From Winogradskyella eckloniae (GTDB lineage: Bacteria; Bacteroidota; Bacteroidia; Flavobacteriales; Flavobacteriaceae): a stretch of 64,000 nucleotides of DNA. Shown here in pieces: positions 1 through 64,000 of this stretch. The position numbers and the translations under genes were made by a program. Location: NCBI RefSeq assembly GCF_013249045.1, contig NZ_JABRWP010000004.1:248001-312000 (forward strand), in the 5' to 3' direction. Every line of letters begins with the position of its first letter. The stretch's first letter is position 1. A model generated the notes under the pieces. That model made no database searches. It was not told the DNA's origin and was given only the letters and a program-made list of their open reading frames with translations.

Positions 1-8
1 GATGTCAT

Positions 9-45
9 AAAAAAATCCATCAGTTATAAAGATAACTAATGGATT
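9..45 (-). terminator. Rho-independent terminator of sucD
   Basis: Arms at 14-27 and 32-45 pair over 14 positions with one mismatch (21/38) around an AAAG loop. On the minus strand the stem is followed by a run of T (the A tract at 9-15). It lies about 40 bases beyond the sucD stop codon, so it should end that transcript. Confidence 0.75.
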
Positions 46-82
46 AATAACGAAATGTTTTTAAAAATATTTTAACAGAAGT

Positions 83-955
83 TTAGCCTAAAACTTCAGC
101 TACTTTTTTACCTATTTCTGCAGGTGAATCAACAACGTGAATACCACATGCTCTCATAATTTTCTTTTTTGCTTGTGCAGTATCATCACTACCACCTACA
201 ATAGCACCAGCATGTCCCATTGTACGACCAGCAGGAGCAGTTTCACCAGCAATAAAACCAATTACAGGTTTTTTACTTCCACTTGCTTTGTACCAGTTGG
301 CAGCATCTGCTTCTAACTGACCACCTATTTCACCAATCATTACAACAGCTTCAGTTTCTGGGTCATTTATTAATAACTCTACAGCTTCTTTGGTAGTTGT
401 TCCTATAATTGGATCTCCTCCAATACCAATTGCTGTTGTTATACCTAAACCTTGCTTTACAACTTGATCAGCAGCTTCATAAGTTAATGTTCCTGATTTA
501 GAAACAATACCAACATTACCTTGTTTAAAAACAAAACCTGGCATAATCCCAACTTTAGCTTCACCAGGTGTAATAACACCAGGACAGTTAGGTCCTATAA
601 GTCTACAATCTTTATCCTTTATATAGTTAGAGGCTTTAATCATATCTGCCACAGGAATTCCTTCTGTAATGGTAATAATTACTTTTATTCCTGCATCTGC
701 TGCTTCCATAATGGCATCAGCTGCAAAAGCTGGTGGTACAAATATAATAGTAGTATCTGCTCCAACTTTTTCTACAGCTTCAGAAACTGTATTAAATACT
801 GGCTTATCTAAATGGGTTTGACCACCTTTTCCAGGTGTTACACCTCCTACAACATTTGTTCCATATTCAATCATTTGTCCAGCATGAAAAGTACCTTCAC
901 TACCTGTAAAACCTTGAACAATAATATTAGACTTCTTGTTTACTAAAACACTCAT
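83..955 (-). CDS. sucD: Succinyl-CoA ligase (ADP-forming) subunit alpha
   Basis: This 290-residue protein is the alpha subunit of the TCA-cycle enzyme that converts succinyl-CoA to succinate while forming ATP or GTP. The N-terminal CoA-binding Rossmann fold shows [15 protein letters not shown] at about residues 16-30. The catalytic phosphohistidine lies in GHAGAIVGG at about His248, matching the family. Length and ends are typical, so the gene looks intact. The beta subunit gene (sucC) is not in the window, as is common in flavobacteria. A promoter box lies about 37 bases upstream and a strong terminator lies downstream, so it is probably transcribed alone. Confidence 0.97.
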
Positions 956-991
956 TGGTTATTTATATTTTTTGTTATATAATTACTTCCA

Positions 992-999
992 CAAAAATA
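992..999 (-). promoter_or_regulatory. Promoter -7 box of sucD
   Basis: The minus strand reads TATTTTTG, matching the Bacteroidota -7 consensus TAnnTTTG, 37 bases before the sucD start. No clear TTTG -33 box is visible at the right spacing, so this is a partial match. Confidence 0.45.
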
Positions 1000-1029
1000 A
1001 GAGATTTAAAACGCATTTGCATCCTCTTT

Positions 1030-1437
1030 TTATAATTTTATTTCATAAGATGCCATGCTGACATCATTATTTTCATCTGCTTGATGGCTAATTTCATAAC
1101 CACGATATAATTTACCATCTTTTATTTCCCAAATTGTAGCAAAATGGGCTATTATGGTTTCAAAATCGGGATTTTCAATAGTGTGGCCAAACAGTGTATG
1201 TCGTGTTGTTACAAATGCATTGGCTTCTATGATATGTGTAAATTCGAATCTAAGACTGTTAAAAGATTGTCTTGTCCCTTCAAAAAATGATTCTATTGCT
1301 TTATAATTTAATAAATTAAATCCTTGACTACTCGTCCAATGTAATTCACAAGATTTATGAAAGAATTTTGAAACAATATCTGGATCATTAGCGATATCAG
1401 ATTTGTAAAACGCTATTACAATTTCTTTAGATGACAT
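1030..1437 (-). CDS. NTF2/SnoaL-like small protein
   Basis: This 135-residue protein has the look of the NTF2-like (SnoaL) alpha+beta barrel: an N-terminal helix (EIVIAFYKSDIANDPDIVSK), a central FFEGTRQSF helix and C-terminal strands with WEIKDGKLYRGYEI. The family includes small-molecule binding proteins and some isomerases, but no catalytic set can be assigned, so the substrate is unknown. Its start codon overlaps the stop of the LpxD-like gene by one base, so it is translationally coupled as the last gene of the lipid A/efp group. It could be a simple ligand-binding protein. Confidence 0.8.
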   Translation of the reverse strand: MSSKEIVIAFYKSDIANDPDIVSKFFHKSCELHWTSSQGFNLLNYKAIESFFEGTRQSFNSLRFEFTHIIEANAFVTTRHTLFGHTIENPDFETIIAHFATIWEIKDGKLYRGYEISHQADENNDVSMASYEIKL

Positions 1438-2372
1438 TATAAGTGTTTTATTTTTTGAAGAATCTCAGGTATCTTTTTTGTATAGGCTCTATCTTTAAAA
1501 AACGTACGAGCTTCCATAGCAGGTGATCCAAAATAGGTTTTCCCTTCTTTTGTAGAATGCCCTAAACCAGATTGTGCAAATAATACTGTACCTTTTGCAA
1601 TAGTAATACCACTTTTAACACCGACTTGTCCCCAAATGGTAACATTATCCTCTACAACAACACAACCAGCAATAGCTGTATGTGAAGCGATTAAGCATTT
1701 TTTTCCTAAAATGGTATCATGCCCTATTTGAATATGATTATCTAATTTTGATCCTTCACCAATAGTTGTGTCTCCCGTAACACCTCTATCTATAGTACAT
1801 AGTGCTCCAATATCTACATGATCTTCTATAATGACACGTCCTCCAGACAGTAATTGGTCATAGCCTTCTGGTCTGTTTTTGTAATAAAACGCACTTGCTC
1901 CTAAAACGCTTCCTGCATGTATCGTAACATTATCACCTATTATGACATCATCATAAATACTAACATTAGCATGAATGACACAATGCTTTCCTATAGAAAC
2001 ATTGTTTCCTATAAAACAATTAGGTTGTATAATAGTGCCTTCACCAATTTTAGCATCTTCTGCAATTGCTGAATTAGCTTTATTAAAAGGTTTAAAATGT
2101 GCTGTAATTTTATTAAAATCTCTAAAAGGATCGTCTGAAATTAAAAGCGCTTTACCTTCCGGACATTCAACATCCTTGTTAATAAGCACAATTGTGGCTG
2201 CAGATTCTAAGGCTTTGTCATAATATTTTGGATGATCTACAAAAACAATATCACCTGGCTCTACCACATGAATTTCATTAATGCCTAATATTTCAAAATC
2301 TTCTGAACCTTTAAATTCGCAATTAATTAATGTTGCTATTTGTTTTAAGGTATGTGGAAAAGGAAACTTCAA
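1437..2372 (-). CDS. LpxD-like acyltransferase paralogue (left-handed beta-helix)
   Basis: This 311-residue protein is shaped like UDP-3-O-acylglucosamine N-acyltransferase. It has an N-terminal LpxD-type uridine-binding region (about residues 8-90), then hexapeptide repeats (IGEGTIIQ, IGNNVSIG, IGDNVTIH) that form a left-handed beta-helix. The catalytic histidine position is kept in IQIGHD (about His218). It is a paralogue of the lpxD at 5302-6330 and shorter by about 30 residues. Keeping the histidine suggests it is active, but the acceptor may differ from lipid A precursors. It sits between efp and an NTF2-like gene, the order common in flavobacteria. Confidence 0.85.
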   Translation of the reverse strand: MKFPFPHTLKQIATLINCEFKGSEDFEILGINEIHVVEPGDIVFVDHPKYYDKALESAATIVLINKDVECPEGKALLISDDPFRDFNKITAHFKPFNKANSAIAEDAKIGEGTIIQPNCFIGNNVSIGKHCVIHANVSIYDDVIIGDNVTIHAGSVLGASAFYYKNRPEGYDQLLSGGRVIIEDHVDIGALCTIDRGVTGDTTIGEGSKLDNHIQIGHDTILGKKCLIASHTAIAGCVVVEDNVTIWGQVGVKSGITIAKGTVLFAQSGLGHSTKEGKTYFGSPAMEARTFFKDRAYTKKIPEILQKIKHL

Positions 2373-2418
2373 TGGCTAAATGTTTTATAAATTAGATGGA
2401 TGCAAGAACAGATATGAC

Positions 2419-2985
2419 TTATTCTTTAATACGTTCTTTATAAGCACCTTTTGCCGTTTCTACTTTAATTTTATCGCCTTCATTGATAAACAATGGCACG
2501 TTAACAATTGCACCAGACTCCACAGTTGCTGGTTTTGTAGCATTAGTGGCAGTATTACCTTTTACGCCAGGTTCTGTTGCCGTAATTTCTAATACAACAG
2601 ATGCTGGTAATTCTACCGAAAGTGGCATATTGTCTTCTGTATTTATTTGAATCGTTACAACTTCACCTTCTTTCATTAAATCTGGTCTGTCTAAAGCCGA
2701 TTCTAATAATCGAATTTGAGTGTAATCTGCTTCATTCATAAAATGGTAAAATTCACCATCATTATAGAGGTATTGAAATTTATGAGTTTCAACTCGAATA
2801 TCCTCTATTTTATGACCTGCAGAAAATGTATTATCTAAAACCTTTCCTGTTGTAACACTTTTCATTTTAGTTCTTACAAATGCTGGTCCTTTACCAGGTT
2901 TTACATGTAAAAATTCTATTATTTTATAGATATCGTTATTGTATTTTATACAAAGTCCGTTTCTTATATCTGAAGTAGTTGCCAT
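2419..2985 (-). CDS. efp: Elongation factor P
   Basis: At 188 residues this is full-length EF-P, which binds between the P and E sites of the ribosome and relieves stalling at proline runs. It has the KOW-like N-terminal domain with the loop PGKGPAF (Lys32), which matches the tip lysine region of the family, followed by two OB-fold domains. Whether Lys32 is modified cannot be told here, and no epmA or epmB is present in the window. It lies between lpxA and the LpxD paralogue on the same strand with short gaps, so cotranscription with lipid A genes is likely. Confidence 0.97.
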   Translation of the reverse strand: MATTSDIRNGLCIKYNNDIYKIIEFLHVKPGKGPAFVRTKMKSVTTGKVLDNTFSAGHKIEDIRVETHKFQYLYNDGEFYHFMNEADYTQIRLLESALDRPDLMKEGEVVTIQINTEDNMPLSVELPASVVLEITATEPGVKGNTATNATKPATVESGAIVNVPLFINEGDKIKVETAKGAYKERIKE

Positions 2986-3034
2986 TATTATATATATTTA
3001 ATCTTTTAGTATTTGTTTGTTGATAAAGCGTATC

Positions 3035-3820
3035 TTAATTAGATTTAAAATACCCTTTCATAATGCCACGATGTGAATTCTTAATAAATTGTAGAATTTC
3101 ATCACGCTCTGGTGTGGCTTCCATTTCTGCTTCAATTAAATCTGAAGCTTGCGTATTATTATAATTTTTTTGATAGAGCATTCTATAAATATTCTGAATC
3201 TCTCTAATTTTTTCTGTACTATATCCTCTTCGTCTTAAGCCTACTGAATTAATACCAACATAAGATAAAGGCTCTCTTGCAGCTTTTACATAAGGTGGTA
3301 CATCTTTACGAACTAAAGATCCACCTGTAACAAAAGCATGGTTACCAATAGAGCAGAATTGATGTACTGCTGTCATACCTGCTAAAATCACGTAATCACC
3401 AACGGTAATGTGACCTGCAAGGGTACTGTTATTAGAAAAAATACAATTATTTCCCACAATACAATCGTGCGCAATATGGCAATAGGCCATAATTAAACAA
3501 TTGTTTCCTATTACGGTTTTCATTCGGTCTGTTGTACCTCTGTTGATGGTCACACATTCTCTAATGGTAACGTTATCACCAATTTCTACAGTGGTATCTT
3601 CGTCATTATATTTTAAATCTTGTGGTACAGCAGAAATAACTGCACCAGGAAATATATTACAGTTTTTTCCGATGCGAGCACCTTCCATAATCGTTACATT
3701 ACTTCCAATCCAAGTACCTTCACCAATCTTTACATTATTATGTATGGTCGTAAAAGGCTCAATTACTACATTCTTTGCAATTTTTGCACCAGGATGTACG
3801 TATGCTAGCGGTTGGTTCAT
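3035..3820 (-). CDS. lpxA: Acyl-ACP--UDP-N-acetylglucosamine O-acyltransferase
   Basis: This 261-residue enzyme performs the first step of lipid A synthesis in the cytosol, moving a 3-hydroxyacyl chain from ACP to the 3-OH of UDP-GlcNAc. The first two thirds are hexapeptide repeats of a left-handed beta-helix. CHIAHDC holds the catalytic base (about His118, equivalent to E. coli His125). The C-terminal alpha-helical part (about residues 190-261) is typical of LpxA. It follows lpxC/fabZ on the same strand, so acylation and deacetylation enzymes are made together. Confidence 0.97.
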   Translation of the reverse strand: MNQPLAYVHPGAKIAKNVVIEPFTTIHNNVKIGEGTWIGSNVTIMEGARIGKNCNIFPGAVISAVPQDLKYNDEDTTVEIGDNVTIRECVTINRGTTDRMKTVIGNNCLIMAYCHIAHDCIVGNNCIFSNNSTLAGHITVGDYVILAGMTAVHQFCSIGNHAFVTGGSLVRKDVPPYVKAAREPLSYVGINSVGLRRRGYSTEKIREIQNIYRMLYQKNYNNTQASDLIEAEMEATPERDEILQFIKNSHRGIMKGYFKSN

Positions 3821-3908
3821 TTTTATACTTTTTATTTTTATAAGGCTAGAAATCTAAATTTGCCTTTTAAAATTTATTATTATTTATGTGTTAAGTTGTG
3901 TTTAGAAC

Positions 3909-5315
3909 TTACTTAACTTTTGATATTTGTGCCATTAGTTCTGCCTCAGCACAAAGTTTACCATTTGCATATGCATAACCTTGCATATGGCAAATTCCTC
4001 GTCGTATTGGTGTTATTAACGAACACTTAAAAATTAAAGTGTCACCAGGTACTACTTTTTGTTTAAACTTTACATTATCCATTTTCATGAAAAATGTTAA
4101 ATAGTTTTCAGGATCTGGAACTGTACTTAATACTAAAATACCACCTGTTTGTGCCATAGCTTCTACGATTAAGACACCTGGCATAACTGGTGCGCCTGGA
4201 AAATGACCTCTAAAGAACTCTTCGTTCATGGTTACATTTTTCATTCCTATCACATGGTTGTCAGACAACTCATATACTTTATCTAATAATAAAAACGGTT
4301 GTCTATGTGGTAACATATCCATTATTTGATTCACATCCATTAAAGGTGGTGAATTCAAATCTACTTGCGGTACATTATTTCGTCTTTCGTTTTTAATAAG
4401 CTTAGACATTTTTTTTGCAAACTGCGTATTTACAAAATGGCCTGGTTTATTGGCTATAACTTTACCTCTAATACGTGTACCAATTAACGCTAAATCACCT
4501 AAAACGTCTAATAGTTTATGACGCGCAGCTTCATTAGGATGATGAAGTGTTAAATTATCTAAAATTCCGTTTGGTTTAACAGCTATGTTGTCTTTATTAA
4601 ATGCAATTCTTAATTTTTCCATAGTTTCTGGAGACAATTCTTTATCTACATAAACAATGGCATTATTTAAATCACCACCTTTTATTAAACCATGTTCTAA
4701 GAGCATTTCAATTTCGTGCAAAAAGCTAAAAGTTCTAGCATCTGCGATTTCAGTTTTAAAATCTGAAACCTTGTTCAATGTTGCATTTTGAGTTCCTAAA
4801 ACTTTAGTCCCAAAATCAACCATTGTTGTAATTTGGTAAGAGCTAGAAGGCATTAGTATAATTTCACTACCAGATTCTTCGTCGGCATAAGATACCACTT
4901 GAGTTACTTCATAGACTTCTCTAAAAGCCTCTTGTTCTAATATGCCTGCTTTTTCAATTGCTTCTACAAAGAATTTTGAAGATCCATCCATTATTGGTGG
5001 TTCTGAAGCATCTAATTCAATAATTGCATTATCTATATCTAAACCAACTAAAGCTGCTAACACATGCTCACACGTTTGTATGGTAACACCATTTCTTTCT
5101 AAACAAGTTCCGCGTTGTGTACTTGTTACAAAATTAGCATCGGCTTGCATTTTAGGACTGCCTTCTAAATCTACTCTAACAAAGACAAAGCCTGTATTTT
5201 CTGCCGCTGGCTTAAAGACTAATTTAACATCAGCACCTGTATGAAGACCTACACCATTTAAAGTTACTTCGTTTTCAATGGTTTTTTGTTTGATTTCGGT
5301 TTTAATTATTGCCAT
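3909..5315 (-). CDS. lpxC/fabZ: Bifunctional UDP-3-O-acyl-GlcNAc deacetylase / 3-hydroxyacyl-ACP dehydratase (LpxC-FabZ)
   Basis: This 468-residue protein is a natural fusion found in Bacteroidota. Residues 1 to about 310 are LpxC, the zinc deacetylase that commits the cell to lipid A. Zinc ligands are visible as His84 (CEHVLAAL), His266 and Asp270 (HKLLD), with the conserved PGHF at about 292. Residues about 325-468 are FabZ, the hot-dog dehydratase of fatty acid elongation, with the catalytic His371 in [11 protein letters not shown] and Glu385 in VEAMAQ. The fusion links two enzymes that compete for the same 3-hydroxyacyl-ACP pool. Its start overlaps the end of lpxD by 14 bases, which indicates coupling. 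Confidence 0.97.
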
Positions 5316-6330
5316 CTACTTTTTTTTCTAATTCGTTTATTGTTTTCGCAAGCTTTGGTAAATTTTTAAAATAAACATAAGATTTATTCCAATCTGAATA
5401 GCCAAATGAAGGCGATCCTTGTAAAATCTCATTATCTTTTACATTTCTACCAATACCAGATTGTGCTTGCACTTTTACATTATTTCCTATTACTAAATGT
5501 CCTGCGATACCTACTTGTCCTCCTATTTGGCAATTTTCTCCAATTTTAGAAGAACCAGCAACACCTGTCTGAGCCGCAATGACCGTGTTTTTACCAACTT
5601 CTACATTATGCGCTATTTGTATTTGGTTATCTAATTTTACACCAGCTCTAATTATAGTAGAACCCATAGTGGCTCTATCTATAGTAGTACCAGCACCAAC
5701 ATCTACATAATCTTCTAATATAACGTTTCCTATCTGTGGGATTTTAGTATATCCACCATCTTTAGTTGGTGCAAAACCAAAACCATCGGCACCAATAATA
5801 GCACCAGAATTTATCACACAATTATTACCAATAATACAATCTGAATATACCTTTCCGCCCGAAAAAATCACAGTGTTTTCTCCCAAAACTACGTTGTCAC
5901 CAACGTAAGCATTAGGAAATATCTTAACATTATCACCTAAAATTACATTATCACCAATATAAGCAAACGCACCTACATATATATTATCGCCTCTTGTTAC
6001 CGATTCTGATATAAAACATGGCTGCTCAATACCAGACTTATTTAGTTTAATTTGGTTATAATATTCTAACAACTTTGAAAACCCTTCATAGGCATCTTCA
6101 ACCTTAATTAAGGTTGTAGAAATTGCTTTTTCTGGTTCAAAGTCAGCATTTACTATAGTAATAGATGCTTCCGTTGTATATATATAAGGTGTGTATTTTA
6201 AATTAGATAAAAAAGTAAGTGAACCTTCAGTACCTTCTTCTATCTTGGATAGTTTAGAAACTTCTACATTAGGATCTCCAACAACTGTTCCTTCTAAAAT
6301 ACCCGCAATTTGTTCTGCTGTAAATTTCAA
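5302..6330 (-). CDS. lpxD: UDP-3-O-(3-hydroxyacyl)glucosamine N-acyltransferase
   Basis: This 342-residue enzyme adds the second 3-hydroxyacyl chain in lipid A synthesis. The N-terminal uridine-binding domain spans about residues 1-105. A long left-handed beta-helix of hexapeptide repeats follows, with the catalytic His241 in IQIAHN and the loop ADGFGFAP (about 181-188) conserved in LpxD. A C-terminal helix ([20 protein letters not shown]) completes the trimer. It is the first gene of the lpxD-lpxC/fabZ-lpxA run and has a promoter box 33 bases before its start. Confidence 0.97.
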
Positions 6331-6362
6331 TTATTTGTTTTTAAAGTATAAGTTGGTTTCCA

Positions 6363-6370
6363 CAAAAATA
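6363..6370 (-). promoter_or_regulatory. Promoter -7 box of the lpxD operon
   Basis: The minus strand reads TATTTTTG 33 bases before the lpxD start, followed by TGGAA as in the sucD promoter. It fits TAnnTTTG; no clear -33 box is seen. Confidence 0.45.
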
Positions 6371-6381
6371 GAAAAAAAGGA

Positions 6382-7611
6382 TTACATTTTCTTTTTAGGG
6401 TAGCACATATAATATTTAGTGATTGGTTTACTCAGTGCTTTTAAGTTTAATTGGTCGGAAGCTTTAACAATATCTTTAATTTTTCCGGATTTAAATAAAA
6501 TATTAATCTTTTGAAATTTATTTTGATAGGCTTGATTGGTCAATTCTCCATGAAACACAAAGTAGGCTGCTTCTTGCTTAGAAATATTATGTTTTTGCAT
6601 TAAAGCTTCCGTATGATTAGCTAATTCTGAAGATTTAATAGCTTTATTTTTCAACTTTACCTTCAATAAATTTCTATTTAATATCATTCGGCACAGATTG
6701 CTCAACACAAAATCATCATGGTTTTTCCATTCTTTTAAAGCAGCAACGATATCATAATCATCTAATTTAGAAAACACCATTAAGGTTTCATTGGTAAAGC
6801 TGTCTCTATTAATTTCTGAGAATAAAAAATAAAATAAAGCATCACTACAATTTAATTTTTCGCCTTGTTGCACTAGTTCTTTTGCACGTTTTAAAACGCC
6901 CATTAACAATTGTTCTGCTACAACACCTGTTTTATGCATATAGACTTGCCAATACATAAAGCGCCTGGCAATTAAAAACTTTTCTACACTTAAAATGCCT
7001 TTTTCCTCTACCACTAATTGATCATTAACCACATTGAGCATGGTTATTAGTCGCTCACTATTAATATTGCCTTCAGCAACACCTGTATAAAAACTATCGC
7101 GCTTTAAATAGTCGGCTCTATCCATGTCTAATTGACTAGAAATTAACTGACACATAAAAGGTCTGGTATACTCGCCTTTAAAAATTTGAATGGCTAACGT
7201 TAAACTTCCGTTAAACTCTACATTGAGTTCTTCCATAAAACGCAATGAAATTTCCTCATGTGAAACATCATTAACAATACTATGTTCCATGGCATGAGAA
7301 AATGGACCATGACCAATATCATGCAAAAGAATGGCTACTAATAACCCGTTTTCTTCCTCATTAGAAATCGTAACTCCTTTAAAACGAAGTACATTGATAG
7401 CTTTTTGCATGAGATGCATACAGCCCAATGCATGATGAAAACGCGTGTGATGCGCACCAGGATATACCAAATAAGAAAGTCCCATTTGACTGATTCGTCT
7501 TAAACGCTGAAAATATTTATGCTGAATAATATCGAAGATTAACGAATTCGGAATAGTAATAAATCCGTAAATTGGGTCGTTAAAGATTTTAAGCTTATTG
7601 TTTGTAGGCAA
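6382..7611 (-). CDS. HD-domain metal-dependent phosphohydrolase (dGTPase-like)
   Basis: This 409-residue protein carries the full HD signature: His in HHTRFHHALG (about 54-60), HD in LLHDIGHGPFSH (about 95-106) and a later Asp in DRADYLKRD. Such proteins hydrolyse nucleotides, most often deoxynucleoside triphosphates, and this one resembles the YdhJ/SAMHD1-like branch. The start is a TTG; the alternative would cut into the conserved NDPIYGFI motif, so TTG is preferred. It is divergent from porX across a 159-base gap that holds an inverted repeat. Substrate is not established by sequence alone. Confidence 0.88.
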   Translation of the reverse strand: MPTNNKLKIFNDPIYGFITIPNSLIFDIIQHKYFQRLRRISQMGLSYLVYPGAHHTRFHHALGCMHLMQKAINVLRFKGVTISNEEENGLLVAILLHDIGHGPFSHAMEHSIVNDVSHEEISLRFMEELNVEFNGSLTLAIQIFKGEYTRPFMCQLISSQLDMDRADYLKRDSFYTGVAEGNINSERLITMLNVVNDQLVVEEKGILSVEKFLIARRFMYWQVYMHKTGVVAEQLLMGVLKRAKELVQQGEKLNCSDALFYFLFSEINRDSFTNETLMVFSKLDDYDIVAALKEWKNHDDFVLSNLCRMILNRNLLKVKLKNKAIKSSELANHTEALMQKHNISKQEAAYFVFHGELTNQAYQNKFQKINILFKSGKIKDIVKASDQLNLKALSKPITKYYMCYPKKKM

Positions 7612-7654
7612 AATTACTGTTTTAGTTGCTAGTCGTTTGTTGCTAGTTTTTATT

Positions 7655-7715
7655 TTGTCATTCTAATAAATTGCATATTAGTTTTTAGATCCTAAAATTT
7701 TTATTAGGATGACAA
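7655..7715. repeat. Imperfect inverted repeat between the HD gene and porX
   Basis: A 16-base arm at 7655-7670 pairs with 7700-7715 at 15 of 16 positions, the odd pair being G-T. The 29-base centre holds its own small hairpin, TTTTAG with CTAAAA. It could be a transcript-ending structure, a divergent regulator site, or a decayed REP-like element. Confidence 0.5.
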
Positions 7716-7770
7716 AGTCATATTATACAACAAGCAAACATTTATTAATAATAAACAAATATACCATAAC

Positions 7771-9318
7771 ATGATAAATATTCTCTGGGTTGACGATGAA
7801 ATCGATTTATTAAAACCACATATTATTTTTTTAGAGCAAAAAGGATACGCGGTTACAAAATGCCAAAGTGGTACAGAAGCCTTAGAAATAATCAACGATA
7901 CTAATTTTGATATTGTCTTTTTAGATGAGAATATGCCTGGACTTACAGGATTAGAAACTTTGAATGAAATCAAAGAACGACGCGCCAACTTACCTATTGT
8001 GATGATCACTAAAAGTGAAGAGGAATACATTATGGAAGAAGCTATTGGGAATAAAATAGCTGATTACTTAATTAAACCTGTAAATCCCAATCAGATTTTA
8101 TTGAGTTTAAAAAAGAATTTAGACCATTCTCGATTAGTTTCGGAGAAAACAACCTCTAACTATCAACAAGAGTTTAGAAAAATTGCAATGGATTTATCTA
8201 TGGTAAATTCTTATGAAGAATGGATTGAATTATACCAAAAGCTTATTTATTGGGAACTGCAATTAGAAGGTATAGAAGATGTTGGGATGACAGACATCTT
8301 AGAATCTCAAAAAACAGAAGCGAACAATCAGTTTGGCAAATTTATTGAAAAAAATTACGAAGATTGGTTTCAACCCAATACTGATGCACCTGTAATGTCA
8401 CACACCTTATTTAAAGATAAAGTAGTCCCAGAACTGAGTGATAAACAACCTACAATTTTAGTCGTTATAGACAATTTGCGTTATGACCAATGGAAGGCAT
8501 TTGAACCTATTGTAAATAATTATTATAAAAAAGCTTCAGAATTAGCATTTTACAGCATATTACCAACAGCTACACAATATGCAAGAAACGCTATTTTCTC
8601 TGGTTTAATGCCTGCAGATATGGAAAGCTTATTTCCGCAATATTGGAAAAACGATACTGATGAAGGTGGTAAAAACATGCACGAAGGCGATTTTCTCAGA
8701 GAACAATTAAAACGATTAGGGCTAAATAATTTAAAGCATACCTATCACAAAATCACCAATTTAAAAGCTGGTAAGAAATTAGTAGAAAATTTTAGATCTT
8801 TAAAAGAGCATGATCTTAATGTCATTGTTTACAATTTTGTTGATATGCTATCTCATTCTAAAACAGAAATGGAAGTTGTTAAAGAATTGGCATCAAACGA
8901 TAAAGCGTATCGATCACTAACCGTAAGCTGGTTTAAAAATTCGCCGTTATTAGAGATGATTCAATTATCTCAGCAGTTAGGTTTTAAATTAATCTTAACT
9001 ACAGATCATGGTACAATAAATGTAAAAGCACCTTCAAAAGTTATTGGTGATAGAGACACCAGTTTAAATCTACGCTATAAAACTGGAAGAAGCTTAACGT
9101 ATCAAGACAAAGATGTATTGGCTGTTAAAAATCCTAAATCCATTCATTTACCGTCCTTAACCATGAGCAGTTCTTTTATTTTTGCTAAAGGTGATATGTT
9201 TTTAGCATATCCTAATAACTTTAATCATTATGTGAGCTACTACAGAAACACGTATCAACATGGTGGTGTTTCATTAGAGGAAATGATAATTCCTTTTGTG
9301 GTATTAGATCCAAAATAG
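7771..9318 (+). CDS. porX: PorX-type response regulator with PglZ phosphodiesterase domain
   Basis: This 515-residue cytosolic protein has a receiver domain (residues 1-120) with the acidic pair Asp8/Asp9, phospho-acceptor Asp52 in FLDENMPG, Thr80 and Lys102. A linker leads to a PglZ domain of the alkaline phosphatase superfamily (about 205-515), with Asp234 in VVIDNLR, a candidate nucleophile Thr in LPTATQYARN (266/268) and the metal motif TTDHG. This arrangement defines PorX, which with the sensor PorY controls the type IX secretion system in Bacteroidota; the PglZ domain is reported to cleave phosphodiesters. No porY is in the window. The giant protein at 15.2-22.7 kb has a T9SS C-terminal domain, so it is a plausible client of this pathway. 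Confidence 0.92.
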   Translation: MINILWVDDEIDLLKPHIIFLEQKGYAVTKCQSGTEALEIINDTNFDIVFLDENMPGLTGLETLNEIKERRANLPIVMITKSEEEYIMEEAIGNKIADYLIKPVNPNQILLSLKKNLDHSRLVSEKTTSNYQQEFRKIAMDLSMVNSYEEWIELYQKLIYWELQLEGIEDVGMTDILESQKTEANNQFGKFIEKNYEDWFQPNTDAPVMSHTLFKDKVVPELSDKQPTILVVIDNLRYDQWKAFEPIVNNYYKKASELAFYSILPTATQYARNAIFSGLMPADMESLFPQYWKNDTDEGGKNMHEGDFLREQLKRLGLNNLKHTYHKITNLKAGKKLVENFRSLKEHDLNVIVYNFVDMLSHSKTEMEVVKELASNDKAYRSLTVSWFKNSPLLEMIQLSQQLGFKLILTTDHGTINVKAPSKVIGDRDTSLNLRYKTGRSLTYQDKDVLAVKNPKSIHLPSLTMSSSFIFAKGDMFLAYPNNFNHYVSYYRNTYQHGGVSLEEMIIPFVVLDPK

Positions 9319-9490
9319 TAAAACACAGCATTTTATAAGTGTTTACCTTATTAATGTTTTACATTATTAAAGACCTATAACCCGAAAGAAAACTCCTTAA
9401 AGTGCAAAAATAACCGACGAAATGCGAGATTTTCTAGGATATTTAAAAAAATATGCTTACCATTGTATGTATTAATGTGATAATAACACA

Positions 9491-9955
9491 GTGAAAACTA
9501 TAGAGTTTACATACCATTTAAAAGATATTGATGCTATTGCTGCAAGTGTTTTGGAGCATTTAGATGCTAAGACTATATTATTTAATGGTCAAATGGGCGC
9601 TGGTAAAACAACATTTATTAATGCCATGTTAAAAGCAATGCAAAGTAATGATGTGGCAACCAGTCCTACTTTTTCTATAGTAAATGAGTATACAATACCA
9701 AATGATAAAGTCTATCATTTTGATTTCTATAGGATAAATTCTATAGATGAAGCATATAACTTTGGTATTGAAGAATATCTTAATAGTAATTTTTGGTTAT
9801 TTATGGAATGGCCAGAACGCATAGACGATTTAATTCCGTTAGACTCACAAACCATTACTATCACTAGTATTGATGAAAATAAAAGATCCCTCAAATTAAC
9901 TATAAACGATAAACATTTAACCCAAAAGTTAGCCATGAAAACAGTAAATCTATAA
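9491..9955 (+). CDS. tsaE: tRNA t6A synthesis ATPase TsaE
   Basis: This 154-residue P-loop ATPase drives the TsaB-TsaD complex that makes threonylcarbamoyl-adenosine at position 37 of ANN-decoding tRNAs. The Walker A motif is GQMGAGKTTF at residues 33-42, followed by ATSPTFSIVNEY, typical of the family, and the FMEWPERI segment (about 103-110). The start is GTG at 9491; no ATG lies before the conserved core. It follows porX by 172 bases, so a separate promoter is possible. Confidence 0.95.
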   Translation: MKTIEFTYHLKDIDAIAASVLEHLDAKTILFNGQMGAGKTTFINAMLKAMQSNDVATSPTFSIVNEYTIPNDKVYHFDFYRINSIDEAYNFGIEEYLNSNFWLFMEWPERIDDLIPLDSQTITITSIDENKRSLKLTINDKHLTQKLAMKTVNL

Positions 9956-9994
9956 TATAAAATTATAGAATATTCCTACAGAAATTAACTAGTG

Positions 9995-10011
9995 TTACGG
10001 TAAAACCGTAA
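9995..10011. other. Small GC-richer hairpin after tsaE
   Basis: A perfect 7-base stem (TTACGGT with ACCGTAA) around AAA lies 40 bases past the tsaE stop. There is no T run after it, so it is not a standard terminator. It could stabilise the 3' end of the tsaE transcript. Confidence 0.35.
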
Positions 10012-10050
10012 TGGAAGCCTCATAATTTATTGGATTTTAACTACTTTGAA

Positions 10051-10082
10051 TTTGTAAGCACCTTATAATGCTTTTATTTTTG
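10051..10082 (+). promoter_or_regulatory. Bacteroidota-type promoter with both boxes
   Basis: TTTG at 10051-10054 and TATTTTTG at 10075-10082 are separated by 20 bases. This fits the primary sigma consensus TTTG-N19-20-TAnnTTTG. Transcription should begin near 10089, giving a leader of about 22 bases for the small ORF at 10112. It is the most complete promoter match in the window. Confidence 0.65.
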
Positions 10083-10111
10083 ACGTATTAATTAATTAAA
10101 TCCCTTTTATT

Positions 10112-10258
10112 ATGAAAACTAAAAGAAACCTAGTACTTGCAATTGCAATTTTCGGCGGAATGTTATTCACTGTTCAAGCTACAAACATTATTGATTTAGA
10201 TGGACAAGCTACAACCAAAATCGAAAAAAAGAAAAGAAAACTCGTTAAATGGGGATAA
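10112..10258 (+). CDS. Small exported peptide (48 residues)
   Basis: This short ORF starts at an ATG 29 bases after a strong promoter. It encodes a textbook signal peptide: basic start MKTKRN, hydrophobic core LVLAIAIFGGMLFT, and a likely cleavage after VQA (residue 23). The mature part would be about 25 residues and very basic at its end (KIEKKKRKLVKWG). The last 59 bases overlap the next gene in the +1 frame. Function is unknown. Alternatively, an extra A in the A7 run near 10213 could have split a single longer gene, since removing one A would fuse the two frames. Confidence 0.6.
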   Translation: MKTKRNLVLAIAIFGGMLFTVQATNIIDLDGQATTKIEKKKRKLVKWG

Positions 10259-10751
10259 TAATTTAAGTAGAACAGCAATATTAGGAACTATTATTGCAAC
10301 ATTTATTAGTTCTACTCCATTATTATATTTATTACACGAAAGTGTTCCAGACACAGCTGTTTGGGACACTTTTTTGGGTACATACGAAAGCGGTTTTTGG
10401 GAATCTGCTCAATATGCCATGTGGGTTTACACAGGCAAAATAGTGCCTCTTATTTTAATGTTTATTTGGTTTTTTACGTGTAAACATTGGTGGTATCATG
10501 CTCTACTTGTCCCAATTGTTATGTATTCATTTCAAATAATTACCAGTTATCATGCCGAACTTAAAAATACAGACGAGAATCAAATTTTAATATTATTACC
10601 CGTTTTAGTCATTGTAGTGCCTTCTATATATTTAATTAGAGCAAAAATGTTTAACAAAATAAACATGTCTAATAAAACCCTAGAAGAAATGGAAGCTGAG
10701 TTTATGATAAGACCAAAAGGGGTTTGGGGCAAGGTTAAACAGTATTTTTAA
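10200..10751 (+). CDS. Four-helix integral membrane protein of unknown function
   Basis: This 183-residue protein begins with a basic cytosolic segment (QPKSKKRKENSLNG) and has about four membrane spans: TAILGTIIATFISS (25-48), VPLILMFIWFF (76-95), YHALLVPIVMYSFQII (98-116) and ILILLPVLVIVVPSIYLI (128-146). A soluble tail (EEMEAEFMIRPKGVWGKVKQYF) follows. No known enzyme motif is visible. The ATG at 10200 is the only good start before the first span and lies inside the small ORF at 10112, so the two may be translationally coupled or were once one gene. Confidence 0.75.
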   Translation: MDKLQPKSKKRKENSLNGDNNLSRTAILGTIIATFISSTPLLYLLHESVPDTAVWDTFLGTYESGFWESAQYAMWVYTGKIVPLILMFIWFFTCKHWWYHALLVPIVMYSFQIITSYHAELKNTDENQILILLPVLVIVVPSIYLIRAKMFNKINMSNKTLEEMEAEFMIRPKGVWGKVKQYF

Positions 10752-10863
10752 ATTTCTCTGTCAATTAATATTCAAAAATTATAATTAATTTAAGGTTAGA
10801 TTAATTTTAGTAATATTTATAACGTTTCGTTATATTGCATTACTATATAAATTAACTAACTCA

Positions 10864-12063
10864 ATGAGTAAATCTTTATCACCATTTACCAAAGCCCAAT
10901 TATTACCTCAAGAAGAAACCTTAGAAATCCTTAAACAGAAAGGCGAACTTTTTATTGGCATACCAAAAGAAGCTCATTTTCAAGAACGCCGTGTGTGTTT
11001 AACACCAGATGCCGTTTCTGCATTAACCGCAAATGGCCATCGTGTACTATTTGAATCTGGAGCTGGTGAAGGTGCTAACTTTAAAGATAAAAATTATAGT
11101 GAAGCTGGTGCAGAAGTAACCAAAGATACTGCAAAGGTGTACTCCTGCCCTATTATACTAAAAGTAGAACCACCATCCTTAGATGAGATTAAACTCATAA
11201 ATCCACAAACATTATTAATTTCCGCGCTTCAGATTAAAACACAGAACAAATCGTATTTTGAAGCTTTGGCAAAAAAGCGCATTACTGCTTTAGCTTTTGA
11301 GTATATTAAAGATGATGATGGCGCTTATCCTGCCGTAAGCTCATTAAGTGAAATTGCCGGAACAGCTTCCATACTAATTGCATCAGAATTACTATCTAAT
11401 GTTAATGGTGGTAATGGCTTAATGATGGGTAATATCAATGGAGTTCCACCTACAGAAGTTGTCATATTAGGAGCTGGTACTGTAGGCGAATTTGCAGCGC
11501 GATCTGCCATAGGATTAGGAGCTAATATTAAAGTTTTTGATAGCTCTATTACTAGATTACGACGCCTTCAAAATAATTTAGGACGGACTATTTATACATC
11601 TACTATGCAACCAAAAAATCTCATTAAGGCATTAAAACGTTGTGATGTCGCAATTGGAGCTGTTAGAGGCGTAAATCGTGCACCAATAGTAATTACTGAA
11701 AGTATGCTAAGTCATATGAAAAATGGATCTGTTGTCATTGATGTGAGTATAGATATGGGAGGATGTTTTGAAACCAGTGAAGTTACTACGCATGACAAAC
11801 CGACCTTTGAATACAATGGTGTTATACATTATTGTGTACCTAATATTCCTGCACGCTATTCTAGAACCGCATCTGTGTCTATTAGTAATATATTTACACC
11901 TTATTTGTTGGAGATTGGCGAGCATGGTGGCATAGAAAATGCTTTAAGATTTGATAGAGGTTTAAAAAATGGGTTGTACTTTTACCACGGCATATTAACT
12001 AACAAATCTGTAGCAGAATGGTTTGGTTTAGATTATAATGATGCCAATTTATTAATCTTTTAA
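10864..12063 (+). CDS. ald: Alanine dehydrogenase
   Basis: This 399-residue NAD-dependent enzyme interconverts alanine and pyruvate plus ammonia. The N-terminal substrate domain shows IGIPKEAHFQERRVCLTP (residues about 32-50), with the lysine and arginine of the active site. The NAD-binding Rossmann fold has VILGAGTVGEFAARSAIGLGA (about 200-220). VIDVSIDMGGCFETS (about 292-306) matches the family. The N-terminus is about 30 residues longer than in classical Ald, usual for Bacteroidota. It likely balances nitrogen and carbon flow. Confidence 0.93.
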   Translation: MSKSLSPFTKAQLLPQEETLEILKQKGELFIGIPKEAHFQERRVCLTPDAVSALTANGHRVLFESGAGEGANFKDKNYSEAGAEVTKDTAKVYSCPIILKVEPPSLDEIKLINPQTLLISALQIKTQNKSYFEALAKKRITALAFEYIKDDDGAYPAVSSLSEIAGTASILIASELLSNVNGGNGLMMGNINGVPPTEVVILGAGTVGEFAARSAIGLGANIKVFDSSITRLRRLQNNLGRTIYTSTMQPKNLIKALKRCDVAIGAVRGVNRAPIVITESMLSHMKNGSVVIDVSIDMGGCFETSEVTTHDKPTFEYNGVIHYCVPNIPARYSRTASVSISNIFTPYLLEIGEHGGIENALRFDRGLKNGLYFYHGILTNKSVAEWFGLDYNDANLLIF

Positions 12064-12108
12064 TTTTAGTTCACTCCTTAAGGTTAACTAAAAACACAGT
12101 ATATTTCT

Positions 12109-12486
12109 ATGAAATTTATAAATCGATTAGGCTATTATCTTGGCGGATTTGCAATAGGTCTAATATTATTAATGTTTTTTTTAAACGGTAAAGAGGCGTC
12201 TTGTGATTATAGTCCTAATGCGAGAACCGTAAAAAATATCAGTTCAAAATCAATACATTATACCAATGATGCATCCATCTTCATAGGTGAGAATCATTTA
12301 GACTCCACTACAATTGTTAATTTAATAAAATTTGGAAACGTTAATTTTTCAAAAAGTAAAACCAAATTAGATTCTTGTAAAGTCTATTTTATAGATAATA
12401 CCTATAAAGAGCGTGAAATGGAGTTGAAAATAAAAAATTGTGATTCAATAGCGACAATCCTCGATATTAAGTATACAAACATCTAA
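12109..12486 (+). CDS. Small membrane-anchored protein (DUF4258-like)
   Basis: This 125-residue protein has one N-terminal membrane anchor (YYLGGFAIGLILLMFFL, about residues 9-25), then a periplasmic domain with CDYSPNARTVKNI and three cysteines (32, 89 and 110). It resembles flavobacterial proteins annotated with DUF4258 that follow alanine dehydrogenase, but this link is from memory of the family, not shown here. It starts 45 bases after ald and is probably cotranscribed. No function can be assigned. Confidence 0.7.
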   Translation: MKFINRLGYYLGGFAIGLILLMFFLNGKEASCDYSPNARTVKNISSKSIHYTNDASIFIGENHLDSTTIVNLIKFGNVNFSKSKTKLDSCKVYFIDNTYKEREMELKIKNCDSIATILDIKYTNI

Positions 12487-12576
12487 TATGTTGAAATTGA
12501 TAGCCATAAAATTTACGGGTATCAGTCAAAATTTTAATCTTTGGTGTCACTTTTAAAATTGTAAAATTATTTTATT

Positions 12577-13596
12577 ATGAAAGTATTAGTAACAGGAGCT
12601 GCAGGTTTTATAGGATATTATGTATCAAAAATACTTCTATCAAAAGGACATCAAGTTGTTGGTTTAGACAATGTTAACGATTACTATGATGTGAATTTAA
12701 AATTTGATCGTCTTAAAGAATTAGGTATCGATAAAGATGAGGCAAAGGTGTTTAATACTTTATGTAAAAGTAGCACCAATGACTTTACATTTATAAGAAT
12801 GAATCTTGAAGATCGTATAGAACTTCCTAAACTATTTACAGCAGAAAAATTTGATATTGTGTGTAATCTTGCGGCTCAGGCAGGTGTTAGATATAGTTTA
12901 GAAAACCCTGAAACTTATGTAGATTCTAATCTTGTAGGTTTTTTAAATATTTTGGAATGTTGTAGAAATAATGCCATTAAACATTTAGTATATGCGAGTA
13001 GTTCTAGTGTTTACGGTATGAATAAAAAAATACCTTTTTCTACAGAAGATAACGTAGATCATCCAATTAGCTTATATGCTGCTACTAAAAAAAGTAACGA
13101 ACTCATGGCGCATACATATAGTCATTTGTTTAATATAACGACAACCGGATTAAGATTTTTTACAGTTTACGGACCTTGGGGACGGCCTGATATGGCAATG
13201 TTTTTATTTACAGATGCTATTGTAAAGGATAAACCTATAAAAGTCTTTAACCATGGAAATATGGAGCGTGATTTTACTTTTATCGATGACATAGTTGAAG
13301 GCGTTGTTAGAATTATTGAGAAACCTACAACTGACAGAATTACTTCTAAAGAATTATATAAAGTCTATAATATTGGAAATAACGATTCTGTAAAGCTTTT
13401 AGATTTTATAAAAGAAATTGAAATTAACTTGGATAAAGTCGCGGCTAAAAATATGATGGAAATGCAACCAGGTGATGTAGAAAGAACGTGGGCAGATGTA
13501 GACGCATTAATAAAAGATTATGATTACAAACCAAATACCTCTATAAAACATGGTGTAAAGGCGTTTATAGATTGGTTTAAAAACTATTATAATTAA
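12577..13596 (+). CDS. UDP-glucuronate 4-epimerase-like SDR
   Basis: This 339-residue short-chain dehydrogenase has the extended-SDR nucleotide-binding motif TGAAGFIGYYV (residues 6-16), the catalytic Tyr and Lys in YAATKK (about 168-173) and the substrate region RFFTVYGPWGRPDMA (about 193-207). DNVNDYYDVNLK after the Rossmann fold is typical of enzymes that convert UDP-glucuronate to UDP-galacturonate. It opens the polysaccharide locus and is followed by UDP-glucose dehydrogenase, which makes its expected substrate. Related enzymes that use UDP-GlcNAc-type sugars cannot be fully excluded. Confidence 0.88.
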   Translation: MKVLVTGAAGFIGYYVSKILLSKGHQVVGLDNVNDYYDVNLKFDRLKELGIDKDEAKVFNTLCKSSTNDFTFIRMNLEDRIELPKLFTAEKFDIVCNLAAQAGVRYSLENPETYVDSNLVGFLNILECCRNNAIKHLVYASSSSVYGMNKKIPFSTEDNVDHPISLYAATKKSNELMAHTYSHLFNITTTGLRFFTVYGPWGRPDMAMFLFTDAIVKDKPIKVFNHGNMERDFTFIDDIVEGVVRIIEKPTTDRITSKELYKVYNIGNNDSVKLLDFIKEIEINLDKVAAKNMMEMQPGDVERTWADVDALIKDYDYKPNTSIKHGVKAFIDWFKNYYN

Positions 13597-13751
13597 GATT
13601 TTATTTTTTTTTAAGGTCACCATTCAATGTTTAGATGGATACTTATCGTGAAAAAGTGTTCTTTATATATTATATTGCGCAAATAAATTAATTTAAAACA
13701 AATTTGTTGTCTTTTATGACAATTAACTCAAGTCTAAATAAACTTTAAATA

Positions 13752-15131
13752 ATGAAAATAACAAATATTTGTTGTATTGGAGCTGGTTATGTAGGAGGAC
13801 CTACAATGGCAGTCATTGCAAAAAAGAATCCAAATATAAAAGTTACTATTGTAGATATCAATGCAGAGCGTATCGCTGCGTGGAATGATGAAGATGTTTC
13901 TAATCTACCTATTTACGAGCCAGGTTTAGCTGAAATAGTTGAAGAAACAAGAGGTAAAAATTTATTCTTTACAACAGAAATAGACAAAACAATAAAGGAA
14001 TCTGAAATGATTTTCATTTCTGTAAACACACCTACCAAAACATATGGTAAAGGTAAAGGTATGGCTGCAGATTTAAAGTATGTAGAACTTTGTGCTAGAA
14101 ATATTGCCGAGGTTGCAACTACAGATAAAATTGTTGTAGAAAAATCTACATTACCTGTAAGAACAGCACAAGCCATAAAAAGTATATTACATAATACAGG
14201 AAAAGATGTTAAGTTTAGTATACTTTCTAACCCTGAGTTTTTAGCTGAAGGGACAGCAGTACAAGATTTACTAAACCCAGATCGTGTACTGATTGGTGGA
14301 GAATCTGAAGAAGCTATAGAAAGCCTAGCGAATGTTTATGCTAGTTGGGTACCTCAAGATCGAATCTTGAGAACAAATGTTTGGTCATCTGAGCTATCTA
14401 AACTTACGGCAAATGCATTTTTGGCACAACGAATTTCGTCAATTAATGCCATTTCAGAATTATGTGAACATACTGAAGCTGATGTTAATGAAGTAGCAAA
14501 AGCAATAGGAATGGATTCTAGAATTGGTCCTAAATTCTTAAATGCGTCTATAGGATTTGGAGGTTCGTGTTTTCAAAAAGACATTTTAAACTTAGTCTAT
14601 ATTGCAAGAAGTTATAACCTTCAAGCCGTTGCAGATTATTGGGAGCAGGTCATTATTCTAAACGATCACCAAAAACGTCGTTTTTCGGACAATTTAATTA
14701 GTACGTTATATAATACGGTTTCTGGTAAAAAAATAGCAATGTTGGGCTGGGCGTTTAAAAAAGACACTAACGATACTAGAGAATCAGCTGCGATTTATGT
14801 TGCAGACCATTTATTAAGCGAACAAGCGAATATTGCTGTATACGACCCAAAAGTTAATGGTGAAAAAGTACAAGCTGATCTCAATTATTTAAATACACGA
14901 TCTGAAGCTGAAAATAAAGAATTAGTGAAATCATACAATGATCCGTATGAAGTAACAAAAGATGCTCACGCCGTTGCAATAATGACAGAATGGGATGAGT
15001 TTAAAACTTATGATTGGCAAAAAATATATGACCAAATGAAAAAGCCAGCATTTATTTTTGATGGCAGAAATATATTAGATCCTATTGAAATGAAGAATAT
15101 TGGTTTTGAATATTCATCTATAGGGAAATAA
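13752..15131 (+). CDS. ugd: UDP-glucose 6-dehydrogenase
   Basis: This 459-residue enzyme oxidises UDP-glucose twice with NAD+ to give UDP-glucuronate. The NAD-binding motif [14 protein letters not shown] begins at residue 10, and the catalytic cysteine is in [13 protein letters not shown] (about residue 275). Residues in [17 protein letters not shown] context ([16 protein letters not shown]) bind the sugar. The sequence is of the longer type also found in animals, rather than the short bacterial form. With the epimerase upstream it supplies uronic acid precursors to the polysaccharide. A two-way terminator follows. Confidence 0.95.
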
Positions 15132-15146
15132 ACAAAACTTGTATAT

Positions 15147-15183
15147 AAAAAAAAAGCACTAATATTATTAGTGCTTTTTTTTT
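15147..15183. terminator. Bidirectional terminator between ugd and the giant lyase gene
   Basis: AGCACTAAT (15155-15163) and ATTAGTGCT (15167-15175) form a perfect 9-base stem with a 3-base loop. It is flanked by eight A on the left and at least eight T on the right, so it can end transcription from both converging genes. Confidence 0.85.
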
Positions 15184-15196
15184 CTATTAATTCTAT

Positions 15197-18100
15197 TTAG
15201 TTTACTATTAATTTTTTTGTTGTACCGTTATTCTTATCTACAAATTTAACAAAATAAATCCCAGATTGAAATGACGTAATATCAACAGTCGTTGTTGTAG
15301 ATGGATTCAAATCTTCGTTAAATACTTGGACCGTATGCACTAACTTACCAGTGACATCAAAGAAATGTATATTAGAAACTTCTAATCCTCCTGTTAATTT
15401 TATATTGACTTCATTTAAGGCTGGATTTGGATAAAGATCTAATTCAAAATCTTGCGCATTAGGGTTATTTGATTGTGTAGTACATTCTAAATCTACTTCT
15501 ACTCTAACAGTAGCTTCGTCAAAATCTAAAGCATTAAAAACCGTTACATGATAATCTGTTGTCTCTAAAGGAGATACCTCAATTGTCGGTGTGGTTTCAC
15601 CTGTACTCCACAAATAATCATCTCCTCCTGTGGCTGTTAAAGTAACGACGTCGTTTGTACAAATAATAACATCATCACCTGCATCTGCAATGACTGGATT
15701 TAAAACGTTAACTGTTACTTGTTTTTCATCGTAACAATCTCCAACATAACCTCTTACTTCATAAGTGGTTGTTTCGCTTGGACTAACAGCAATATTAGGT
15801 TGTGTAGCACCATTATTCCATTCATAACTATTAGCACCTGTTGCTGTTAAGGTTATGAAATCACCATTTAATATATCCACTTGTTCTCCATTTGTTATTA
15901 CTACATCTGGACTTGGATCAACATATACTGTCACCGAATCAGTATCTTGTTGTTCTCCTTGAGTAATAGTTACATTATATGTTGTTGTAGTTAATGGGCC
16001 TACAATAATTGACTGAGACGTTTCTCCTGTACTCCACAAGTAGCTATCCCCTTGATTAGCTGTTAGTACAACTTCATAACTAAGGTTATTATCACAAATA
16101 TGCTCGTCAAAACCAGCAGAAGCAATAAATATTGGTTCTACAATTACCGTGATATCTTGCGGTTGACTTTCACAAGAGTTTGAAGTCCCAACAACAGTGT
16201 AGGTTGTCGTTTCTGTAGGGCTAACTGTTATAGTACTTGTGGTTTCTCCAGTGTTCCATATATATGACATGGCACCACTTACAGATAATGTGGTACTCTC
16301 TCCTTCTAGTATAGTCACATTCTCACTTGTATTAATCTCCGGAAGATCGTTTACAATTACAACAACACTATCTGAGTCTGAATTTCCTAATTCATCATAT
16401 ACAGTTACCGTATATGTGGTGGTTTCAAATGGCGTAACCGTTATTGAAGCTGTAGTTAAGCCATTATCCCATAAGTAATTAATTCCTCCTGTTGCATTTA
16501 AGGTAACACTTTCTCCACTACAAATAGTTGCATTTTCACCTGCGTCTGCTGTTAACTCAGGTACTACTGTAACCGTTACAACAGCTTGACTCTGACAACC
16601 TTCTGCCGAATAGCCAATTGCAAAATATGTAGTGGTTTGAGATGGACTTACAATAATTGAATCCGTTGATTCCCCTGTACTCCATATGTACGTCTCTGCA
16701 CCTGATACAGTTAGCGTGGTACTATCACCTTCGGTAATTTCTATATCTTCACTTATTGTCAAAACAGGTAATTCGTTTACTGTAACTGTTACAATGTCGG
16801 TATCAGAATTCCCTAAATCATCAGATACTGTGACCGTATAAACTGTTGTTTCACTAGGAGTGAAAGATTGTGCAGCTCCAGTGGCTCCAGTATTCCATAA
16901 ATAATTATCACCACCTGTAGCAGTTAAAACTACACTTTCACCAATACATATTGATACATCTTCTCCTGCATCTGCATTTACTTGTGGAATTACAGTTACT
17001 GTTACTTGTAATTCTTCACTAGGACAACCGTAAGGCGAATAACCTATTACTGTATATGTCGTTGTTTCGGTTGGACTCACTACTATTGTACTAGTTGTCT
17101 GACCTGTACTCCAAATATGTGAATTAGTTCCTGTAATACTTAAACTTGTACTTTCTCCACTAAATATTGTAACATTGTCGCTAATTGTGACTGCCGACAT
17201 ATCGGATACAGTAACTATAACACTATCAGTATCTGTATTACCATATTCATCGAATACTTCCACTTCATATGTCGTGGTAACGTTAGGACTTACAATTATT
17301 GAAGCACTAGTCTCTCCTGTACTCCATAAAAAATTTGGTCCACCCGAAGCAGTCAATGTTACACTTTCTCCTATGCAGACGGCTACGTCTGATCCTGCAT
17401 TAGCATTTAATTGAGGTATTACAGTTACTGTTACTTGAAATTCTTCAGTTGGGCAACCATTAACTGAATATCCAATTACCGTATATGTTGTAGTCTCCGT
17501 AGGACTTACAATTATTGTACTTATCGTTTGACCAGTACTCCATATATGAGTATTAGTTCCTGTTATATTTAAACTTGTACTTTCTCCACTTAAAATTGAA
17601 ACATCATCACTAACAGTCACAGTAGACATATCTGGAACTGTCACAATCACAGTATCTGTATCCATATTCCCATACTCATCAGAAACGACAACTGTATAAG
17701 TTGTAGTTTCAGTTGGACTTACTGTTATTGAAGCGCTAGTTTCTCCTGTATTCCAAGAATAAAATGTACTCCCTGTTGCCGTTAAAGTTACACTTTCTCC
17801 TAAGCAAATTGCCACATCTGGACCTGCATTAGCAAAAACAACTGATACTACAACTACTAATATTTCTTCTGTTACTTGGCATCCTGAACTAGAAAACCCA
17901 GTAACACTATATGTAGTAGATTCAGTTGGACTAACGTTTATAGACGTTGTCGTTTCACCAGTATCCCATAAATATGTTTCAGCACCACTTACTCCTAATG
18001 TAGCCGTTTCTCCTTCCAATATTGTAACTTCTTCTACAACCGATATGCTCGGTAAATCATTAACGGTTACTGTTACGCTATCTGTATCAGAATTCCCATA

Positions 18101-21100
18101 ATTATCACTAACAACAACGGTATACGTAGTTGTTTCTGTTGGGTTTAATATTATTGATGGGTTGTTCTCTCCAGTACTCCATAAATAATTTACACCACCA
18201 GTGGCGTTTAAGGTTACGTATTCTCCTTGACAAATTTCTACATCTATTCCGGCGTTTGCTATGACTTCAGGAATTACAGTTACTTCAATTGATTCCGTAA
18301 TCTCACAACCATCAACTGAAAAACCAGAGACTGAGAATATTGTTGTTTCAGTTGGACTTACAATAATAGATTCTGTTGTCTCACCTGTGTTCCATAAATA
18401 AGTATCTGAGCCACTAACAGTTAATGTTGTACTTTCTCCTTCATTAATTTGAATATCATCACTAACTGTAATTTCGGGTAATTCATTAACAGTAATTATG
18501 ATGTCATCTGAATCAGAATTTCCATAGTCATCAGTGGCAGTTAAAGTAAAAGTTGTTGTTTCTGTAGGATTAACTATTATGGTTTCGCTAGTTTCTCCTG
18601 TACTCCATAAATAAGTAGATCCTCCAGATGCTGTTAAAGTTGCACTTTGTCCTACACATATTGAAAAATCAGCTCCAGCATTCGCTTCAATTTCCGGAAT
18701 TACAGTTACTGTAACTTCTGCCGTACTTTGACATCCATTAGCTAAAAAACTAGTTACAGAATATGTTGTTGTTTCTTCTGGCGATACGTTAATTGACGCA
18801 GTTGTTTCACTGGTATCCCATAAATAAGTGTCACCACCTGAAGCCTCAAGTGTAGCCGAATTACCAATTACAATAACTACATCGTCAGAAATAATAATTT
18901 CTGGAATAGGTAATACAAATACTTGAACATCATCTACATGAGAACATGTATCATTCGAAACTTCAACTGTATAAATAGTATCCTCAATTGGATTAACTGT
19001 AATTGTTTCTGTAGTTTCTCCTGTACTCCATAAAAAATTATCACCATCCATTGCGGTTGCCGTTAAGGTTACAGTTTCACCATAACATATCGTTTGGTCT
19101 TCTCCTGCATAAGCAGTTGGTATAGGGCTTACAGTAATTGTAACGTCGTCTGTATCAGAATTTCCATAGTCATCTGTTACTGTCACAGTATACGTAGTAT
19201 CTTCAGTAGGTGAAACAGTAGGAAATGCACCTTCGTGTCCGGTATCCCAAATATAACCTGTACCTCCAGATGCGCTTAAGGTTATGCTTTCACCAATACA
19301 AATTGAAGTATCTTCCCCAGCATTAGCTTCTAATAATTCTACAACGTTAACTGTGATTTCTGAAGTGTTTTCACATCCATTTTCAGAATTTCCCACTACA
19401 GAATATGTTGTTGTAACATCTGGAGTAACCGTGATTTCTGGTGTTATTTCTCCAGTATTCCATGTATAATCAATTCCACCACTTGCAGTTAATGTTGCGG
19501 AATTCCCAATCATAATAAAGACATCTTCACCAGCAGAAATATTTGGTAATTCTAAAACTGTAACGGTTACGCTATCTGTACTTGTATAGCCGTAATCATC
19601 TTCAGCAGTCACTGTATACGTTGTTGTCTCGGTAGGACTAATTACAAGTTCAGATTCAGAATCTCCTGTACTCCATAAATACGTAGATCCACCAGTAGCC
19701 GTTAGAGTTACAGTTTCTCCATAACAAATTGTTACATCTTCACCTGCTTCGGCAATAATCTCAGGTATCACAGTTACTGTTACACTAACCTCAGTTATAC
19801 AACCATTAAGACCAATTGAAGTTACTGTATACGTTTCTGTGGTTAATGGACTAACCGTTATTGATTCTGTAACTTCTCCTGTATTCCACTCATAATTATC
19901 ACTTCCACTTACGGTTAGTATTGTAGACTCACCTTCAACAATGACAATATCTTCTGAAATTATAAGTTCAGGGGATTCATTAACAAAAATAGTAATGTCA
20001 TCTGTACTACTACAATTGTTAGAAGTTACTTCAACAGAGTATACAGTTTCTGTTATAGGACTCACTTCAATTGAAGCAGTTGTTTCTCCAGTATTCCATA
20101 AATAGCTATCTCCTCCTGTGGCAGTTAATGTTACTGTTTCACCTTCACAAATTGTTTGATCATCGCCCACATAAGCAATTGGTATTTCATTTACCGTTAT
20201 AGTGACGCTTGCTTCTGTTGAGTTATCATTATCATCAGATATGGTTACTGAATACGTTGTGGTTTCTGTCGGATTCACATCAATAGAAGCTGTGGTTTCT
20301 CCATTTTCCCACAAATAATTGGTACCTCCAGACGCTGTCAACGTAATTGTTTCTCCAATACAAATGCTTTGATCTAGACCAGCTGTAGCTTCTGGTAGAG
20401 AATCAAAAAAAAACGTAAGAGAAAAATTATCTATCGCAACGACAGAACCTGTTCCTCCATTACCACTATAATACGTTACTACAAAATCATAAGTGCCTTC
20501 TTCTACTAAATATGGCTCAAAGTTTAAACCAACGTGTCCGTTTGGCAATCCTGCATAAATAGGATCACTTTCTATCCAATTTCCATTTGATGGTCCTGTC
20601 CAAGTTACACCAACACTTTCTACAGCAGATGTATCATCTCCACCTTCTGGTATACATCTAAAGTTAATAAAGTGGCTTTCATCTTCTAAATTTATTTCTG
20701 CATTACCAACAATATCATGAATTACAAGATCTGTTTCAGCATTATATAAAGGATATGTTCCAAAAAAGTCATCGACCACGGTAATTAATGAGCTATCTGA
20801 AAAACCTCCATCATTAGCCGTAAATGTTATTGTTACTTCACCAACCATTAGCGCTGTTACATTTCCATTTTCATCAACTGTAGCCATAGATTCGTCACTA
20901 CTGCTCCATATACCAGAAATATCAGATGTGTTTGTTGGGTTAAACGTTGTATTCAATTGTAAACTATTTCCAAGTTCTAGATTGGATTCTTCAGGTGTTA
21001 CTGTAACAGACTCTAAAGAAATTATATCATTTGTAACTGTTATTATGGCGTTATCAGTAAAATCCCCATCATTCGTTGTAAATGTTATTATCACCTCTCC

Positions 21101-22714
21101 TTCAGAAACAGGTGTTACTATTCCACTTTGACTCACTGTTGCAATAGATTCATCACTACTACTCCATATGCCATTTTGATTAGTAGCATCTGAAGGCAAA
21201 ATAGTAGCCGATAAACTTACTGTATCAGGTATATTAATTGTTGCTGTTTCTGGTGTTACTTCTACACCTGTAACATCAATAATTTCAATACCATTCAGAT
21301 CTATTTCATTTAGATACTCTTCTACTCCAACATATCCGCTTGGCCATATATAGCTTGAAAGATCTTCATCTACTTCAAATCCTCTTGCAATCTTCCAAAC
21401 ATCTGGCATACCATCATTGTTGGTATCAAAATTAGCTGGTCTTGTATTTTCTGGAACGACTGGATATGGAATTGTACTTTTGTCATCAAAAAAACTACCA
21501 TCATATGTGTCATTTTGAATCATTAAAATATCTGCAGCATCTTTATCATCACGAAACGGGTAAATTGATCCATTAGCGTTTAAGGTTTTATCCGCTCCCA
21601 CGTCATTTAAAACATCAATATATGCTTGATCTGCAGTTTTTATAGAGAAGTTTTGACCAACCAAAGGAAACGCTGTATTCGTAAAATATTGGTCAGGCAC
21701 TTGAATATTCTCTGTTAAATGAGAACCTGCAAAGACAGACCACATATCTCTATCATCAGATAATGGTGTTTCTCTCTGCTGTGTAACAATACTTCCTGCG
21801 GCATAAATTAACGGATTATCATATGCTGTTGTTTGCACTTTTTGCAAAAACCTTGAAGAGATAAATTCATCACCAAACCATCCAGGTAATCTAATTCCGT
21901 TTGCGGCAGTTTTGTAGTAGTTATTTATAACATTATAAGTTCCTTCTCCTGTAATTCTTATTAATCTATATTTCCAATTATAAACAATGTTATTAATTAT
22001 ATCGTATTGACCGTTTCCTTTTGGATTTGGAAACCGGTGTGAAATACTACTATAAACATTATTTACAAAAGTAAAATCTCCATCGACATCATCTACACCT
22101 AATATTGTACCTGTTTTACTGTCTTGAAGAAAACAGTTCTGCATGGTAATATTCCCCATTATTCCAACACTAGAACCTAAACTTCCGGATTCGTCACCAC
22201 CATGACTAAAAGTACAGTGATCTATAATAATATTGCTACCTCCTGTTAACCAAAATGCATCTTGTATACTAGATGCTTGACCTCTAAATCGAATATATCT
22301 AATGATTACATTATTTACATTTTGAAACATAAATTCAGATGTTCGAATGCTTATTCCTCCTGCAGGTGCAGATTGACCAGCAATGGTAATGTTATCATAA
22401 TCTGAACCACTAATAATCGGTGTATAATCCCATTCACTTGTAGCATCGATCTCTCCACTTACATCAAAAACAATAATTCGAGGTCCAGGCGTTTGAATTG
22501 CTTCTCTCAATCCACCAGGCGCATCCCAATCTAAAGTAGTAACATGAATGACTTGTCCGCCACGTCCACCTGTAGTATGTGCTCCAGCTCCTTTCGCTGT
22601 GGGAAAAGCAAGCTGCTGGGCATTTAATGAAGAAAATATAAATAATATAATTAATGATCCAAGACCAATTTTGTTTAGGGTAATTCTAAAGGCTCTCATA
22701 AATTCATGGGACAT
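15197..22714 (-). CDS. Giant secreted PL1-like lyase with Ig-like repeat stalk and T9SS sorting domain
   Basis: This protein of about 2505 residues starts with a signal peptide (cleavage near residue 32, SSLNA). Residues 33 to about 425 are a right-handed beta-helix like polysaccharide lyase family 1 (pectate lyase), with IIIDHCTFSHGGDES (about 161-175) and a later HRFPNPKG. A calcium-binding-like NFDTNNDGMPDVWK follows (about 428-441). Two Big2 Ig-like domains (481-561, 566-648), a region with unclear fold (649-772), 23 Ig-like repeats of about 71 residues (773-2403) and a T9SS type A sorting domain (2427-2505, LYPNP start, KKLIVN end) complete it. The ATG at 22714 has an A/T-rich leader; a TTG at 22741 and an ATG at 22699 are alternatives. 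It is probably exported and anchored on the cell surface by T9SS. Confidence 0.9.
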   Translation of the reverse strand: MSHEFMRAFRITLNKIGLGSLIILFIFSSLNAQQLAFPTAKGAGAHTTGGRGGQVIHVTTLDWDAPGGLREAIQTPGPRIIVFDVSGEIDATSEWDYTPIISGSDYDNITIAGQSAPAGGISIRTSEFMFQNVNNVIIRYIRFRGQASSIQDAFWLTGGSNIIIDHCTFSHGGDESGSLGSSVGIMGNITMQNCFLQDSKTGTILGVDDVDGDFTFVNNVYSSISHRFPNPKGNGQYDIINNIVYNWKYRLIRITGEGTYNVINNYYKTAANGIRLPGWFGDEFISSRFLQKVQTTAYDNPLIYAAGSIVTQQRETPLSDDRDMWSVFAGSHLTENIQVPDQYFTNTAFPLVGQNFSIKTADQAYIDVLNDVGADKTLNANGSIYPFRDDKDAADILMIQNDTYDGSFFDDKSTIPYPVVPENTRPANFDTNNDGMPDVWKIARGFEVDEDLSSYIWPSGYVGVEEYLNEIDLNGIEIIDVTGVEVTPETATINIPDTVSLSATILPSDATNQNGIWSSSDESIATVSQSGIVTPVSEGEVIITFTTNDGDFTDNAIITVTNDIISLESVTVTPEESNLELGNSLQLNTTFNPTNTSDISGIWSSSDESMATVDENGNVTALMVGEVTITFTANDGGFSDSSLITVVDDFFGTYPLYNAETDLVIHDIVGNAEINLEDESHFINFRCIPEGGDDTSAVESVGVTWTGPSNGNWIESDPIYAGLPNGHVGLNFEPYLVEEGTYDFVVTYYSGNGGTGSVVAIDNFSLTFFFDSLPEATAGLDQSICIGETITLTASGGTNYLWENGETTASIDVNPTETTTYSVTISDDNDNSTEASVTITVNEIPIAYVGDDQTICEGETVTLTATGGDSYLWNTGETTASIEVSPITETVYSVEVTSNNCSSTDDITIFVNESPELIISEDIVIVEGESTILTVSGSDNYEWNTGEVTESITVSPLTTETYTVTSIGLNGCITEVSVTVTVIPEIIAEAGEDVTICYGETVTLTATGGSTYLWSTGDSESELVISPTETTTYTVTAEDDYGYTSTDSVTVTVLELPNISAGEDVFIMIGNSATLTASGGIDYTWNTGEITPEITVTPDVTTTYSVVGNSENGCENTSEITVNVVELLEANAGEDTSICIGESITLSASGGTGYIWDTGHEGAFPTVSPTEDTTYTVTVTDDYGNSDTDDVTITVSPIPTAYAGEDQTICYGETVTLTATAMDGDNFLWSTGETTETITVNPIEDTIYTVEVSNDTCSHVDDVQVFVLPIPEIIISDDVVIVIGNSATLEASGGDTYLWDTSETTASINVSPEETTTYSVTSFLANGCQSTAEVTVTVIPEIEANAGADFSICVGQSATLTASGGSTYLWSTGETSETIIVNPTETTTFTLTATDDYGNSDSDDIIITVNELPEITVSDDIQINEGESTTLTVSGSDTYLWNTGETTESIIVSPTETTIFSVSGFSVDGCEITESIEVTVIPEVIANAGIDVEICQGEYVTLNATGGVNYLWSTGENNPSIILNPTETTTYTVVVSDNYGNSDTDSVTVTVNDLPSISVVEEVTILEGETATLGVSGAETYLWDTGETTTSINVSPTESTTYSVTGFSSSGCQVTEEILVVVVSVVFANAGPDVAICLGESVTLTATGSTFYSWNTGETSASITVSPTETTTYTVVVSDEYGNMDTDTVIVTVPDMSTVTVSDDVSILSGESTSLNITGTNTHIWSTGQTISTIIVSPTETTTYTVIGYSVNGCPTEEFQVTVTVIPQLNANAGSDVAVCIGESVTLTASGGPNFLWSTGETSASIIVSPNVTTTYEVEVFDEYGNTDTDSVIVTVSDMSAVTISDNVTIFSGESTSLSITGTNSHIWSTGQTTSTIVVSPTETTTYTVIGYSPYGCPSEELQVTVTVIPQVNADAGEDVSICIGESVVLTATGGDNYLWNTGATGAAQSFTPSETTVYTVTVSDDLGNSDTDIVTVTVNELPVLTISEDIEITEGDSTTLTVSGAETYIWSTGESTDSIIVSPSQTTTYFAIGYSAEGCQSQAVVTVTVVPELTADAGENATICSGESVTLNATGGINYLWDNGLTTASITVTPFETTTYTVTVYDELGNSDSDSVVVIVNDLPEINTSENVTILEGESTTLSVSGAMSYIWNTGETTSTITVSPTETTTYTVVGTSNSCESQPQDITVIVEPIFIASAGFDEHICDNNLSYEVVLTANQGDSYLWSTGETSQSIIVGPLTTTTYNVTITQGEQQDTDSVTVYVDPSPDVVITNGEQVDILNGDFITLTATGANSYEWNNGATQPNIAVSPSETTTYEVRGYVGDCYDEKQVTVNVLNPVIADAGDDVIICTNDVVTLTATGGDDYLWSTGETTPTIEVSPLETTDYHVTVFNALDFDEATVRVEVDLECTTQSNNPNAQDFELDLYPNPALNEVNIKLTGGLEVSNIHFFDVTGKLVHTVQVFNEDLNPSTTTTVDITSFQSGIYFVKFVDKNNGTTKKLIVN
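15508..20398 (-). repeat. Array of 23 Ig-like repeats inside the giant protein
   Basis: Each unit of about 71 codons follows the pattern of a GE-LT start, a YLWSTGETT centre and VSPTETTTYTV, then a VTVTV strand. Units alternate. Type A has Cys in ICxGE and ends in SDDYGNSDTDSVTVTV. Type B lacks that Cys but has NGC near its end. Units 2 and 7 carry both cysteines. Units 13-14 and 15-16 are close copies. Repeats diverge at DNA level, so the array is old apart from that pair. Confidence 0.85.
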
Positions 22715-23219
22715 TTTAATTTTTATAAGTAGGTTTGGCAATCTATAAAATTAAAACATCATTTCAAGTTTAAGCGCTAAAATATTCGACAAAGCGCAAT
22801 TAATTGTTTATTTTTTCGTTAAAATGCAAGTATCTGTAAGGTAAGTATTACAGTTATTTTTACTTTTTTAAAGTTTAATTATATACGATTCATATCACCT
22901 TTTAGACTATTTTGTCTAAGAATTTAACACTTAAACGGAAATTTTTACAAAAATAATGATGTTATAAAAAATACAGCTTACTCCTTATATTAGTTATACA
23001 TAGTTATTAACATCTAGAAAGGGCAAAATAATAAGTGAGACAAAAAAACGAACTTCGAAAACAAAACCGTTCTAAATAGGAAGGACAACCAATTAAATAA
23101 AGAAAATCATATCATAAAAATGAAACTATAGATTATTATTTATTAAAATTGTTTTTTTAGTTTTAAAAATTGTTTTTTTGAAAATTATTGCAACCAATAT
23201 ATTACTCAATTTATATTTT
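22715..23219. other. Divergent intergenic region before the giant gene and the GINT1-like gene
   Basis: About 500 bases separate the two divergent starts. It is very AT-rich and must hold promoters for both sides, but no full TTTG/TAnnTTTG pair was recognised. A direct repeat of AAAATTGTTTTTTT lies at about 23146 and 23166. The upstream in-frame starts (TTG at 22741 and 23178) lie here and were judged unlikely. No RNA gene was seen. Confidence 0.5.
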
Positions 23220-24854
23220 ATGAAAAAATTAAGAATTGCGATTATCAACTATCCCTTATATATTTTTGATTGGCAAAAAGCTATTATCAACAATTTAATT
23301 GATTCTAATTTTTCAGAAATCGTTTTAAATCTTGACTTTCATGAAGAAATGAAAGAATTGCAAAACTCTACTAATGCTGTGCCTGTTTTTTTTAAATCAT
23401 ATTTAAAAATTGACAGCAAATTTTTTAAGCCAGTACCTAATGCATTAGCAAAAACAGATAAATCAGATAAATCAGATAAAATTAATAATATTACCACGCT
23501 TTCCATTACAAAAACAATTGATATAAAATCACTTGAAGAATATGAGTTGGATATAATATTAAACCTCACGGAATTGACTCTAAATAATGAGATAGTAGAT
23601 AAAGCAAAATATGGCGTTTGGTTTTTAAATTTTTGTGATTTAAATTATATTAATAAACGTCCATATGGCATTTGGGAAATGCTAGAAAAAAGGCCTGAGA
23701 TGACTGGTGTTTTGAGATATATAAAAACCGGTATGACCTACCCAAAGACTATTGACCAAACCTTTTCGTGTACAGATGGTCTAAGTTATAAGAGGAATCT
23801 AAACGATATTTTATGGCAAAGCCACTTTTTAGTTGGAAATAACATAGAATTGTTATCAAAAAACGAAGAGCTTTTTAATAAAAAACTATTAACGAAATCA
23901 GGTATTTATCCTGAAAATGAGATTACTGTTCCTTTTTCGCCGCCATCGAATACCAAAATGCTAAAATTTGCCATTGCTCTGTACGCAAAGAAATTATTTC
24001 AAGTTATTAAAAGTAAAATTTATTTTAACCAATGGGCTTTAATATTCTTGAATAATAGCAATAGCAATGAGAATCCATATGATTTAAAACATTATAAAAA
24101 GATTTTACCTCCTAAAGATCGATTCTGGGCTGATCCTTTTTTAATTAAACATAATAACAAGACATATTTGTTTATCGAAGAATTAATATATAAAAATAAA
24201 CTAGGTCATTTAGCGGTAATGGAAATTGACAATGAAGGCAATTATTCAAAACCTGAAACTATATTAGTTAAAGACTATCATTTATCATATCCATTTATAT
24301 TTAAAGAAGATGATGAGTTTTATATGATTCCAGAAACTAGTGGTAACAATGATATTCAATTATATAAAGCTACTGATTTTCCTTTAAAATGGGAATTGCA
24401 AAAAGTTATGATGAATAATGTTGTAGCAGTTGACACAACCCTGTATAAAGAACATGATACATATTGGATGTTTACCAATTTAAAAAAGCATAAAGGAGGA
24501 TCTAAGCATGTAGAGCTTAATTTATTTTATTCGAAATCATTATTGGCGGATCACTGGGAGCCACATTCTATGAACCCTATTGTTACAAGCGTTAAAACAG
24601 CAAGGCCTGCAGGAAAATTATTTATTAAAAACAATAAATTATATCGACCTTCTCAAGACTGCTCAAGTCATTATGGGTATGGATTAAACATTTCTGAAAT
24701 AACTAAATTAAACCCTAATAATTACGAAGAGAAATTAGTTGAGGCGATAAAACCAAATTGGGATAAATCTATAAGTTGTACCCATTCTTTCAATTCTGCC
24801 GAAGAACTCTATATAAGTGATATTAAAATAAATAGAAATCGATTTTTACCATAA
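23220..24854 (+). CDS. GINT1-like glycosyltransferase-associated protein
   Basis: This 544-residue protein has an N-terminal region (1 to about 250) reminiscent of formyltransferase-like folds, starting MKKLRIAIINYPLYIFDWQ. The second half contains RFWADPFLIKHNNKTYLFIEE, YPFIFKEDDEFYMIPET and KWELQKVMM. This is the signature of the five-bladed beta-propeller found at the N-terminus of plant glucosamine inositolphosphorylceramide transferases and many bacterial polysaccharide loci. The true start is likely the ATG at 23220; a TTG at 23178 would add 14 residues. The product probably transfers or binds a sugar, but the donor is unknown. A 9-base tandem repeat (23457-23480) encodes DKSDKSDK. Confidence 0.7.
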   Translation: MKKLRIAIINYPLYIFDWQKAIINNLIDSNFSEIVLNLDFHEEMKELQNSTNAVPVFFKSYLKIDSKFFKPVPNALAKTDKSDKSDKINNITTLSITKTIDIKSLEEYELDIILNLTELTLNNEIVDKAKYGVWFLNFCDLNYINKRPYGIWEMLEKRPEMTGVLRYIKTGMTYPKTIDQTFSCTDGLSYKRNLNDILWQSHFLVGNNIELLSKNEELFNKKLLTKSGIYPENEITVPFSPPSNTKMLKFAIALYAKKLFQVIKSKIYFNQWALIFLNNSNSNENPYDLKHYKKILPPKDRFWADPFLIKHNNKTYLFIEELIYKNKLGHLAVMEIDNEGNYSKPETILVKDYHLSYPFIFKEDDEFYMIPETSGNNDIQLYKATDFPLKWELQKVMMNNVVAVDTTLYKEHDTYWMFTNLKKHKGGSKHVELNLFYSKSLLADHWEPHSMNPIVTSVKTARPAGKLFIKNNKLYRPSQDCSSHYGYGLNISEITKLNPNNYEEKLVEAIKPNWDKSISCTHSFNSAEELYISDIKINRNRFLP

Positions 24855-24987
24855 TAACTTAATTTAATGCTTCAATGTTTTAGGCTAAACCTTAGTTTTA
24901 ACGAAATTTAGTTCCAATCAACTTAAAAAACGTGGAGATTAAAACCTTTTAATCATATTTGCGTTAATAAATTTTAACCTACAAATT

Positions 24988-26085
24988 ATGAGTATCGAAA
25001 CTAGAGTGAAATCAGATCGATTATATCATCTTGATTTAATTCGTTTTATTGCAGCACTTTACGTAGTATTTTATCATTATTGCTTCAGAGGTTTCGCTAA
25101 AGACAATTTTAGCATTTTACAATTTGAACCATTAGAAGGGTTTTCTAAATATGGTTATTTAGGAGTAGATTTATTCTTTATTATTAGTGGATTTGTAATA
25201 TTATTATCCATTAGAAATTCAAATTTAATTGACTTTTGTATTTCAAGATTTACTCGGCTTTACCCTGCATTTTGGTTTTGTGTAATAACAACAGCACTTA
25301 TTATCGTTCTATTTGGCAGTCCTATATTTAAAGTTTCACTAAATCAATTTCTATTTAACTTAACTATGCTTAATGGTTTTTTTGGAATAGAACATGTAGA
25401 TGGCGTTTATTGGTCTTTAGTAGTAGAATTAAAGTTTTATATACTCGTAGGAATTGTATTATTTTTTAAAAAATTAAAGTATATCAAATTTTTAGGGTAT
25501 ATATTATTAGCCATTTCAATTCTACAATTAATTATTCCTTTCGCTGTTGCTCCAAAATTTTTGCAAGCTATTTATTACATTACTTTTGCACGTTGGAACC
25601 CTTATTTTGTTGCAGGTATGTTTTTCTTTCTTATGAAATCTGAACACAACATTTTAAAGAACTTAATTCCAGTAATAATTGCTTATTTCATTTCTTTACG
25701 TTATGCTATATTAACTATAGAACACCGAAACGCACTATATGGTTATGGATTTTCTCATGAAATTGTTATCGCATTAATAACCCTCTTTTTTATCATTATT
25801 TTCTTAATAAGTACTAATAAATTACAAGCATTAAATAAACGCATTTTCATGTCGTTAGGTGTGTTAACATATCCGTTATATTTATTACATCAAAATATTG
25901 GATATATTATATTTAATCATCTTGGGAAGTCTGTCAATAAATGGTTGCTTTTAAGTATCGTTTTATTTTTTATGCTAATTGCTTCCTATTTTATAAGCAA
26001 AAAAATAGAAAAACCTTTAGGCACTTACATGCGAAATAAATTAAAAATGAACCCATTTCTTTTAAAATTAAAAACTAAATTTTAG
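24988..26085 (+). CDS. Acyltransferase 3 family protein
   Basis: This 365-residue integral membrane protein has about ten hydrophobic spans and the family hallmark histidine near the N-terminus in VFYHYCFRG (about residues 28-35). LGVDLFFIISGFVI (about 53-66) and the RFTRLYPAFW motif (about 83-92) are typical of acyltransferase 3, like OafA. These proteins move acetyl or other acyl groups to sugars of surface polysaccharides. No SGNH domain is fused to the C-terminus. It sits at the front of a tight run of genes (26104-29704). Confidence 0.9.
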   Translation: MSIETRVKSDRLYHLDLIRFIAALYVVFYHYCFRGFAKDNFSILQFEPLEGFSKYGYLGVDLFFIISGFVILLSIRNSNLIDFCISRFTRLYPAFWFCVITTALIIVLFGSPIFKVSLNQFLFNLTMLNGFFGIEHVDGVYWSLVVELKFYILVGIVLFFKKLKYIKFLGYILLAISILQLIIPFAVAPKFLQAIYYITFARWNPYFVAGMFFFLMKSEHNILKNLIPVIIAYFISLRYAILTIEHRNALYGYGFSHEIVIALITLFFIIIFLISTNKLQALNKRIFMSLGVLTYPLYLLHQNIGYIIFNHLGKSVNKWLLLSIVLFFMLIASYFISKKIEKPLGTYMRNKLKMNPFLLKLKTKF

Positions 26086-26103
26086 TTAAACACTGAATTT
26101 GAA

Positions 26104-27444
26104 ATGGGAGCTCTACTTCTTAAAAAAATAAGAGATAAAATTAACACGTCTTTAAGCAATCCACTTGTAAAAAGCATGTTGATTGTTGCTGTAATTGGTG
26201 TATTAATTAAGGCTATAGCATTCTATAAAGAAACTATTATTGCTGGTAGTTTTGGTTTAGGTACAACTATAGACACCTTTCTTGTAGCCATTTTAGTACC
26301 TACTTTTATCCAAAGTGTATTTATTAATTCACTTAAAAATCTGTTTATACCAAATTATATTGCTGAGTTAAAAAACAATGGAAATAAAGGAAGTTTTCAA
26401 GCCTTAATAATTTTGATAACGATTGGTATTTCAATAGTTTCATGTATTATCGCATTTTTTGGCACTGACCTCTTTCTAAATTTAGTATACTCTGAATTTC
26501 CAGAATCATATTATCCATTGATAAAAGCCCAATTATATTTTGTTGTACCATGTTTGTTCTTTTGGGGGATTTCTTCTGTACTAGCTGGACTGCTTGAGGT
26601 TTCAAATCGCTTTTTGGTAGCTACATTAGCAGAATTATTTCCACTACTTACTATGATTTTCTTCTTAATATTTCTAAAAGAAAATTTTGGACATATGGTT
26701 TTAGCTTACGGAACTTTTGCAGGAAGTATCATTGGATTAATATATCTTTTATTTTTTTCAATTAAGTTTAACGATTTTGCTTTAAGTAAGCCTGTAATGA
26801 ATAAAAACTCAAGAATGATGGTAAGGCAATTACCACCTAAAATATCTTCGAGTTTTTTATCTGCAATGAATAACTATATAGATCAGTTTTTTGTTGGACA
26901 ATTAGTCATAGGATCATTAGCGGCTCTAAATTACGGAAATAGATTACCGGCTTTTGGCGTAACTATAGTGATTATGGCCTTGGGCAGTGTTTTATTACCA
27001 CACTTCTCTCGCTTAGTAAATGAAGATTTAAGATCTGCGTATAATCAACTTTTTAGAACACTAAAATTAGTTTTAGGAATAGGACTTATATTAATTGTAA
27101 TTGGCATTTTTATGTCAGATTGGATAGTTGAGCTTTGGTTAGAAAGAGGTGAATTTACACATCAAGATACTTTAAAAGTATCAGGAATTCAACAAATTTT
27201 GTTAGTAAGTGTTCCTTTTAACCTTTGTACATTGGTAATGGTAAAATTCCTTACAAGTATTAATAAAAATAATTTTATGGCCTGGATTTCCTTAGCGAAT
27301 TTGGTTCTTAATATTGTTTTAAATTTTATTTTGATCAAATACTTCGATGTTTATGGATTAGTAATGAGTACCACCATAGTGCTTATCTTGGGGAGTTTAT
27401 TTTATTTTAGTTACACCTACAAACAATTTAAAAAAATACAGTAA
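26104..27444 (+). CDS. MurJ/MVF-family lipid-linked oligosaccharide flippase
   Basis: This 446-residue protein has about 12 to 14 membrane spans. The internal MSAMNNYIDQFFVGQL-like stretch (SAMNNYIDQFFVGQLVIGSL, about 257-276), ALNYGNRLPAFG and ALGSVLLPHFSRL match the MurJ/MviN-type branch of the MOP superfamily. Because it lies among glycosyltransferases and a polymerase it is more likely the Wzx-type flippase of the repeat unit than the housekeeping lipid II flippase. It overlaps the next glycosyltransferase by one base (TAATG). Confidence 0.88.
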   Translation: MGALLLKKIRDKINTSLSNPLVKSMLIVAVIGVLIKAIAFYKETIIAGSFGLGTTIDTFLVAILVPTFIQSVFINSLKNLFIPNYIAELKNNGNKGSFQALIILITIGISIVSCIIAFFGTDLFLNLVYSEFPESYYPLIKAQLYFVVPCLFFWGISSVLAGLLEVSNRFLVATLAELFPLLTMIFFLIFLKENFGHMVLAYGTFAGSIIGLIYLLFFSIKFNDFALSKPVMNKNSRMMVRQLPPKISSSFLSAMNNYIDQFFVGQLVIGSLAALNYGNRLPAFGVTIVIMALGSVLLPHFSRLVNEDLRSAYNQLFRTLKLVLGIGLILIVIGIFMSDWIVELWLERGEFTHQDTLKVSGIQQILLVSVPFNLCTLVMVKFLTSINKNNFMAWISLANLVLNIVLNFILIKYFDVYGLVMSTTIVLILGSLFYFSYTYKQFKKIQ

Positions 27445-28514
27445 TGAAAATAGATTTTGTTGTCAATTCTTTGGTAGCTGGAGGTGCAGAACGAGTACTC
27501 ATCCTTTTAGCGAATAATTTTGATAAAAAAGGACATGATGTAACAATAATTACTTTTAATGAACCTGAAGTTTTTTCTGCAAATCCTACTGTTAAGCGTG
27601 TAAGACTTCATAATGGCAATATAAAGAACCACACAATTAGAAGTACAATTAATTTGTACAAATATTATTCTAATAAAAATAACCGGCCAGATGTCCTAAT
27701 GCCGTTTATGACTCAAACTAATTTTATTGGAGCTCTTATTGGTAAATTAAGAGGTCTTAAAGTTGTTTCGGCAGAACACAACAATCATTTAAGAGCAACT
27801 GATTTTATAGGCAAGCTTGCAAGAAAATACATGTATCGTAAATCTGATGCCTTAACAGTACTGACAAAATTTGATGAACAACACTATAAAAGCATAGGTG
27901 TTAATGTATATGTAATGCCCAATCCATGTACCTTCGATATTTATGAAGAATCTAAAAGAAATAGAAAAAAAATTATCCTTGCAGTCGGTGATTTAAATAG
28001 ATATCATCACAAAGGATTCGATAACCTTATTCCCTTAATTACACCAGTACTAAAGAAAAACCCACAGTGGAAATTAAAACTAGTAGGTGGTGGAGACGAT
28101 GGCACAAAATTATTAAAAGAATTAACCCAAAAACATCAAATCGAAGACCAAGTAATTTTTGAAGGTTACTCAACAAAGGTAGCAGAATTAATGACAGAAT
28201 CAGAAATTTACGTACTATCATCGAGAACAGAAGGATTACCTATGGTTCTTACGGAAGCTTTTGCTAGAGGAACAGCATGCATTGCATTTGATTGTGTTAC
28301 AGGACCTTCTGATATTATAATTCCTAATGTAAATGGAATATTAATTGAGGACCAAAATTATGATGCCATGGCTGAAAGTTTAGAAAAGTTAATGAATGAT
28401 GCAGAACTTAGAATTAAACTTACAAAAGGAGGCGTCAATTCTTTAGATAGATATAAAATGGATGCCGTTTATAATAAATATTTGAATATTTTTGACGATA
28501 TTTTAAATAAATGA
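27444..28514 (+). CDS. GT4 glycosyltransferase
   Basis: This 356-residue GT-B enzyme begins with LVAGGAERVLILLANNF (about residues 9-25), the N-terminal acceptor-side motif of family 4. The C-terminal donor domain has ILAVGDLNRYHHKGFDNLI (about 176) and SSRTEGLPMVLTEAFARG (about 257-274) with the E-x7-E glutamates. It probably adds one sugar to the undecaprenyl-linked repeat unit in the cytosol. It overlaps both neighbours, by one base upstream and four downstream (ATGA), so it is tightly coupled to the flippase and polymerase. Confidence 0.92.
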   Translation: MKIDFVVNSLVAGGAERVLILLANNFDKKGHDVTIITFNEPEVFSANPTVKRVRLHNGNIKNHTIRSTINLYKYYSNKNNRPDVLMPFMTQTNFIGALIGKLRGLKVVSAEHNNHLRATDFIGKLARKYMYRKSDALTVLTKFDEQHYKSIGVNVYVMPNPCTFDIYEESKRNRKKIILAVGDLNRYHHKGFDNLIPLITPVLKKNPQWKLKLVGGGDDGTKLLKELTQKHQIEDQVIFEGYSTKVAELMTESEIYVLSSRTEGLPMVLTEAFARGTACIAFDCVTGPSDIIIPNVNGILIEDQNYDAMAESLEKLMNDAELRIKLTKGGVNSLDRYKMDAVYNKYLNIFDDILNK

Positions 28515-29704
28515 AGAAAAGCCTAGTAACACATATTTGCTTTTTACTTCCGTTTGTATTGACCGTGTTTAATCTTCAGGTTTTTATAACTAGGTTAGTA
28601 TCAACAGCTATTGCCCAAATCATGGCATATGGTAATTTAGGTTTGTTAATTTTAGGTGTTGCACTGACAATAAAAAAAAGAGGACCTCTTTCTAAAACAG
28701 CACGTTTGTGGATTATATTTTATTTAATTTATTTTCTGTTTGCAATTTTAGCAAGTGCAATTCATTTTAATCCAGCAAATATATTGGTGGCTATAATTCC
28801 TTTTATATATGTTTTGGCCTTTTACGTATATCTCAGTATACCAGAAAATAGAAAAATATTTAGAAATGTTGCGACAATCGCTTTTGTTCTATCCGGAATT
28901 TTAAGTATACATCTCTATAATATAAATTTTGACTTAGACAGAGGAGGAATTTATATGTATAAAATGGACCGATCTGGAGGGGTTTATGCAGATGCCAACA
29001 ATACAGCTCTTGCTGCAATTATTTCATTTATTCTCGTATATAAACTATTTCAGCCGAAAAAAACAATATTAAAACTGTTTAAACTATTAGTTTTAGGAAT
29101 TATGCTATATGGATTAGCATTAACCTTTTCTAATACTGGGTTTATGGTATTTATTATTTGCTTAGTTATGCTTAACCATAAGTTCTTTACTGGTATTAGA
29201 CTAATTATAGGTGTTTCATTACTACCGTTTGTATACCTAGCATTGGCAAATTTAAATGTTTTAACTGCTGATTTAGACTTGGTTGGACAACAACGTGATA
29301 AAATAAATAATATAGTTAATATCGTTACATTTAATACTAGCGAAGTAGATGACTCCGGACGAAATGAACTGGTAATGAAACTTATTAACGATTACGTTTT
29401 CGAAAACCCAATAATTGGTAATGGTGTTGATTTTGCAATTTCTCAACATGCTCATAATACAATAATTGGTGTTTGGGCAGATGCAGGGATTTTTACTCTT
29501 GTGTTCTTTTTATATATGTTAGGACGTTATTTTTTAGAAACCATGAGAAGTGCGCCAGATATTAGATATTTTGTTTTACCACTACTATTAGTTATGTGTA
29601 TTTTTATGCTGAGTTTACAAAGTGTTATTAATCAGACCTACTTAATGGCATTATTTGTATATATGGCTTATCTTATAGATGATAAGGATAGAGAACTTCT
29701 ATAA
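28511..29704 (+). CDS. O-antigen polymerase/ligase-like membrane protein (Wzy type)
   Basis: This 397-residue protein has about ten to twelve membrane spans and a large periplasmic loop (about 255-320, with SGRNELVMKLINDYVFENP and HAHNTIIGVWADAGIF). The NPIIGNGV and H-NT pattern before a span is typical of the Wzy_C/O-antigen ligase superfamily. In a locus with flippase, Wza and Wzc it is most likely the Wzy polymerase of the polysaccharide. A lipid A ligase role is possible and cannot be separated by sequence alone. Confidence 0.85.
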   Translation: MKKSLVTHICFLLPFVLTVFNLQVFITRLVSTAIAQIMAYGNLGLLILGVALTIKKRGPLSKTARLWIIFYLIYFLFAILASAIHFNPANILVAIIPFIYVLAFYVYLSIPENRKIFRNVATIAFVLSGILSIHLYNINFDLDRGGIYMYKMDRSGGVYADANNTALAAIISFILVYKLFQPKKTILKLFKLLVLGIMLYGLALTFSNTGFMVFIICLVMLNHKFFTGIRLIIGVSLLPFVYLALANLNVLTADLDLVGQQRDKINNIVNIVTFNTSEVDDSGRNELVMKLINDYVFENPIIGNGVDFAISQHAHNTIIGVWADAGIFTLVFFLYMLGRYFLETMRSAPDIRYFVLPLLLVMCIFMLSLQSVINQTYLMALFVYMAYLIDDKDRELL

Positions 29705-29744
29705 TTCTTATTATCAATTTATTTATGACTAATTAACACTTCAT

Positions 29745-30464
29745 TTGATGAAACTAAAATACAGCATCATTGTAAACATTATTTTAATAATTGCCGTACT
29801 ATTTATCTCGTATAAGACTGGGTTTCATAAAATTATTCTTAATAAATTTAAATTGACAACTCCTGTTGATAAGAACTACAAAAACAAATGGCAATATCAT
29901 CATGAAATTGAACTTTATAAACACTACAAAAAACAAGCTAATGTTGTCATGTTAGGAAACTCTATAACATATCGAGCCAATTGGAATGAACTTCTAAACC
30001 GCAATGATATAGCTAATAGAGGTATCGGAAATGATATTACTGAAGGTATGCTTAATAGGTTAAACTATGTCTATAATGTTAATCCTCAAATTTGCTTTAT
30101 TATGGCTGGGATTAATGATTTATTAGCAGGTATTGAAATAAGTGAGGTATCAAACAATATTGAAGCCATTATTGTAAATCTAAAAAACAATAACATAAAA
30201 CCCATTGTATTTTCAGTTTTATACACATCAAAAGAACATATCAATTACAAAAACTTAAATACATCTATTACCAAATTAAATGAACGAATAAAAAACATTT
30301 GTTTAAATCACAATTGTCAATTCATAAATCTTAACACATCATTTTCAAAGGATTACAAACTTAAAAACGAATATTCTCTTGATGGTATTCACTTAACAGC
30401 ATCTGGATACAGTCTTTGGAAAAACATTATAGACCCTATATTAAAACAAGAAATTAGTCGCTAA
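29745..30464 (+). CDS. Membrane-anchored SGNH/GDSL hydrolase
   Basis: This 239-residue protein has an N-terminal membrane anchor (IIVNIILIIAVLFISY, residues 8-23) and a periplasmic SGNH domain. Block I is VVMLGNSITYRAN with the nucleophile Ser (about 73). Block III is GINDLLAG with Asn (about 121). Block V is DGIHLTASGY with Asp and His (about 217-220). Such proteins add or remove acetyl groups on glycans or lipids. Its place between the polymerase and the MBOAT gene suggests work on the acylation of the exopolysaccharide. Confidence 0.88.
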   Translation: MMKLKYSIIVNIILIIAVLFISYKTGFHKIILNKFKLTTPVDKNYKNKWQYHHEIELYKHYKKQANVVMLGNSITYRANWNELLNRNDIANRGIGNDITEGMLNRLNYVYNVNPQICFIMAGINDLLAGIEISEVSNNIEAIIVNLKNNNIKPIVFSVLYTSKEHINYKNLNTSITKLNERIKNICLNHNCQFINLNTSFSKDYKLKNEYSLDGIHLTASGYSLWKNIIDPILKQEISR

Positions 30465-30531
30465 AATTTGATGATTTTTACTAAATCATGCAGATAGTAG
30501 TTTTTAATGTCCATTCAAAGAATAATTTTGA

Positions 30532-30539
30532 TACTTTTG
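30532..30539 (+). promoter_or_regulatory. Possible promoter -7 box before the MBOAT pseudogene
   Basis: TACTTTTG fits TAnnTTTG but lies 69 bases before the MBOAT start and has no -33 box, so support is weak. Confidence 0.25.
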
Positions 30540-30608
30540 AGCACTTACAACATCTTTACCGTTCGGATTTATAAGAAATTGTAATGAAGACCCAAATTTT
30601 AACCAAAT

Positions 30609-32042
30609 ATGTTTTTTAATTCGATAGAATTTTTTGTATTTCTACCAATTGTTTTTGCCCTGTATTGGCTCATTGGTGGTAAAAATATAAAAACACAAAA
30701 CCTGCTTATTGCTGCAGCCAGCTATGTCTTTTACGGATGGTGGGATTGGAGATTTCTTTCTCTAATACTTTTTAGTTCTTTAGTAGATTATTCAATAGGT
30801 ATTGCGTTAGGGAAAAAGGATAAACCATCTACAAGAAAAGTATTGCTTTGGATTAGTATATGTGTTAACCTAGGATTTTTAGGCTTTTTTAAATATTATA
30901 ACTTCTTTGTAGATAGCTTAATTAATTCATTTACATTTTTCGGATCAGAATTAAGCATTAATACTTTAAATATAATTCTTCCTGTTGGAATAAGTTTCTA
31001 CACGTTTCAAACTTTAAGTTACACTATTGACGTTTACAATAAAAAGCTAGAACCTACAAAGGATTTTGTTGGCTTTATGGCCTTTGTAAGTTTCTTTCCT
31101 CAGTTAGTCGCAGGACCTATTGAGAGAGCAACAAACTTATTACCACAATTTTCTATTGAAAGACGTTTTGATTACAAAAATGCCGTTGATGGACTAAGAC
31201 AAGTGCTTTGGGGATTATTTAAAAAAATAGTTATTGCAGATAACTGTGCAAAATACGCGAATATTATCTTTAATAACCATACCGAATATAACGGAAGTAC
31301 ACTCCTACTTGGTGCATTTTTCTTTGCTTTTCAGATTTACGGTGATTTCTCAGGATATTCAGATATTGCCATCGGTATTTCTAGATTATTTGGGTTTGAG
31401 TTAAAACGAAACTTCGCATTTCCATATTTCTCTAGAGATATTGCAGAATTTTGGAGACGATGGCACATTTCACTTTCTACGTAGTTTAGAGACTACCTAT
31501 ACATTCCATTAGGTGGTAGTCGTGGAGGTCTATCTATGAAAATTCGTAACACATTTATTATCTTTATAGTCAGTGGATTTTGGCATGGTGCCAACTGGAC
31601 ATTTGTAATTTGGGGTGCACTAAATGCCATCTATTTCTTGCCATTACTTCTTACTAATAAAAATAGAGTGAATACTAATTTAGTGGCTGAAGGCAAATAT
31701 TTTCCAAGCTTTAGAGAACTATGGCAAATGGGAATTACCTTCTTTATTACATTAATAGCTTGGGTGTTTTTTAGAGCAGATAATGTTTCCCATGCTATTT
31801 CTTATTTGCAACATACCTTTAGTTCATCTCTATTTTCATGGGTAGAAATATTTCCGGCCACTATATTAGGTTTGGTACTTTTCTTTATATTGGTTGAATG
31901 GCTAGGAAGAAGTAATGAATATGCCATAGCAAAAGTAGATTTTTTGAAAAAACCACTGCGTTGGGCATTCTACATTCTACTGATAGTATTAATGTTTGCG
32001 TTTACAGGTGAAGAACAACAATTTATATATTTTCAATTTTAG
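30609..32042 (+). pseudogene. MBOAT O-acyltransferase interrupted by an amber codon
   Basis: The full frame would encode 477 residues of an AlgI-like MBOAT protein. Codon 292 (31482-31484) is TAG, where the intact paralogue at 53228 has TGG in the aligned SLSxWxRDYLYI motif. The frame continues unchanged after the stop through FRDYLYIPLGG and the catalytic WHGANW (His about 326) to 32042. The first part (30609-31484, 291 residues) lacks that histidine and several spans, so it should be inactive. A later ATG at 31536 could only give the C-terminal part. The rest is well conserved, so the change is recent, a sequencing error, or suppressed. Confidence 0.85.
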
Positions 32043-32045
32043 ATC

Positions 32046-32966
32046 ATGAAAAAATTCTTAAAAAATATTTTGGTGTTTTTTCTTTTAGCTTTAATAGTTG
32101 GAGAATTTGTAGTTAGAGTAACCCATACCATGTCAGATATTCCTCAACGAACAATAGACGCCAACGGAATACAAAACTATTATCCTAATCAAGAAGGCTA
32201 TTGGAAAGGTGGCGGGCATAAATGGAATATTAACAAACTAGGATGGCCTGGAATTTTACCAAAAAGCAATGACAATCTAATTTTAGTAATTGGTGATTCG
32301 TTTATTGAAAACTTTATGAATCCTAATGAGTGTCATCAATCTGCGTATTTAAAGCAGAACATGTCTAATTATAATTTCATGGAAGCAGGTCGCTCGGGTG
32401 TTTCACTTATTGAAGCCATGGAAATAAGCAAAAATTTAGACTCCTTAAAACCATTGAAATCATTGGTTTATGTGAATGATAATGATTTTTACGAGAGTAT
32501 TGCTGAAGTAAAACCAATGCGCGATATAACGCAATTAAAACTTAAAGATGGTTCAATTGTTTTTGGTGAAATGAAAGCTCCAGTTTTCAAAAAAATACTA
32601 TACAATTGGAAATTATTATATTATTTCTACACTAGGTTCCCATTAAGTAGTAATTCTAAAACTAATGAAGAACCGATTATTACCACAAATCAGAACAATC
32701 CTGCATTTAAATCAAAAACTAAGGTCGTTCAATTAATCAACTATATTGTAAATAATTATAATATTGAAAATAAGGTTTTAGTTTTTCATCCAAATTCAAA
32801 TGCAAAAATCATAGAGGAATGTAAAAACGTTGGATTTAGAACTATAGTTTTAGATGACAGCAAGGACGATATAAGTTGGACCTTTGATTACGATAGTCAT
32901 TGGACATGTTATGGACATGAACAAGTAGCAAAGCAAATTTCTAGTGCTTTATCAAAAAATAAATAA
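32046..32966 (+). CDS. AlgJ/AlgX-like SGNH protein, partner of the MBOAT
   Basis: This 306-residue protein has a single N-terminal membrane anchor or signal (LKNILVFFLLALIVGEFVVR) and a periplasmic SGNH-like domain. The nucleophile motif is VIGDSFIENF (about residues 80-89), and the C-terminal DYDSHWTCYGHEQVA (about 281-295) provides Asp and His. In alginate-type systems such a protein receives an acyl group handed across the membrane by the MBOAT protein and places it on the polymer. It starts four bases after the MBOAT frame. If the MBOAT is dead, this protein may have lost its partner. Confidence 0.8.
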   Translation: MKKFLKNILVFFLLALIVGEFVVRVTHTMSDIPQRTIDANGIQNYYPNQEGYWKGGGHKWNINKLGWPGILPKSNDNLILVIGDSFIENFMNPNECHQSAYLKQNMSNYNFMEAGRSGVSLIEAMEISKNLDSLKPLKSLVYVNDNDFYESIAEVKPMRDITQLKLKDGSIVFGEMKAPVFKKILYNWKLLYYFYTRFPLSSNSKTNEEPIITTNQNNPAFKSKTKVVQLINYIVNNYNIENKVLVFHPNSNAKIIEECKNVGFRTIVLDDSKDDISWTFDYDSHWTCYGHEQVAKQISSALSKNK

Positions 32967-32978
32967 GCAGCATTAAAA

Positions 32979-34049
32979 ATGAGTGAAACTAAAATCAAAA
33001 TCATGTTTATACTTCCATCGCTAAGTGCAGGTGGAGCTGAACGTGTTATTTCTTTTGTCTCTCAAAGCATTGATAAAAATAAGTTTCAACCTTTATTAGT
33101 TGTTGCAGGATTTGAAAAAGACGCTGCATACGACGTGAGTAACGTAGATGTAGTCTATCTCAATAAGCCAAGAATTCTTACTGCTTTGCCTTCTATTGTA
33201 AATCATATAAAAAAGTACAAGCCGCAAGTTGTTGTTAGTTCTATTTCACATGTAAATACTGCCATGTCAATGCTTTCTCCGTTTTTTAAAAAAACCAAAT
33301 TTATTGGTAGAGAAGCCACAGTATTAAGCAAAAGAAGCAATGAAAAGAAAACAAGACAATGGTCACCTCTTCGCTTATTGCCTAATGGATTTAAAAATTT
33401 AGATGCCATCATTTGTCAATCTGAAGATATGGCTGAGGATATGATTACTAATTTCAATATCCCAAAAAGTCATATTCATGTTATTAATAATCCTATTTCT
33501 AATTTACCAGAAGTAAAATCCTCTCAACCGTTTACAAATGTTAGAAAATTTATAACTGTCGGAAGATTAACTGAAGTAAAAGGACATTTAAGATTATTAG
33601 ATATTCTTTCTAAATACAATCAACCCTTTAAATATACTATTGTAGGCGATGGTGGATTAAAAGAAGAAATTTTTCAAAAGGCAAAAGATCTAGGCATCAT
33701 TAAAAATATAGAGCATGTTCCATTTACCAACAAAGTAAATGACTACATTTCGCAGCACGATTTATTTTTACAAGGGTCTTATGTAGAAGGGTTTCCTAAT
33801 GCCTTATTAGAAAGTTGTGTTGTTGGCACACCTGTAATTGCATTTAAAGCTCCAGGAGGAACAAAAGAAATTGTAGAACCTAATATTAATGGCTATTTAG
33901 TAGACACAGAAGAAGAATATCTTGAAAAATTGAAACTTACTAAAGATTGGAATCCTGAAATCGTTAGAGAATCTGTTTATAAAAAATTTAATAAAGAAGT
34001 AATACTTCAACAGTACGAAGATTTATTTACTAATATTCTGAAAAAGTAA
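32979..34049 (+). CDS. GT4 glycosyltransferase
   Basis: This 356-residue GT-B protein opens with MFILPSLSAGGAERVISFVS, the acceptor-side motif shared with 27444 and 34057. Donor-domain motifs are FITVGRLTEVKGHLRLL (about 187) and YVEGFPNALLESCVVGTP (about 268-285) with the paired glutamates. It should transfer one sugar onto the lipid-linked repeat in the cytosol. It is eight bases from the next glycosyltransferase and belongs to the same tight run. Donor and acceptor are unknown. Confidence 0.92.
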   Translation: MSETKIKIMFILPSLSAGGAERVISFVSQSIDKNKFQPLLVVAGFEKDAAYDVSNVDVVYLNKPRILTALPSIVNHIKKYKPQVVVSSISHVNTAMSMLSPFFKKTKFIGREATVLSKRSNEKKTRQWSPLRLLPNGFKNLDAIICQSEDMAEDMITNFNIPKSHIHVINNPISNLPEVKSSQPFTNVRKFITVGRLTEVKGHLRLLDILSKYNQPFKYTIVGDGGLKEEIFQKAKDLGIIKNIEHVPFTNKVNDYISQHDLFLQGSYVEGFPNALLESCVVGTPVIAFKAPGGTKEIVEPNINGYLVDTEEEYLEKLKLTKDWNPEIVRESVYKKFNKEVILQQYEDLFTNILKK

Positions 34050-34056
34050 AGTCATA

Positions 34057-35211
34057 ATGAGGTTAGGTATTTTAATATATTCATTATCAGGAGGAGGTGC
34101 TGAACGCGTTGTATCTTACTTAGTTTCATATTGTATAAAGAACAATATTGAAGTTCATTTAATTTTAATGAATACAACGATCTCATATACTATTCCAGCA
34201 AATACTAAAATACATTATTTAGAAACATCCGAAGGCCATGAAAGCGGCTTTAAAAAAGCGTTTAAAATTCCATTTTTAGCCTTTAAATACGCAAAATTGG
34301 TAAAAAAGCTAGAATTGACGCATAGTTTAAGCTTTTTAACCAGACCGTCTTTTATCAATGTCATTGCTAGCAAATTAACCGCTTATAAATTTAAAGTGAT
34401 TACAAATGAAAGAGCCTTCCCTAGCCTACAGTATAGTTATAAAGGGTTTCAATCCTCATTTAATAAAACCTTAATTAAAACATTATATAAAAAATCAGAT
34501 CTGGTAATTTCAAATTCTTACGGAAATGCTGGCGATTTAATAGATAATTTTGAAGTCCCTTCAGAAAAAATGAAGGTCATTCACAATCCAATAGATTTAA
34601 GTAAAATTGAAGCCGCTGAACCAAATACATCATTTTTTGATTCAGACAAATTTAACATCATTACTTTAGGACGATTAGATATTGGTAAAAATCACGAAAT
34701 GCTTATCAGAGCAATTCACCAATTACAAAACCCTATATTGCGCTTATATATTTTTGGTGTAGGAGATTTAAAAGAAGAATTTGAGCAACTCATAGAAACA
34801 TTAGATCTAAAAGATCAGGTTTTTTTAATGGGCTTTAGCGCTAACCCTTATCAATATTTAAAAACAGCTGATTTATTTATCTTTGGCTCAAATCACGAAG
34901 GTTTTCCTAATGTATTATTAGAAGCTATGGCGTGTGAATTACCAATATTAAGTACAAATTGCCAGTCTGGTCCAAGTGAAATCATGGAATTAGACAACGT
35001 TATTGAAGACATTATGATAACGGATTATGGTATATTGGTGCCAATTAAAAATAAAGACTTAATGGCCAAAGGCATTGGCTATTTTGTAAATCATAAAGCT
35101 TATGCTGATTCTTGTAGAGAAAACAGTAAAATTCGAATTAAGGATTTTGAAAAAGACAGCATTTTAAAAAAATATATAGATCTAGTAAATAGCACAACCA
35201 TAGCTAATTAG
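34057..35211 (+). CDS. GT4 glycosyltransferase (GalNAc-transferase-like)
   Basis: This 384-residue GT-B protein has LIYSLSGGGAERVVSYLVSY at its start and donor-site motifs ITLGRLDIGKNHEMLIRAI (about 208) and SNHEGFPNVLLEAMACELP (about 286-304). The latter is close to PglA/PglJ-type N-acetylgalactosamine transferases, so an N-acetylhexosamine donor is plausible but not proven. It lies between another GT4 and the asparagine synthase-like gene with gaps under 20 bases. Confidence 0.9.
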   Translation: MRLGILIYSLSGGGAERVVSYLVSYCIKNNIEVHLILMNTTISYTIPANTKIHYLETSEGHESGFKKAFKIPFLAFKYAKLVKKLELTHSLSFLTRPSFINVIASKLTAYKFKVITNERAFPSLQYSYKGFQSSFNKTLIKTLYKKSDLVISNSYGNAGDLIDNFEVPSEKMKVIHNPIDLSKIEAAEPNTSFFDSDKFNIITLGRLDIGKNHEMLIRAIHQLQNPILRLYIFGVGDLKEEFEQLIETLDLKDQVFLMGFSANPYQYLKTADLFIFGSNHEGFPNVLLEAMACELPILSTNCQSGPSEIMELDNVIEDIMITDYGILVPIKNKDLMAKGIGYFVNHKAYADSCRENSKIRIKDFEKDSILKKYIDLVNSTTIAN

Positions 35212-35228
35212 ACAAAACGAATTAAAGT

Positions 35229-37133
35229 ATGTGTGGAATAAACGGTATTATTACAAAAACCAATAGAGACAAAGATGAAATTCTGTCTGTTCTAAACAAA
35301 ATGAATGATTTAATCATTCATAGAGGACCAGATCAGGATGGTTTGTTTTCAGAAGAAAATGATAAATATACTGTTGGTATGGGAATGCGAAGATTATCTA
35401 TTATAGATTTATCTTCTGGTAAGCAACCTATATTTTCAGACGACAAACAAATTGTAATTGTATTCAATGGAGAAATATACAATTACAAAATTATAAAGGC
35501 TAAATTACTGGCTGAAGGCGTAACCTTTAATACATCAAGTGATACCGAAGTTATATTAAAAGCTTATGAAAAATATGGTGTCGATGCTTTTAAAGATCTC
35601 GATGGCATGTATGGATTCAGTATTTATGATAAAAACATCAATAAACTATTTATAGCAAGAGATTTCTTTGGAGAAAAACCATTGTATTATACACATACAG
35701 ATAAAGAATTTATTTGGGGATCAGAATTAAAGTCAATCATTAACACTATTGATTTTACACCTGAGATTTCAAAAAAAGGGCTAAATCTATATTTTAGATT
35801 AACCTACATACCTGCGCCTCATACAATATATGACAATATATATAAGCTTCAAGCAAATCATTTTATAGAATACGACTTAGAATCTCACAGTACAACAATT
35901 CATAAAATAAATGCAGAGCCAAAACCTGTAGAAGCCAATATTTCATTTGAAAATGCAAAAGCTAAAACCAAAGATTTAGTATATAAAAGTGTAGACAGCA
36001 GGTCTATTGCAGATGTTGGTTTAGGTACATTTTTGTCTGGTGGTGTAGATTCTTCAATAATTTCGCTCTGTTTAGCGCAATCTACAGATAGAAAAATAGA
36101 TACGTTCTCAATAGGTTTTAAAAAAGCATCTTATGATGAAACAGATAAATCGAGAATTGTAGCCGATATGGTAAATGGAAATCATCATGAATTTATCATT
36201 GATGAAGATGATCTTAAAAATAACATACATGAAATTTTAGTGAATTTTGATGAACCATTTTCAGATACAGCAGCATTACCAACACACCTACTCTCCGAAA
36301 AAACAAGAGAGCACGTCACAGTAGCTTTAACAGGAGATGGTGGCGACGAAGTGTTTGGTGGTTACAACAAGTATTATGTTGGTAAAATGAACAAAAAATA
36401 CACACGTGTAATGCCAAAAGGGCTTCATAAAACGGTGTCAAAACTTAGTAATAAGTATCTCATAAATAAGGACGATACGCGTGGTAAAAAGTTTAGAATA
36501 AATAAAATGCTAAATGCCATAAACTATGATGGCGATTTTTATTGGGATATCATTTCATTAGCAAATACAAGCAATCAACTTGCAGAGATTATGTCTCCAG
36601 ACTATTTTGATGCTAATATTTTTAAAGAATATAAAGACGTACTAGGAAAACAAAAAATAGAAACTTTAACCGATTTTAGATCTGTAGATAAAATTCTAAG
36701 TTTAGAGGGCGGAATGCTGGCAAAAGTAGACCGAACAAGTATGATGACCTCTTTAGAATGTAGAGCTCCTTTTTTAAACAAAGAGTTATGGGAGTTTACC
36801 AATACGCTACCCGAAGATTACCTCATGCAAGGCTGGAGTAAAAAACACATTTTAAAAGAGGCATTTAAAGACCAGTTTCCTGATGAGTTTTTAGAAAAAA
36901 GCAAACAAGGATTTGGTTCGCCAACGGGTGATTGGTTAAGACAAAGCCTTAGAAAAGAAATAGAAAGTTACATAGAACCAGCATTGTTAAAATCTCAAGG
37001 AATTTTTAATGTAGAAATAATTACTAAGTTGGTTAAAGATCATTTAGATAGCAAAAAAGATAGCACCTTTAGAGTATGGTCTTTCTATTGTTTCCAAAAA
37101 TGGTATAAGTTTAATTACTTAAAACAAAACTAA
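35229..37133 (+). CDS. asnB: Asparagine synthase-like glutamine amidotransferase
   Basis: This 634-residue protein has the class II glutaminase domain beginning with the catalytic Cys2 (MCGINGIIT; residues 1 to about 210) and an ATP-binding synthetase domain with the PP-loop SGGVDSSI (about 268-275). Both halves look intact. In polysaccharide loci such proteins (WbpS-like) often convert uronic acid carboxyl groups into amides rather than making free asparagine. The UDP-uronate genes at the start of the locus fit that role, which is an inference. The stop overlaps the next gene's start by one base. Confidence 0.9.
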   Translation: MCGINGIITKTNRDKDEILSVLNKMNDLIIHRGPDQDGLFSEENDKYTVGMGMRRLSIIDLSSGKQPIFSDDKQIVIVFNGEIYNYKIIKAKLLAEGVTFNTSSDTEVILKAYEKYGVDAFKDLDGMYGFSIYDKNINKLFIARDFFGEKPLYYTHTDKEFIWGSELKSIINTIDFTPEISKKGLNLYFRLTYIPAPHTIYDNIYKLQANHFIEYDLESHSTTIHKINAEPKPVEANISFENAKAKTKDLVYKSVDSRSIADVGLGTFLSGGVDSSIISLCLAQSTDRKIDTFSIGFKKASYDETDKSRIVADMVNGNHHEFIIDEDDLKNNIHEILVNFDEPFSDTAALPTHLLSEKTREHVTVALTGDGGDEVFGGYNKYYVGKMNKKYTRVMPKGLHKTVSKLSNKYLINKDDTRGKKFRINKMLNAINYDGDFYWDIISLANTSNQLAEIMSPDYFDANIFKEYKDVLGKQKIETLTDFRSVDKILSLEGGMLAKVDRTSMMTSLECRAPFLNKELWEFTNTLPEDYLMQGWSKKHILKEAFKDQFPDEFLEKSKQGFGSPTGDWLRQSLRKEIESYIEPALLKSQGIFNVEIITKLVKDHLDSKKDSTFRVWSFYCFQKWYKFNYLKQN

Positions 37134-38275
37134 TGGAAATGGAGAAAAAAAGGATAATGCTTATTGCTTCTTTAGACGGTTCTTTAATTCGGTTTAGAGG
37201 CGATTTTATAAAAAGTCTTGTAGATTCTGGCTTTGAGGTCTATACAGCTGCACCTGATTATACAGATGAATTTAGAGAAAAAATTAACAATTTAGGAGCC
37301 ACGACATTAGAGTATAACTTACAACGTACAGGCCTCAATCCATTTAAAGATTTTAAGTCTATCTTAGAACTAAAGGCTTTAATGAAAGATCATAAAATAG
37401 ATTTAGTTTTCCCGTACACTGTAAAACCTGTAATCTACGGCTCTATGGCTGCTAATATGTGCAAGATTCCTGTAATTTCTTTAATTACTGGACTTGGATA
37501 TACATTTACTGGCTTGTCTACTAAAGCTAAAATTTTACAGCGTTTTAATGAAACATTGTATAAATTGTCCATTAGAAAAAATAGAGTTATCGTTTTTCAG
37601 AATAAGGACGACCATCAATTATTTCTAGACAGAAAAGTCATCTCTAAACAACAAAAAGTTGATTTTGTTAGTGGATCTGGTGTGAATCTAAATCAGTTTT
37701 CCTTTAAAGAGAAAAATGCAACAGATAAAGTTAGTTTCTTATTGGTAGCACGATTGATAAAAGAAAAAGGAATTGCATTATACATGGAAGCTGCTAAAAT
37801 ATTAAAAGCGAAGTATCCTAAGGCAGAGTTTCACTTAATTGGTGTACCAGAAACATCGCCTTCTGCGATTAGCTTAGATGACATTAATGATCTCCATGAA
37901 AAGGAAGTTATTGTTTTTCATGGCCCTCAAACTAACATTCCAGAACATTTAAATGCTAGAGATATATTTGTATTACCTAGTTATTACAGAGAAGGGTTAC
38001 CAAGAACAACACTAGAAGCATGTGCCTGTGGAAACCCAATTATTACGACAGACTCTGTAGGTTGTAGAGAATCGGTAAAAGAAGGCATTAATGGGTTTTT
38101 AATAGAACCTCAAAGCCTAGATGCTTTAATCAAACCTATGGAATTTTTTATTACCAATCCTGAAAAAATTAAGGAAATGGGAAAAAATAGTAGAGAATAC
38201 GCAGAAGAACGTTTTGATGTGAATATTATCAATAACGATTTAATCACGCTTATTAAACGTGAACTCAATATATAA
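37133..38275 (+). CDS. GT4 glycosyltransferase (first-sugar or second-sugar type)
   Basis: This 380-residue GT-B protein has N-terminal SLDGSLIRFRGDFIKSLVDS and the segment GLGYTFTGLSTKAKILQRF (about 117-135), found in PglA-like enzymes that work next to PglC-type transferases. The donor site has LLVARLIKEKGIALYMEA (about 203) and PSYYREGLPRTTLEACACG (about 282-300). It directly precedes the sugar-1-phosphate transferase by six bases, so it may add the second sugar of the repeat. The exact sugar is unknown. Confidence 0.9.
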   Translation: MEMEKKRIMLIASLDGSLIRFRGDFIKSLVDSGFEVYTAAPDYTDEFREKINNLGATTLEYNLQRTGLNPFKDFKSILELKALMKDHKIDLVFPYTVKPVIYGSMAANMCKIPVISLITGLGYTFTGLSTKAKILQRFNETLYKLSIRKNRVIVFQNKDDHQLFLDRKVISKQQKVDFVSGSGVNLNQFSFKEKNATDKVSFLLVARLIKEKGIALYMEAAKILKAKYPKAEFHLIGVPETSPSAISLDDINDLHEKEVIVFHGPQTNIPEHLNARDIFVLPSYYREGLPRTTLEACACGNPIITTDSVGCRESVKEGINGFLIEPQSLDALIKPMEFFITNPEKIKEMGKNSREYAEERFDVNIINNDLITLIKRELNI

Positions 38276-38281
38276 TTAATT

Positions 38282-38908
38282 ATGAAATTGTATAGAAACT
38301 TTATAAAACGTTTGTTAGATTTTACAGCAGCATTAATTGGCTTAATAATTATCGCTCCAATATTTCTTATATTAATTATTATTTTAAGTATTTCAAATAA
38401 TGGGAAGCCTTTCTTTTATCAAAAAAGAACGGGAAAACATGGTAAGATTTTTACAATCATTAAGTTAAAAACCATGAATGATAAAACGGACGCTAATGGC
38501 GAATTATTACCAGCATTAGAGCGCGTTACTAAAACAGGAGATATTTGTAGAAAGTATTCACTCGATGAAATTCCGCAACTCCTTAATATTCTTAAAGGTG
38601 ATATGAGTTTAATAGGTCCTCGCCCACTACTCCCTGAATATTTGCAACATTACAATAAAGAACAAAATAGAAGGCACGAGGTAATGCCAGGAATTACAGG
38701 TTGGGCACAAATCAATGGAAGAAATACTATTTCTTGGGAAGAAAAATTTGAATATGACGTGTATTATGTAGACCATCAATCTTTTCTGTTTGATTTGAAA
38801 ATTTTATGGCAAACATTCTACAAAGTGATAAAGAAAAGCGATATTAATAGCTCTGAAACATTAGACATGCCAATGTTTACAGGTACAATACCTAAAGAAG
38901 ACAATTAA
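38282..38908 (+). CDS. Undecaprenyl-phosphate sugar-1-phosphate transferase (PglC-like)
   Basis: This 208-residue protein starts repeat-unit assembly by moving a sugar-1-phosphate from a UDP-sugar to undecaprenyl phosphate at the inner membrane face. It is the short form: one membrane helix (residues about 12-36) plus the catalytic domain, with the basic KRTGKHGKIFTIIKLKTMND (about 48-67), the catalytic SLDEIPQLLNILKGDMSLIGPRP (Asp-Glu at about 95-96) split over the same stretch, and PGITGWAQINGRN. PglE- and PglF-like genes close by point to a UDP-4-amino-4,6-dideoxy sugar as donor. Confidence 0.94.
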   Translation: MKLYRNFIKRLLDFTAALIGLIIIAPIFLILIIILSISNNGKPFFYQKRTGKHGKIFTIIKLKTMNDKTDANGELLPALERVTKTGDICRKYSLDEIPQLLNILKGDMSLIGPRPLLPEYLQHYNKEQNRRHEVMPGITGWAQINGRNTISWEEKFEYDVYYVDHQSFLFDLKILWQTFYKVIKKSDINSSETLDMPMFTGTIPKEDN

Positions 38909-38934
38909 TTATTTTTTACAAAGCGTTAGTAATA

Positions 38935-39933
38935 ATGAGGGAAATTACAGAAAAAAACGAATGGAATTCTATTTTAGAACACATAGAAAATTACGATTTT
39001 TACCATACATATGAGTACCACAATATCTCAAAAATTGAAGGCGAAACTCCTGTACTATTAACTTATACAAACGGAGACTTAATTGTAGCCTTACCAATGT
39101 TATTGCGATCAATTGCTAACTCATCGTATTATGATCTTACCTCTGTTTATGGTTACGCTGGTCCTATTTGTAATGCAGACGTTAATTCTGTAGATTTCAA
39201 AGAGTTCAAAACAGCATTTAATACGTACTTAGAGCGTAAAAATATTATTTCAGTTTTTAGTCGATTACATCCATACCTTCAACAAGATGAAATTTTAGAA
39301 AATTTAGGAACTACAGCAAGTTTAGGTGATGTGGTTAATATAGATGTTTCCTTACCAATTGAGCAATCACGTATGGCTTACGGAAAATCTAATAAAAACC
39401 AAGTCAATAAGTTAAGAAAACAATGTGAAATTGTAAAAGCGCAAACTAAAGAAGAAATTTTAGAATTCGTAGATATCTATTACGAAAACATGAAACGTCT
39501 CAATGCTAAAGAAAGTTATTTTTTTAGTAAGGCCTATTTTCTAAATTTTATGGAAATTAATGATTTTCAGACAGATATATTATTAGTAAGGCATTTGGAA
39601 ACAAATACGTTTATCGCTGGTTCCATGTTTGTAAAAACAAAAAACATTGTTCAGTATCACTTATCTGGTACACGTACGGAATATTTAAGACTAAAACCTT
39701 CGAAATTATTTCTTGATGAAATGCGTATTCAAGCTACAGAGCAAGGGTTTAAAGTGTTTAATCTAGGAGGCGGCTTGGGTAGTGAACATGATTCATTATT
39801 TGAATTTAAAGCCTCATTTTCTAAAGATTTTAGAACCTTTAAAGTTTGGAAATATATTGTTAATCAACAAGTGTATAATCAACTATCAGAAGGTAAAGCT
39901 GACACGGATTTCTTCCCTAAGTATAGATCCTAA
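38935..39933 (+). CDS. FemAB-like (GNAT-fold) aminoacyl/acyl transferase
   Basis: This 332-residue protein resembles the FemABX/peptidoglycan-bridge and GNAT superfamily. It has an N-terminal half with FYHTYEYHNISKIEGETPVLL and ALPMLLRSI, and a C-terminal GNAT-like half with FIAGSMFVKTKNIVQYHLSGT and KVFNLGGGLGSEHDSLFEFK. Members use aminoacyl-tRNA or acyl-CoA to acylate amines. It lies exactly where PglD N-acetyltransferases occur in similar loci, between the PglC-like and PglE-like genes, so it may acylate the 4-amino sugar. That role is inferred. Confidence 0.75.
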   Translation: MREITEKNEWNSILEHIENYDFYHTYEYHNISKIEGETPVLLTYTNGDLIVALPMLLRSIANSSYYDLTSVYGYAGPICNADVNSVDFKEFKTAFNTYLERKNIISVFSRLHPYLQQDEILENLGTTASLGDVVNIDVSLPIEQSRMAYGKSNKNQVNKLRKQCEIVKAQTKEEILEFVDIYYENMKRLNAKESYFFSKAYFLNFMEINDFQTDILLVRHLETNTFIAGSMFVKTKNIVQYHLSGTRTEYLRLKPSKLFLDEMRIQATEQGFKVFNLGGGLGSEHDSLFEFKASFSKDFRTFKVWKYIVNQQVYNQLSEGKADTDFFPKYRS

Positions 39934-40257
39934 AAGTGATTTATTATTAAACAGTAAAACTTTTTTCTTTAGATTTCTTCTTAAATATGAGCAATATTTA
40001 AGCGTTTACATATCATAAAACACGCTTTATCAATAGCTTACCACTCTATTGCTACTGTTTTTAATCTGATAAATATACACTTAATTATGGCATGCTTCTT
40101 ATATGTCGTTTAAAACAAACAGTTGGTCGTAAAAATATATTATTGTTTCTTTGTTTAAATTTTTAGGGCTTATATTAGCACCTTAAATGCTATTAATTAA
40201 ATAGGTCCCAAACACCTTTAATTATAAACTTTAGGTACTAACTTAAAGAATTAACCT
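39934..40257. other. Intergenic gap before the PglE-like gene
   Basis: This stretch of 324 bases is AT-rich with no ORF of note and no clear terminator. A TTTG at 40151-40154 is followed by TATTAGCA about 20 bases later, a poor match to the -7 consensus. It probably holds the promoter of the 40258-46487 block, but the boxes cannot be fixed. Confidence 0.4.
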
Positions 40258-41385
40258 ATGAACGAAAAAATTTGGCTGTCATCACCACACATGAGTGGTA
40301 ATGAACAAGCGTACATAAAAGAAGCTTTTGACACAAATTGGGTAGCTCCATTAGGACCTAACGTAAATGGTTTTGAAAACGATTTACAATCTTACTTAGG
40401 TAAAGAAAGTCATATTGCAGCATTAGCATCTGGTACATCTGCACTTCATCTTAGTTTAATATTATTAGGTGTTACAGCTGGTGACGAAGTCATTTGTCAG
40501 AGTAAAACGTTTTCTGCTTCAGCAAATCCAATTGTTTATCAAGGTGCAACACCAGTATTTGTAGATAGCGAAAGCACTACATGGAACCTATGCCCTATTC
40601 AGTTAGAAATTGCTATTAAAGATAGAATCGCTAAAGGCAAAAAACCTAAAGCGATCATTGCAGTGCATTTATACGGCATGCCATACAATGTAGATGCTAT
40701 ACATAAAGTAGCAAAAACATATGATATTCCAATTATTGAAGATAGTGCAGAGTCATTGGGTAGTCATTATAAAGGTCAAAACTGCGGAACTTTTGGCGAT
40801 TTAGCCATACTATCGTTCAATGGAAATAAAATAATTACAACTTCTGGAGGAGGTGCTTTAGTTGCACCAACGAAGGCGTTAAAAGATAAAGCCGTATTTC
40901 TGGCAACGCAAGCAAGAGATAACGCTCCACATTATTTGCATTCTCATATTGGTTATAATTATAGAATGTCTAACATCGTGGCAGGTATTGGTCGCGGACA
41001 AATGACCATATTAGATAGCCATGTTGCTAAACGACGTGCTAACCATGAGTTTTATAAAAATGCCTTTCAACACATCGATAAGATTTCATTTTTATCTGAA
41101 CCAGAAGGTTATTTTTCTAACCGATGGTTAAGTTGTATATTATTAGATTCTTATGACACAAGAGAAGGATTAAGATTAGCTCTAGAAAAAGAAAACATAG
41201 AATCTAGACCACTTTGGAAACCAATGCATCAACAACCTGTTTTTAAGGATGCTCCTAGTTATTTAAATGGTGTTTCAGATGAATTGTTTGAAAAAGGCCT
41301 TTGTTTACCAAGTGGATCGAATCTGTCGGATGTAGAATTAAATAGAGTAAAAACAGCTATTAACGTATATTTCGAAAAATGTTAG
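40258..41385 (+). CDS. DegT/DnrJ/EryC1/StrS aminotransferase (PglE-like)
   Basis: This 375-residue PLP enzyme adds an amino group from glutamate to a 4-keto sugar nucleotide. The PLP lysine is in LSFNGNKIITTSGGG (Lys at about 184), with ALASGTSALHLSL (about 55-67) binding the phosphate and EDSAESLGSHYKG (about 160) holding the Asp that contacts the PLP ring. Similarity to PglE fits the PglF-like dehydratase gene that overlaps its end by seven bases. Together they should give UDP-4-amino-4,6-dideoxy-GlcNAc. Confidence 0.94.
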   Translation: MNEKIWLSSPHMSGNEQAYIKEAFDTNWVAPLGPNVNGFENDLQSYLGKESHIAALASGTSALHLSLILLGVTAGDEVICQSKTFSASANPIVYQGATPVFVDSESTTWNLCPIQLEIAIKDRIAKGKKPKAIIAVHLYGMPYNVDAIHKVAKTYDIPIIEDSAESLGSHYKGQNCGTFGDLAILSFNGNKIITTSGGGALVAPTKALKDKAVFLATQARDNAPHYLHSHIGYNYRMSNIVAGIGRGQMTILDSHVAKRRANHEFYKNAFQHIDKISFLSEPEGYFSNRWLSCILLDSYDTREGLRLALEKENIESRPLWKPMHQQPVFKDAPSYLNGVSDELFEKGLCLPSGSNLSDVELNRVKTAINVYFEKC

Positions 41386-43286
41386 TAAAATTTCTAAATA
41401 AAATATCGAAAAAATATGCCTCAAAGTGGATGGTACTGTTGTTTGACATTGCCATAGTCATTGCGACTTTCTTTTTTGCCTATTTAATTAGATATAATTT
41501 TACATTAAATTTTGACTTTCATCAACTTATTAATCAGATACCTTACGTTTCTATCGTTGCAGCAATTAGTTTAATTTCTGTAGGTATATATAAAGGTGTT
41601 GTTCGATTTACTGGTTTTAAGGATATTGTAAACATTATTATTGGTGCTAATATTTTGGCTACAATATTAATTTGCTTTACGTTTTTAAGTCGAAAATTTA
41701 TTGGTGAAGACAGTCTTTTTAGTATTTCAGGATCAATAGTTTATATACATCTATTACTAAATATTTTGTTTTTAGTTGGGTTTAAATTATTTATTAAATC
41801 GGTATATAATTATATAACTCAAGATTTTCAGTCGATTTCAAAAGTCTTAATATTTGGTGCCGGAAATTCTGGAATGCTTACCTATGATGCCATTGTTAAT
41901 GATACAAAAAACGGTATTGATGTCGTTGGTTTTATTGATGATGACGAGCAAAAAATAGGAAAAAAGATAAATCTATTAAAGGTTTATAGCGTTAAAAATA
42001 TTGACGAAAAGTTCATTAAGAAGCACAATGTTGAAGATGTTATCATTTCTATTCAAAACATAGACCCTTCCCGATTATTACAAATCACAGGAAATTTATT
42101 TTCATTAGGATTAAAAGTGAAAATTGTGCCTCCTGTTCAAAATTGGATAGATGGTGATTTAAGTGTAGGGCAAATAAAAGAAGTAAAAATTGAAGACCTT
42201 CTTGGTAGAGATCCCATTAATATTAAAAATCCAGATTTAGAAGATCAATACGATAATAAAGTCATTTTAATTACAGGAGCCGCTGGTTCTATTGGTAGTG
42301 AAATAGCAAGAAAAGCAAGTTTATATAATTTTAAAAAATTAATTTTAGTCGATAATGCGGAGTCTGCATTGTATGATATTCAGCAAGAGTTTAGACAACA
42401 AGGGTTAGAAAACATTGAAGCCATTGTAGCCGACGTTAGAAATAAAACTAGGATTGATCAAATATTTAATCAATGTAAACCTAAAATTGTTTTTCATGCG
42501 GCAGCGTACAAGCACGTGCCTTTAATGGAGAACAATCCTTTTGAAGCTGTTAGTGTAAATATTGGTGGCACAAAAAATGTCGCAGATATTGCTGTAAAAC
42601 ACAGTGTAGACAAATTTGTATTAATTTCTACAGATAAAGCGGTTAACCCAACAAATGTAATGGGTGCTACAAAACGAATTGCAGAATTATATGTAACTTG
42701 TCTCAAAGGAAAAGGCCATACAAAATTCATAACCACAAGATTTGGAAATGTTTTAGGGTCTAATGGATCTGTTATACCATTATTTAAAAAGCAAATTGAA
42801 AAAGGAGGACCATTAACCGTAACACATAAAGAAATCACAAGATACTTTATGACAATACCTGAAGCCTGTCAGCTTGTATTAGAAGCAGCCGCAATGGGTA
42901 ATGGTGGAGAAATATTTGTGTTTGATATGGGAGAACCAATCAAAATCTTTAACCTAGCAACGAATATGATAATTTTATCTGGTCTGCGTTATCCTGAAGA
43001 TATAGATATAAAAATTACAGGGTTAAGACCTGGCGAAAAAATATATGAAGAACTTTTAGCAGACGGTGAAAACACAAAGAAAACCTATCATGATAAAATA
43101 ATGATTGCTAAATCTAGAAAGGTAGATATTGTAAGTGTTGAAAACCAAATTAATAAGTTAACCTCTGTTAACACCTTAACGCAACCATTAGAGATAGTAT
43201 CTTCAATTAAACAATTAATACCAGAATATATTTCTAACAACTCTACTTACGAAGTATTAGACCAAAGAAAAGAACCCAAATTATAA
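41379..43286 (+). CDS. Membrane-bound UDP-GlcNAc 4,6-dehydratase (PglF/WbpM/CapD-like)
   Basis: This 635-residue protein has four N-terminal membrane spans (about residues 17-35, 46-66, 80-101, 112-132). A first Rossmann-like domain shows LIFGAGNSGMLTYDAI (about 157-172), and the catalytic SDR domain shows LITGAAGSIGSEIARKA (about 297-313). Instead of the usual Tyr-Lys pair, the family uses a Met-Lys motif, seen here as NVMGATKRIAE (about 427-437). It removes water from UDP-GlcNAc to give the 4-keto-6-deoxy sugar for the PglE-like aminotransferase just upstream. Confidence 0.94.
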   Translation: MLVKFLNKISKKYASKWMVLLFDIAIVIATFFFAYLIRYNFTLNFDFHQLINQIPYVSIVAAISLISVGIYKGVVRFTGFKDIVNIIIGANILATILICFTFLSRKFIGEDSLFSISGSIVYIHLLLNILFLVGFKLFIKSVYNYITQDFQSISKVLIFGAGNSGMLTYDAIVNDTKNGIDVVGFIDDDEQKIGKKINLLKVYSVKNIDEKFIKKHNVEDVIISIQNIDPSRLLQITGNLFSLGLKVKIVPPVQNWIDGDLSVGQIKEVKIEDLLGRDPINIKNPDLEDQYDNKVILITGAAGSIGSEIARKASLYNFKKLILVDNAESALYDIQQEFRQQGLENIEAIVADVRNKTRIDQIFNQCKPKIVFHAAAYKHVPLMENNPFEAVSVNIGGTKNVADIAVKHSVDKFVLISTDKAVNPTNVMGATKRIAELYVTCLKGKGHTKFITTRFGNVLGSNGSVIPLFKKQIEKGGPLTVTHKEITRYFMTIPEACQLVLEAAAMGNGGEIFVFDMGEPIKIFNLATNMIILSGLRYPEDIDIKITGLRPGEKIYEELLADGENTKKTYHDKIMIAKSRKVDIVSVENQINKLTSVNTLTQPLEIVSSIKQLIPEYISNNSTYEVLDQRKEPKL

Positions 43287-43308
43287 ATAAACATATAATA
43301 CTTATTTC

Positions 43309-44085
43309 ATGAAAACACGTATCTTAATGATTTCACTGTTAGCAATTTTTACTGCTACCTCTTGTGCAACGAGAAAAGATCTCATTTATTTTCAAGATGA
43401 GCCAATTGAAGAAGGACAATTAACTTCCGAACCTACGGAACTTATATACAAACCAGATGATATATTAACCATCAACGTTTCAGCACTAGATCCGGATACG
43501 GTAAGACCATTTAATTTACCAGTGGTTTCAAATAACACCTCTGATTTAAGAAGTGCTCAAGGTACATTACAACAACAATCTTATCTAGTTGATCATAATG
43601 GTAATATTGAATTTCCTGTTTTAGGAACTTTAAAAGTAGAAGGCTTAACACGTACAGATCTTACTGCAATGCTTGTCGATAAAATAAAGGTAATGGCTAC
43701 AGATCCTATTGTAAATGTAAGATTAGTTAATTTTACAGTAACTGTGTTAGGTGAAGTGTCTAATCCTGGAACGTTTACCATGCAAGATGAAAGAGTAACA
43801 CTTTTAGAAGCTTTAGGATACGCTAACGATTTAACAATTTTTGGAAAACGTACAAACGTTAAGTTAATTAGAGAAATAGATGGTGTTAAGAAATTTGCTT
43901 TTATAGATTTAACCTCAATAAATACAGTAAATTCTCATTTGTATTATCTTCAACAAAATGACATTATCTATGTGGAACCAAATAATGCTAAAGTAAGATC
44001 CTCTACATATAATCAAAATAATAGCGTTTTAATTTCTGCAATTGGTACCCTTACTACTATCTTAGCAGTATTTTTGATTAAATAG
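43309..44085 (+). CDS. Polysaccharide export lipoprotein (Wza-like)
   Basis: This 258-residue protein has a lipoprotein signal peptide ending in the lipobox ATSC (Cys19), then a polysaccharide export domain with YKPDDILTINV (about 46-56) and an SLBB-like domain with VTVLGEVSNPGTFTM (about 144-158). Near the C-terminus NSVLISAIGTLTTILAVFLIK forms a hydrophobic helix, as in short Bacteroidota Wza forms. It should form the outer membrane channel for the polymer. It precedes the Wzc gene by 20 bases. Confidence 0.93.
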   Translation: MKTRILMISLLAIFTATSCATRKDLIYFQDEPIEEGQLTSEPTELIYKPDDILTINVSALDPDTVRPFNLPVVSNNTSDLRSAQGTLQQQSYLVDHNGNIEFPVLGTLKVEGLTRTDLTAMLVDKIKVMATDPIVNVRLVNFTVTVLGEVSNPGTFTMQDERVTLLEALGYANDLTIFGKRTNVKLIREIDGVKKFAFIDLTSINTVNSHLYYLQQNDIIYVEPNNAKVRSSTYNQNNSVLISAIGTLTTILAVFLIK

Positions 44086-44105
44086 CATAATTTATTATAT
44101 CATTT

Positions 44106-46487
44106 ATGGATTCAAAACCTTCTGCGAAGTCAAATGAAATAAGACAAAGTGTTGAATTATTTCTTTCATATTGGAAGATTATTCTATTCTGCGTAGTTGT
44201 TGCAATATTTTTAGGTTTTACGTATTTACGATACGCAACTTACGAATATAGTGCAAATGCAACAATTAAAATTAGAGACGAAAAGCAATCTAAAAAGCTA
44301 CCATCTATAGGCGAAATGTCTGCAGAAGGTCTATTCTCTGATGGAACAAATAAAATTAAAGATGAGATTGAAACACTACAATCTAGAACGCTCATATCTA
44401 ACGTAGTAAAGAATTTAAAATTACACATTAGATGTTTTGCCGAAGGTAGTATAAAGGAAAGAGAGATTTACAGAAACCCTCCTGTAAAAATTGATTTTTT
44501 CGCAAATGATTCAGTAATACATTTTGTAGATACGACCTTATATTTAAAAGTCAAATCTCCAACGCAATTTCTAGCCTTTAAAAATGAAGGGAAATCTTTA
44601 TTAGATAGAGATGAGACAAAAGGAAAGTTATACAGTTTTGGATCGCGAATAAAAACAGGTTTTGGCGACATGGTCTTAACTCCTAGTTCCGGAAACCATG
44701 CTCCTATTGTAGGAAGCAACTTAAAAATTACAATTAGTTCGGTAAGTAAATTAGTTAATAGTTACCAAAAGAAAATTAAAATTTCTACAGAGACAGGATC
44801 TAGTGTATTACATTTAACATTAAATGAAAGTAATTCTTATAAAGCTGTAGATATATTAAATGAGCTTGTTTCAGAATATAACAAAGATGTTCTTAATGAA
44901 AAGGAGGCTGTTATTAAAGCAACTTCAGAATTTATAGATAATAGGCTTAAGCAGGTGTCTGAAGAATTAGAAAAAGTGGATTATACTGCAGAAACTATTC
45001 AGAAAAAACAAGGATTAACCGCTTTAGATTCTAGAGCAGATTTAAATTTACAAACAGGGCAACAACTACAATCAGAAATAGCTTCAACGGCTAGAAATAT
45101 TCAGATTATTGATTACCTTCAAGAAGATATTTCTAGAACTGATAGAACAAGTGATATTATTCCTGCAGGTGTAGCCATTGGTGATGCCAATACCGATCAG
45201 GTCATTAAAAACCACAATGAATTAGTAGCGAGAAGGGATAATTTGCTTAAAAATTCTACAGAGAGAAACCCTGTAGTTATCCAGCTTAATAATCAGATTT
45301 CAGCTTTAAAATTAAATATTCAGAATTCATTAAAAAACATTAAATCGAGTTCTCAACTTACACTTAATAGTTTAAGTAGAGAAAACAATAGAATACAAGG
45401 AAGATTGTCTACTGCACCTACAAAACAAAGACAATTTAGAGATATAACAAGACAACAAAACATTAAAGAATCGCTGTATTTATATTTATTAGAAAAGCGA
45501 GAAGAATCTGCGATAAAATTAGGTATGGATTCACCTAATGCTAAGATTGTAGATAGTGCATTTTCTTCGCATAAACCAGTAGCACCTAACACAATGATTG
45601 TTTATATAGCGTCATTATTATTTGGATTAGGTATTCCAATTGCACTAATATATATTTCTGATTTAATAAACACTAAATTATACAGAAAAGATGATTTGGT
45701 CGATTTATTAGATATACCTTATATAGGAGATGTACCAAGAACATCAAAAAAGCAAAAACTTGTGAAAAAGGTGGATTACTCACCTAAAGCAGAAGCTTTT
45801 AGAATTATAAAATCTAATTTAGATTTTATGTTGCGCGATGTCAAAGGGCGTGCAAAAAAGATTTTTATCACCTCTACGATTCCACAAGAGGGAAAATCAC
45901 ATACAAGTACTAATTTAGCAACCTCAATAGCACATTCTGGGAAAACAGTTTTATTAATTGAAACAGATATACGTGTCCCTAAAATTTTAGATTATTTAGG
46001 TGTGGATGAGCAACCAAATCAAGGTTTATCAGATTTCATTGCCGATCCTTCTCTTAAGCCTCAAAGTGTAGTATTAAAGCATAAAGAAAATGAATTGTTA
46101 GATATTATTCCTTCAGGAACTATACCTCCTAACCCATCTGAATTATTGATGAATGACAGAGTTGTAGAATTGTTTAAATATTTTGAAGATAAGTATGACT
46201 ATATAATCGCAGATACATCTGCTGTCGGTATTGTTAGTGACACCTTATTAATATCTCATTTAGCAGATACCTTTGTATATGTTGTAAGTGCCGCAAAGAT
46301 AGATAGAAGATTGTTACAACATGTAGCTGTACCATTATATAATGAAAAACGATTACCTAGAATGACCATGTTATTAAATGGTGTTAGATCTGGTAAAAAA
46401 GGTTATGGTGGCTATGGTTATGGCTACGGTTATGGTAATAACCCTAACAAAAAGAAAAAATGGTATGAGTTTTATAAGAAGTCATAA
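44106..46487 (+). CDS. Polysaccharide co-polymerase with tyrosine kinase domain (Wzc-like)
   Basis: This 793-residue inner membrane protein combines a Wzz-type chain-length domain (spans at about 28-46 and 498-518, with a coiled-coil loop between) and a cytosolic BY-kinase domain. Walker A is PQEGKSHTSTN (residue 593 on), the Walker A' site reads LLIETDIRVP instead of the common LLIDxDxRxP, and Walker B is YIIADTSAVG. The tail is a tyrosine cluster (GGYGYGYGYGNN, then WYEFY) that is likely autophosphorylated. It controls chain length and export with Wza. It is the last gene of the locus before a terminator. Confidence 0.94.
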   Translation: MDSKPSAKSNEIRQSVELFLSYWKIILFCVVVAIFLGFTYLRYATYEYSANATIKIRDEKQSKKLPSIGEMSAEGLFSDGTNKIKDEIETLQSRTLISNVVKNLKLHIRCFAEGSIKEREIYRNPPVKIDFFANDSVIHFVDTTLYLKVKSPTQFLAFKNEGKSLLDRDETKGKLYSFGSRIKTGFGDMVLTPSSGNHAPIVGSNLKITISSVSKLVNSYQKKIKISTETGSSVLHLTLNESNSYKAVDILNELVSEYNKDVLNEKEAVIKATSEFIDNRLKQVSEELEKVDYTAETIQKKQGLTALDSRADLNLQTGQQLQSEIASTARNIQIIDYLQEDISRTDRTSDIIPAGVAIGDANTDQVIKNHNELVARRDNLLKNSTERNPVVIQLNNQISALKLNIQNSLKNIKSSSQLTLNSLSRENNRIQGRLSTAPTKQRQFRDITRQQNIKESLYLYLLEKREESAIKLGMDSPNAKIVDSAFSSHKPVAPNTMIVYIASLLFGLGIPIALIYISDLINTKLYRKDDLVDLLDIPYIGDVPRTSKKQKLVKKVDYSPKAEAFRIIKSNLDFMLRDVKGRAKKIFITSTIPQEGKSHTSTNLATSIAHSGKTVLLIETDIRVPKILDYLGVDEQPNQGLSDFIADPSLKPQSVVLKHKENELLDIIPSGTIPPNPSELLMNDRVVELFKYFEDKYDYIIADTSAVGIVSDTLLISHLADTFVYVVSAAKIDRRLLQHVAVPLYNEKRLPRMTMLLNGVRSGKKGYGGYGYGYGYGNNPNKKKKWYEFYKKS

Positions 46488-46504
46488 CAAAACAAATATA
46501 TATT

Positions 46505-46543
46505 AAATAACAAAGCCACTCAATTTGAGTGGCTTTGTTATTT
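46505..46543. terminator. Bidirectional terminator at the end of the polysaccharide locus
   Basis: A near-perfect palindrome: AAATAACAAAGCCACTCAA (46505-46523) mirrors TTGAGTGGCTTTGTTATTT (46525-46543). The GC-richer core GCCACTC/GAGTGGC is flanked by A- and T-rich runs. It lies between the converging wzc and proline dehydrogenase genes and can serve both. Confidence 0.85.
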
Positions 46544-46548
46544 AATTA

Positions 46549-47721
46549 CTATAAATTTCTCCTTTTCTTTTCAGATTTTAATAAAGATAATTCTCTACTT
46601 GTTTGCCCAGCAACAGATGTGTTTTCTTCTGCTCTTCTTATCAGATAAGGCATAACATCTTTTACAGGGCCAAAAGGCATATATTTTGCCACGTTATAAC
46701 CTTCAGCAGCTAAATTAAAACTAATATGATCACTCATTCCATAGAGCTGACCAAACCATACATTATTATCTTTTTTTGATATTTGATGAGTTTCCATAAG
46801 CTCCATAGCTAAATAGCAACTCAATTCATTGTGAGTACCAATAAATACTGAAATATCATTTAAATTCTGAATAATATAGTTCAATGCATTGTTGAAATTA
46901 TCATCCGTTTCCTTTTTACTTTTACAAATAGGCGAAGCATATCCTTTCTCTAGAGCTCTTTCTCGTTCTTTCTCCATATAAGCGCCACGTACTATTTTCA
47001 TACCTATTTTAAAACCATTTGCAATGGCACGCTTATGCAAAGCTTTTAAATAATCTAACCTATCCCAACGATACAGTTGTAACGTATTATAAACCACTGG
47101 GACTTTTTTATTATAGCGAAACATCATTTCTTCCACTAAATCATCAGCAGCATCTTGCATCCAGCTTTCTTCACCATCAATTAATACTTCAACATCTTTT
47201 TCTTGCGCAAGTTTACAAACCTTATCAAATCGATTTACAATTCTATCCCATTCTGCTTGTTCATCTTCGGTAAAAATTTTGCCTTCGCTCTTCTTTTGAA
47301 ACAAATAAAACCGTCCAAATCCTGAAGGCTTAAAAACAACAATTGGCATCGCTTCTTTTTCGTCACAGAAATTAATTATTTTAAGTATTTTTTCTAGTGC
47401 ATTATCAAATTGATTCTCTATTGCCTTCCCTTCTACCGAATAATCTAATACAGAACACACGCCTTGAGTATACAAATCATCTATAACACTCAAGCAGTCA
47501 TCTTCATTTACACCACCACAAAAATGATCAAAAACAGTAGAACGTATTAAGCCTTCTACTGGCAAATTAGCTTTTAATGCAAAATTAGTCGCTGCCGTAC
47601 CGATCCTAACCAAAGGTTGAGACGATATCATTTTAAACAAAAAATAGGCACGTTCTAATTCAGAATCAGACTTTAGTCTAAAGGCTGTTTCAGTATTTTC
47701 AAAAAGTGTACGATTAATCAT
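46549..47721 (-). CDS. Proline dehydrogenase
   Basis: This 390-residue flavoenzyme oxidises proline to pyrroline-5-carboxylate. It is the monofunctional form, a (beta/alpha)8 barrel with FAD. MKIVRGAYMEKERERA (about residues 244-259) carries the conserved arginine region, and NVWFGQLYGMSDHISFNLA (about 321) and YMPFGPVKDVMPYLIRRAEEN (about 345-365) match the family's active-site lid. The C-terminus is basic. The second enzyme of the path (P5C dehydrogenase) is not in the window. A -7 promoter box lies 20 bases before the start. Confidence 0.94.
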   Translation of the reverse strand: MINRTLFENTETAFRLKSDSELERAYFLFKMISSQPLVRIGTAATNFALKANLPVEGLIRSTVFDHFCGGVNEDDCLSVIDDLYTQGVCSVLDYSVEGKAIENQFDNALEKILKIINFCDEKEAMPIVVFKPSGFGRFYLFQKKSEGKIFTEDEQAEWDRIVNRFDKVCKLAQEKDVEVLIDGEESWMQDAADDLVEEMMFRYNKKVPVVYNTLQLYRWDRLDYLKALHKRAIANGFKIGMKIVRGAYMEKERERALEKGYASPICKSKKETDDNFNNALNYIIQNLNDISVFIGTHNELSCYLAMELMETHQISKKDNNVWFGQLYGMSDHISFNLAAEGYNVAKYMPFGPVKDVMPYLIRRAEENTSVAGQTSRELSLLKSEKKRRNL

Positions 47722-47740
47722 TTGAATTGAAGTTTATATA

Positions 47741-47748
47741 CAAATATA
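47741..47748 (-). promoter_or_regulatory. Promoter -7 box of proline dehydrogenase
   Basis: The minus strand reads TATATTTG 20 bases before the start codon, fitting TAnnTTTG. No -33 box was recognised. It lies in the 94-base gap shared with divergent aroB. Confidence 0.4.
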
Positions 47749-47815
47749 TTTATTATTAGGTTCATTTTTATTGAAAAAGGAAGTATTTTCACCTTATCAA
47801 ATTAGATCCTATATA

Positions 47816-48886
47816 ATGAATTCTATTTCAACTAAAAACGCAATCGTTTATTTTAATTCTGAAGTATATACAGAAATTAATACCTATGTAAAGACTAAAA
47901 ACCCTTCTAAAATTTTTATTCTAGTAGATACTAATACTCACGATTATTGCTTACCTAAATTCTTAGAACAATTAGAATCTGGTGACATTGCAGTTGAAGT
48001 AATGGAAATGCCAAATGGTGAAGAAAATAAAACGATAGACATTTGTACAGGCGTTTGGGAAGCTTTATCAGAATATAATGCAGATAGAAAAAGCTTACTC
48101 ATTAACTTAGGAGGTGGTGTTGTGACAGATTTAGGTGGTTTTGTTGCGAGTACATATATGCGTGGCATTTCATATATTAATGTACCAACTTCACTATTAG
48201 CAATGGTAGACGCCTCAGTTGGCGGAAAAACAGGTGTAGATTTGGGCGCTCTTAAAAATCAAGTTGGTGTAATTAATGAAGGAGAAATGGTTGCCGTAGA
48301 TACGTCCTTTTTAGATACGCTACCTAAAAACGAAATGGTATCTGGATTTGCCGAAATGCTTAAACATGGTCTAATTTACGATGAATCGTATTGGAATACA
48401 CTGACTCATCTTGAAGCTTTAGATATTTCAGATTTAGACCAGCTTATTTATGACTCTGTTGTCATTAAAAATAAGGTCGTATCATCTGATCCTACCGAAC
48501 AAGGATTGCGTAAGATTTTAAATTTCGGTCATACTTTGGGTCATGCTATAGAAAGTTATTTTTTAGAAAACGCAGACAAAACGCCTTTGTTACATGGAGA
48601 GGCCATTGCCATTGGTATGATTTTAGAAAGCTATTTGTCTACTAAAATTTGTGGTTTAAAGCCAGAAACACTTCAAGTTATTACAGACGGAATTCTTAAG
48701 ACCTTTTCAAAGGTTGAAATATCTAAAAACGATATATCAACAATCATTAATCTGCTGCAGCACGATAAGAAAAATAGTCATGGTGTAGTTAAATTTGTAC
48801 TATTAGAAGCTATAGGTCAACCAAAAATAGATTGTGTAGTAAGTAATAATTTAATCATGGAAGCATTTGATTATTACGCCAGTTAA
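47816..48886 (+). CDS. aroB: 3-dehydroquinate synthase
   Basis: This 356-residue enzyme performs the second step of the shikimate pathway, closing DAHP to 3-dehydroquinate with NAD and a divalent metal. NAD-binding GGGVVTDLGGFVAS and the VPTSLLAMVDASVGGKTGVD stretch are complete. Metal ligands appear as Glu in FAEMLKHG and His in FGHTLGHAIE and LLHGEAIAIGM. The ATG at 47816 fits the usual N-terminus; a TTG at 47771 would add 15 unlikely residues. Its stop overlaps the DinB-like gene on the other strand by four bases. Confidence 0.95.
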   Translation: MNSISTKNAIVYFNSEVYTEINTYVKTKNPSKIFILVDTNTHDYCLPKFLEQLESGDIAVEVMEMPNGEENKTIDICTGVWEALSEYNADRKSLLINLGGGVVTDLGGFVASTYMRGISYINVPTSLLAMVDASVGGKTGVDLGALKNQVGVINEGEMVAVDTSFLDTLPKNEMVSGFAEMLKHGLIYDESYWNTLTHLEALDISDLDQLIYDSVVIKNKVVSSDPTEQGLRKILNFGHTLGHAIESYFLENADKTPLLHGEAIAIGMILESYLSTKICGLKPETLQVITDGILKTFSKVEISKNDISTIINLLQHDKKNSHGVVKFVLLEAIGQPKIDCVVSNNLIMEAFDYYAS

Positions 48887-49398
48887 AGGTAGCGCTGTTT
48901 AATGACCTCTATATGATGATTTTCATGACCAACTATTATATATCCAATAGCTCTAACGGAAATCAAAGAATCACTTGCTGTACCAATCCTTAATAAGGCT
49001 TCAGGACTAAAACTTTTAAACAACGAAATAGTCGCTTGTCTAACGGTTTTAAATTCATTGATAATATCCTCTAATGTACGACCATTGGCTTGGCAATAAT
49101 CTACATAATCATCTTGCTCAAAACCTGGTAATGCTGTTGTGTCATTTCTGGCAATTCTAAGAGCTCTATATGCAAAAATGCGTTCTGTATCAATAATATG
49201 CAACAACACTTCTTTTATGGTCCACTTATCTTTTTCGTATTTATAATTATGCTTATCAATTGAAATTTCTGAAAAAAATAATACTACCGAAGCCAAATTA
49301 GCTTCTAAGCCATCTAACAAAGAAAGTTGCGTAGATTGTTTAATGTAAGTGTTGTAATACGGATTGTATTCGTTTGTATTTAAGGAATTTAAGCTCAT
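48883..49398 (-). CDS. DinB-like four-helix metal-binding protein
   Basis: This 171-residue protein belongs to the DinB/YfiT-like four-helix bundle superfamily. It has the three metal-binding histidines spread as in the family: one in LLHIIDTERIFAYRALRIA (about residue 70) and a cluster in GHENHHIEVIKQRYL at the C-terminus. Members include thiol transferases, but most have no known substrate. It converges on aroB with a four-base overlap and has no shared operon with it. The role is unknown. Confidence 0.85.
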   Translation of the reverse strand: MSLNSLNTNEYNPYYNTYIKQSTQLSLLDGLEANLASVVLFFSEISIDKHNYKYEKDKWTIKEVLLHIIDTERIFAYRALRIARNDTTALPGFEQDDYVDYCQANGRTLEDIINEFKTVRQATISLFKSFSPEALLRIGTASDSLISVRAIGYIIVGHENHHIEVIKQRYL

Positions 49399-49467
49399 AT
49401 TAATCGAATAAAAAATGCCCTAAGTAAAAGATACAAAGGGCAATTAATAAGTTATAAATAAAATTGA

Positions 49468-49947
49468 TTACAATTCATTAAAAATGGTATGCATCAATCG
49501 TTTTTTATCATTAAGACTTTCTTCTAAAGAAATCATTGTTTCTGTTCGGTAAACACCATCAATATCATCTAACATAAAGATAATTTCCTTAGCGTGCATA
49601 GTGTTTTTTGCTCTTATCTTACAGAAAATATTAAATTTTCCTGTTGTGATATGCGCCACAGTAACATAAGGAATATCATTAATACGTTCCAAAACAAACT
49701 TAGTTTGAGATGTATTCTGAAGAAAGACACCAACATAAGCAATAAATGAATAGTCTAACTTGTGATAATCTAATGTTAATGAAGACCCTTTTATAATCCC
49801 TGCTTCTTCCATTTTTTTAACACGTACATGAACTGTACCTGCGGAAATCAATAATTTCTTAGCGATATCTGTAAAAGGAATACGCGTATTATCGATAAGC
49901 ATATCGAGTATTTGATGATCTACTTCGTCTAATTTAAATTTTGCCAT
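49468..49947 (-). CDS. Lrp/AsnC family transcription regulator
   Basis: This 159-residue protein has an N-terminal winged helix-turn-helix (DEVDHQILDMLIDNTRIPFTD split across residues 6-26, helix AGTVHVRVKKMEEAGII at about 37-53) and a C-terminal RAM/AsnC effector domain (about 70-150, with GKFNIFCKIRAKN). These proteins sense amino acids and form octamers. A -7 promoter box lies 26 bases upstream. Like most Lrp-type genes it may regulate itself. Its targets cannot be named. Confidence 0.93.
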   Translation of the reverse strand: MAKFKLDEVDHQILDMLIDNTRIPFTDIAKKLLISAGTVHVRVKKMEEAGIIKGSSLTLDYHKLDYSFIAYVGVFLQNTSQTKFVLERINDIPYVTVAHITTGKFNIFCKIRAKNTMHAKEIIFMLDDIDGVYRTETMISLEESLNDKKRLMHTIFNEL

Positions 49948-49972
49948 TATTTAATAATCTTTAGATTAAACG

Positions 49973-49980
49973 CAAAAATA
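49973..49980 (-). promoter_or_regulatory. Promoter -7 box of the Lrp-type gene
   Basis: The minus strand reads TATTTTTG 26 bases before the start codon, fitting TAnnTTTG. A -33 box is not clear. Confidence 0.4.
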
Positions 49981-50021
49981 ACACATTTAATATAACGAAT
50001 ACGCATAATTAATGAATTATT

Positions 50022-51200
50022 TTACGAATATATCGAGATTCTTTCATTATTCAATAACACGAAATCGATTTCGTTTCCAATTTTAAGTTCATCATCCGCT
50101 AATGTTCTTACAATTTTTCCGTTTCCAGAAATCTCTTTATGACCATATTTATGATCTAAATTTGAAATTGCTTCTACAACTGGTATAAATTGAATAGCAT
50201 CATCAATTAACACCTCTTTAAATTGAAAAGCCACATCTGTTGTTATTGTGTCTGAAGATTTTAATTTTACATTTCTCAATATAACGTCATTAAAGCACTT
50301 TCCGTTTTCCGGTATGTTTAAATACGCTTTATAATCCGTTGCATTAACACCTTCTGAAATGACATGTAGACCTTTTAATATAGCCATAAACATAAGTCGT
50401 CTCACAGTTTCTCTCTCGTAATCATTTGCAAAATGACCAGCTTCATACAATAATGTAGGCACTCCAAAATTTTGAAACGTATCTCCTACACAGTTTAAAT
50501 TAAATCCATCATCATAACGTCCAACACCATTTGGTATATCTTCTTGCACTACTGCATTAATTTCAGCAATAATAGCCATTGCTATCTTGCGATTTGTCGT
50601 CAACGACCTGTCTTCATCTTGCGCTGGAGATAAAAAGGACAATGTTGCTATTTTATTTGTTTCACCAGCACTAAAAATAGTGCGCTGACCATGAAGATTG
50701 AAACAATAATTTGGTGCAAATTTGTTATAAACTGCTCTTAATATCTGGCTTTCTGGCTGACTTAGATCTTGAGCATCTCTATTTAAGTCCACAAGATTAG
50801 CATTGACACGTGTATATTTTTGTGCACCATCTGGATTTAAAATTGGTACTACCAATAATGTACATTGATCTAGAATAGACCTTACAACATCATGTTCAGT
50901 CTCAAAGAGATTAAAACAATCAAAAAGAGCTTTGGTTGATGTAGATTCATTGCCATGCATTTGAGACCATAATAAAATCTTTTTAGGTCCATTGCCAAAC
51001 TTAAAACTATAAATTGGTCGACCTTCTACTGAGTTTCCAATCGTTGAAATTCTAGATTCTGAAAACTTACTAAAGCAATTTTCAATATGCGTATTCGTAA
51101 TATAACGACCAAATAGTTCAGTTGTTTTTATAGCGGTAAAAAGTGCATTCAAATGTGCTGCTGTCATACGAGGTAAATTATTGTTTGCAAATGTAATCAT
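50022..51200 (-). CDS. M14 family zinc carboxypeptidase
   Basis: This 392-residue protein has the M14 zinc motif HGNEST (His and Glu in WSQMHGNES, about residues 82-90), NLHGQR with the third zinc ligand (about 170-175) and a YEAGHF segment (about 255-260) with a candidate catalytic glutamate. LLVVPILNPDGAQKYTRVNANLVDLNRD in between is typical of the family. No signal peptide is seen, so it is probably cytosolic, close to the succinylglutamate-like or murein-peptide branch. The ATG at 51200 is preferred; a TTG at 51224 would add eight residues. Confidence 0.88.
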   Translation of the reverse strand: MITFANNNLPRMTAAHLNALFTAIKTTELFGRYITNTHIENCFSKFSESRISTIGNSVEGRPIYSFKFGNGPKKILLWSQMHGNESTSTKALFDCFNLFETEHDVVRSILDQCTLLVVPILNPDGAQKYTRVNANLVDLNRDAQDLSQPESQILRAVYNKFAPNYCFNLHGQRTIFSAGETNKIATLSFLSPAQDEDRSLTTNRKIAMAIIAEINAVVQEDIPNGVGRYDDGFNLNCVGDTFQNFGVPTLLYEAGHFANDYERETVRRLMFMAILKGLHVISEGVNATDYKAYLNIPENGKCFNDVILRNVKLKSSDTITTDVAFQFKEVLIDDAIQFIPVVEAISNLDHKYGHKEISGNGKIVRTLADDELKIGNEIDFVLLNNERISIYS

Positions 51201-51207
51201 TTGATAT

Positions 51208-51221
51208 TTTACAATTGTAAA
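51208..51221. promoter_or_regulatory. Candidate operator: 14-base palindrome in the M14/XRE gap
   Basis: TTTACAATTGTAAA is a perfect palindrome just before the M14 start. TGTAAACAA (51216-51224) recurs as its complement TTGTTTACA at 51428-51436, which overlaps the -7 box of the XRE gene. The 271-base divergent gap is otherwise plain AT-rich DNA. A site for the XRE regulator is plausible but untested. Confidence 0.4.
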
Positions 51222-51432
51222 CAAATAAATTCATACTAATATTTACATAAGTAAACTATTAAAACTTTGTTTTAGATGTTTTAATATATGTTAATTACAA
51301 ATTTCGTATTCAGCACTTATAATTATATTTATATATTTTATTATCAGTTATTTATTTTAATTTACTAAAGTAACAATTCAACATAGATTTAGTTTTGTAA
51401 CAAAATTTAACACAAAACAAAAAGCAATTGTT

Positions 51433-51440
51433 TACATTTG
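51433..51440 (+). promoter_or_regulatory. Promoter -7 box of the XRE gene
   Basis: TACATTTG fits TAnnTTTG and ends 31 bases before the start codon at 51472. It overlaps the TTGTTTACA half-site, which would allow self-control. Confidence 0.4.
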
Positions 51441-51471
51441 TATACTCATATTTATAATTCTAAAGTTTACA

Positions 51472-51852
51472 ATGATAAACTCTGTTGATTTTACAAAACG
51501 CCTTCAAAAAGTCATCGACTTTTACAACGAAACAGCTTCAAGTTTTGCAGAAAAAATTGGTGTTCAGCGTTCTAGTATTTCACATATTTTATCAGGCAGA
51601 AATAAGCCTAGTTTGGATTTTGTTATGAAGGTCCTCCACTATTATCCTGAAGTAGAATTGTATTGGTTAATGAACGGAAAAGGTATTTTTCCGAAAGACC
51701 TGCCATCAGCAGAACACACAAAAAAAACAACGACTCCTACTCCTTCTTTACCAAAATCAGAAATGCTAACCACAAAACCTGAGAGCAAGTCTGAAATTGA
51801 AAAAATTGTAATTTTTTACAAAGACGGAACTTTTAAGAGTTATAAGCCATAA
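51472..51852 (+). CDS. XRE-family helix-turn-helix regulator
   Basis: This 126-residue protein has an HTH_3 domain at residues about 8-68: ETASSFAEKIGVQRSSISHI is the helix-turn-helix, and GRNKPSLDFVMKVLHYYPEV follows. The WLMNGKGIFP end of the domain is typical of a common Bacteroidota group. The C-terminal part is low in structure (THKKTTTPTPSLPKS-like) and ends in EKIVIFYKDGTFKSYKP, a short motif seen in related proteins that may bind a partner. It is divergent from the M14 gene and may regulate that gene and itself. Confidence 0.88.
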   Translation: MINSVDFTKRLQKVIDFYNETASSFAEKIGVQRSSISHILSGRNKPSLDFVMKVLHYYPEVELYWLMNGKGIFPKDLPSAEHTKKTTTPTPSLPKSEMLTTKPESKSEIEKIVIFYKDGTFKSYKP

Positions 51853-51892
51853 AATTCATTTTACTATTCCTTATCTTTGTTAAAAAGATGTT

Positions 51893-52279
51893 ATGAGAGT
51901 CGTAGTACTTCTATTTTCAATATTAATGTTTACCAATTGCTATGAAACCGAAAGGCATTGTTCAGATTTTAAAACTGGTACTTTTGAATTCTCATACACC
52001 CTAGATGGTGTTAAACACACCTCGACATTTAAGCGTACAGAAAAATACAACATAGATTATCACAATGGCACTGTAGATTCATCTTCAGTAAGATGGATCA
52101 ATGATTGTGAATTTATTTTGAAGAAACTACATCCTTCTAATAATTCAGAAAAAGATGCCATCCATATGAAAATACTATCTACATCTCAAGACTCATATAC
52201 ATTTGAATATAAATTGGCCGTAAAGCGTCCTAACCGACCTTTAAATGTTGAAAAAGGGACTGCTGTAAAAATAAAATAA
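51893..52279 (+). CDS. Small predicted lipoprotein of unknown function
   Basis: This 128-residue protein starts with a short signal (MRVVVLLFSILMFTNC) whose Cys16 could be lipid-modified; the box MFTNC is not perfect. The rest is a beta-rich domain with GTFEFSYTLDGVKHTSTFKR and SSSVRWINDCEFILKKLHP. Similar small proteins in Bacteroidota have been labelled DNA topoisomerase IV, which would be a wrong transfer because no topoisomerase feature exists here. It sits four bases before the TerC gene, so the two are likely cotranscribed. Confidence 0.75.
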   Translation: MRVVVLLFSILMFTNCYETERHCSDFKTGTFEFSYTLDGVKHTSTFKRTEKYNIDYHNGTVDSSSVRWINDCEFILKKLHPSNNSEKDAIHMKILSTSQDSYTFEYKLAVKRPNRPLNVEKGTAVKIK

Positions 52280-52283
52280 TGAT

Positions 52284-53069
52284 ATGCTAGATTTTCTATT
52301 GACGTCAGATGCTATAATGGCGCTTTTAACATTAACATTCCTTGAAATTATTCTTGGTATTGATAATATTGTTTTTATTTCCATAGCCGCAAATAAATTG
52401 CCAGAACACCAACGTAGCAAAGCGACAAATATTGGTTTAGTATTGGCTATGATTCAGCGTATTATTTTATTATTCTTTGTGTCATTTTTAGTTGGTCTAA
52501 GTAAACCGTTTTTTACTATTGACACGGATTGGATATCCATTGGTGTTAGCTGGCAGGCCATTATTTTGTTTGCTGGAGGCTTATTTTTAATTTATAAAAG
52601 CACCTCAGAAATAAGAGAAAAGGTAGAAAACCCGTCACATGACGAAGATGTAGAAAAATCTAAACCCATAAAATCACTTAGTAACGCCATAGTGCAAATT
52701 GTGATTATAGATTTTATTTTCTCCATAGACTCTATACTTACAGCTGTTGGTATGACTAACGGGCTGCACGCTAACCATAATTATACTCTAGTTTTAATGA
52801 TAATAGCCGTGATGATATCAATTGGTATTATGATTGGTTTTGCGAATCCTATTAGAAAATTTATTAACGCACATCCTAGTGTGCAAATTTTAGGACTTGC
52901 CTTTTTAATTTTAATTGGTTTTATGCTAATCACTGAAGCAGCACATCTATCTCACACCAAACTATTTGGAAAAACCGTAGGCGCTATCCCTAAAGGCTAT
53001 CTATACTTTGCTATTGCTTTTTCATTGTTTGTAGAATTTATAAACTTCAAAACAACTAAGAAAAAATAA
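52284..53069 (+). CDS. TerC family integral membrane protein
   Basis: This 261-residue protein has about seven membrane spans and the TerC core: LEIILGIDNIVFISIAANKLP (about residues 21-41) with the conserved acidic residues, and IVIIDFIFSIDSILTAVGM (about 137-155) in the second half. TerC proteins are linked to tellurite resistance and, in better studied cases, to manganese export that loads secreted enzymes. The metal role here is inferred from the family. No other ter genes are nearby. Confidence 0.92.
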   Translation: MLDFLLTSDAIMALLTLTFLEIILGIDNIVFISIAANKLPEHQRSKATNIGLVLAMIQRIILLFFVSFLVGLSKPFFTIDTDWISIGVSWQAIILFAGGLFLIYKSTSEIREKVENPSHDEDVEKSKPIKSLSNAIVQIVIIDFIFSIDSILTAVGMTNGLHANHNYTLVLMIIAVMISIGIMIGFANPIRKFINAHPSVQILGLAFLILIGFMLITEAAHLSHTKLFGKTVGAIPKGYLYFAIAFSLFVEFINFKTTKKK

Positions 53070-53227
53070 TCCTATCTGAATCTTGAAATTAAAGTTATAG
53101 AACGTTGTTTTTATTCCGCTTAACTAAAATTCATTAGCTTATTAGGATACGCGAAATTGGTTTTACTATATTTCGGTCAAATTAGCATGATTTTGATACA
53201 ACCCTAAATCTGTAAAACACTTATTCA

Positions 53228-54637
53228 ATGCTTTTTAACTCAATAGAATATCTTATTTTTTTACCAGTAGTCTTTATTGTCTATTGGCTCTTAAAAGATC
53301 GCTATAAACAACAAAACATATTACTACTTATATCTAGTTATGTGTTTTATGGTTGGTGGGATTATAGGTTTTTATCCCTAATTATTTTTAGTTCATTTTT
53401 AGATTATTTTGTTGGGCAAAAAATAGAAGAAGCCCTATCTAAGAAAAAGAAAAAACGTTGGCTTTTAGTGAGTTTATGCTCCAATTTAGGCTTGTTAGCG
53501 GTTTTTAAATATTACAATTTCTTTGCAGACTCTTTCTCTAGTGCCATGTCTAGTGTAGGATGGCAAGTCAATGACCTTACGCTAAATATTATCTTACCAG
53601 TGGGTATAAGCTTTTATACGTTTCAGACTTTAAGTTATAGTATTGATATCTACAGAAATGAAATAAAGGCAAGTAGAGATATTGTTGGGTTTTTCACGTT
53701 TGTTAGTTTATTTCCTCAATTAGTAGCAGGACCAATAGAACGAGCTTCTAATTTAATGCCGCAAATTGAGAGCAACAGAAAGCTCAATGTTACTTTAATA
53801 AAAACAGGAGTATTTCAAATATTTATAGGGCTTTTTAGAAAAGTTGCTATTGCAGACAACCTAGGTGTTTACGTAGATTCTGTTTATGGTAATTATGATA
53901 TACACAATAGTTCAACATTGCTAATTGCTACGGTATTTTATGCATTTCAGATATATTTTGATTTTTCAGGGTATTCTGATATCGCTATTGGTAGTGCAAA
54001 ACTATTTGGTTTCAATTTTAACAGAAACTTTAACTTCCCTTATTTCTCAAGAACACTAACTGAATTTTGGAGACGTTGGCATATGTCTTTATCCTTTTGG
54101 CTAAGAGATTACTTATACATCTCTTTGGGTGGAAATAGAAAAGGAATTGTAATTACTTACAGAAATTTACTTCTAACCATGCTAATTGGAGGATTGTGGC
54201 ATGGAAGCTCTTGGAATTTTGTTATTTGGGGCGGAATTCATGGTTTATTTTTAAGCATAGAAAAATATACGTTTTCAGCATTAAAAATTAAAACCTTTAA
54301 TGCCTTTGGATACATTTACACCTTTATTGTTGTTCTTGTTGCTTGGGTATTTTTTAGAGCAACAGATTTCCATACAGCCGCCACAATTATTAAAGAAATA
54401 TTTAGCTTTAATTACGGCACTTTATTCGTTGGAAACATCAACACCTTTATTAATGGATTATTGCTTTTAACCATAGGCTTTGCTATTGACCTAAAAATCT
54501 TTAGATCCAAAACACCACTTGAAGATTATGGTATTAAATTTAGCACGGTAAAACTATCAATACTAATATCTATTATCATTTTAATGCTTTGTTTATTCTA
54601 TTCAACAGCTGAGAACTTTATATATTTTCAATTCTAG
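53228..54637 (+). CDS. MBOAT family O-acyltransferase (AlgI-like)
   Basis: This 469-residue membrane protein is the intact paralogue of the broken gene at 30609. It has about eleven spans, the TEFWRRWHMSLSFWLRDYLYI region (about 278-298) and the catalytic histidine in GGLWHGSSWNF (about His325). Proteins of this type pass acyl groups across the membrane to a periplasmic partner for polysaccharide O-acylation. The neighbour at 54641 is a likely partner. It stands alone about 6.7 kb past the polysaccharide locus and could make up for the broken copy. Confidence 0.94.
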   Translation: MLFNSIEYLIFLPVVFIVYWLLKDRYKQQNILLLISSYVFYGWWDYRFLSLIIFSSFLDYFVGQKIEEALSKKKKKRWLLVSLCSNLGLLAVFKYYNFFADSFSSAMSSVGWQVNDLTLNIILPVGISFYTFQTLSYSIDIYRNEIKASRDIVGFFTFVSLFPQLVAGPIERASNLMPQIESNRKLNVTLIKTGVFQIFIGLFRKVAIADNLGVYVDSVYGNYDIHNSSTLLIATVFYAFQIYFDFSGYSDIAIGSAKLFGFNFNRNFNFPYFSRTLTEFWRRWHMSLSFWLRDYLYISLGGNRKGIVITYRNLLLTMLIGGLWHGSSWNFVIWGGIHGLFLSIEKYTFSALKIKTFNAFGYIYTFIVVLVAWVFFRATDFHTAATIIKEIFSFNYGTLFVGNINTFINGLLLLTIGFAIDLKIFRSKTPLEDYGIKFSTVKLSILISIIILMLCLFYSTAENFIYFQF

Positions 54638-54640
54638 ATT

Positions 54641-55585
54641 ATGAACACAGAAATAACAAAAAAACTTTTGAAAATCGTTGTTCTGACTATAGTAATCAGT
54701 TACGGCTTAGACAAACTTATGTTTTATGGTTTAAATAAAATTAGTGATAATGTTATGACCGGACAAGCCATAGGAAAACTCAACCAATTTTTAACCGTAA
54801 AAGATAGTACTGATTTTTTAGTATTTGGTAATTCTAGAGCCAATCACCATATAGATGTAGACTTGTTTAGCAAAAACAGCTATAATATAGGTGTTGATGG
54901 TGTTGGAATTGCTTACAATAGCACATTAATAAACACTTTGAAAGCCAATACTAAGCAATTTATCATAGTTCATATTGATACAAAAAACTTTTTTGACACA
55001 CATTATGATGGTTCTGATATTAGAGGACTAAAAACAAAATATAATAGAAATGAGGTTATTACAAGTGCGTTAAATAAATCTAACAAACTCTCTGACCTAC
55101 AACAGATTTATTATAGCATGAACTACAACGGGAATGTTATTGGTATTTTAAAAAATTATTTTAAACCAAGTTATAATTTCAAAACATATAACGGTTACGA
55201 CCCTTTAAATGTTAGTCTATCTCAAGAAAAAATGAGAGACGCAATTTTGGCTAAAGCTAATATTGAAGAAGAATGTTCTAAAGTTACAGAGTTGAATTCT
55301 GTAGCTATGGATTATTTAAAATCTATTAAATCATACATTGAAAAAACGCCAAATAAATCCTTTTTATTTATAACATCTCCTATGTACAATGATAGATGTC
55401 TTGAAGATAATCAAAGATTGACTGATGTTATGAATGATTTTGAATTAAACTATATAGACTACACTAATTTATTTAAAGGCAAAGCAGATCATTCGCTTTG
55501 GAAAGACCCAACGCATCTATCAAAAAAAGGAGCAGAAACTTTTTCTTTAGAACTTCTAAAGCACTACAAATCGTTTCATAATTAA
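54641..55585 (+). CDS. SGNH-like periplasmic protein next to MBOAT
   Basis: This 314-residue protein has an N-terminal membrane anchor (LLKIVVLTIVISYGLDKLMFY) and a domain with SGNH features: FLVFGNSRANHHIDVDLF (about residues 59-76, Ser in the nucleophile position) and DPTHLSKKGAETFS (about 291-304) with Asp and His. It starts three bases after the MBOAT gene and is probably its acyl-accepting partner. It shares only the general layout with 32046-32966. The stop codon overlaps parC on the other strand by four bases. Confidence 0.75.
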   Translation: MNTEITKKLLKIVVLTIVISYGLDKLMFYGLNKISDNVMTGQAIGKLNQFLTVKDSTDFLVFGNSRANHHIDVDLFSKNSYNIGVDGVGIAYNSTLINTLKANTKQFIIVHIDTKNFFDTHYDGSDIRGLKTKYNRNEVITSALNKSNKLSDLQQIYYSMNYNGNVIGILKNYFKPSYNFKTYNGYDPLNVSLSQEKMRDAILAKANIEEECSKVTELNSVAMDYLKSIKSYIEKTPNKSFLFITSPMYNDRCLEDNQRLTDVMNDFELNYIDYTNLFKGKADHSLWKDPTHLSKKGAETFSLELLKHYKSFHN

Positions 55586-58272
55586 AACAAGGTCACTTGT
55601 CCCTTGTCATCCATTTCGATATCATCATCGTCATCACTATCATCAGATGTTTTACTTTCTGTAGTAGACGAGGATTCAGAATTTGATTTTGTAGTGTCTG
55701 CTGTTTCAGAATTCATTACAGTCTCTTCATCAACCACCTCTAATTCATCGGTATGTACTTCTTCTGGCGCATCATAAGGTAAAGGCTCCAACAAATTAAC
55801 TTGGTTAATTTTATCCTTGGTCAGTTGGTTGCCTAATGCTGTAATACCTTTTATAGAAATAAATTCTTCAAGATTTACTTCCATATTAGGTTTACGATCT
55901 TTACCACGCTCCTTTGTAAATTCAACTTCAGCCATTGGGCGCCAATCTGTTGAGACTATTTCTAATTGCGAATCTTTATGATCTGAGATAAAAGATTCTT
56001 CCTTACCTTCTTGCTCCACAATAAAACGTTTTACGTAGTAACGTTCTTTTTCGCCATCGTAATAAATTGCCGATATTGGCTTTTTAGGCATCCATTTTTC
56101 TAAAACAATCATATCGCTATCAAAATGAGTGCTCAATTCTGGAATTATACATTTTACCACACCAGATTGATTAATAACTAAGAGTCTATCTTCTCCTCTA
56201 AATTCACCAATAAGTTCTCCTCTTCCATCAACATTTAAACGTTGTACGGTATCATCAAACCAAATCTTACGCGGTTTTAAAGTTGAAACGCCTTTTTCTT
56301 TTAGTTCTATACGTTTTACAGGATGTTTGGTAACTATATTTCCTTTTGAAGTTCTCCCTTTGATTAAAACATTAGCAAAGTCTAAATCCCACTTCATTTT
56401 CTTTATACCTCCTACTTGCCTCAGCAATATTGTAACGACTTCTGCTTCTCCATTAGGATTTGCTGAAAAATATAATAATGGCGAATTTTTGCTTCCATTG
56501 GTTAAATCATATTCGCGATCTCTTGTCATACTCGTTACAGCAAAGCGTTTTACATAAGATGGACCTGCTTTACCATCTCGGTAAATTAGATTATAGATTG
56601 TGCGCTTATCTTTTTTCTTAAAAACAGCAACATGAATTATATTTTTTCCGATAAAGGTTTTTGAGTCTACTTTAGTAACCATCATTTTACCCTCTTTGGT
56701 AAATACAATAATATCATCAATATCACTACAGTCACATACGTATTCATCGCGCTTAAGCGCAGTTCCTATGAATCCTTCTTCTCTATTAACATAGAGTTTT
56801 GTATTTCTTATAATTACTTTGGTCGCATCTACATCTTCAAAAATTCGTATTTCAGTTTTACGCTCCTTACCTTCTCCATAATCCTTTTTCAATCTCTCGA
56901 AATACGCTATAGCATAGTCGATTAGATGCTCTAAGTGATGCTTTACTTCAGCTATTTGATCTTCTAAGGCATCTATCTTTTGTTGTGCTTTATCAATATC
57001 AAATTTAGAAATACGCTTAATTCTAATCTCAGTTAAACGTGTAATATCTTCAACTGTTATTTTACGCTTTAAATGTTTTATATGTGGCTGAAGCCCTTTG
57101 TCAATAGCATTAATGACACCATCCCAAGTCTCTTCTTCTTCGATATCGCGATAGATTCGGTTTTCAATAAAAATACGTTCTAATGAAGCAAAATGCCATT
57201 GCTCTTGGAATTCCCCTAATTTTATTTCTAATTCGCTCTTTAACAGCTGTACTGTGTTATCTGTAGAACGACGCAACATTTCTGTAACACCAACAAAGTA
57301 AGGCTTATTATCTTCAATAACACAGCCTAATGGCGAAATGGATGTTTCGCAATTTGTAAATGCATATAAGGCATCAATAGTTTTATCTGGTGATAAACCA
57401 GAAGGTAAGTGAATTAAGATTTCAACTTCTGCAGCTGTATTGTCTTCAATTTTCTTAATCTTAATTTTTCCTTTATCATTGGCTTTTAAAATAGAATCTA
57501 TTAATGACGATGTTGTTGTCCCAAAAGGAATTTCAGTAATTACAAGCGTATTTTTATCACGTTGAGATATTTTTGCTCTAACTCTTACTTTTCCACCACG
57601 CAAACCATCATTATAATTAGTAAAATCTGCAATACCAGCTGTAGGAAAATCTGGTAAAATGGTAAATCGTTTTCCCTTTAAATGTTTAACAGAAGCATCA
57701 ATTAACTCAATAAAATTATGTGGTAATATTTTTGTCGATAAACCTACTGCAATCCCTTCGCCTCCTTGTGCTAAGAGCAAAGGAAACATAACTGGTAAAT
57801 TTATAGGCTCTTTACGTCTACCGTCATAAGACGCTTGCCATTCTGTAATTTTTGGATTGTAAACGACATCTAGAGCAAATTTTGACAATCGCGCTTCTAT
57901 ATATCTCGAAGCGGCTGCTCTATCTCCTGTTAATATATTTCCCCAGTTTCCTTGAGTATCTATTAGCAAATCTTTTTGTCCGATTTGCACCATGGCATCA
58001 GCAATACTAGCATCACCATGTGGATGGTATTGCATGGTATGACCTACAATATTAGCAACCTTATTATAACGACCATCATCTAAATCCTTCATAGAATGCA
58101 TTATACGACGTTGCACTGGCTTAAAACCATCTTCTATAGCTGGTACAGCACGCTCTAAGATTACGTATGAAGCATAATCTAAAAACCAATCTTTATACAT
58201 TCCGGTAACCTTCTTAATCGTTTCCTGGCTACCATTATCTTCATTTAACAACTCGTCATGTTCTTCTGTCAT
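55582..58272 (-). CDS. parC: Type IIA DNA topoisomerase subunit A (topoisomerase IV ParC)
   Basis: This 896-residue protein is the DNA-cutting subunit that pairs with ParE to unlink daughter chromosomes. The winged-helix domain has YHPHGDASIADAMV (about 82-95) and the catalytic Tyr124 in AAASRYIEARLS. A coiled-coil gate follows (about 400-460), then a C-terminal beta-pinwheel-like part from about 500 to 800. The pinwheel lacks an obvious GyrA box, favouring ParC over GyrA. The tail is acidic and disordered (DDSDDDDDIEMDD) and ends in GQVTLF, which resembles the sliding-clamp binding motif. It overlaps the preceding gene by one base. Confidence 0.93.
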   Translation of the reverse strand: MTEEHDELLNEDNGSQETIKKVTGMYKDWFLDYASYVILERAVPAIEDGFKPVQRRIMHSMKDLDDGRYNKVANIVGHTMQYHPHGDASIADAMVQIGQKDLLIDTQGNWGNILTGDRAAASRYIEARLSKFALDVVYNPKITEWQASYDGRRKEPINLPVMFPLLLAQGGEGIAVGLSTKILPHNFIELIDASVKHLKGKRFTILPDFPTAGIADFTNYNDGLRGGKVRVRAKISQRDKNTLVITEIPFGTTTSSLIDSILKANDKGKIKIKKIEDNTAAEVEILIHLPSGLSPDKTIDALYAFTNCETSISPLGCVIEDNKPYFVGVTEMLRRSTDNTVQLLKSELEIKLGEFQEQWHFASLERIFIENRIYRDIEEEETWDGVINAIDKGLQPHIKHLKRKITVEDITRLTEIRIKRISKFDIDKAQQKIDALEDQIAEVKHHLEHLIDYAIAYFERLKKDYGEGKERKTEIRIFEDVDATKVIIRNTKLYVNREEGFIGTALKRDEYVCDCSDIDDIIVFTKEGKMMVTKVDSKTFIGKNIIHVAVFKKKDKRTIYNLIYRDGKAGPSYVKRFAVTSMTRDREYDLTNGSKNSPLLYFSANPNGEAEVVTILLRQVGGIKKMKWDLDFANVLIKGRTSKGNIVTKHPVKRIELKEKGVSTLKPRKIWFDDTVQRLNVDGRGELIGEFRGEDRLLVINQSGVVKCIIPELSTHFDSDMIVLEKWMPKKPISAIYYDGEKERYYVKRFIVEQEGKEESFISDHKDSQLEIVSTDWRPMAEVEFTKERGKDRKPNMEVNLEEFISIKGITALGNQLTKDKINQVNLLEPLPYDAPEEVHTDELEVVDEETVMNSETADTTKSNSESSSTTESKTSDDSDDDDDIEMDDKGQVTLF

Positions 58273-58742
58273 TACCCTAGTTTACTTTTATTTTCCTTAA
58301 TGATTTTTCTCAAAGACTGCTTTACGTATTTAATCTTTTTGTTTTTTAACAATGTAATATTAAAACGTACTTGCGAAACACTACCATCTTTATTTTTCTT
58401 TGAAACAACCAAAGTTTTATACACCTTAAAGTTATTTATTTTGTACCCAACAATTCTATCTTTTGCAATTTCTATTTTGCGCTCTCTATAGTTAACATAG
58501 TCCGTTAGAATTAAGCCTTGATTTGTAATAACCAATTTAGTACCATCACTATCATACTCAAAATAACTTGCTACAAAATGAACAATAACAACCGCAACCA
58601 CCAAACCGATGACTATATAGAGAGAACTTCCTTTAAATACATCATAGGATTTAAAAACCGTAGCTAATAAAATAGCAAGTACCAGTAATATAAAATAGAT
58701 GGAAATTATGGTGCTTTTGACACTTCTATTATCTGTTCTCAT
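58272..58742 (-). CDS. Two-span membrane protein encoded between parE and parC
   Basis: This 156-residue protein has two membrane spans (about residues 12-33 and 40-61), then a cytosolic beta-rich domain with [20 protein letters not shown] (about 68-90) that looks like a bacterial PH domain, and a basic C-terminal helix. No catalytic motif is seen. It overlaps parE by four bases and parC by one, so all three must be made from one mRNA. The link to topoisomerase may be only positional, or it may tie the enzyme to the membrane; the sequence does not decide. Confidence 0.8.
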
Positions 58743-60598
58743 AATGTATCCTCAACAACATCAAGTTCAACTTTAAGGTTGTCAATAATAAATTCTTGAC
58801 GTGTTGGTGTGTTTTTTCCCATGTAAAACGATAATAATTCTTCAATAGACATTTCTTTATCTAGCATTACTGGGTCTAAACGAATATCATCACCTATGAA
58901 ATGAACAAATTCATCTGGAGAAATCTCACCTAACCCCTTAAATCGGGTAATTTCTGGTTTGTTTTTTAATTTCTCTATGGCTGCTTTTCTTTCGTCTTCA
59001 GAATAACAATAAATAGTTTCCTTTTTATTTCTTACTCTAAACAAAGGCGTTTGTAAAATATATAAATGGCCTTCTTTTATTACTTCAGGAAAGAATTGTA
59101 GAAAGAAAGTGATTAACAATAGCCTAATATGCATACCATCCACATCGGCATCAGTAGCAATGACCACATTGTTATATCGCAAATCTTCTAATGATTCTTC
59201 TATATTTAAAGCCGCTTGAAGCAAATTAAATTCTTCATTTTCATAAACAATCTTCTTACTTAAACCATAGCAATTTAAAGGCTTTCCTTTTAAACTAAAT
59301 ACAGCTTGTGTATTTACATCACGAGATTTAGTTATACTACCAGAAGCCGAATCGCCCTCTGTAATAAACAGTGTCGTTTCTAGATTTCGTTCATTTTTTG
59401 TGTCACCAAAGTGTACACGGCAATCGCGTAACTTCTTATTATGTAAACTTGCTTTTTTAGCGCGATCCTTGGCTAATTTTCTAATTCCAGATAATTCTTT
59501 ACGTTCGCGTTCTGCTTGAAGAATTTTACGTTGAATTTTCTCAGCAGAATCAGGATTTTTATGTAAAAAATTGTCTAAATAACGCTTTACATAATCATTG
59601 ATATAGGTTCTTACGGTTGGCAAATCGCCTCCCATATCTGTAGAGCCTAATTTTGTTTTGGTCTGACTCTCAAAAACAGGCTCCATCACTTTTATTGCTA
59701 TCGCTGCGACAATGGATTTTCTTATATCTGAAGCCTCATAGTTTTTACCGTAAAATTCTCTTACCGTTTTTACAATAGATTCTCTAAAAGCCGCTAAATG
59801 TGTACCTCCTTGTGTGGTATTTTGTCCGTTTACAAAGGAACGATACTCTTCACTATACTGGGTCTTGCTGTGGGTAATTGCAATTTCAATGTCTTCACCT
59901 CTTAAATGAATAATAGGATACAACATGTCTGCTTCATTAATATTTTCAGATAGTAAATCTTTTAAACCATTTTCACTAAAATATTTTTCTCCGTTATAAA
60001 CAATAGTTAGTCCAGGATTTAAATACACATAGTTTTTAAGCATCTTCACAACATACTCGTTGCGATACTTATAATTTTTGAAAATGATTTCATCAGGAAT
60101 GAAACTCACTTTAGTACCTTTTCGTCTACTCGTTTCTTCTAAGAGCTCCTGATTTGTTAAATTTCCTTGCTCAAATTCTGCTGAAGCCGATTTACTATCT
60201 CGTGTAGATTCTACTCTAAAATAAGATGATAAGGCATTTACAGCTTTTGTACCAACACCATTTAAACCAACAGATTTTTTAAAGGCTTTAGAATCATACT
60301 TTCCTCCAGTATTCATTTTAGAAACCACATCCACAACTTTCCCTAACGGAATTCCACGACCATAATCTCTCACAATTACGCGTTCGCCTTGTATAGAAAT
60401 CTCAATGGTTTTACCAGCTCCCATAACAAACTCATCAATAGAGTTGTCTAAAACTTCTTTTAAAAGAATATATATACCATCATCTGGAGAAGATCCATCA
60501 CCTAACTTTCCGATATACATACCTGGTCGCATTCGGATGTGTTCTTTCCAATCGAGTGAGCGTATATTATCTTCGGTATAGTTAGACTGTTCTGACAT
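58739..60598 (-). CDS. parE: Type IIA DNA topoisomerase subunit B (topoisomerase IV ParE)
   Basis: This 619-residue ATPase subunit has the GHKL fold with [12 protein letters not shown] (about 50-61), the ATP-binding GRGIP and [13 protein letters not shown] (about 109-121), a transducer domain, and the TOPRIM domain with [10 protein letters not shown] (about 412-421) and [13 protein letters not shown] (about 486-498). Length agrees with the ParE family rather than longer GyrB. N-terminal [17 protein letters not shown] is typical. It begins the three-gene operon and is followed by the membrane protein and parC. Confidence 0.95.
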
Positions 60599-60759
60599 AG
60601 AGATAGGTAAAATTTAAGATGGAACGCTAATATAATACTATAGCTTAAAAAATAAAATACGGAATCGCTAAAGTAATTAACAATACGATATTGAAAATGT
60701 TGAGAACATTGACTTTGCTTCAATTTTTTCTATAAAATGATTAAAATAGCCTAAAAATC

Positions 60760-61656
60760 TTAATTTTCTTTCTGTTTTGAGATTAGTAGAATTCCAGAAA
60801 TAACCACTAAAGTTCCAACCACTTGAAGCATAGTTAAGCTTTCATTTAAGAACATAACGGCTAAAATTATGGTTGAAATTGGTCCGACTCCTGCAACCAC
60901 TGCAAAATTTGAAGAATTAATTAATTTAATAGAAATTGACACCAAAAACGATGGAATAACGGTTGCAAATACTGCAATTGCCAATCCAAGTGCATACACT
61001 TGCCAAGGGTAATTTAGTAGATCTACTCTAGAGAATACACCATAATGAACAAACACACACAAACAAGACACAAGCATTGCAAATGCCGTAAAACGCATGA
61101 CGCCAAATTTAGGAATCAACCAACCACTACCAACTAAATACGAGGCGTATGTCACTGCACTAAGCAACACAAAGAAACCACCTAAATAAGTATCTGAACC
61201 TGATATTGAAACCTCACTACCAAAGGTAATTACAATACCAACGTATGTGATTAAAATAGCTAATTTCTGAAGTTTAGTAATCGCTTTTTTTAAGAATAAC
61301 TTATTAAAAAGCAACACAATCGTAGGGTAAATAAACAATATTATACGTTCTAAACTTGCCTTGATATAAGTTAAACCAACAAAGTCGAAATAACTAGCGA
61401 GATAATACCCAACAAATCCAAAAAACACTAACCATAGATAATCTTTACGTTTGGTGATTTCTTGTTTTTCGTTTCTATAGATGTAAGCAATAACCACATA
61501 AAACGGAAATGCAAACAACATTCTAAGCAATAGCATACTCAATGCATCAATATTATAGCGATATGCCAATTTTACCATTACGGCTTTTGAGGAAAATAGC
61601 ACAATGCCTAAAACTCCTAACAATAGGCCATAAACGAAGGATGGTTTAGAATTCAT
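60760..61656 (-). CDS. EamA/DMT superfamily transporter
   Basis: This 298-residue protein has about ten membrane spans in two EamA repeats (about 8-140 and 155-292). The second repeat ends with VGPISTIILAVMFLNESLTMLQVVGTLVVISGILL, characteristic of the family, though the stretch itself is longer than one motif. Members export amino acids, nucleosides or other metabolites; no substrate can be read from the sequence. It stands alone on the minus strand after parE, with no coupling to neighbours. Confidence 0.88.
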   Translation of the reverse strand: MNSKPSFVYGLLLGVLGIVLFSSKAVMVKLAYRYNIDALSMLLLRMLFAFPFYVVIAYIYRNEKQEITKRKDYLWLVFFGFVGYYLASYFDFVGLTYIKASLERIILFIYPTIVLLFNKLFLKKAITKLQKLAILITYVGIVITFGSEVSISGSDTYLGGFFVLLSAVTYASYLVGSGWLIPKFGVMRFTAFAMLVSCLCVFVHYGVFSRVDLLNYPWQVYALGLAIAVFATVIPSFLVSISIKLINSSNFAVVAGVGPISTIILAVMFLNESLTMLQVVGTLVVISGILLISKQKEN

Positions 61657-61727
61657 GATATGAAATTAAAAAGGAAGGCTTACAACTTAAAACCATATGC
61701 TCGCCTATTACGATGTTCAACCTTAAT

Positions 61728-62177
61728 TTAAGATTCGGCTATTGATTTTAAATATTGATTTCTTTGGGTCAGTAAATTTGTCATATAGCGTGTTAGAAAC
61801 AACCCATTTGCTAATTTCCCTAGAATACCAAAAGGTGATTGAAACTGAAACACATCTACCATTAAGGTTTTATCTTCTTGAGTTGAAAATATATGTTCGT
61901 GTTTGAAACTTTTAAACGCACCAGAAACCATTTCGTCTACAAAGTAAGTTGGACTCTCAAATGCTGTGATTTTTGACGTAAGCTGCTGCCTTATACCAAA
62001 ATGTTTGGCTTCCCAAGTTACTGATTCACCCAATGCTATTAAACCTGAAGTTTTGCCTGCAATAGCACGCTCTTTAGAATGCGTCATTGACGCCTTATGA
62101 AAATCAATATTACGCGCTAAATCGAAGCACGTTTTTATGTCTGCTTTAATGAGTGTTTTGATTTCTATAGTTGGCAT
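61728..62177 (-). CDS. SRPBCC (START-like) superfamily protein
   Basis: This 149-residue protein has the SRPBCC helix-grip layout: an N-terminal strand and helix (IEIKTLIKADIKTCFDLAR), then KHFGIRQQLTSKITAFE and FKHEHIFSTQEDKTLMVDVF strands, and a long C-terminal helix with YMTNLLTQRNQYLK. This fold binds hydrophobic ligands and occurs in polyketide cyclases and coenzyme Q-binding proteins. Ligand unknown. A -7 promoter box lies 20 bases before the start. Confidence 0.85.
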   Translation of the reverse strand: MPTIEIKTLIKADIKTCFDLARNIDFHKASMTHSKERAIAGKTSGLIALGESVTWEAKHFGIRQQLTSKITAFESPTYFVDEMVSGAFKSFKHEHIFSTQEDKTLMVDVFQFQSPFGILGKLANGLFLTRYMTNLLTQRNQYLKSIAES

Positions 62178-62196
62178 TTGGTATCATTTAATTCAT

Positions 62197-62204
62197 CAAA
62201 AATA
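62197..62204 (-). promoter_or_regulatory. Promoter -7 box of the SRPBCC gene
   Basis: The minus strand reads TATTTTTG 20 bases before the start codon at 62177, fitting TAnnTTTG. A -33 box was not found. Confidence 0.35.
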
Positions 62205-62347
62205 GCAACCTAAACCGAATGATGAGTTGAGTTTCTATAATTAAAAGCCAAAAAAGTTTCGATTGCACTCAACCAGACCAACCAACATTAACCAATAATC
62301 TACCTAAAGGCAAACAAGCTTAGTTAATAGCAAAAACCAAAAGCTAA

Positions 62348-63442
62348 TTACACATTAAATAAGAAATGCATTACATCACCATCTTTTACAATGTAATTCT
62401 TCCCTTCTACGCGCATTTTTCCAGCTTCTTTTACTTTGGCTTCACTTCCGTATTCTACGTAATCATCGTAAGCAATAACTTCTGCTCTAATGAATCCTTT
62501 TTCAAAATCGGTATGAATAACACCTGCCGCTTGTGGACCTGTTGCTCCTACATTAACAGTCCAAGCTCTTACTTCCTTTACACCAGCTGTGAAATACGTT
62601 TGCTGATTTAAAAGTTTATAAGCCGAACGGATTAACTTTGCGGAACCTGGTTCTTCTAATCCTATATCTGCTAAGAACATTTGGCGTTCTTCGTAGTCGT
62701 CTAACTCATTAATATCTGCTTCTGTACCAACAGCCAACACTAAAACTTCTGCGTTCTCATTTTTTACAGCATCTCTTACTTTTTCTACGTAAGCATTACC
62801 TGTAGTTGCAGCACCTTCATCTACATTACAAACATACATTACGGGTTTGTCTGTAATAAACTGAGCAGGTTTTACGTAATCTTCGTAATCTTCTTCAGAA
62901 AACTCAATCGCTCTAACCGAAATACCAGCTTCAATATTTTCTTTTATTTTTAAAAGTACAGCTTCTTCTTTCTGTGCTTCTTTATTTCCTGTTTTAGCCG
63001 CTCGCTTTACTTTATCTAATTTTTTTTCAGCTGTTTCTAAGTCTTTAAGCTGCAATTCCATATCGATAGTTTCCTTATCTCTAATAGGATCTACAGAACC
63101 ATCAACATGTACAATATTTTCATTATCAAAACAACGTAACACATGCAAAATAGCATCGGTTTCTCTAATATTAGCTAAGAATTGGTTTCCTAAACCTTCA
63201 CCTTTAGAAGCCCCTTTTACCAAACCAGCAATATCTACAATCTCTACAGTTGCAGGCAAGACGCGTTCAGGTTTTACCAATTCTTCTAACTTTTGTAACC
63301 TTGGATCTGGTACATTCACCACACCAATATTTGGTTCAATAGTACAAAACGGAAAGTTGGCACTTTGCGCTTTTGCGTTAGATAAACAGTTAAATAAGGT
63401 TGACTTTCCTACGTTTGGTAATCCTACAATTCCAGCTTTCAT
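62348..63442 (-). CDS. ychF: Redox-regulated ATPase YchF (Obg-like)
   Basis: This 364-residue protein is the universal P-loop NTPase of the Obg family that prefers ATP over GTP. G1 is [14 protein letters not shown] (about 7-20), and the segment [20 protein letters not shown] carries switch I. A coiled-coil insert (about 125-200) and a C-terminal TGS domain (about 275-360, ending [11 protein letters not shown]) follow. It associates with ribosomes and acts in stress responses in other bacteria. A -7 promoter box lies 22 bases upstream. Confidence 0.96.
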
Positions 63443-63811
63443 GTGATATTATTTTTGCGTTTGCAAAAGTACATGATTTTTTTCATTATAAAGTTCTTAA
63501 AAACGAAATGAAAGAATATTTATAACGTAAAGAAGTGGTTCCTGAAGTGAAACTAAATTTTGTAATATTTTTTATTAAAACATAGGTTCTTCAATAGACA
63601 TGTAGTATAATCGTTATTTAAAAGATTTAGGAATAATTGAAAGGCGATTTTTGGATTGTGCTTATAGTCTCCGTATATGAAACTTAGCGTGTTAAAAAAC
63701 ACTTTCGTTTCGGATTATACACGAGCCAAATTTAAAAATTTGGCGGTCTTCGTAAATACACATAAACCTCTCGAAAATCCTATAATAGCTATGTTTTATA
63801 TACATTGTTAG
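63443..63811. other. Noncoding gap with two hairpins
   Basis: No ORF of note lies in these 369 bases. A 5-base stem (GTGTT/AACAC, 63689-63702) precedes a strong 9-base inverted repeat, GCCAAATTT (63725-63733) with AAATTTGGC (63736-63744), separated by two bases. The latter lacks a T run and is not a standard terminator. The region could hold a dispersed repeat or a small RNA, but neither can be shown here. Confidence 0.45.
63464..63471 (-). promoter_or_regulatory. Promoter -7 box of ychF
   Basis: The minus strand reads TACTTTTG 22 bases before the ychF start, fitting TAnnTTTG. Confidence 0.4.
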
Positions 63812-64000
63812 TCAACGTATTTTTGACTTTTCAAATGGTCTTTTATCTGAAGTACTCATTTTATATTGTTTTAAAGCCTCTTCCAAAGTAAGATTTATTG
63901 ACATGTTTTCTACGAATACCTTAACTGATGTAAATATGAACGGTATGTAGCTTCTTGAAATAAAATCAGATTTTATTGCAATTTCATCTAATTGATCAGC
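63812..64000 (-). CDS. 3' end of an unknown gene
   Basis: An open frame runs from the window edge to a TGA at 63812-63814, giving the last 62 residues of a protein. It includes SDFISRSYIPFIFTSVKVF and LTLEEALKQYKMSTSDK and ends in a basic stretch. The sequence looks like real coding DNA with an even residue mix, but the family is not recognised. The start lies beyond the window. Confidence 0.5.
   Translation of the reverse strand, partial: ADQLDEIAIKSDFISRSYIPFIFTSVKVFVENMSINLTLEEALKQYKMSTSDKRPFEKSKIR

Follow-up and report, generated by a model that had tools for sequence, protein, structure and literature searches.

Does a short overlap between two reading frames in the window (the whole analysed stretch of DNA, 64,000 nucleotides) reflect two genes that share bases, one gene split by an extra A, or two frames joined by frameshifting, and what would the products do? 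A sequence-only reading had left these three possibilities side by side. The upstream frame (10112-10258, plus strand) encodes a putative exported peptide precursor of 48 residues and is kept in relatives. Its predicted sequence is MKTKRNLVLAIAIFGGMLFTVQA followed by TNIIDLDGQATTKIEKKKRKLVKWG up to the stop codon, with the likely cut site between the two parts placed by eye; the signal peptide (10112-10180, plus strand) would end at VQA, before T, as judged by eye from the sequence. The downstream frame (10200-10751, plus strand) encodes a membrane protein of 183 residues from an unnamed family, with four long predicted helices. The two frames share 59 nt (10200-10258, plus strand), in which the membrane frame is the +1 frame of the peptide frame and approximately the first 20 residues of the membrane protein are encoded. 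A run of seven A (10224-10230) and a run of four A (10232-10235) lie inside the overlap. The small frame with its apparent signal peptide, the 59-base overlap in the +1 frame and both A-runs were present as the sequence-only reading had described them, and the small frame with its signal peptide recurred in relatives.

Both frames were found unchanged in 30 of 30 loci fetched from the same genus, the window's own counted (35 genomes of the genus matched), and in 28 of 28 loci first fetched from other genera. In the closest named relative, the membrane protein was 96% identical to that of the window. The idea that a sequencing error or indel split one gene drew on the homopolymer inside the overlap. 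However, the same two frames were shared by 58 of the 58 loci first examined (window included), single-contig genomes among them, and no relative examined had a single continuous frame; we give this explanation practically no chance. Programmed frameshifting, which would fuse the two frames into one product, was suggested by the run of seven A in the window. However, the run was not conserved: the longest A-run in the overlap was seven in only 12 of 133 overlapping loci, six in 28 and two to five in 93, and a scan of A-runs in these 133 loci found no conserved slippery site. Further, relatives in which the genes do not overlap carry them in any of the three frames, and frameshifting is therefore very improbable.

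An overlap in the +1 frame with a small exported frame was present in 133 of 148 primary membrane-protein frames, a set from which identical proteins had been dropped. The overlap was exactly 59 nt in 97 of the 133; this search was restricted to the +1 frame, so that overlap lengths differing by threes are given by construction. In locus comparisons open to either frame, no convincing overlap in the other frame was found. A chance open reading frame was rejected, since both frames recur in same-genus and other-genus loci and 133 of 148 overlap. In some relatives the peptide gene stands apart from the membrane gene with a free frame relation (for example L130, L145, L146, L149, L151, L154, L200, L235, L236, L237, L246, L247, L252 and L254), and there a gap of 10 to about 190 nt separates the end of the peptide from the open membrane frame. 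The C-terminal motif of the peptide was kept without the overlap (e.g., L130, L145, L146, L149, L154, L235 and L236). In Bizionia algoritergicola (L130), the end of the peptide lies 145 nt before the open membrane frame, and its relatives overlap.

An in-frame TAG (10197-10199, plus strand) lies directly 5' of the membrane-protein ATG and falls in the +1 reading of the peptide codons for LDG, so that the membrane frame has no possible upstream extension. The first 30 codons of the membrane frame contained no ATG, GTG or TTG except the ATG at 10200. Provided that the first helix is intact and a usual start codon is used, the predicted membrane protein is one that starts inside the peptide gene. 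Because the membrane ATG is located 56 nt before the peptide stop codon, a simple stop-and-restart coupling of translation looks unlikely.

Codon choice in the overlap differed from that in the rest of the peptide gene. A stop in the membrane frame would arise from none of 409 Leu, Ile or Val codons in the overlap, versus 249 of 1014 in the part that codes for the peptide only, and codons of the form xTA made up 24 of 409 versus 432 of 1014; the selection of overlapping loci accounts for part of the zero, yet 133 of 148 loci overlap. When similar loci were dropped (51 non-redundant of 133 loci), synonymous recoding of the peptide left the membrane frame open with a mean probability of 0.32, and synonymous recoding of the membrane protein left the peptide open to its own stop with a mean probability of 0.023. 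Among 64 of the 97 loci with a 59-nt overlap, conservation was 42.7 bits for the peptide versus 28.1 in the recoding null (sd 0.48) and 35.3 bits for the membrane protein versus 29.7 (sd 0.44); shared ancestry inflates both excesses and confounds that of the membrane frame. Kept frames together with constraint on both support true dual coding, the first of the three possibilities, in which two real genes would share 59 nt in different frames. The overlap is a candidate for clean, widely conserved bacterial dual coding, with natural controls in the relatives whose genes lie apart.

The sequence-only reading had also assigned a strong promoter to the peptide gene. A promoter-like site, TTTG-N20-TATTTTTG, is located at 10051-10082 (plus strand), about 30 nt before the peptide ATG. 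Promoters of the Bacteroidetes type have the consensus TTTG, a spacer and TAnnTTTG. Of 94 non-redundant overlap loci, 15 had the form TTTG-N17..23-TAnnTTTG within 150 nt upstream, where shuffling gave a mean of 0.5, and 23 had a looser form (mean of 1.4 on shuffling), which in 21 of them lay 28-32 nt before the ATG; neither form occurred within the 150 nt searched in the other 71. With the strict form in only 15 of the 94 loci, a strong promoter in the window is plausible and no more. The signal peptide of the overlapping lineages, window 10112-10180 included, was almost invariant across many genera (about MKTKKYVIAIAIFGGMLFxAQA), which is unusual for a cleaved signal.

Beyond what the sequence-only reading had seen, the peptide belongs to a family-wide set of putative exported precursors, some with tandem C-terminal units. 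By a sequence pattern filter, the export signal carried a lipobox in 51 of 114 loci and resembled a signal-peptidase-I type in the rest. Surface lipoproteins of Bacteroidetes carry an export signal (LES) of a polar residue or K and then an acidic pair at +2 to +6 after the Cys, as described in PMC5080379, and the lipoprotein-type precursors here likewise have an acidic patch after the lipid-bearing Cys. However, the acidic fraction in the 51 sequences was 0.88 at +8 and 0.76 at +9 and at most 0.39 at +2 to +6; with its peak at +8/+9 the patch was rejected as a surface signal of that kind. The C-terminus of the peptides was variable, with a loose core [VI][DE][KR] that was often followed by K-I and P-x-x-G. 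The pattern [VIML][DEN][KRP] fitted 92 of 114 peptides (shuffled mean 28, maximum 39), and 70 of 114 terminated in Gly.

In 16 precursors the C-terminal unit was repeated two to six times, 14 of them found by a scan that excluded loci L180-L195 and L205-L234, and two by eye (L256 and L263). Scan hits in L095 and L265 (antisense frames), L112, L133 and L175 (masked letters) were dropped by eye as false. The precursor of L237, which starts at 2517 on the minus strand, had six tandem IDKFQKPPKHG units that were identical in protein over the stretch and differed at synonymous sites; ald lay downstream of it, and tsaE was not detected within the fetched stretch. Four copies were present in L095, L200 and L247, three in L055, L196, L246, L254, L263 and L265 (in L246 and L254 one of the three has diverged), and two in L150, L154, L165, L235, L236 and L256. 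The window holds one such unit, KIEKKKRKLVKWG (10217-10255, plus strand), recognised by eye as the counterpart of the repeated one. Among the repeat copies of 12 non-overlapping precursors, pS was 0.599 (191.6/320.1) and pN 0.060 (72.4/1197.9), pair counts that are not independent and that left out the diverged units of L246 and L254 as well as L256 and L263. In the overlapping multi-copy precursors L055 and L095, the synonymous values were 0.43 and 0.31 versus 0.03 for nonsynonymous sites, and in L196 three 13-residue copies had one and the same protein sequence, with synonymous differences close to saturation. The repeated unit looks like a selected functional product, because its copies differ at 0.60 of synonymous versus 0.06 of nonsynonymous sites; for single-copy precursors such as that of the window, we infer the same status from the multi-copy ones. 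In L176, two tandem lipoprotein-type peptide genes, identical in the part shown, stand before one membrane gene (upstream of 3288).

The membrane protein was present in 275 of 397 sampled Flavobacteriaceae genomes and in 176 of 237 genera. A draw across the phylum, in which at most eight candidates per genome were scored, gave matches in 11 of 395 genomes, every one of them Flavobacteriaceae. Among 23 genomes from other families of the order, one had a clear match (G038, where two stretches of a 333-aa frame matched) and two had weak matches, one with internal stops. In another family of the order, L198 (5103-6743) holds a relative of the membrane protein, in a 333-aa frame, near an opposite-strand protein that by eye resembles a helix-turn-helix protein; tsaE, ald and a peptide gene were not detected at L198.

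Scans of the membrane protein and the peptides against Pfam and NCBIfam gave only weak matches below the curated cut-offs, and a sequence search of the PDB gave no match for the membrane protein. A structure model built from 53 sequences (pLDDT 72, pTM 0.57; an earlier model from 14 sequences had pLDDT 57) showed four long helices, with a short hairpin (residues 54-63) separating the first from the second. If the lysine-rich N-terminus lies inside, the hairpin would face the periplasm. Foldseek returned no PDB chain at E<=0.001 for this model. VIA-align at its best (Z 7.9; 82 residues at rmsd 1.9) placed model residues 73-156 on 9cwt_k of complex I, which is within the range of common helical arrangements. 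No fold match pointed to a function, and the silence of fold searches proves nothing. An exported peptide with a membrane partner is a general plan that has analogues, while none of the named families in the searched libraries corresponds to this one.

The pair occupies a usual place in the chromosome. Upstream in the window and on the same strand are a gene (7771-9318, plus strand), which we take to be a PorX-type response regulator, and tsaE (9491-9955, plus strand; PF02367, E 1.1e-33); an alanine dehydrogenase/PNT-type gene, ald, lies downstream (10864-12063, plus strand; PF01262 and PF05222). Counterparts were found on the same strand in 143 (not detected in 26), 160 and 154 of 169 loci, respectively; because several genomes occur in duplicate (L001-L030, L060-L139) and some of the loci are nearly identical, these counts, like those for pairing and the accessory module below, are not independent. 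After ald, the window has a frame of 125 aa (12109-12486) without a Pfam match. It recurs downstream on the same strand in 153 of 169 loci, and its predicted product is a conserved unnamed protein. The genes that made up the conserved neighbourhood (porX type, tsaE, ald and the small unnamed gene) included no protease, kinase or dedicated exporter, and no RiPP modifying enzyme was among the conserved neighbours in the 169 loci.

The small frame was paired closely with the primary membrane gene. With a strict signal pattern, a small exported frame stood beside 127 of 176 primary membrane frames versus none of 43 opposite-strand paralogues. The numbers were 170 of 176 versus 3 of 43 with a wider pattern and 173 of 176 versus 5 of 43 when no signal pattern was required, and the paralogue hits (3 and 5 of 43) look spurious by eye. 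Of the six primary copies missed by the wider filter, L150, L167 and L174 do have a small frame, L175 by eye has one further upstream and L075 an apparently broken one, and none was seen in L198, from another family. Two or three peptide-membrane pairs formed tandem arrays in L147, L156, L158, L177 and L241. Among the 114 of 169 loci with full TsaE, full Ald and a peptide that passed the filter, the distance between peptide C-termini correlated with that between membrane proteins (partial r 0.32 given TsaE and Ald), versus 0.05 with TsaE and 0.01 with Ald, each given the others; shared ancestry leaves these correlations no valid p-value. That the peptide C-terminus tracks the membrane protein beyond its neighbours is suggestive only.

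Several known systems resemble parts of this arrangement. The yeast alpha-factor type is a secreted pheromone precursor with tandem copies, and here too a signal peptide precedes one to several near-identical units under amino-acid constraint. By contrast, the system here is bacterial and Gram-negative, a membrane-protein partner adjoins, release is putative, and by eye the precursors lack a fixed processing site. Peptide signalling is well known in Gram-positive bacteria, where cassettes encode signalling peptides and the enterococcal sex pheromones are derived from lipoproteins. In those systems, as here, a membrane protein adjoins a small precursor that is exported or is a lipoprotein. However, no double-glycine leader was seen here, the mapped neighbourhood had no exporter or kinase, and the system was found in Flavobacteriaceae, the membrane protein having one clear match elsewhere in the order. 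Cyanobactins are made from multi-core RiPP precursors, which likewise have several core units each; unlike them, the precursors here have a Sec signal or lipobox where a RiPP leader would stand, and the conserved neighbourhood is without a modifying enzyme. The secretion-monitor leaders SecM, MifM and VemP are, as here, exported small frames directly upstream of a membrane gene, whereas the C-terminus here is variable and repeatable, and the small frame can also stand away from the membrane gene, whatever the frame relation. No published description of such a peptide and membrane system was found in open-licence PMC, from which most subscription papers are missing, and the terms 'small peptide', 'overlapping' and 'pheromone' were absent from the main text of PMC7440613.

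For the role of the pair, the reading that we prefer is that the exported peptide unit is a ligand and the membrane protein its sensor or processor, to which we give an even chance. If translated, the precursor would leave by the Sec route, as a signal-peptidase-I type in the window and as a lipoprotein type in other lineages. Cleavage would yield a functional product consisting of the C-terminal unit of about 10-16 residues, often [VI][DE][KR]-x-x-[IV] and then P-x-x-G or another ending, with one unit in the window and two to six in some relatives. The second gene would give a four-helix membrane protein dedicated to the peptide. The mature peptide may then act outside the cytoplasm as a ligand, in contact with the membrane protein that would sense or process it. 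Against this stand the conserved neighbourhood, as mapped, with its lack of a protease, kinase or dedicated exporter, and the 22 of 114 peptides that lack the core pattern [VIML][DEN][KRP]. Further, 51 of 114 precursors have a predicted lipid anchor, and a freely diffusing signal is therefore not favoured unless a further cut is made. Its main rival, possible but doubtful, holds that the peptide is not set free as a signal but remains attached to the membrane protein as a small subunit or regulator, exported or anchored by lipid, with tandem units as extra binding sites. The lipobox in 51 of 114 loci, the partial correlation of 0.32 and the presence of the peptide gene with nearly every primary membrane gene, the two- and three-pair arrays included, are what a bound subunit would predict. 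By contrast, most tandem copies are near-identical in amino acids, which would go beyond the usual loose multivalent motifs, and the copy number ranges from one to six among relatives.

Two other explanations appear improbable. A small, often cationic exported peptide that adjoins a small membrane protein might be a toxin or bacteriocin with its immunity protein. However, bacteriocin loci are patchy and mobile, whereas this pair occurs in 176 of 237 genera at a fixed chromosomal place (tsaE in 160 and ald in 154 of 169 loci), and the Pfam and NCBIfam matches of the scanned peptides included no bacteriocin family. The small frame might instead be a regulatory leader, that is, a device that acts through the nascent chain or through coupled translation to control expression of the membrane protein. 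Such a leader would fit the upstream position, the near-fixed overlap length (59 nt in 97 of 133) and an exported N-terminus like that of the secretion monitors SecM, MifM and VemP, but the peptide is kept even when it lies 10 to about 190 nt before the membrane frame and in any frame, its tandem repeats are under amino-acid constraint, and its variable C-terminus has no fixed arrest motif; it too has a poor claim. As the main role, a nascent-chain leader was rejected because of the separated genes in any frame and the constrained tandem repeats.

A bolder proposal, which we hold somewhat less likely than not, is that most Flavobacteriaceae genera carry a peptide-hormone-like system. In it, a four-helix membrane protein would serve a Sec-exported, sometimes multi-copy precursor as its own receptor or processor; in many lineages the two would be encoded partly in two frames of the same DNA, and some lineages would add accessory membrane paralogues and a helix-turn-helix-like protein that possibly relays the signal to transcription. 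To our knowledge, peptide signalling is hardly known in Bacteroidota. We know of no earlier multi-copy prohormone-style signal from Gram-negative bacteria; if the proposal is true, this system would be the first. The well-kept tandem units of some lineages, the dedicated partner and the constant place, shared by some three quarters of the genera sampled, make it a direct, testable candidate.

Among 165 loci of at least 6 kb, the accessory module was represented by a paralogue of the membrane protein together with a small helix-turn-helix-like protein in 22, by a paralogue alone in 6 and by the helix-turn-helix-like protein alone in 1; 136 had neither. The small protein was assigned to the helix-turn-helix type by eye, and Pfam (a 75-residue part) and NCBIfam gave no match above the cut-off. 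In such accessory clusters (for example L204:4787-6398, L196:3832-6783, L154, L044 and L057), opposite-strand paralogues of one or two domains are located near this protein of about 120 aa, which carries the motif SARQFD.SIG..NGY.
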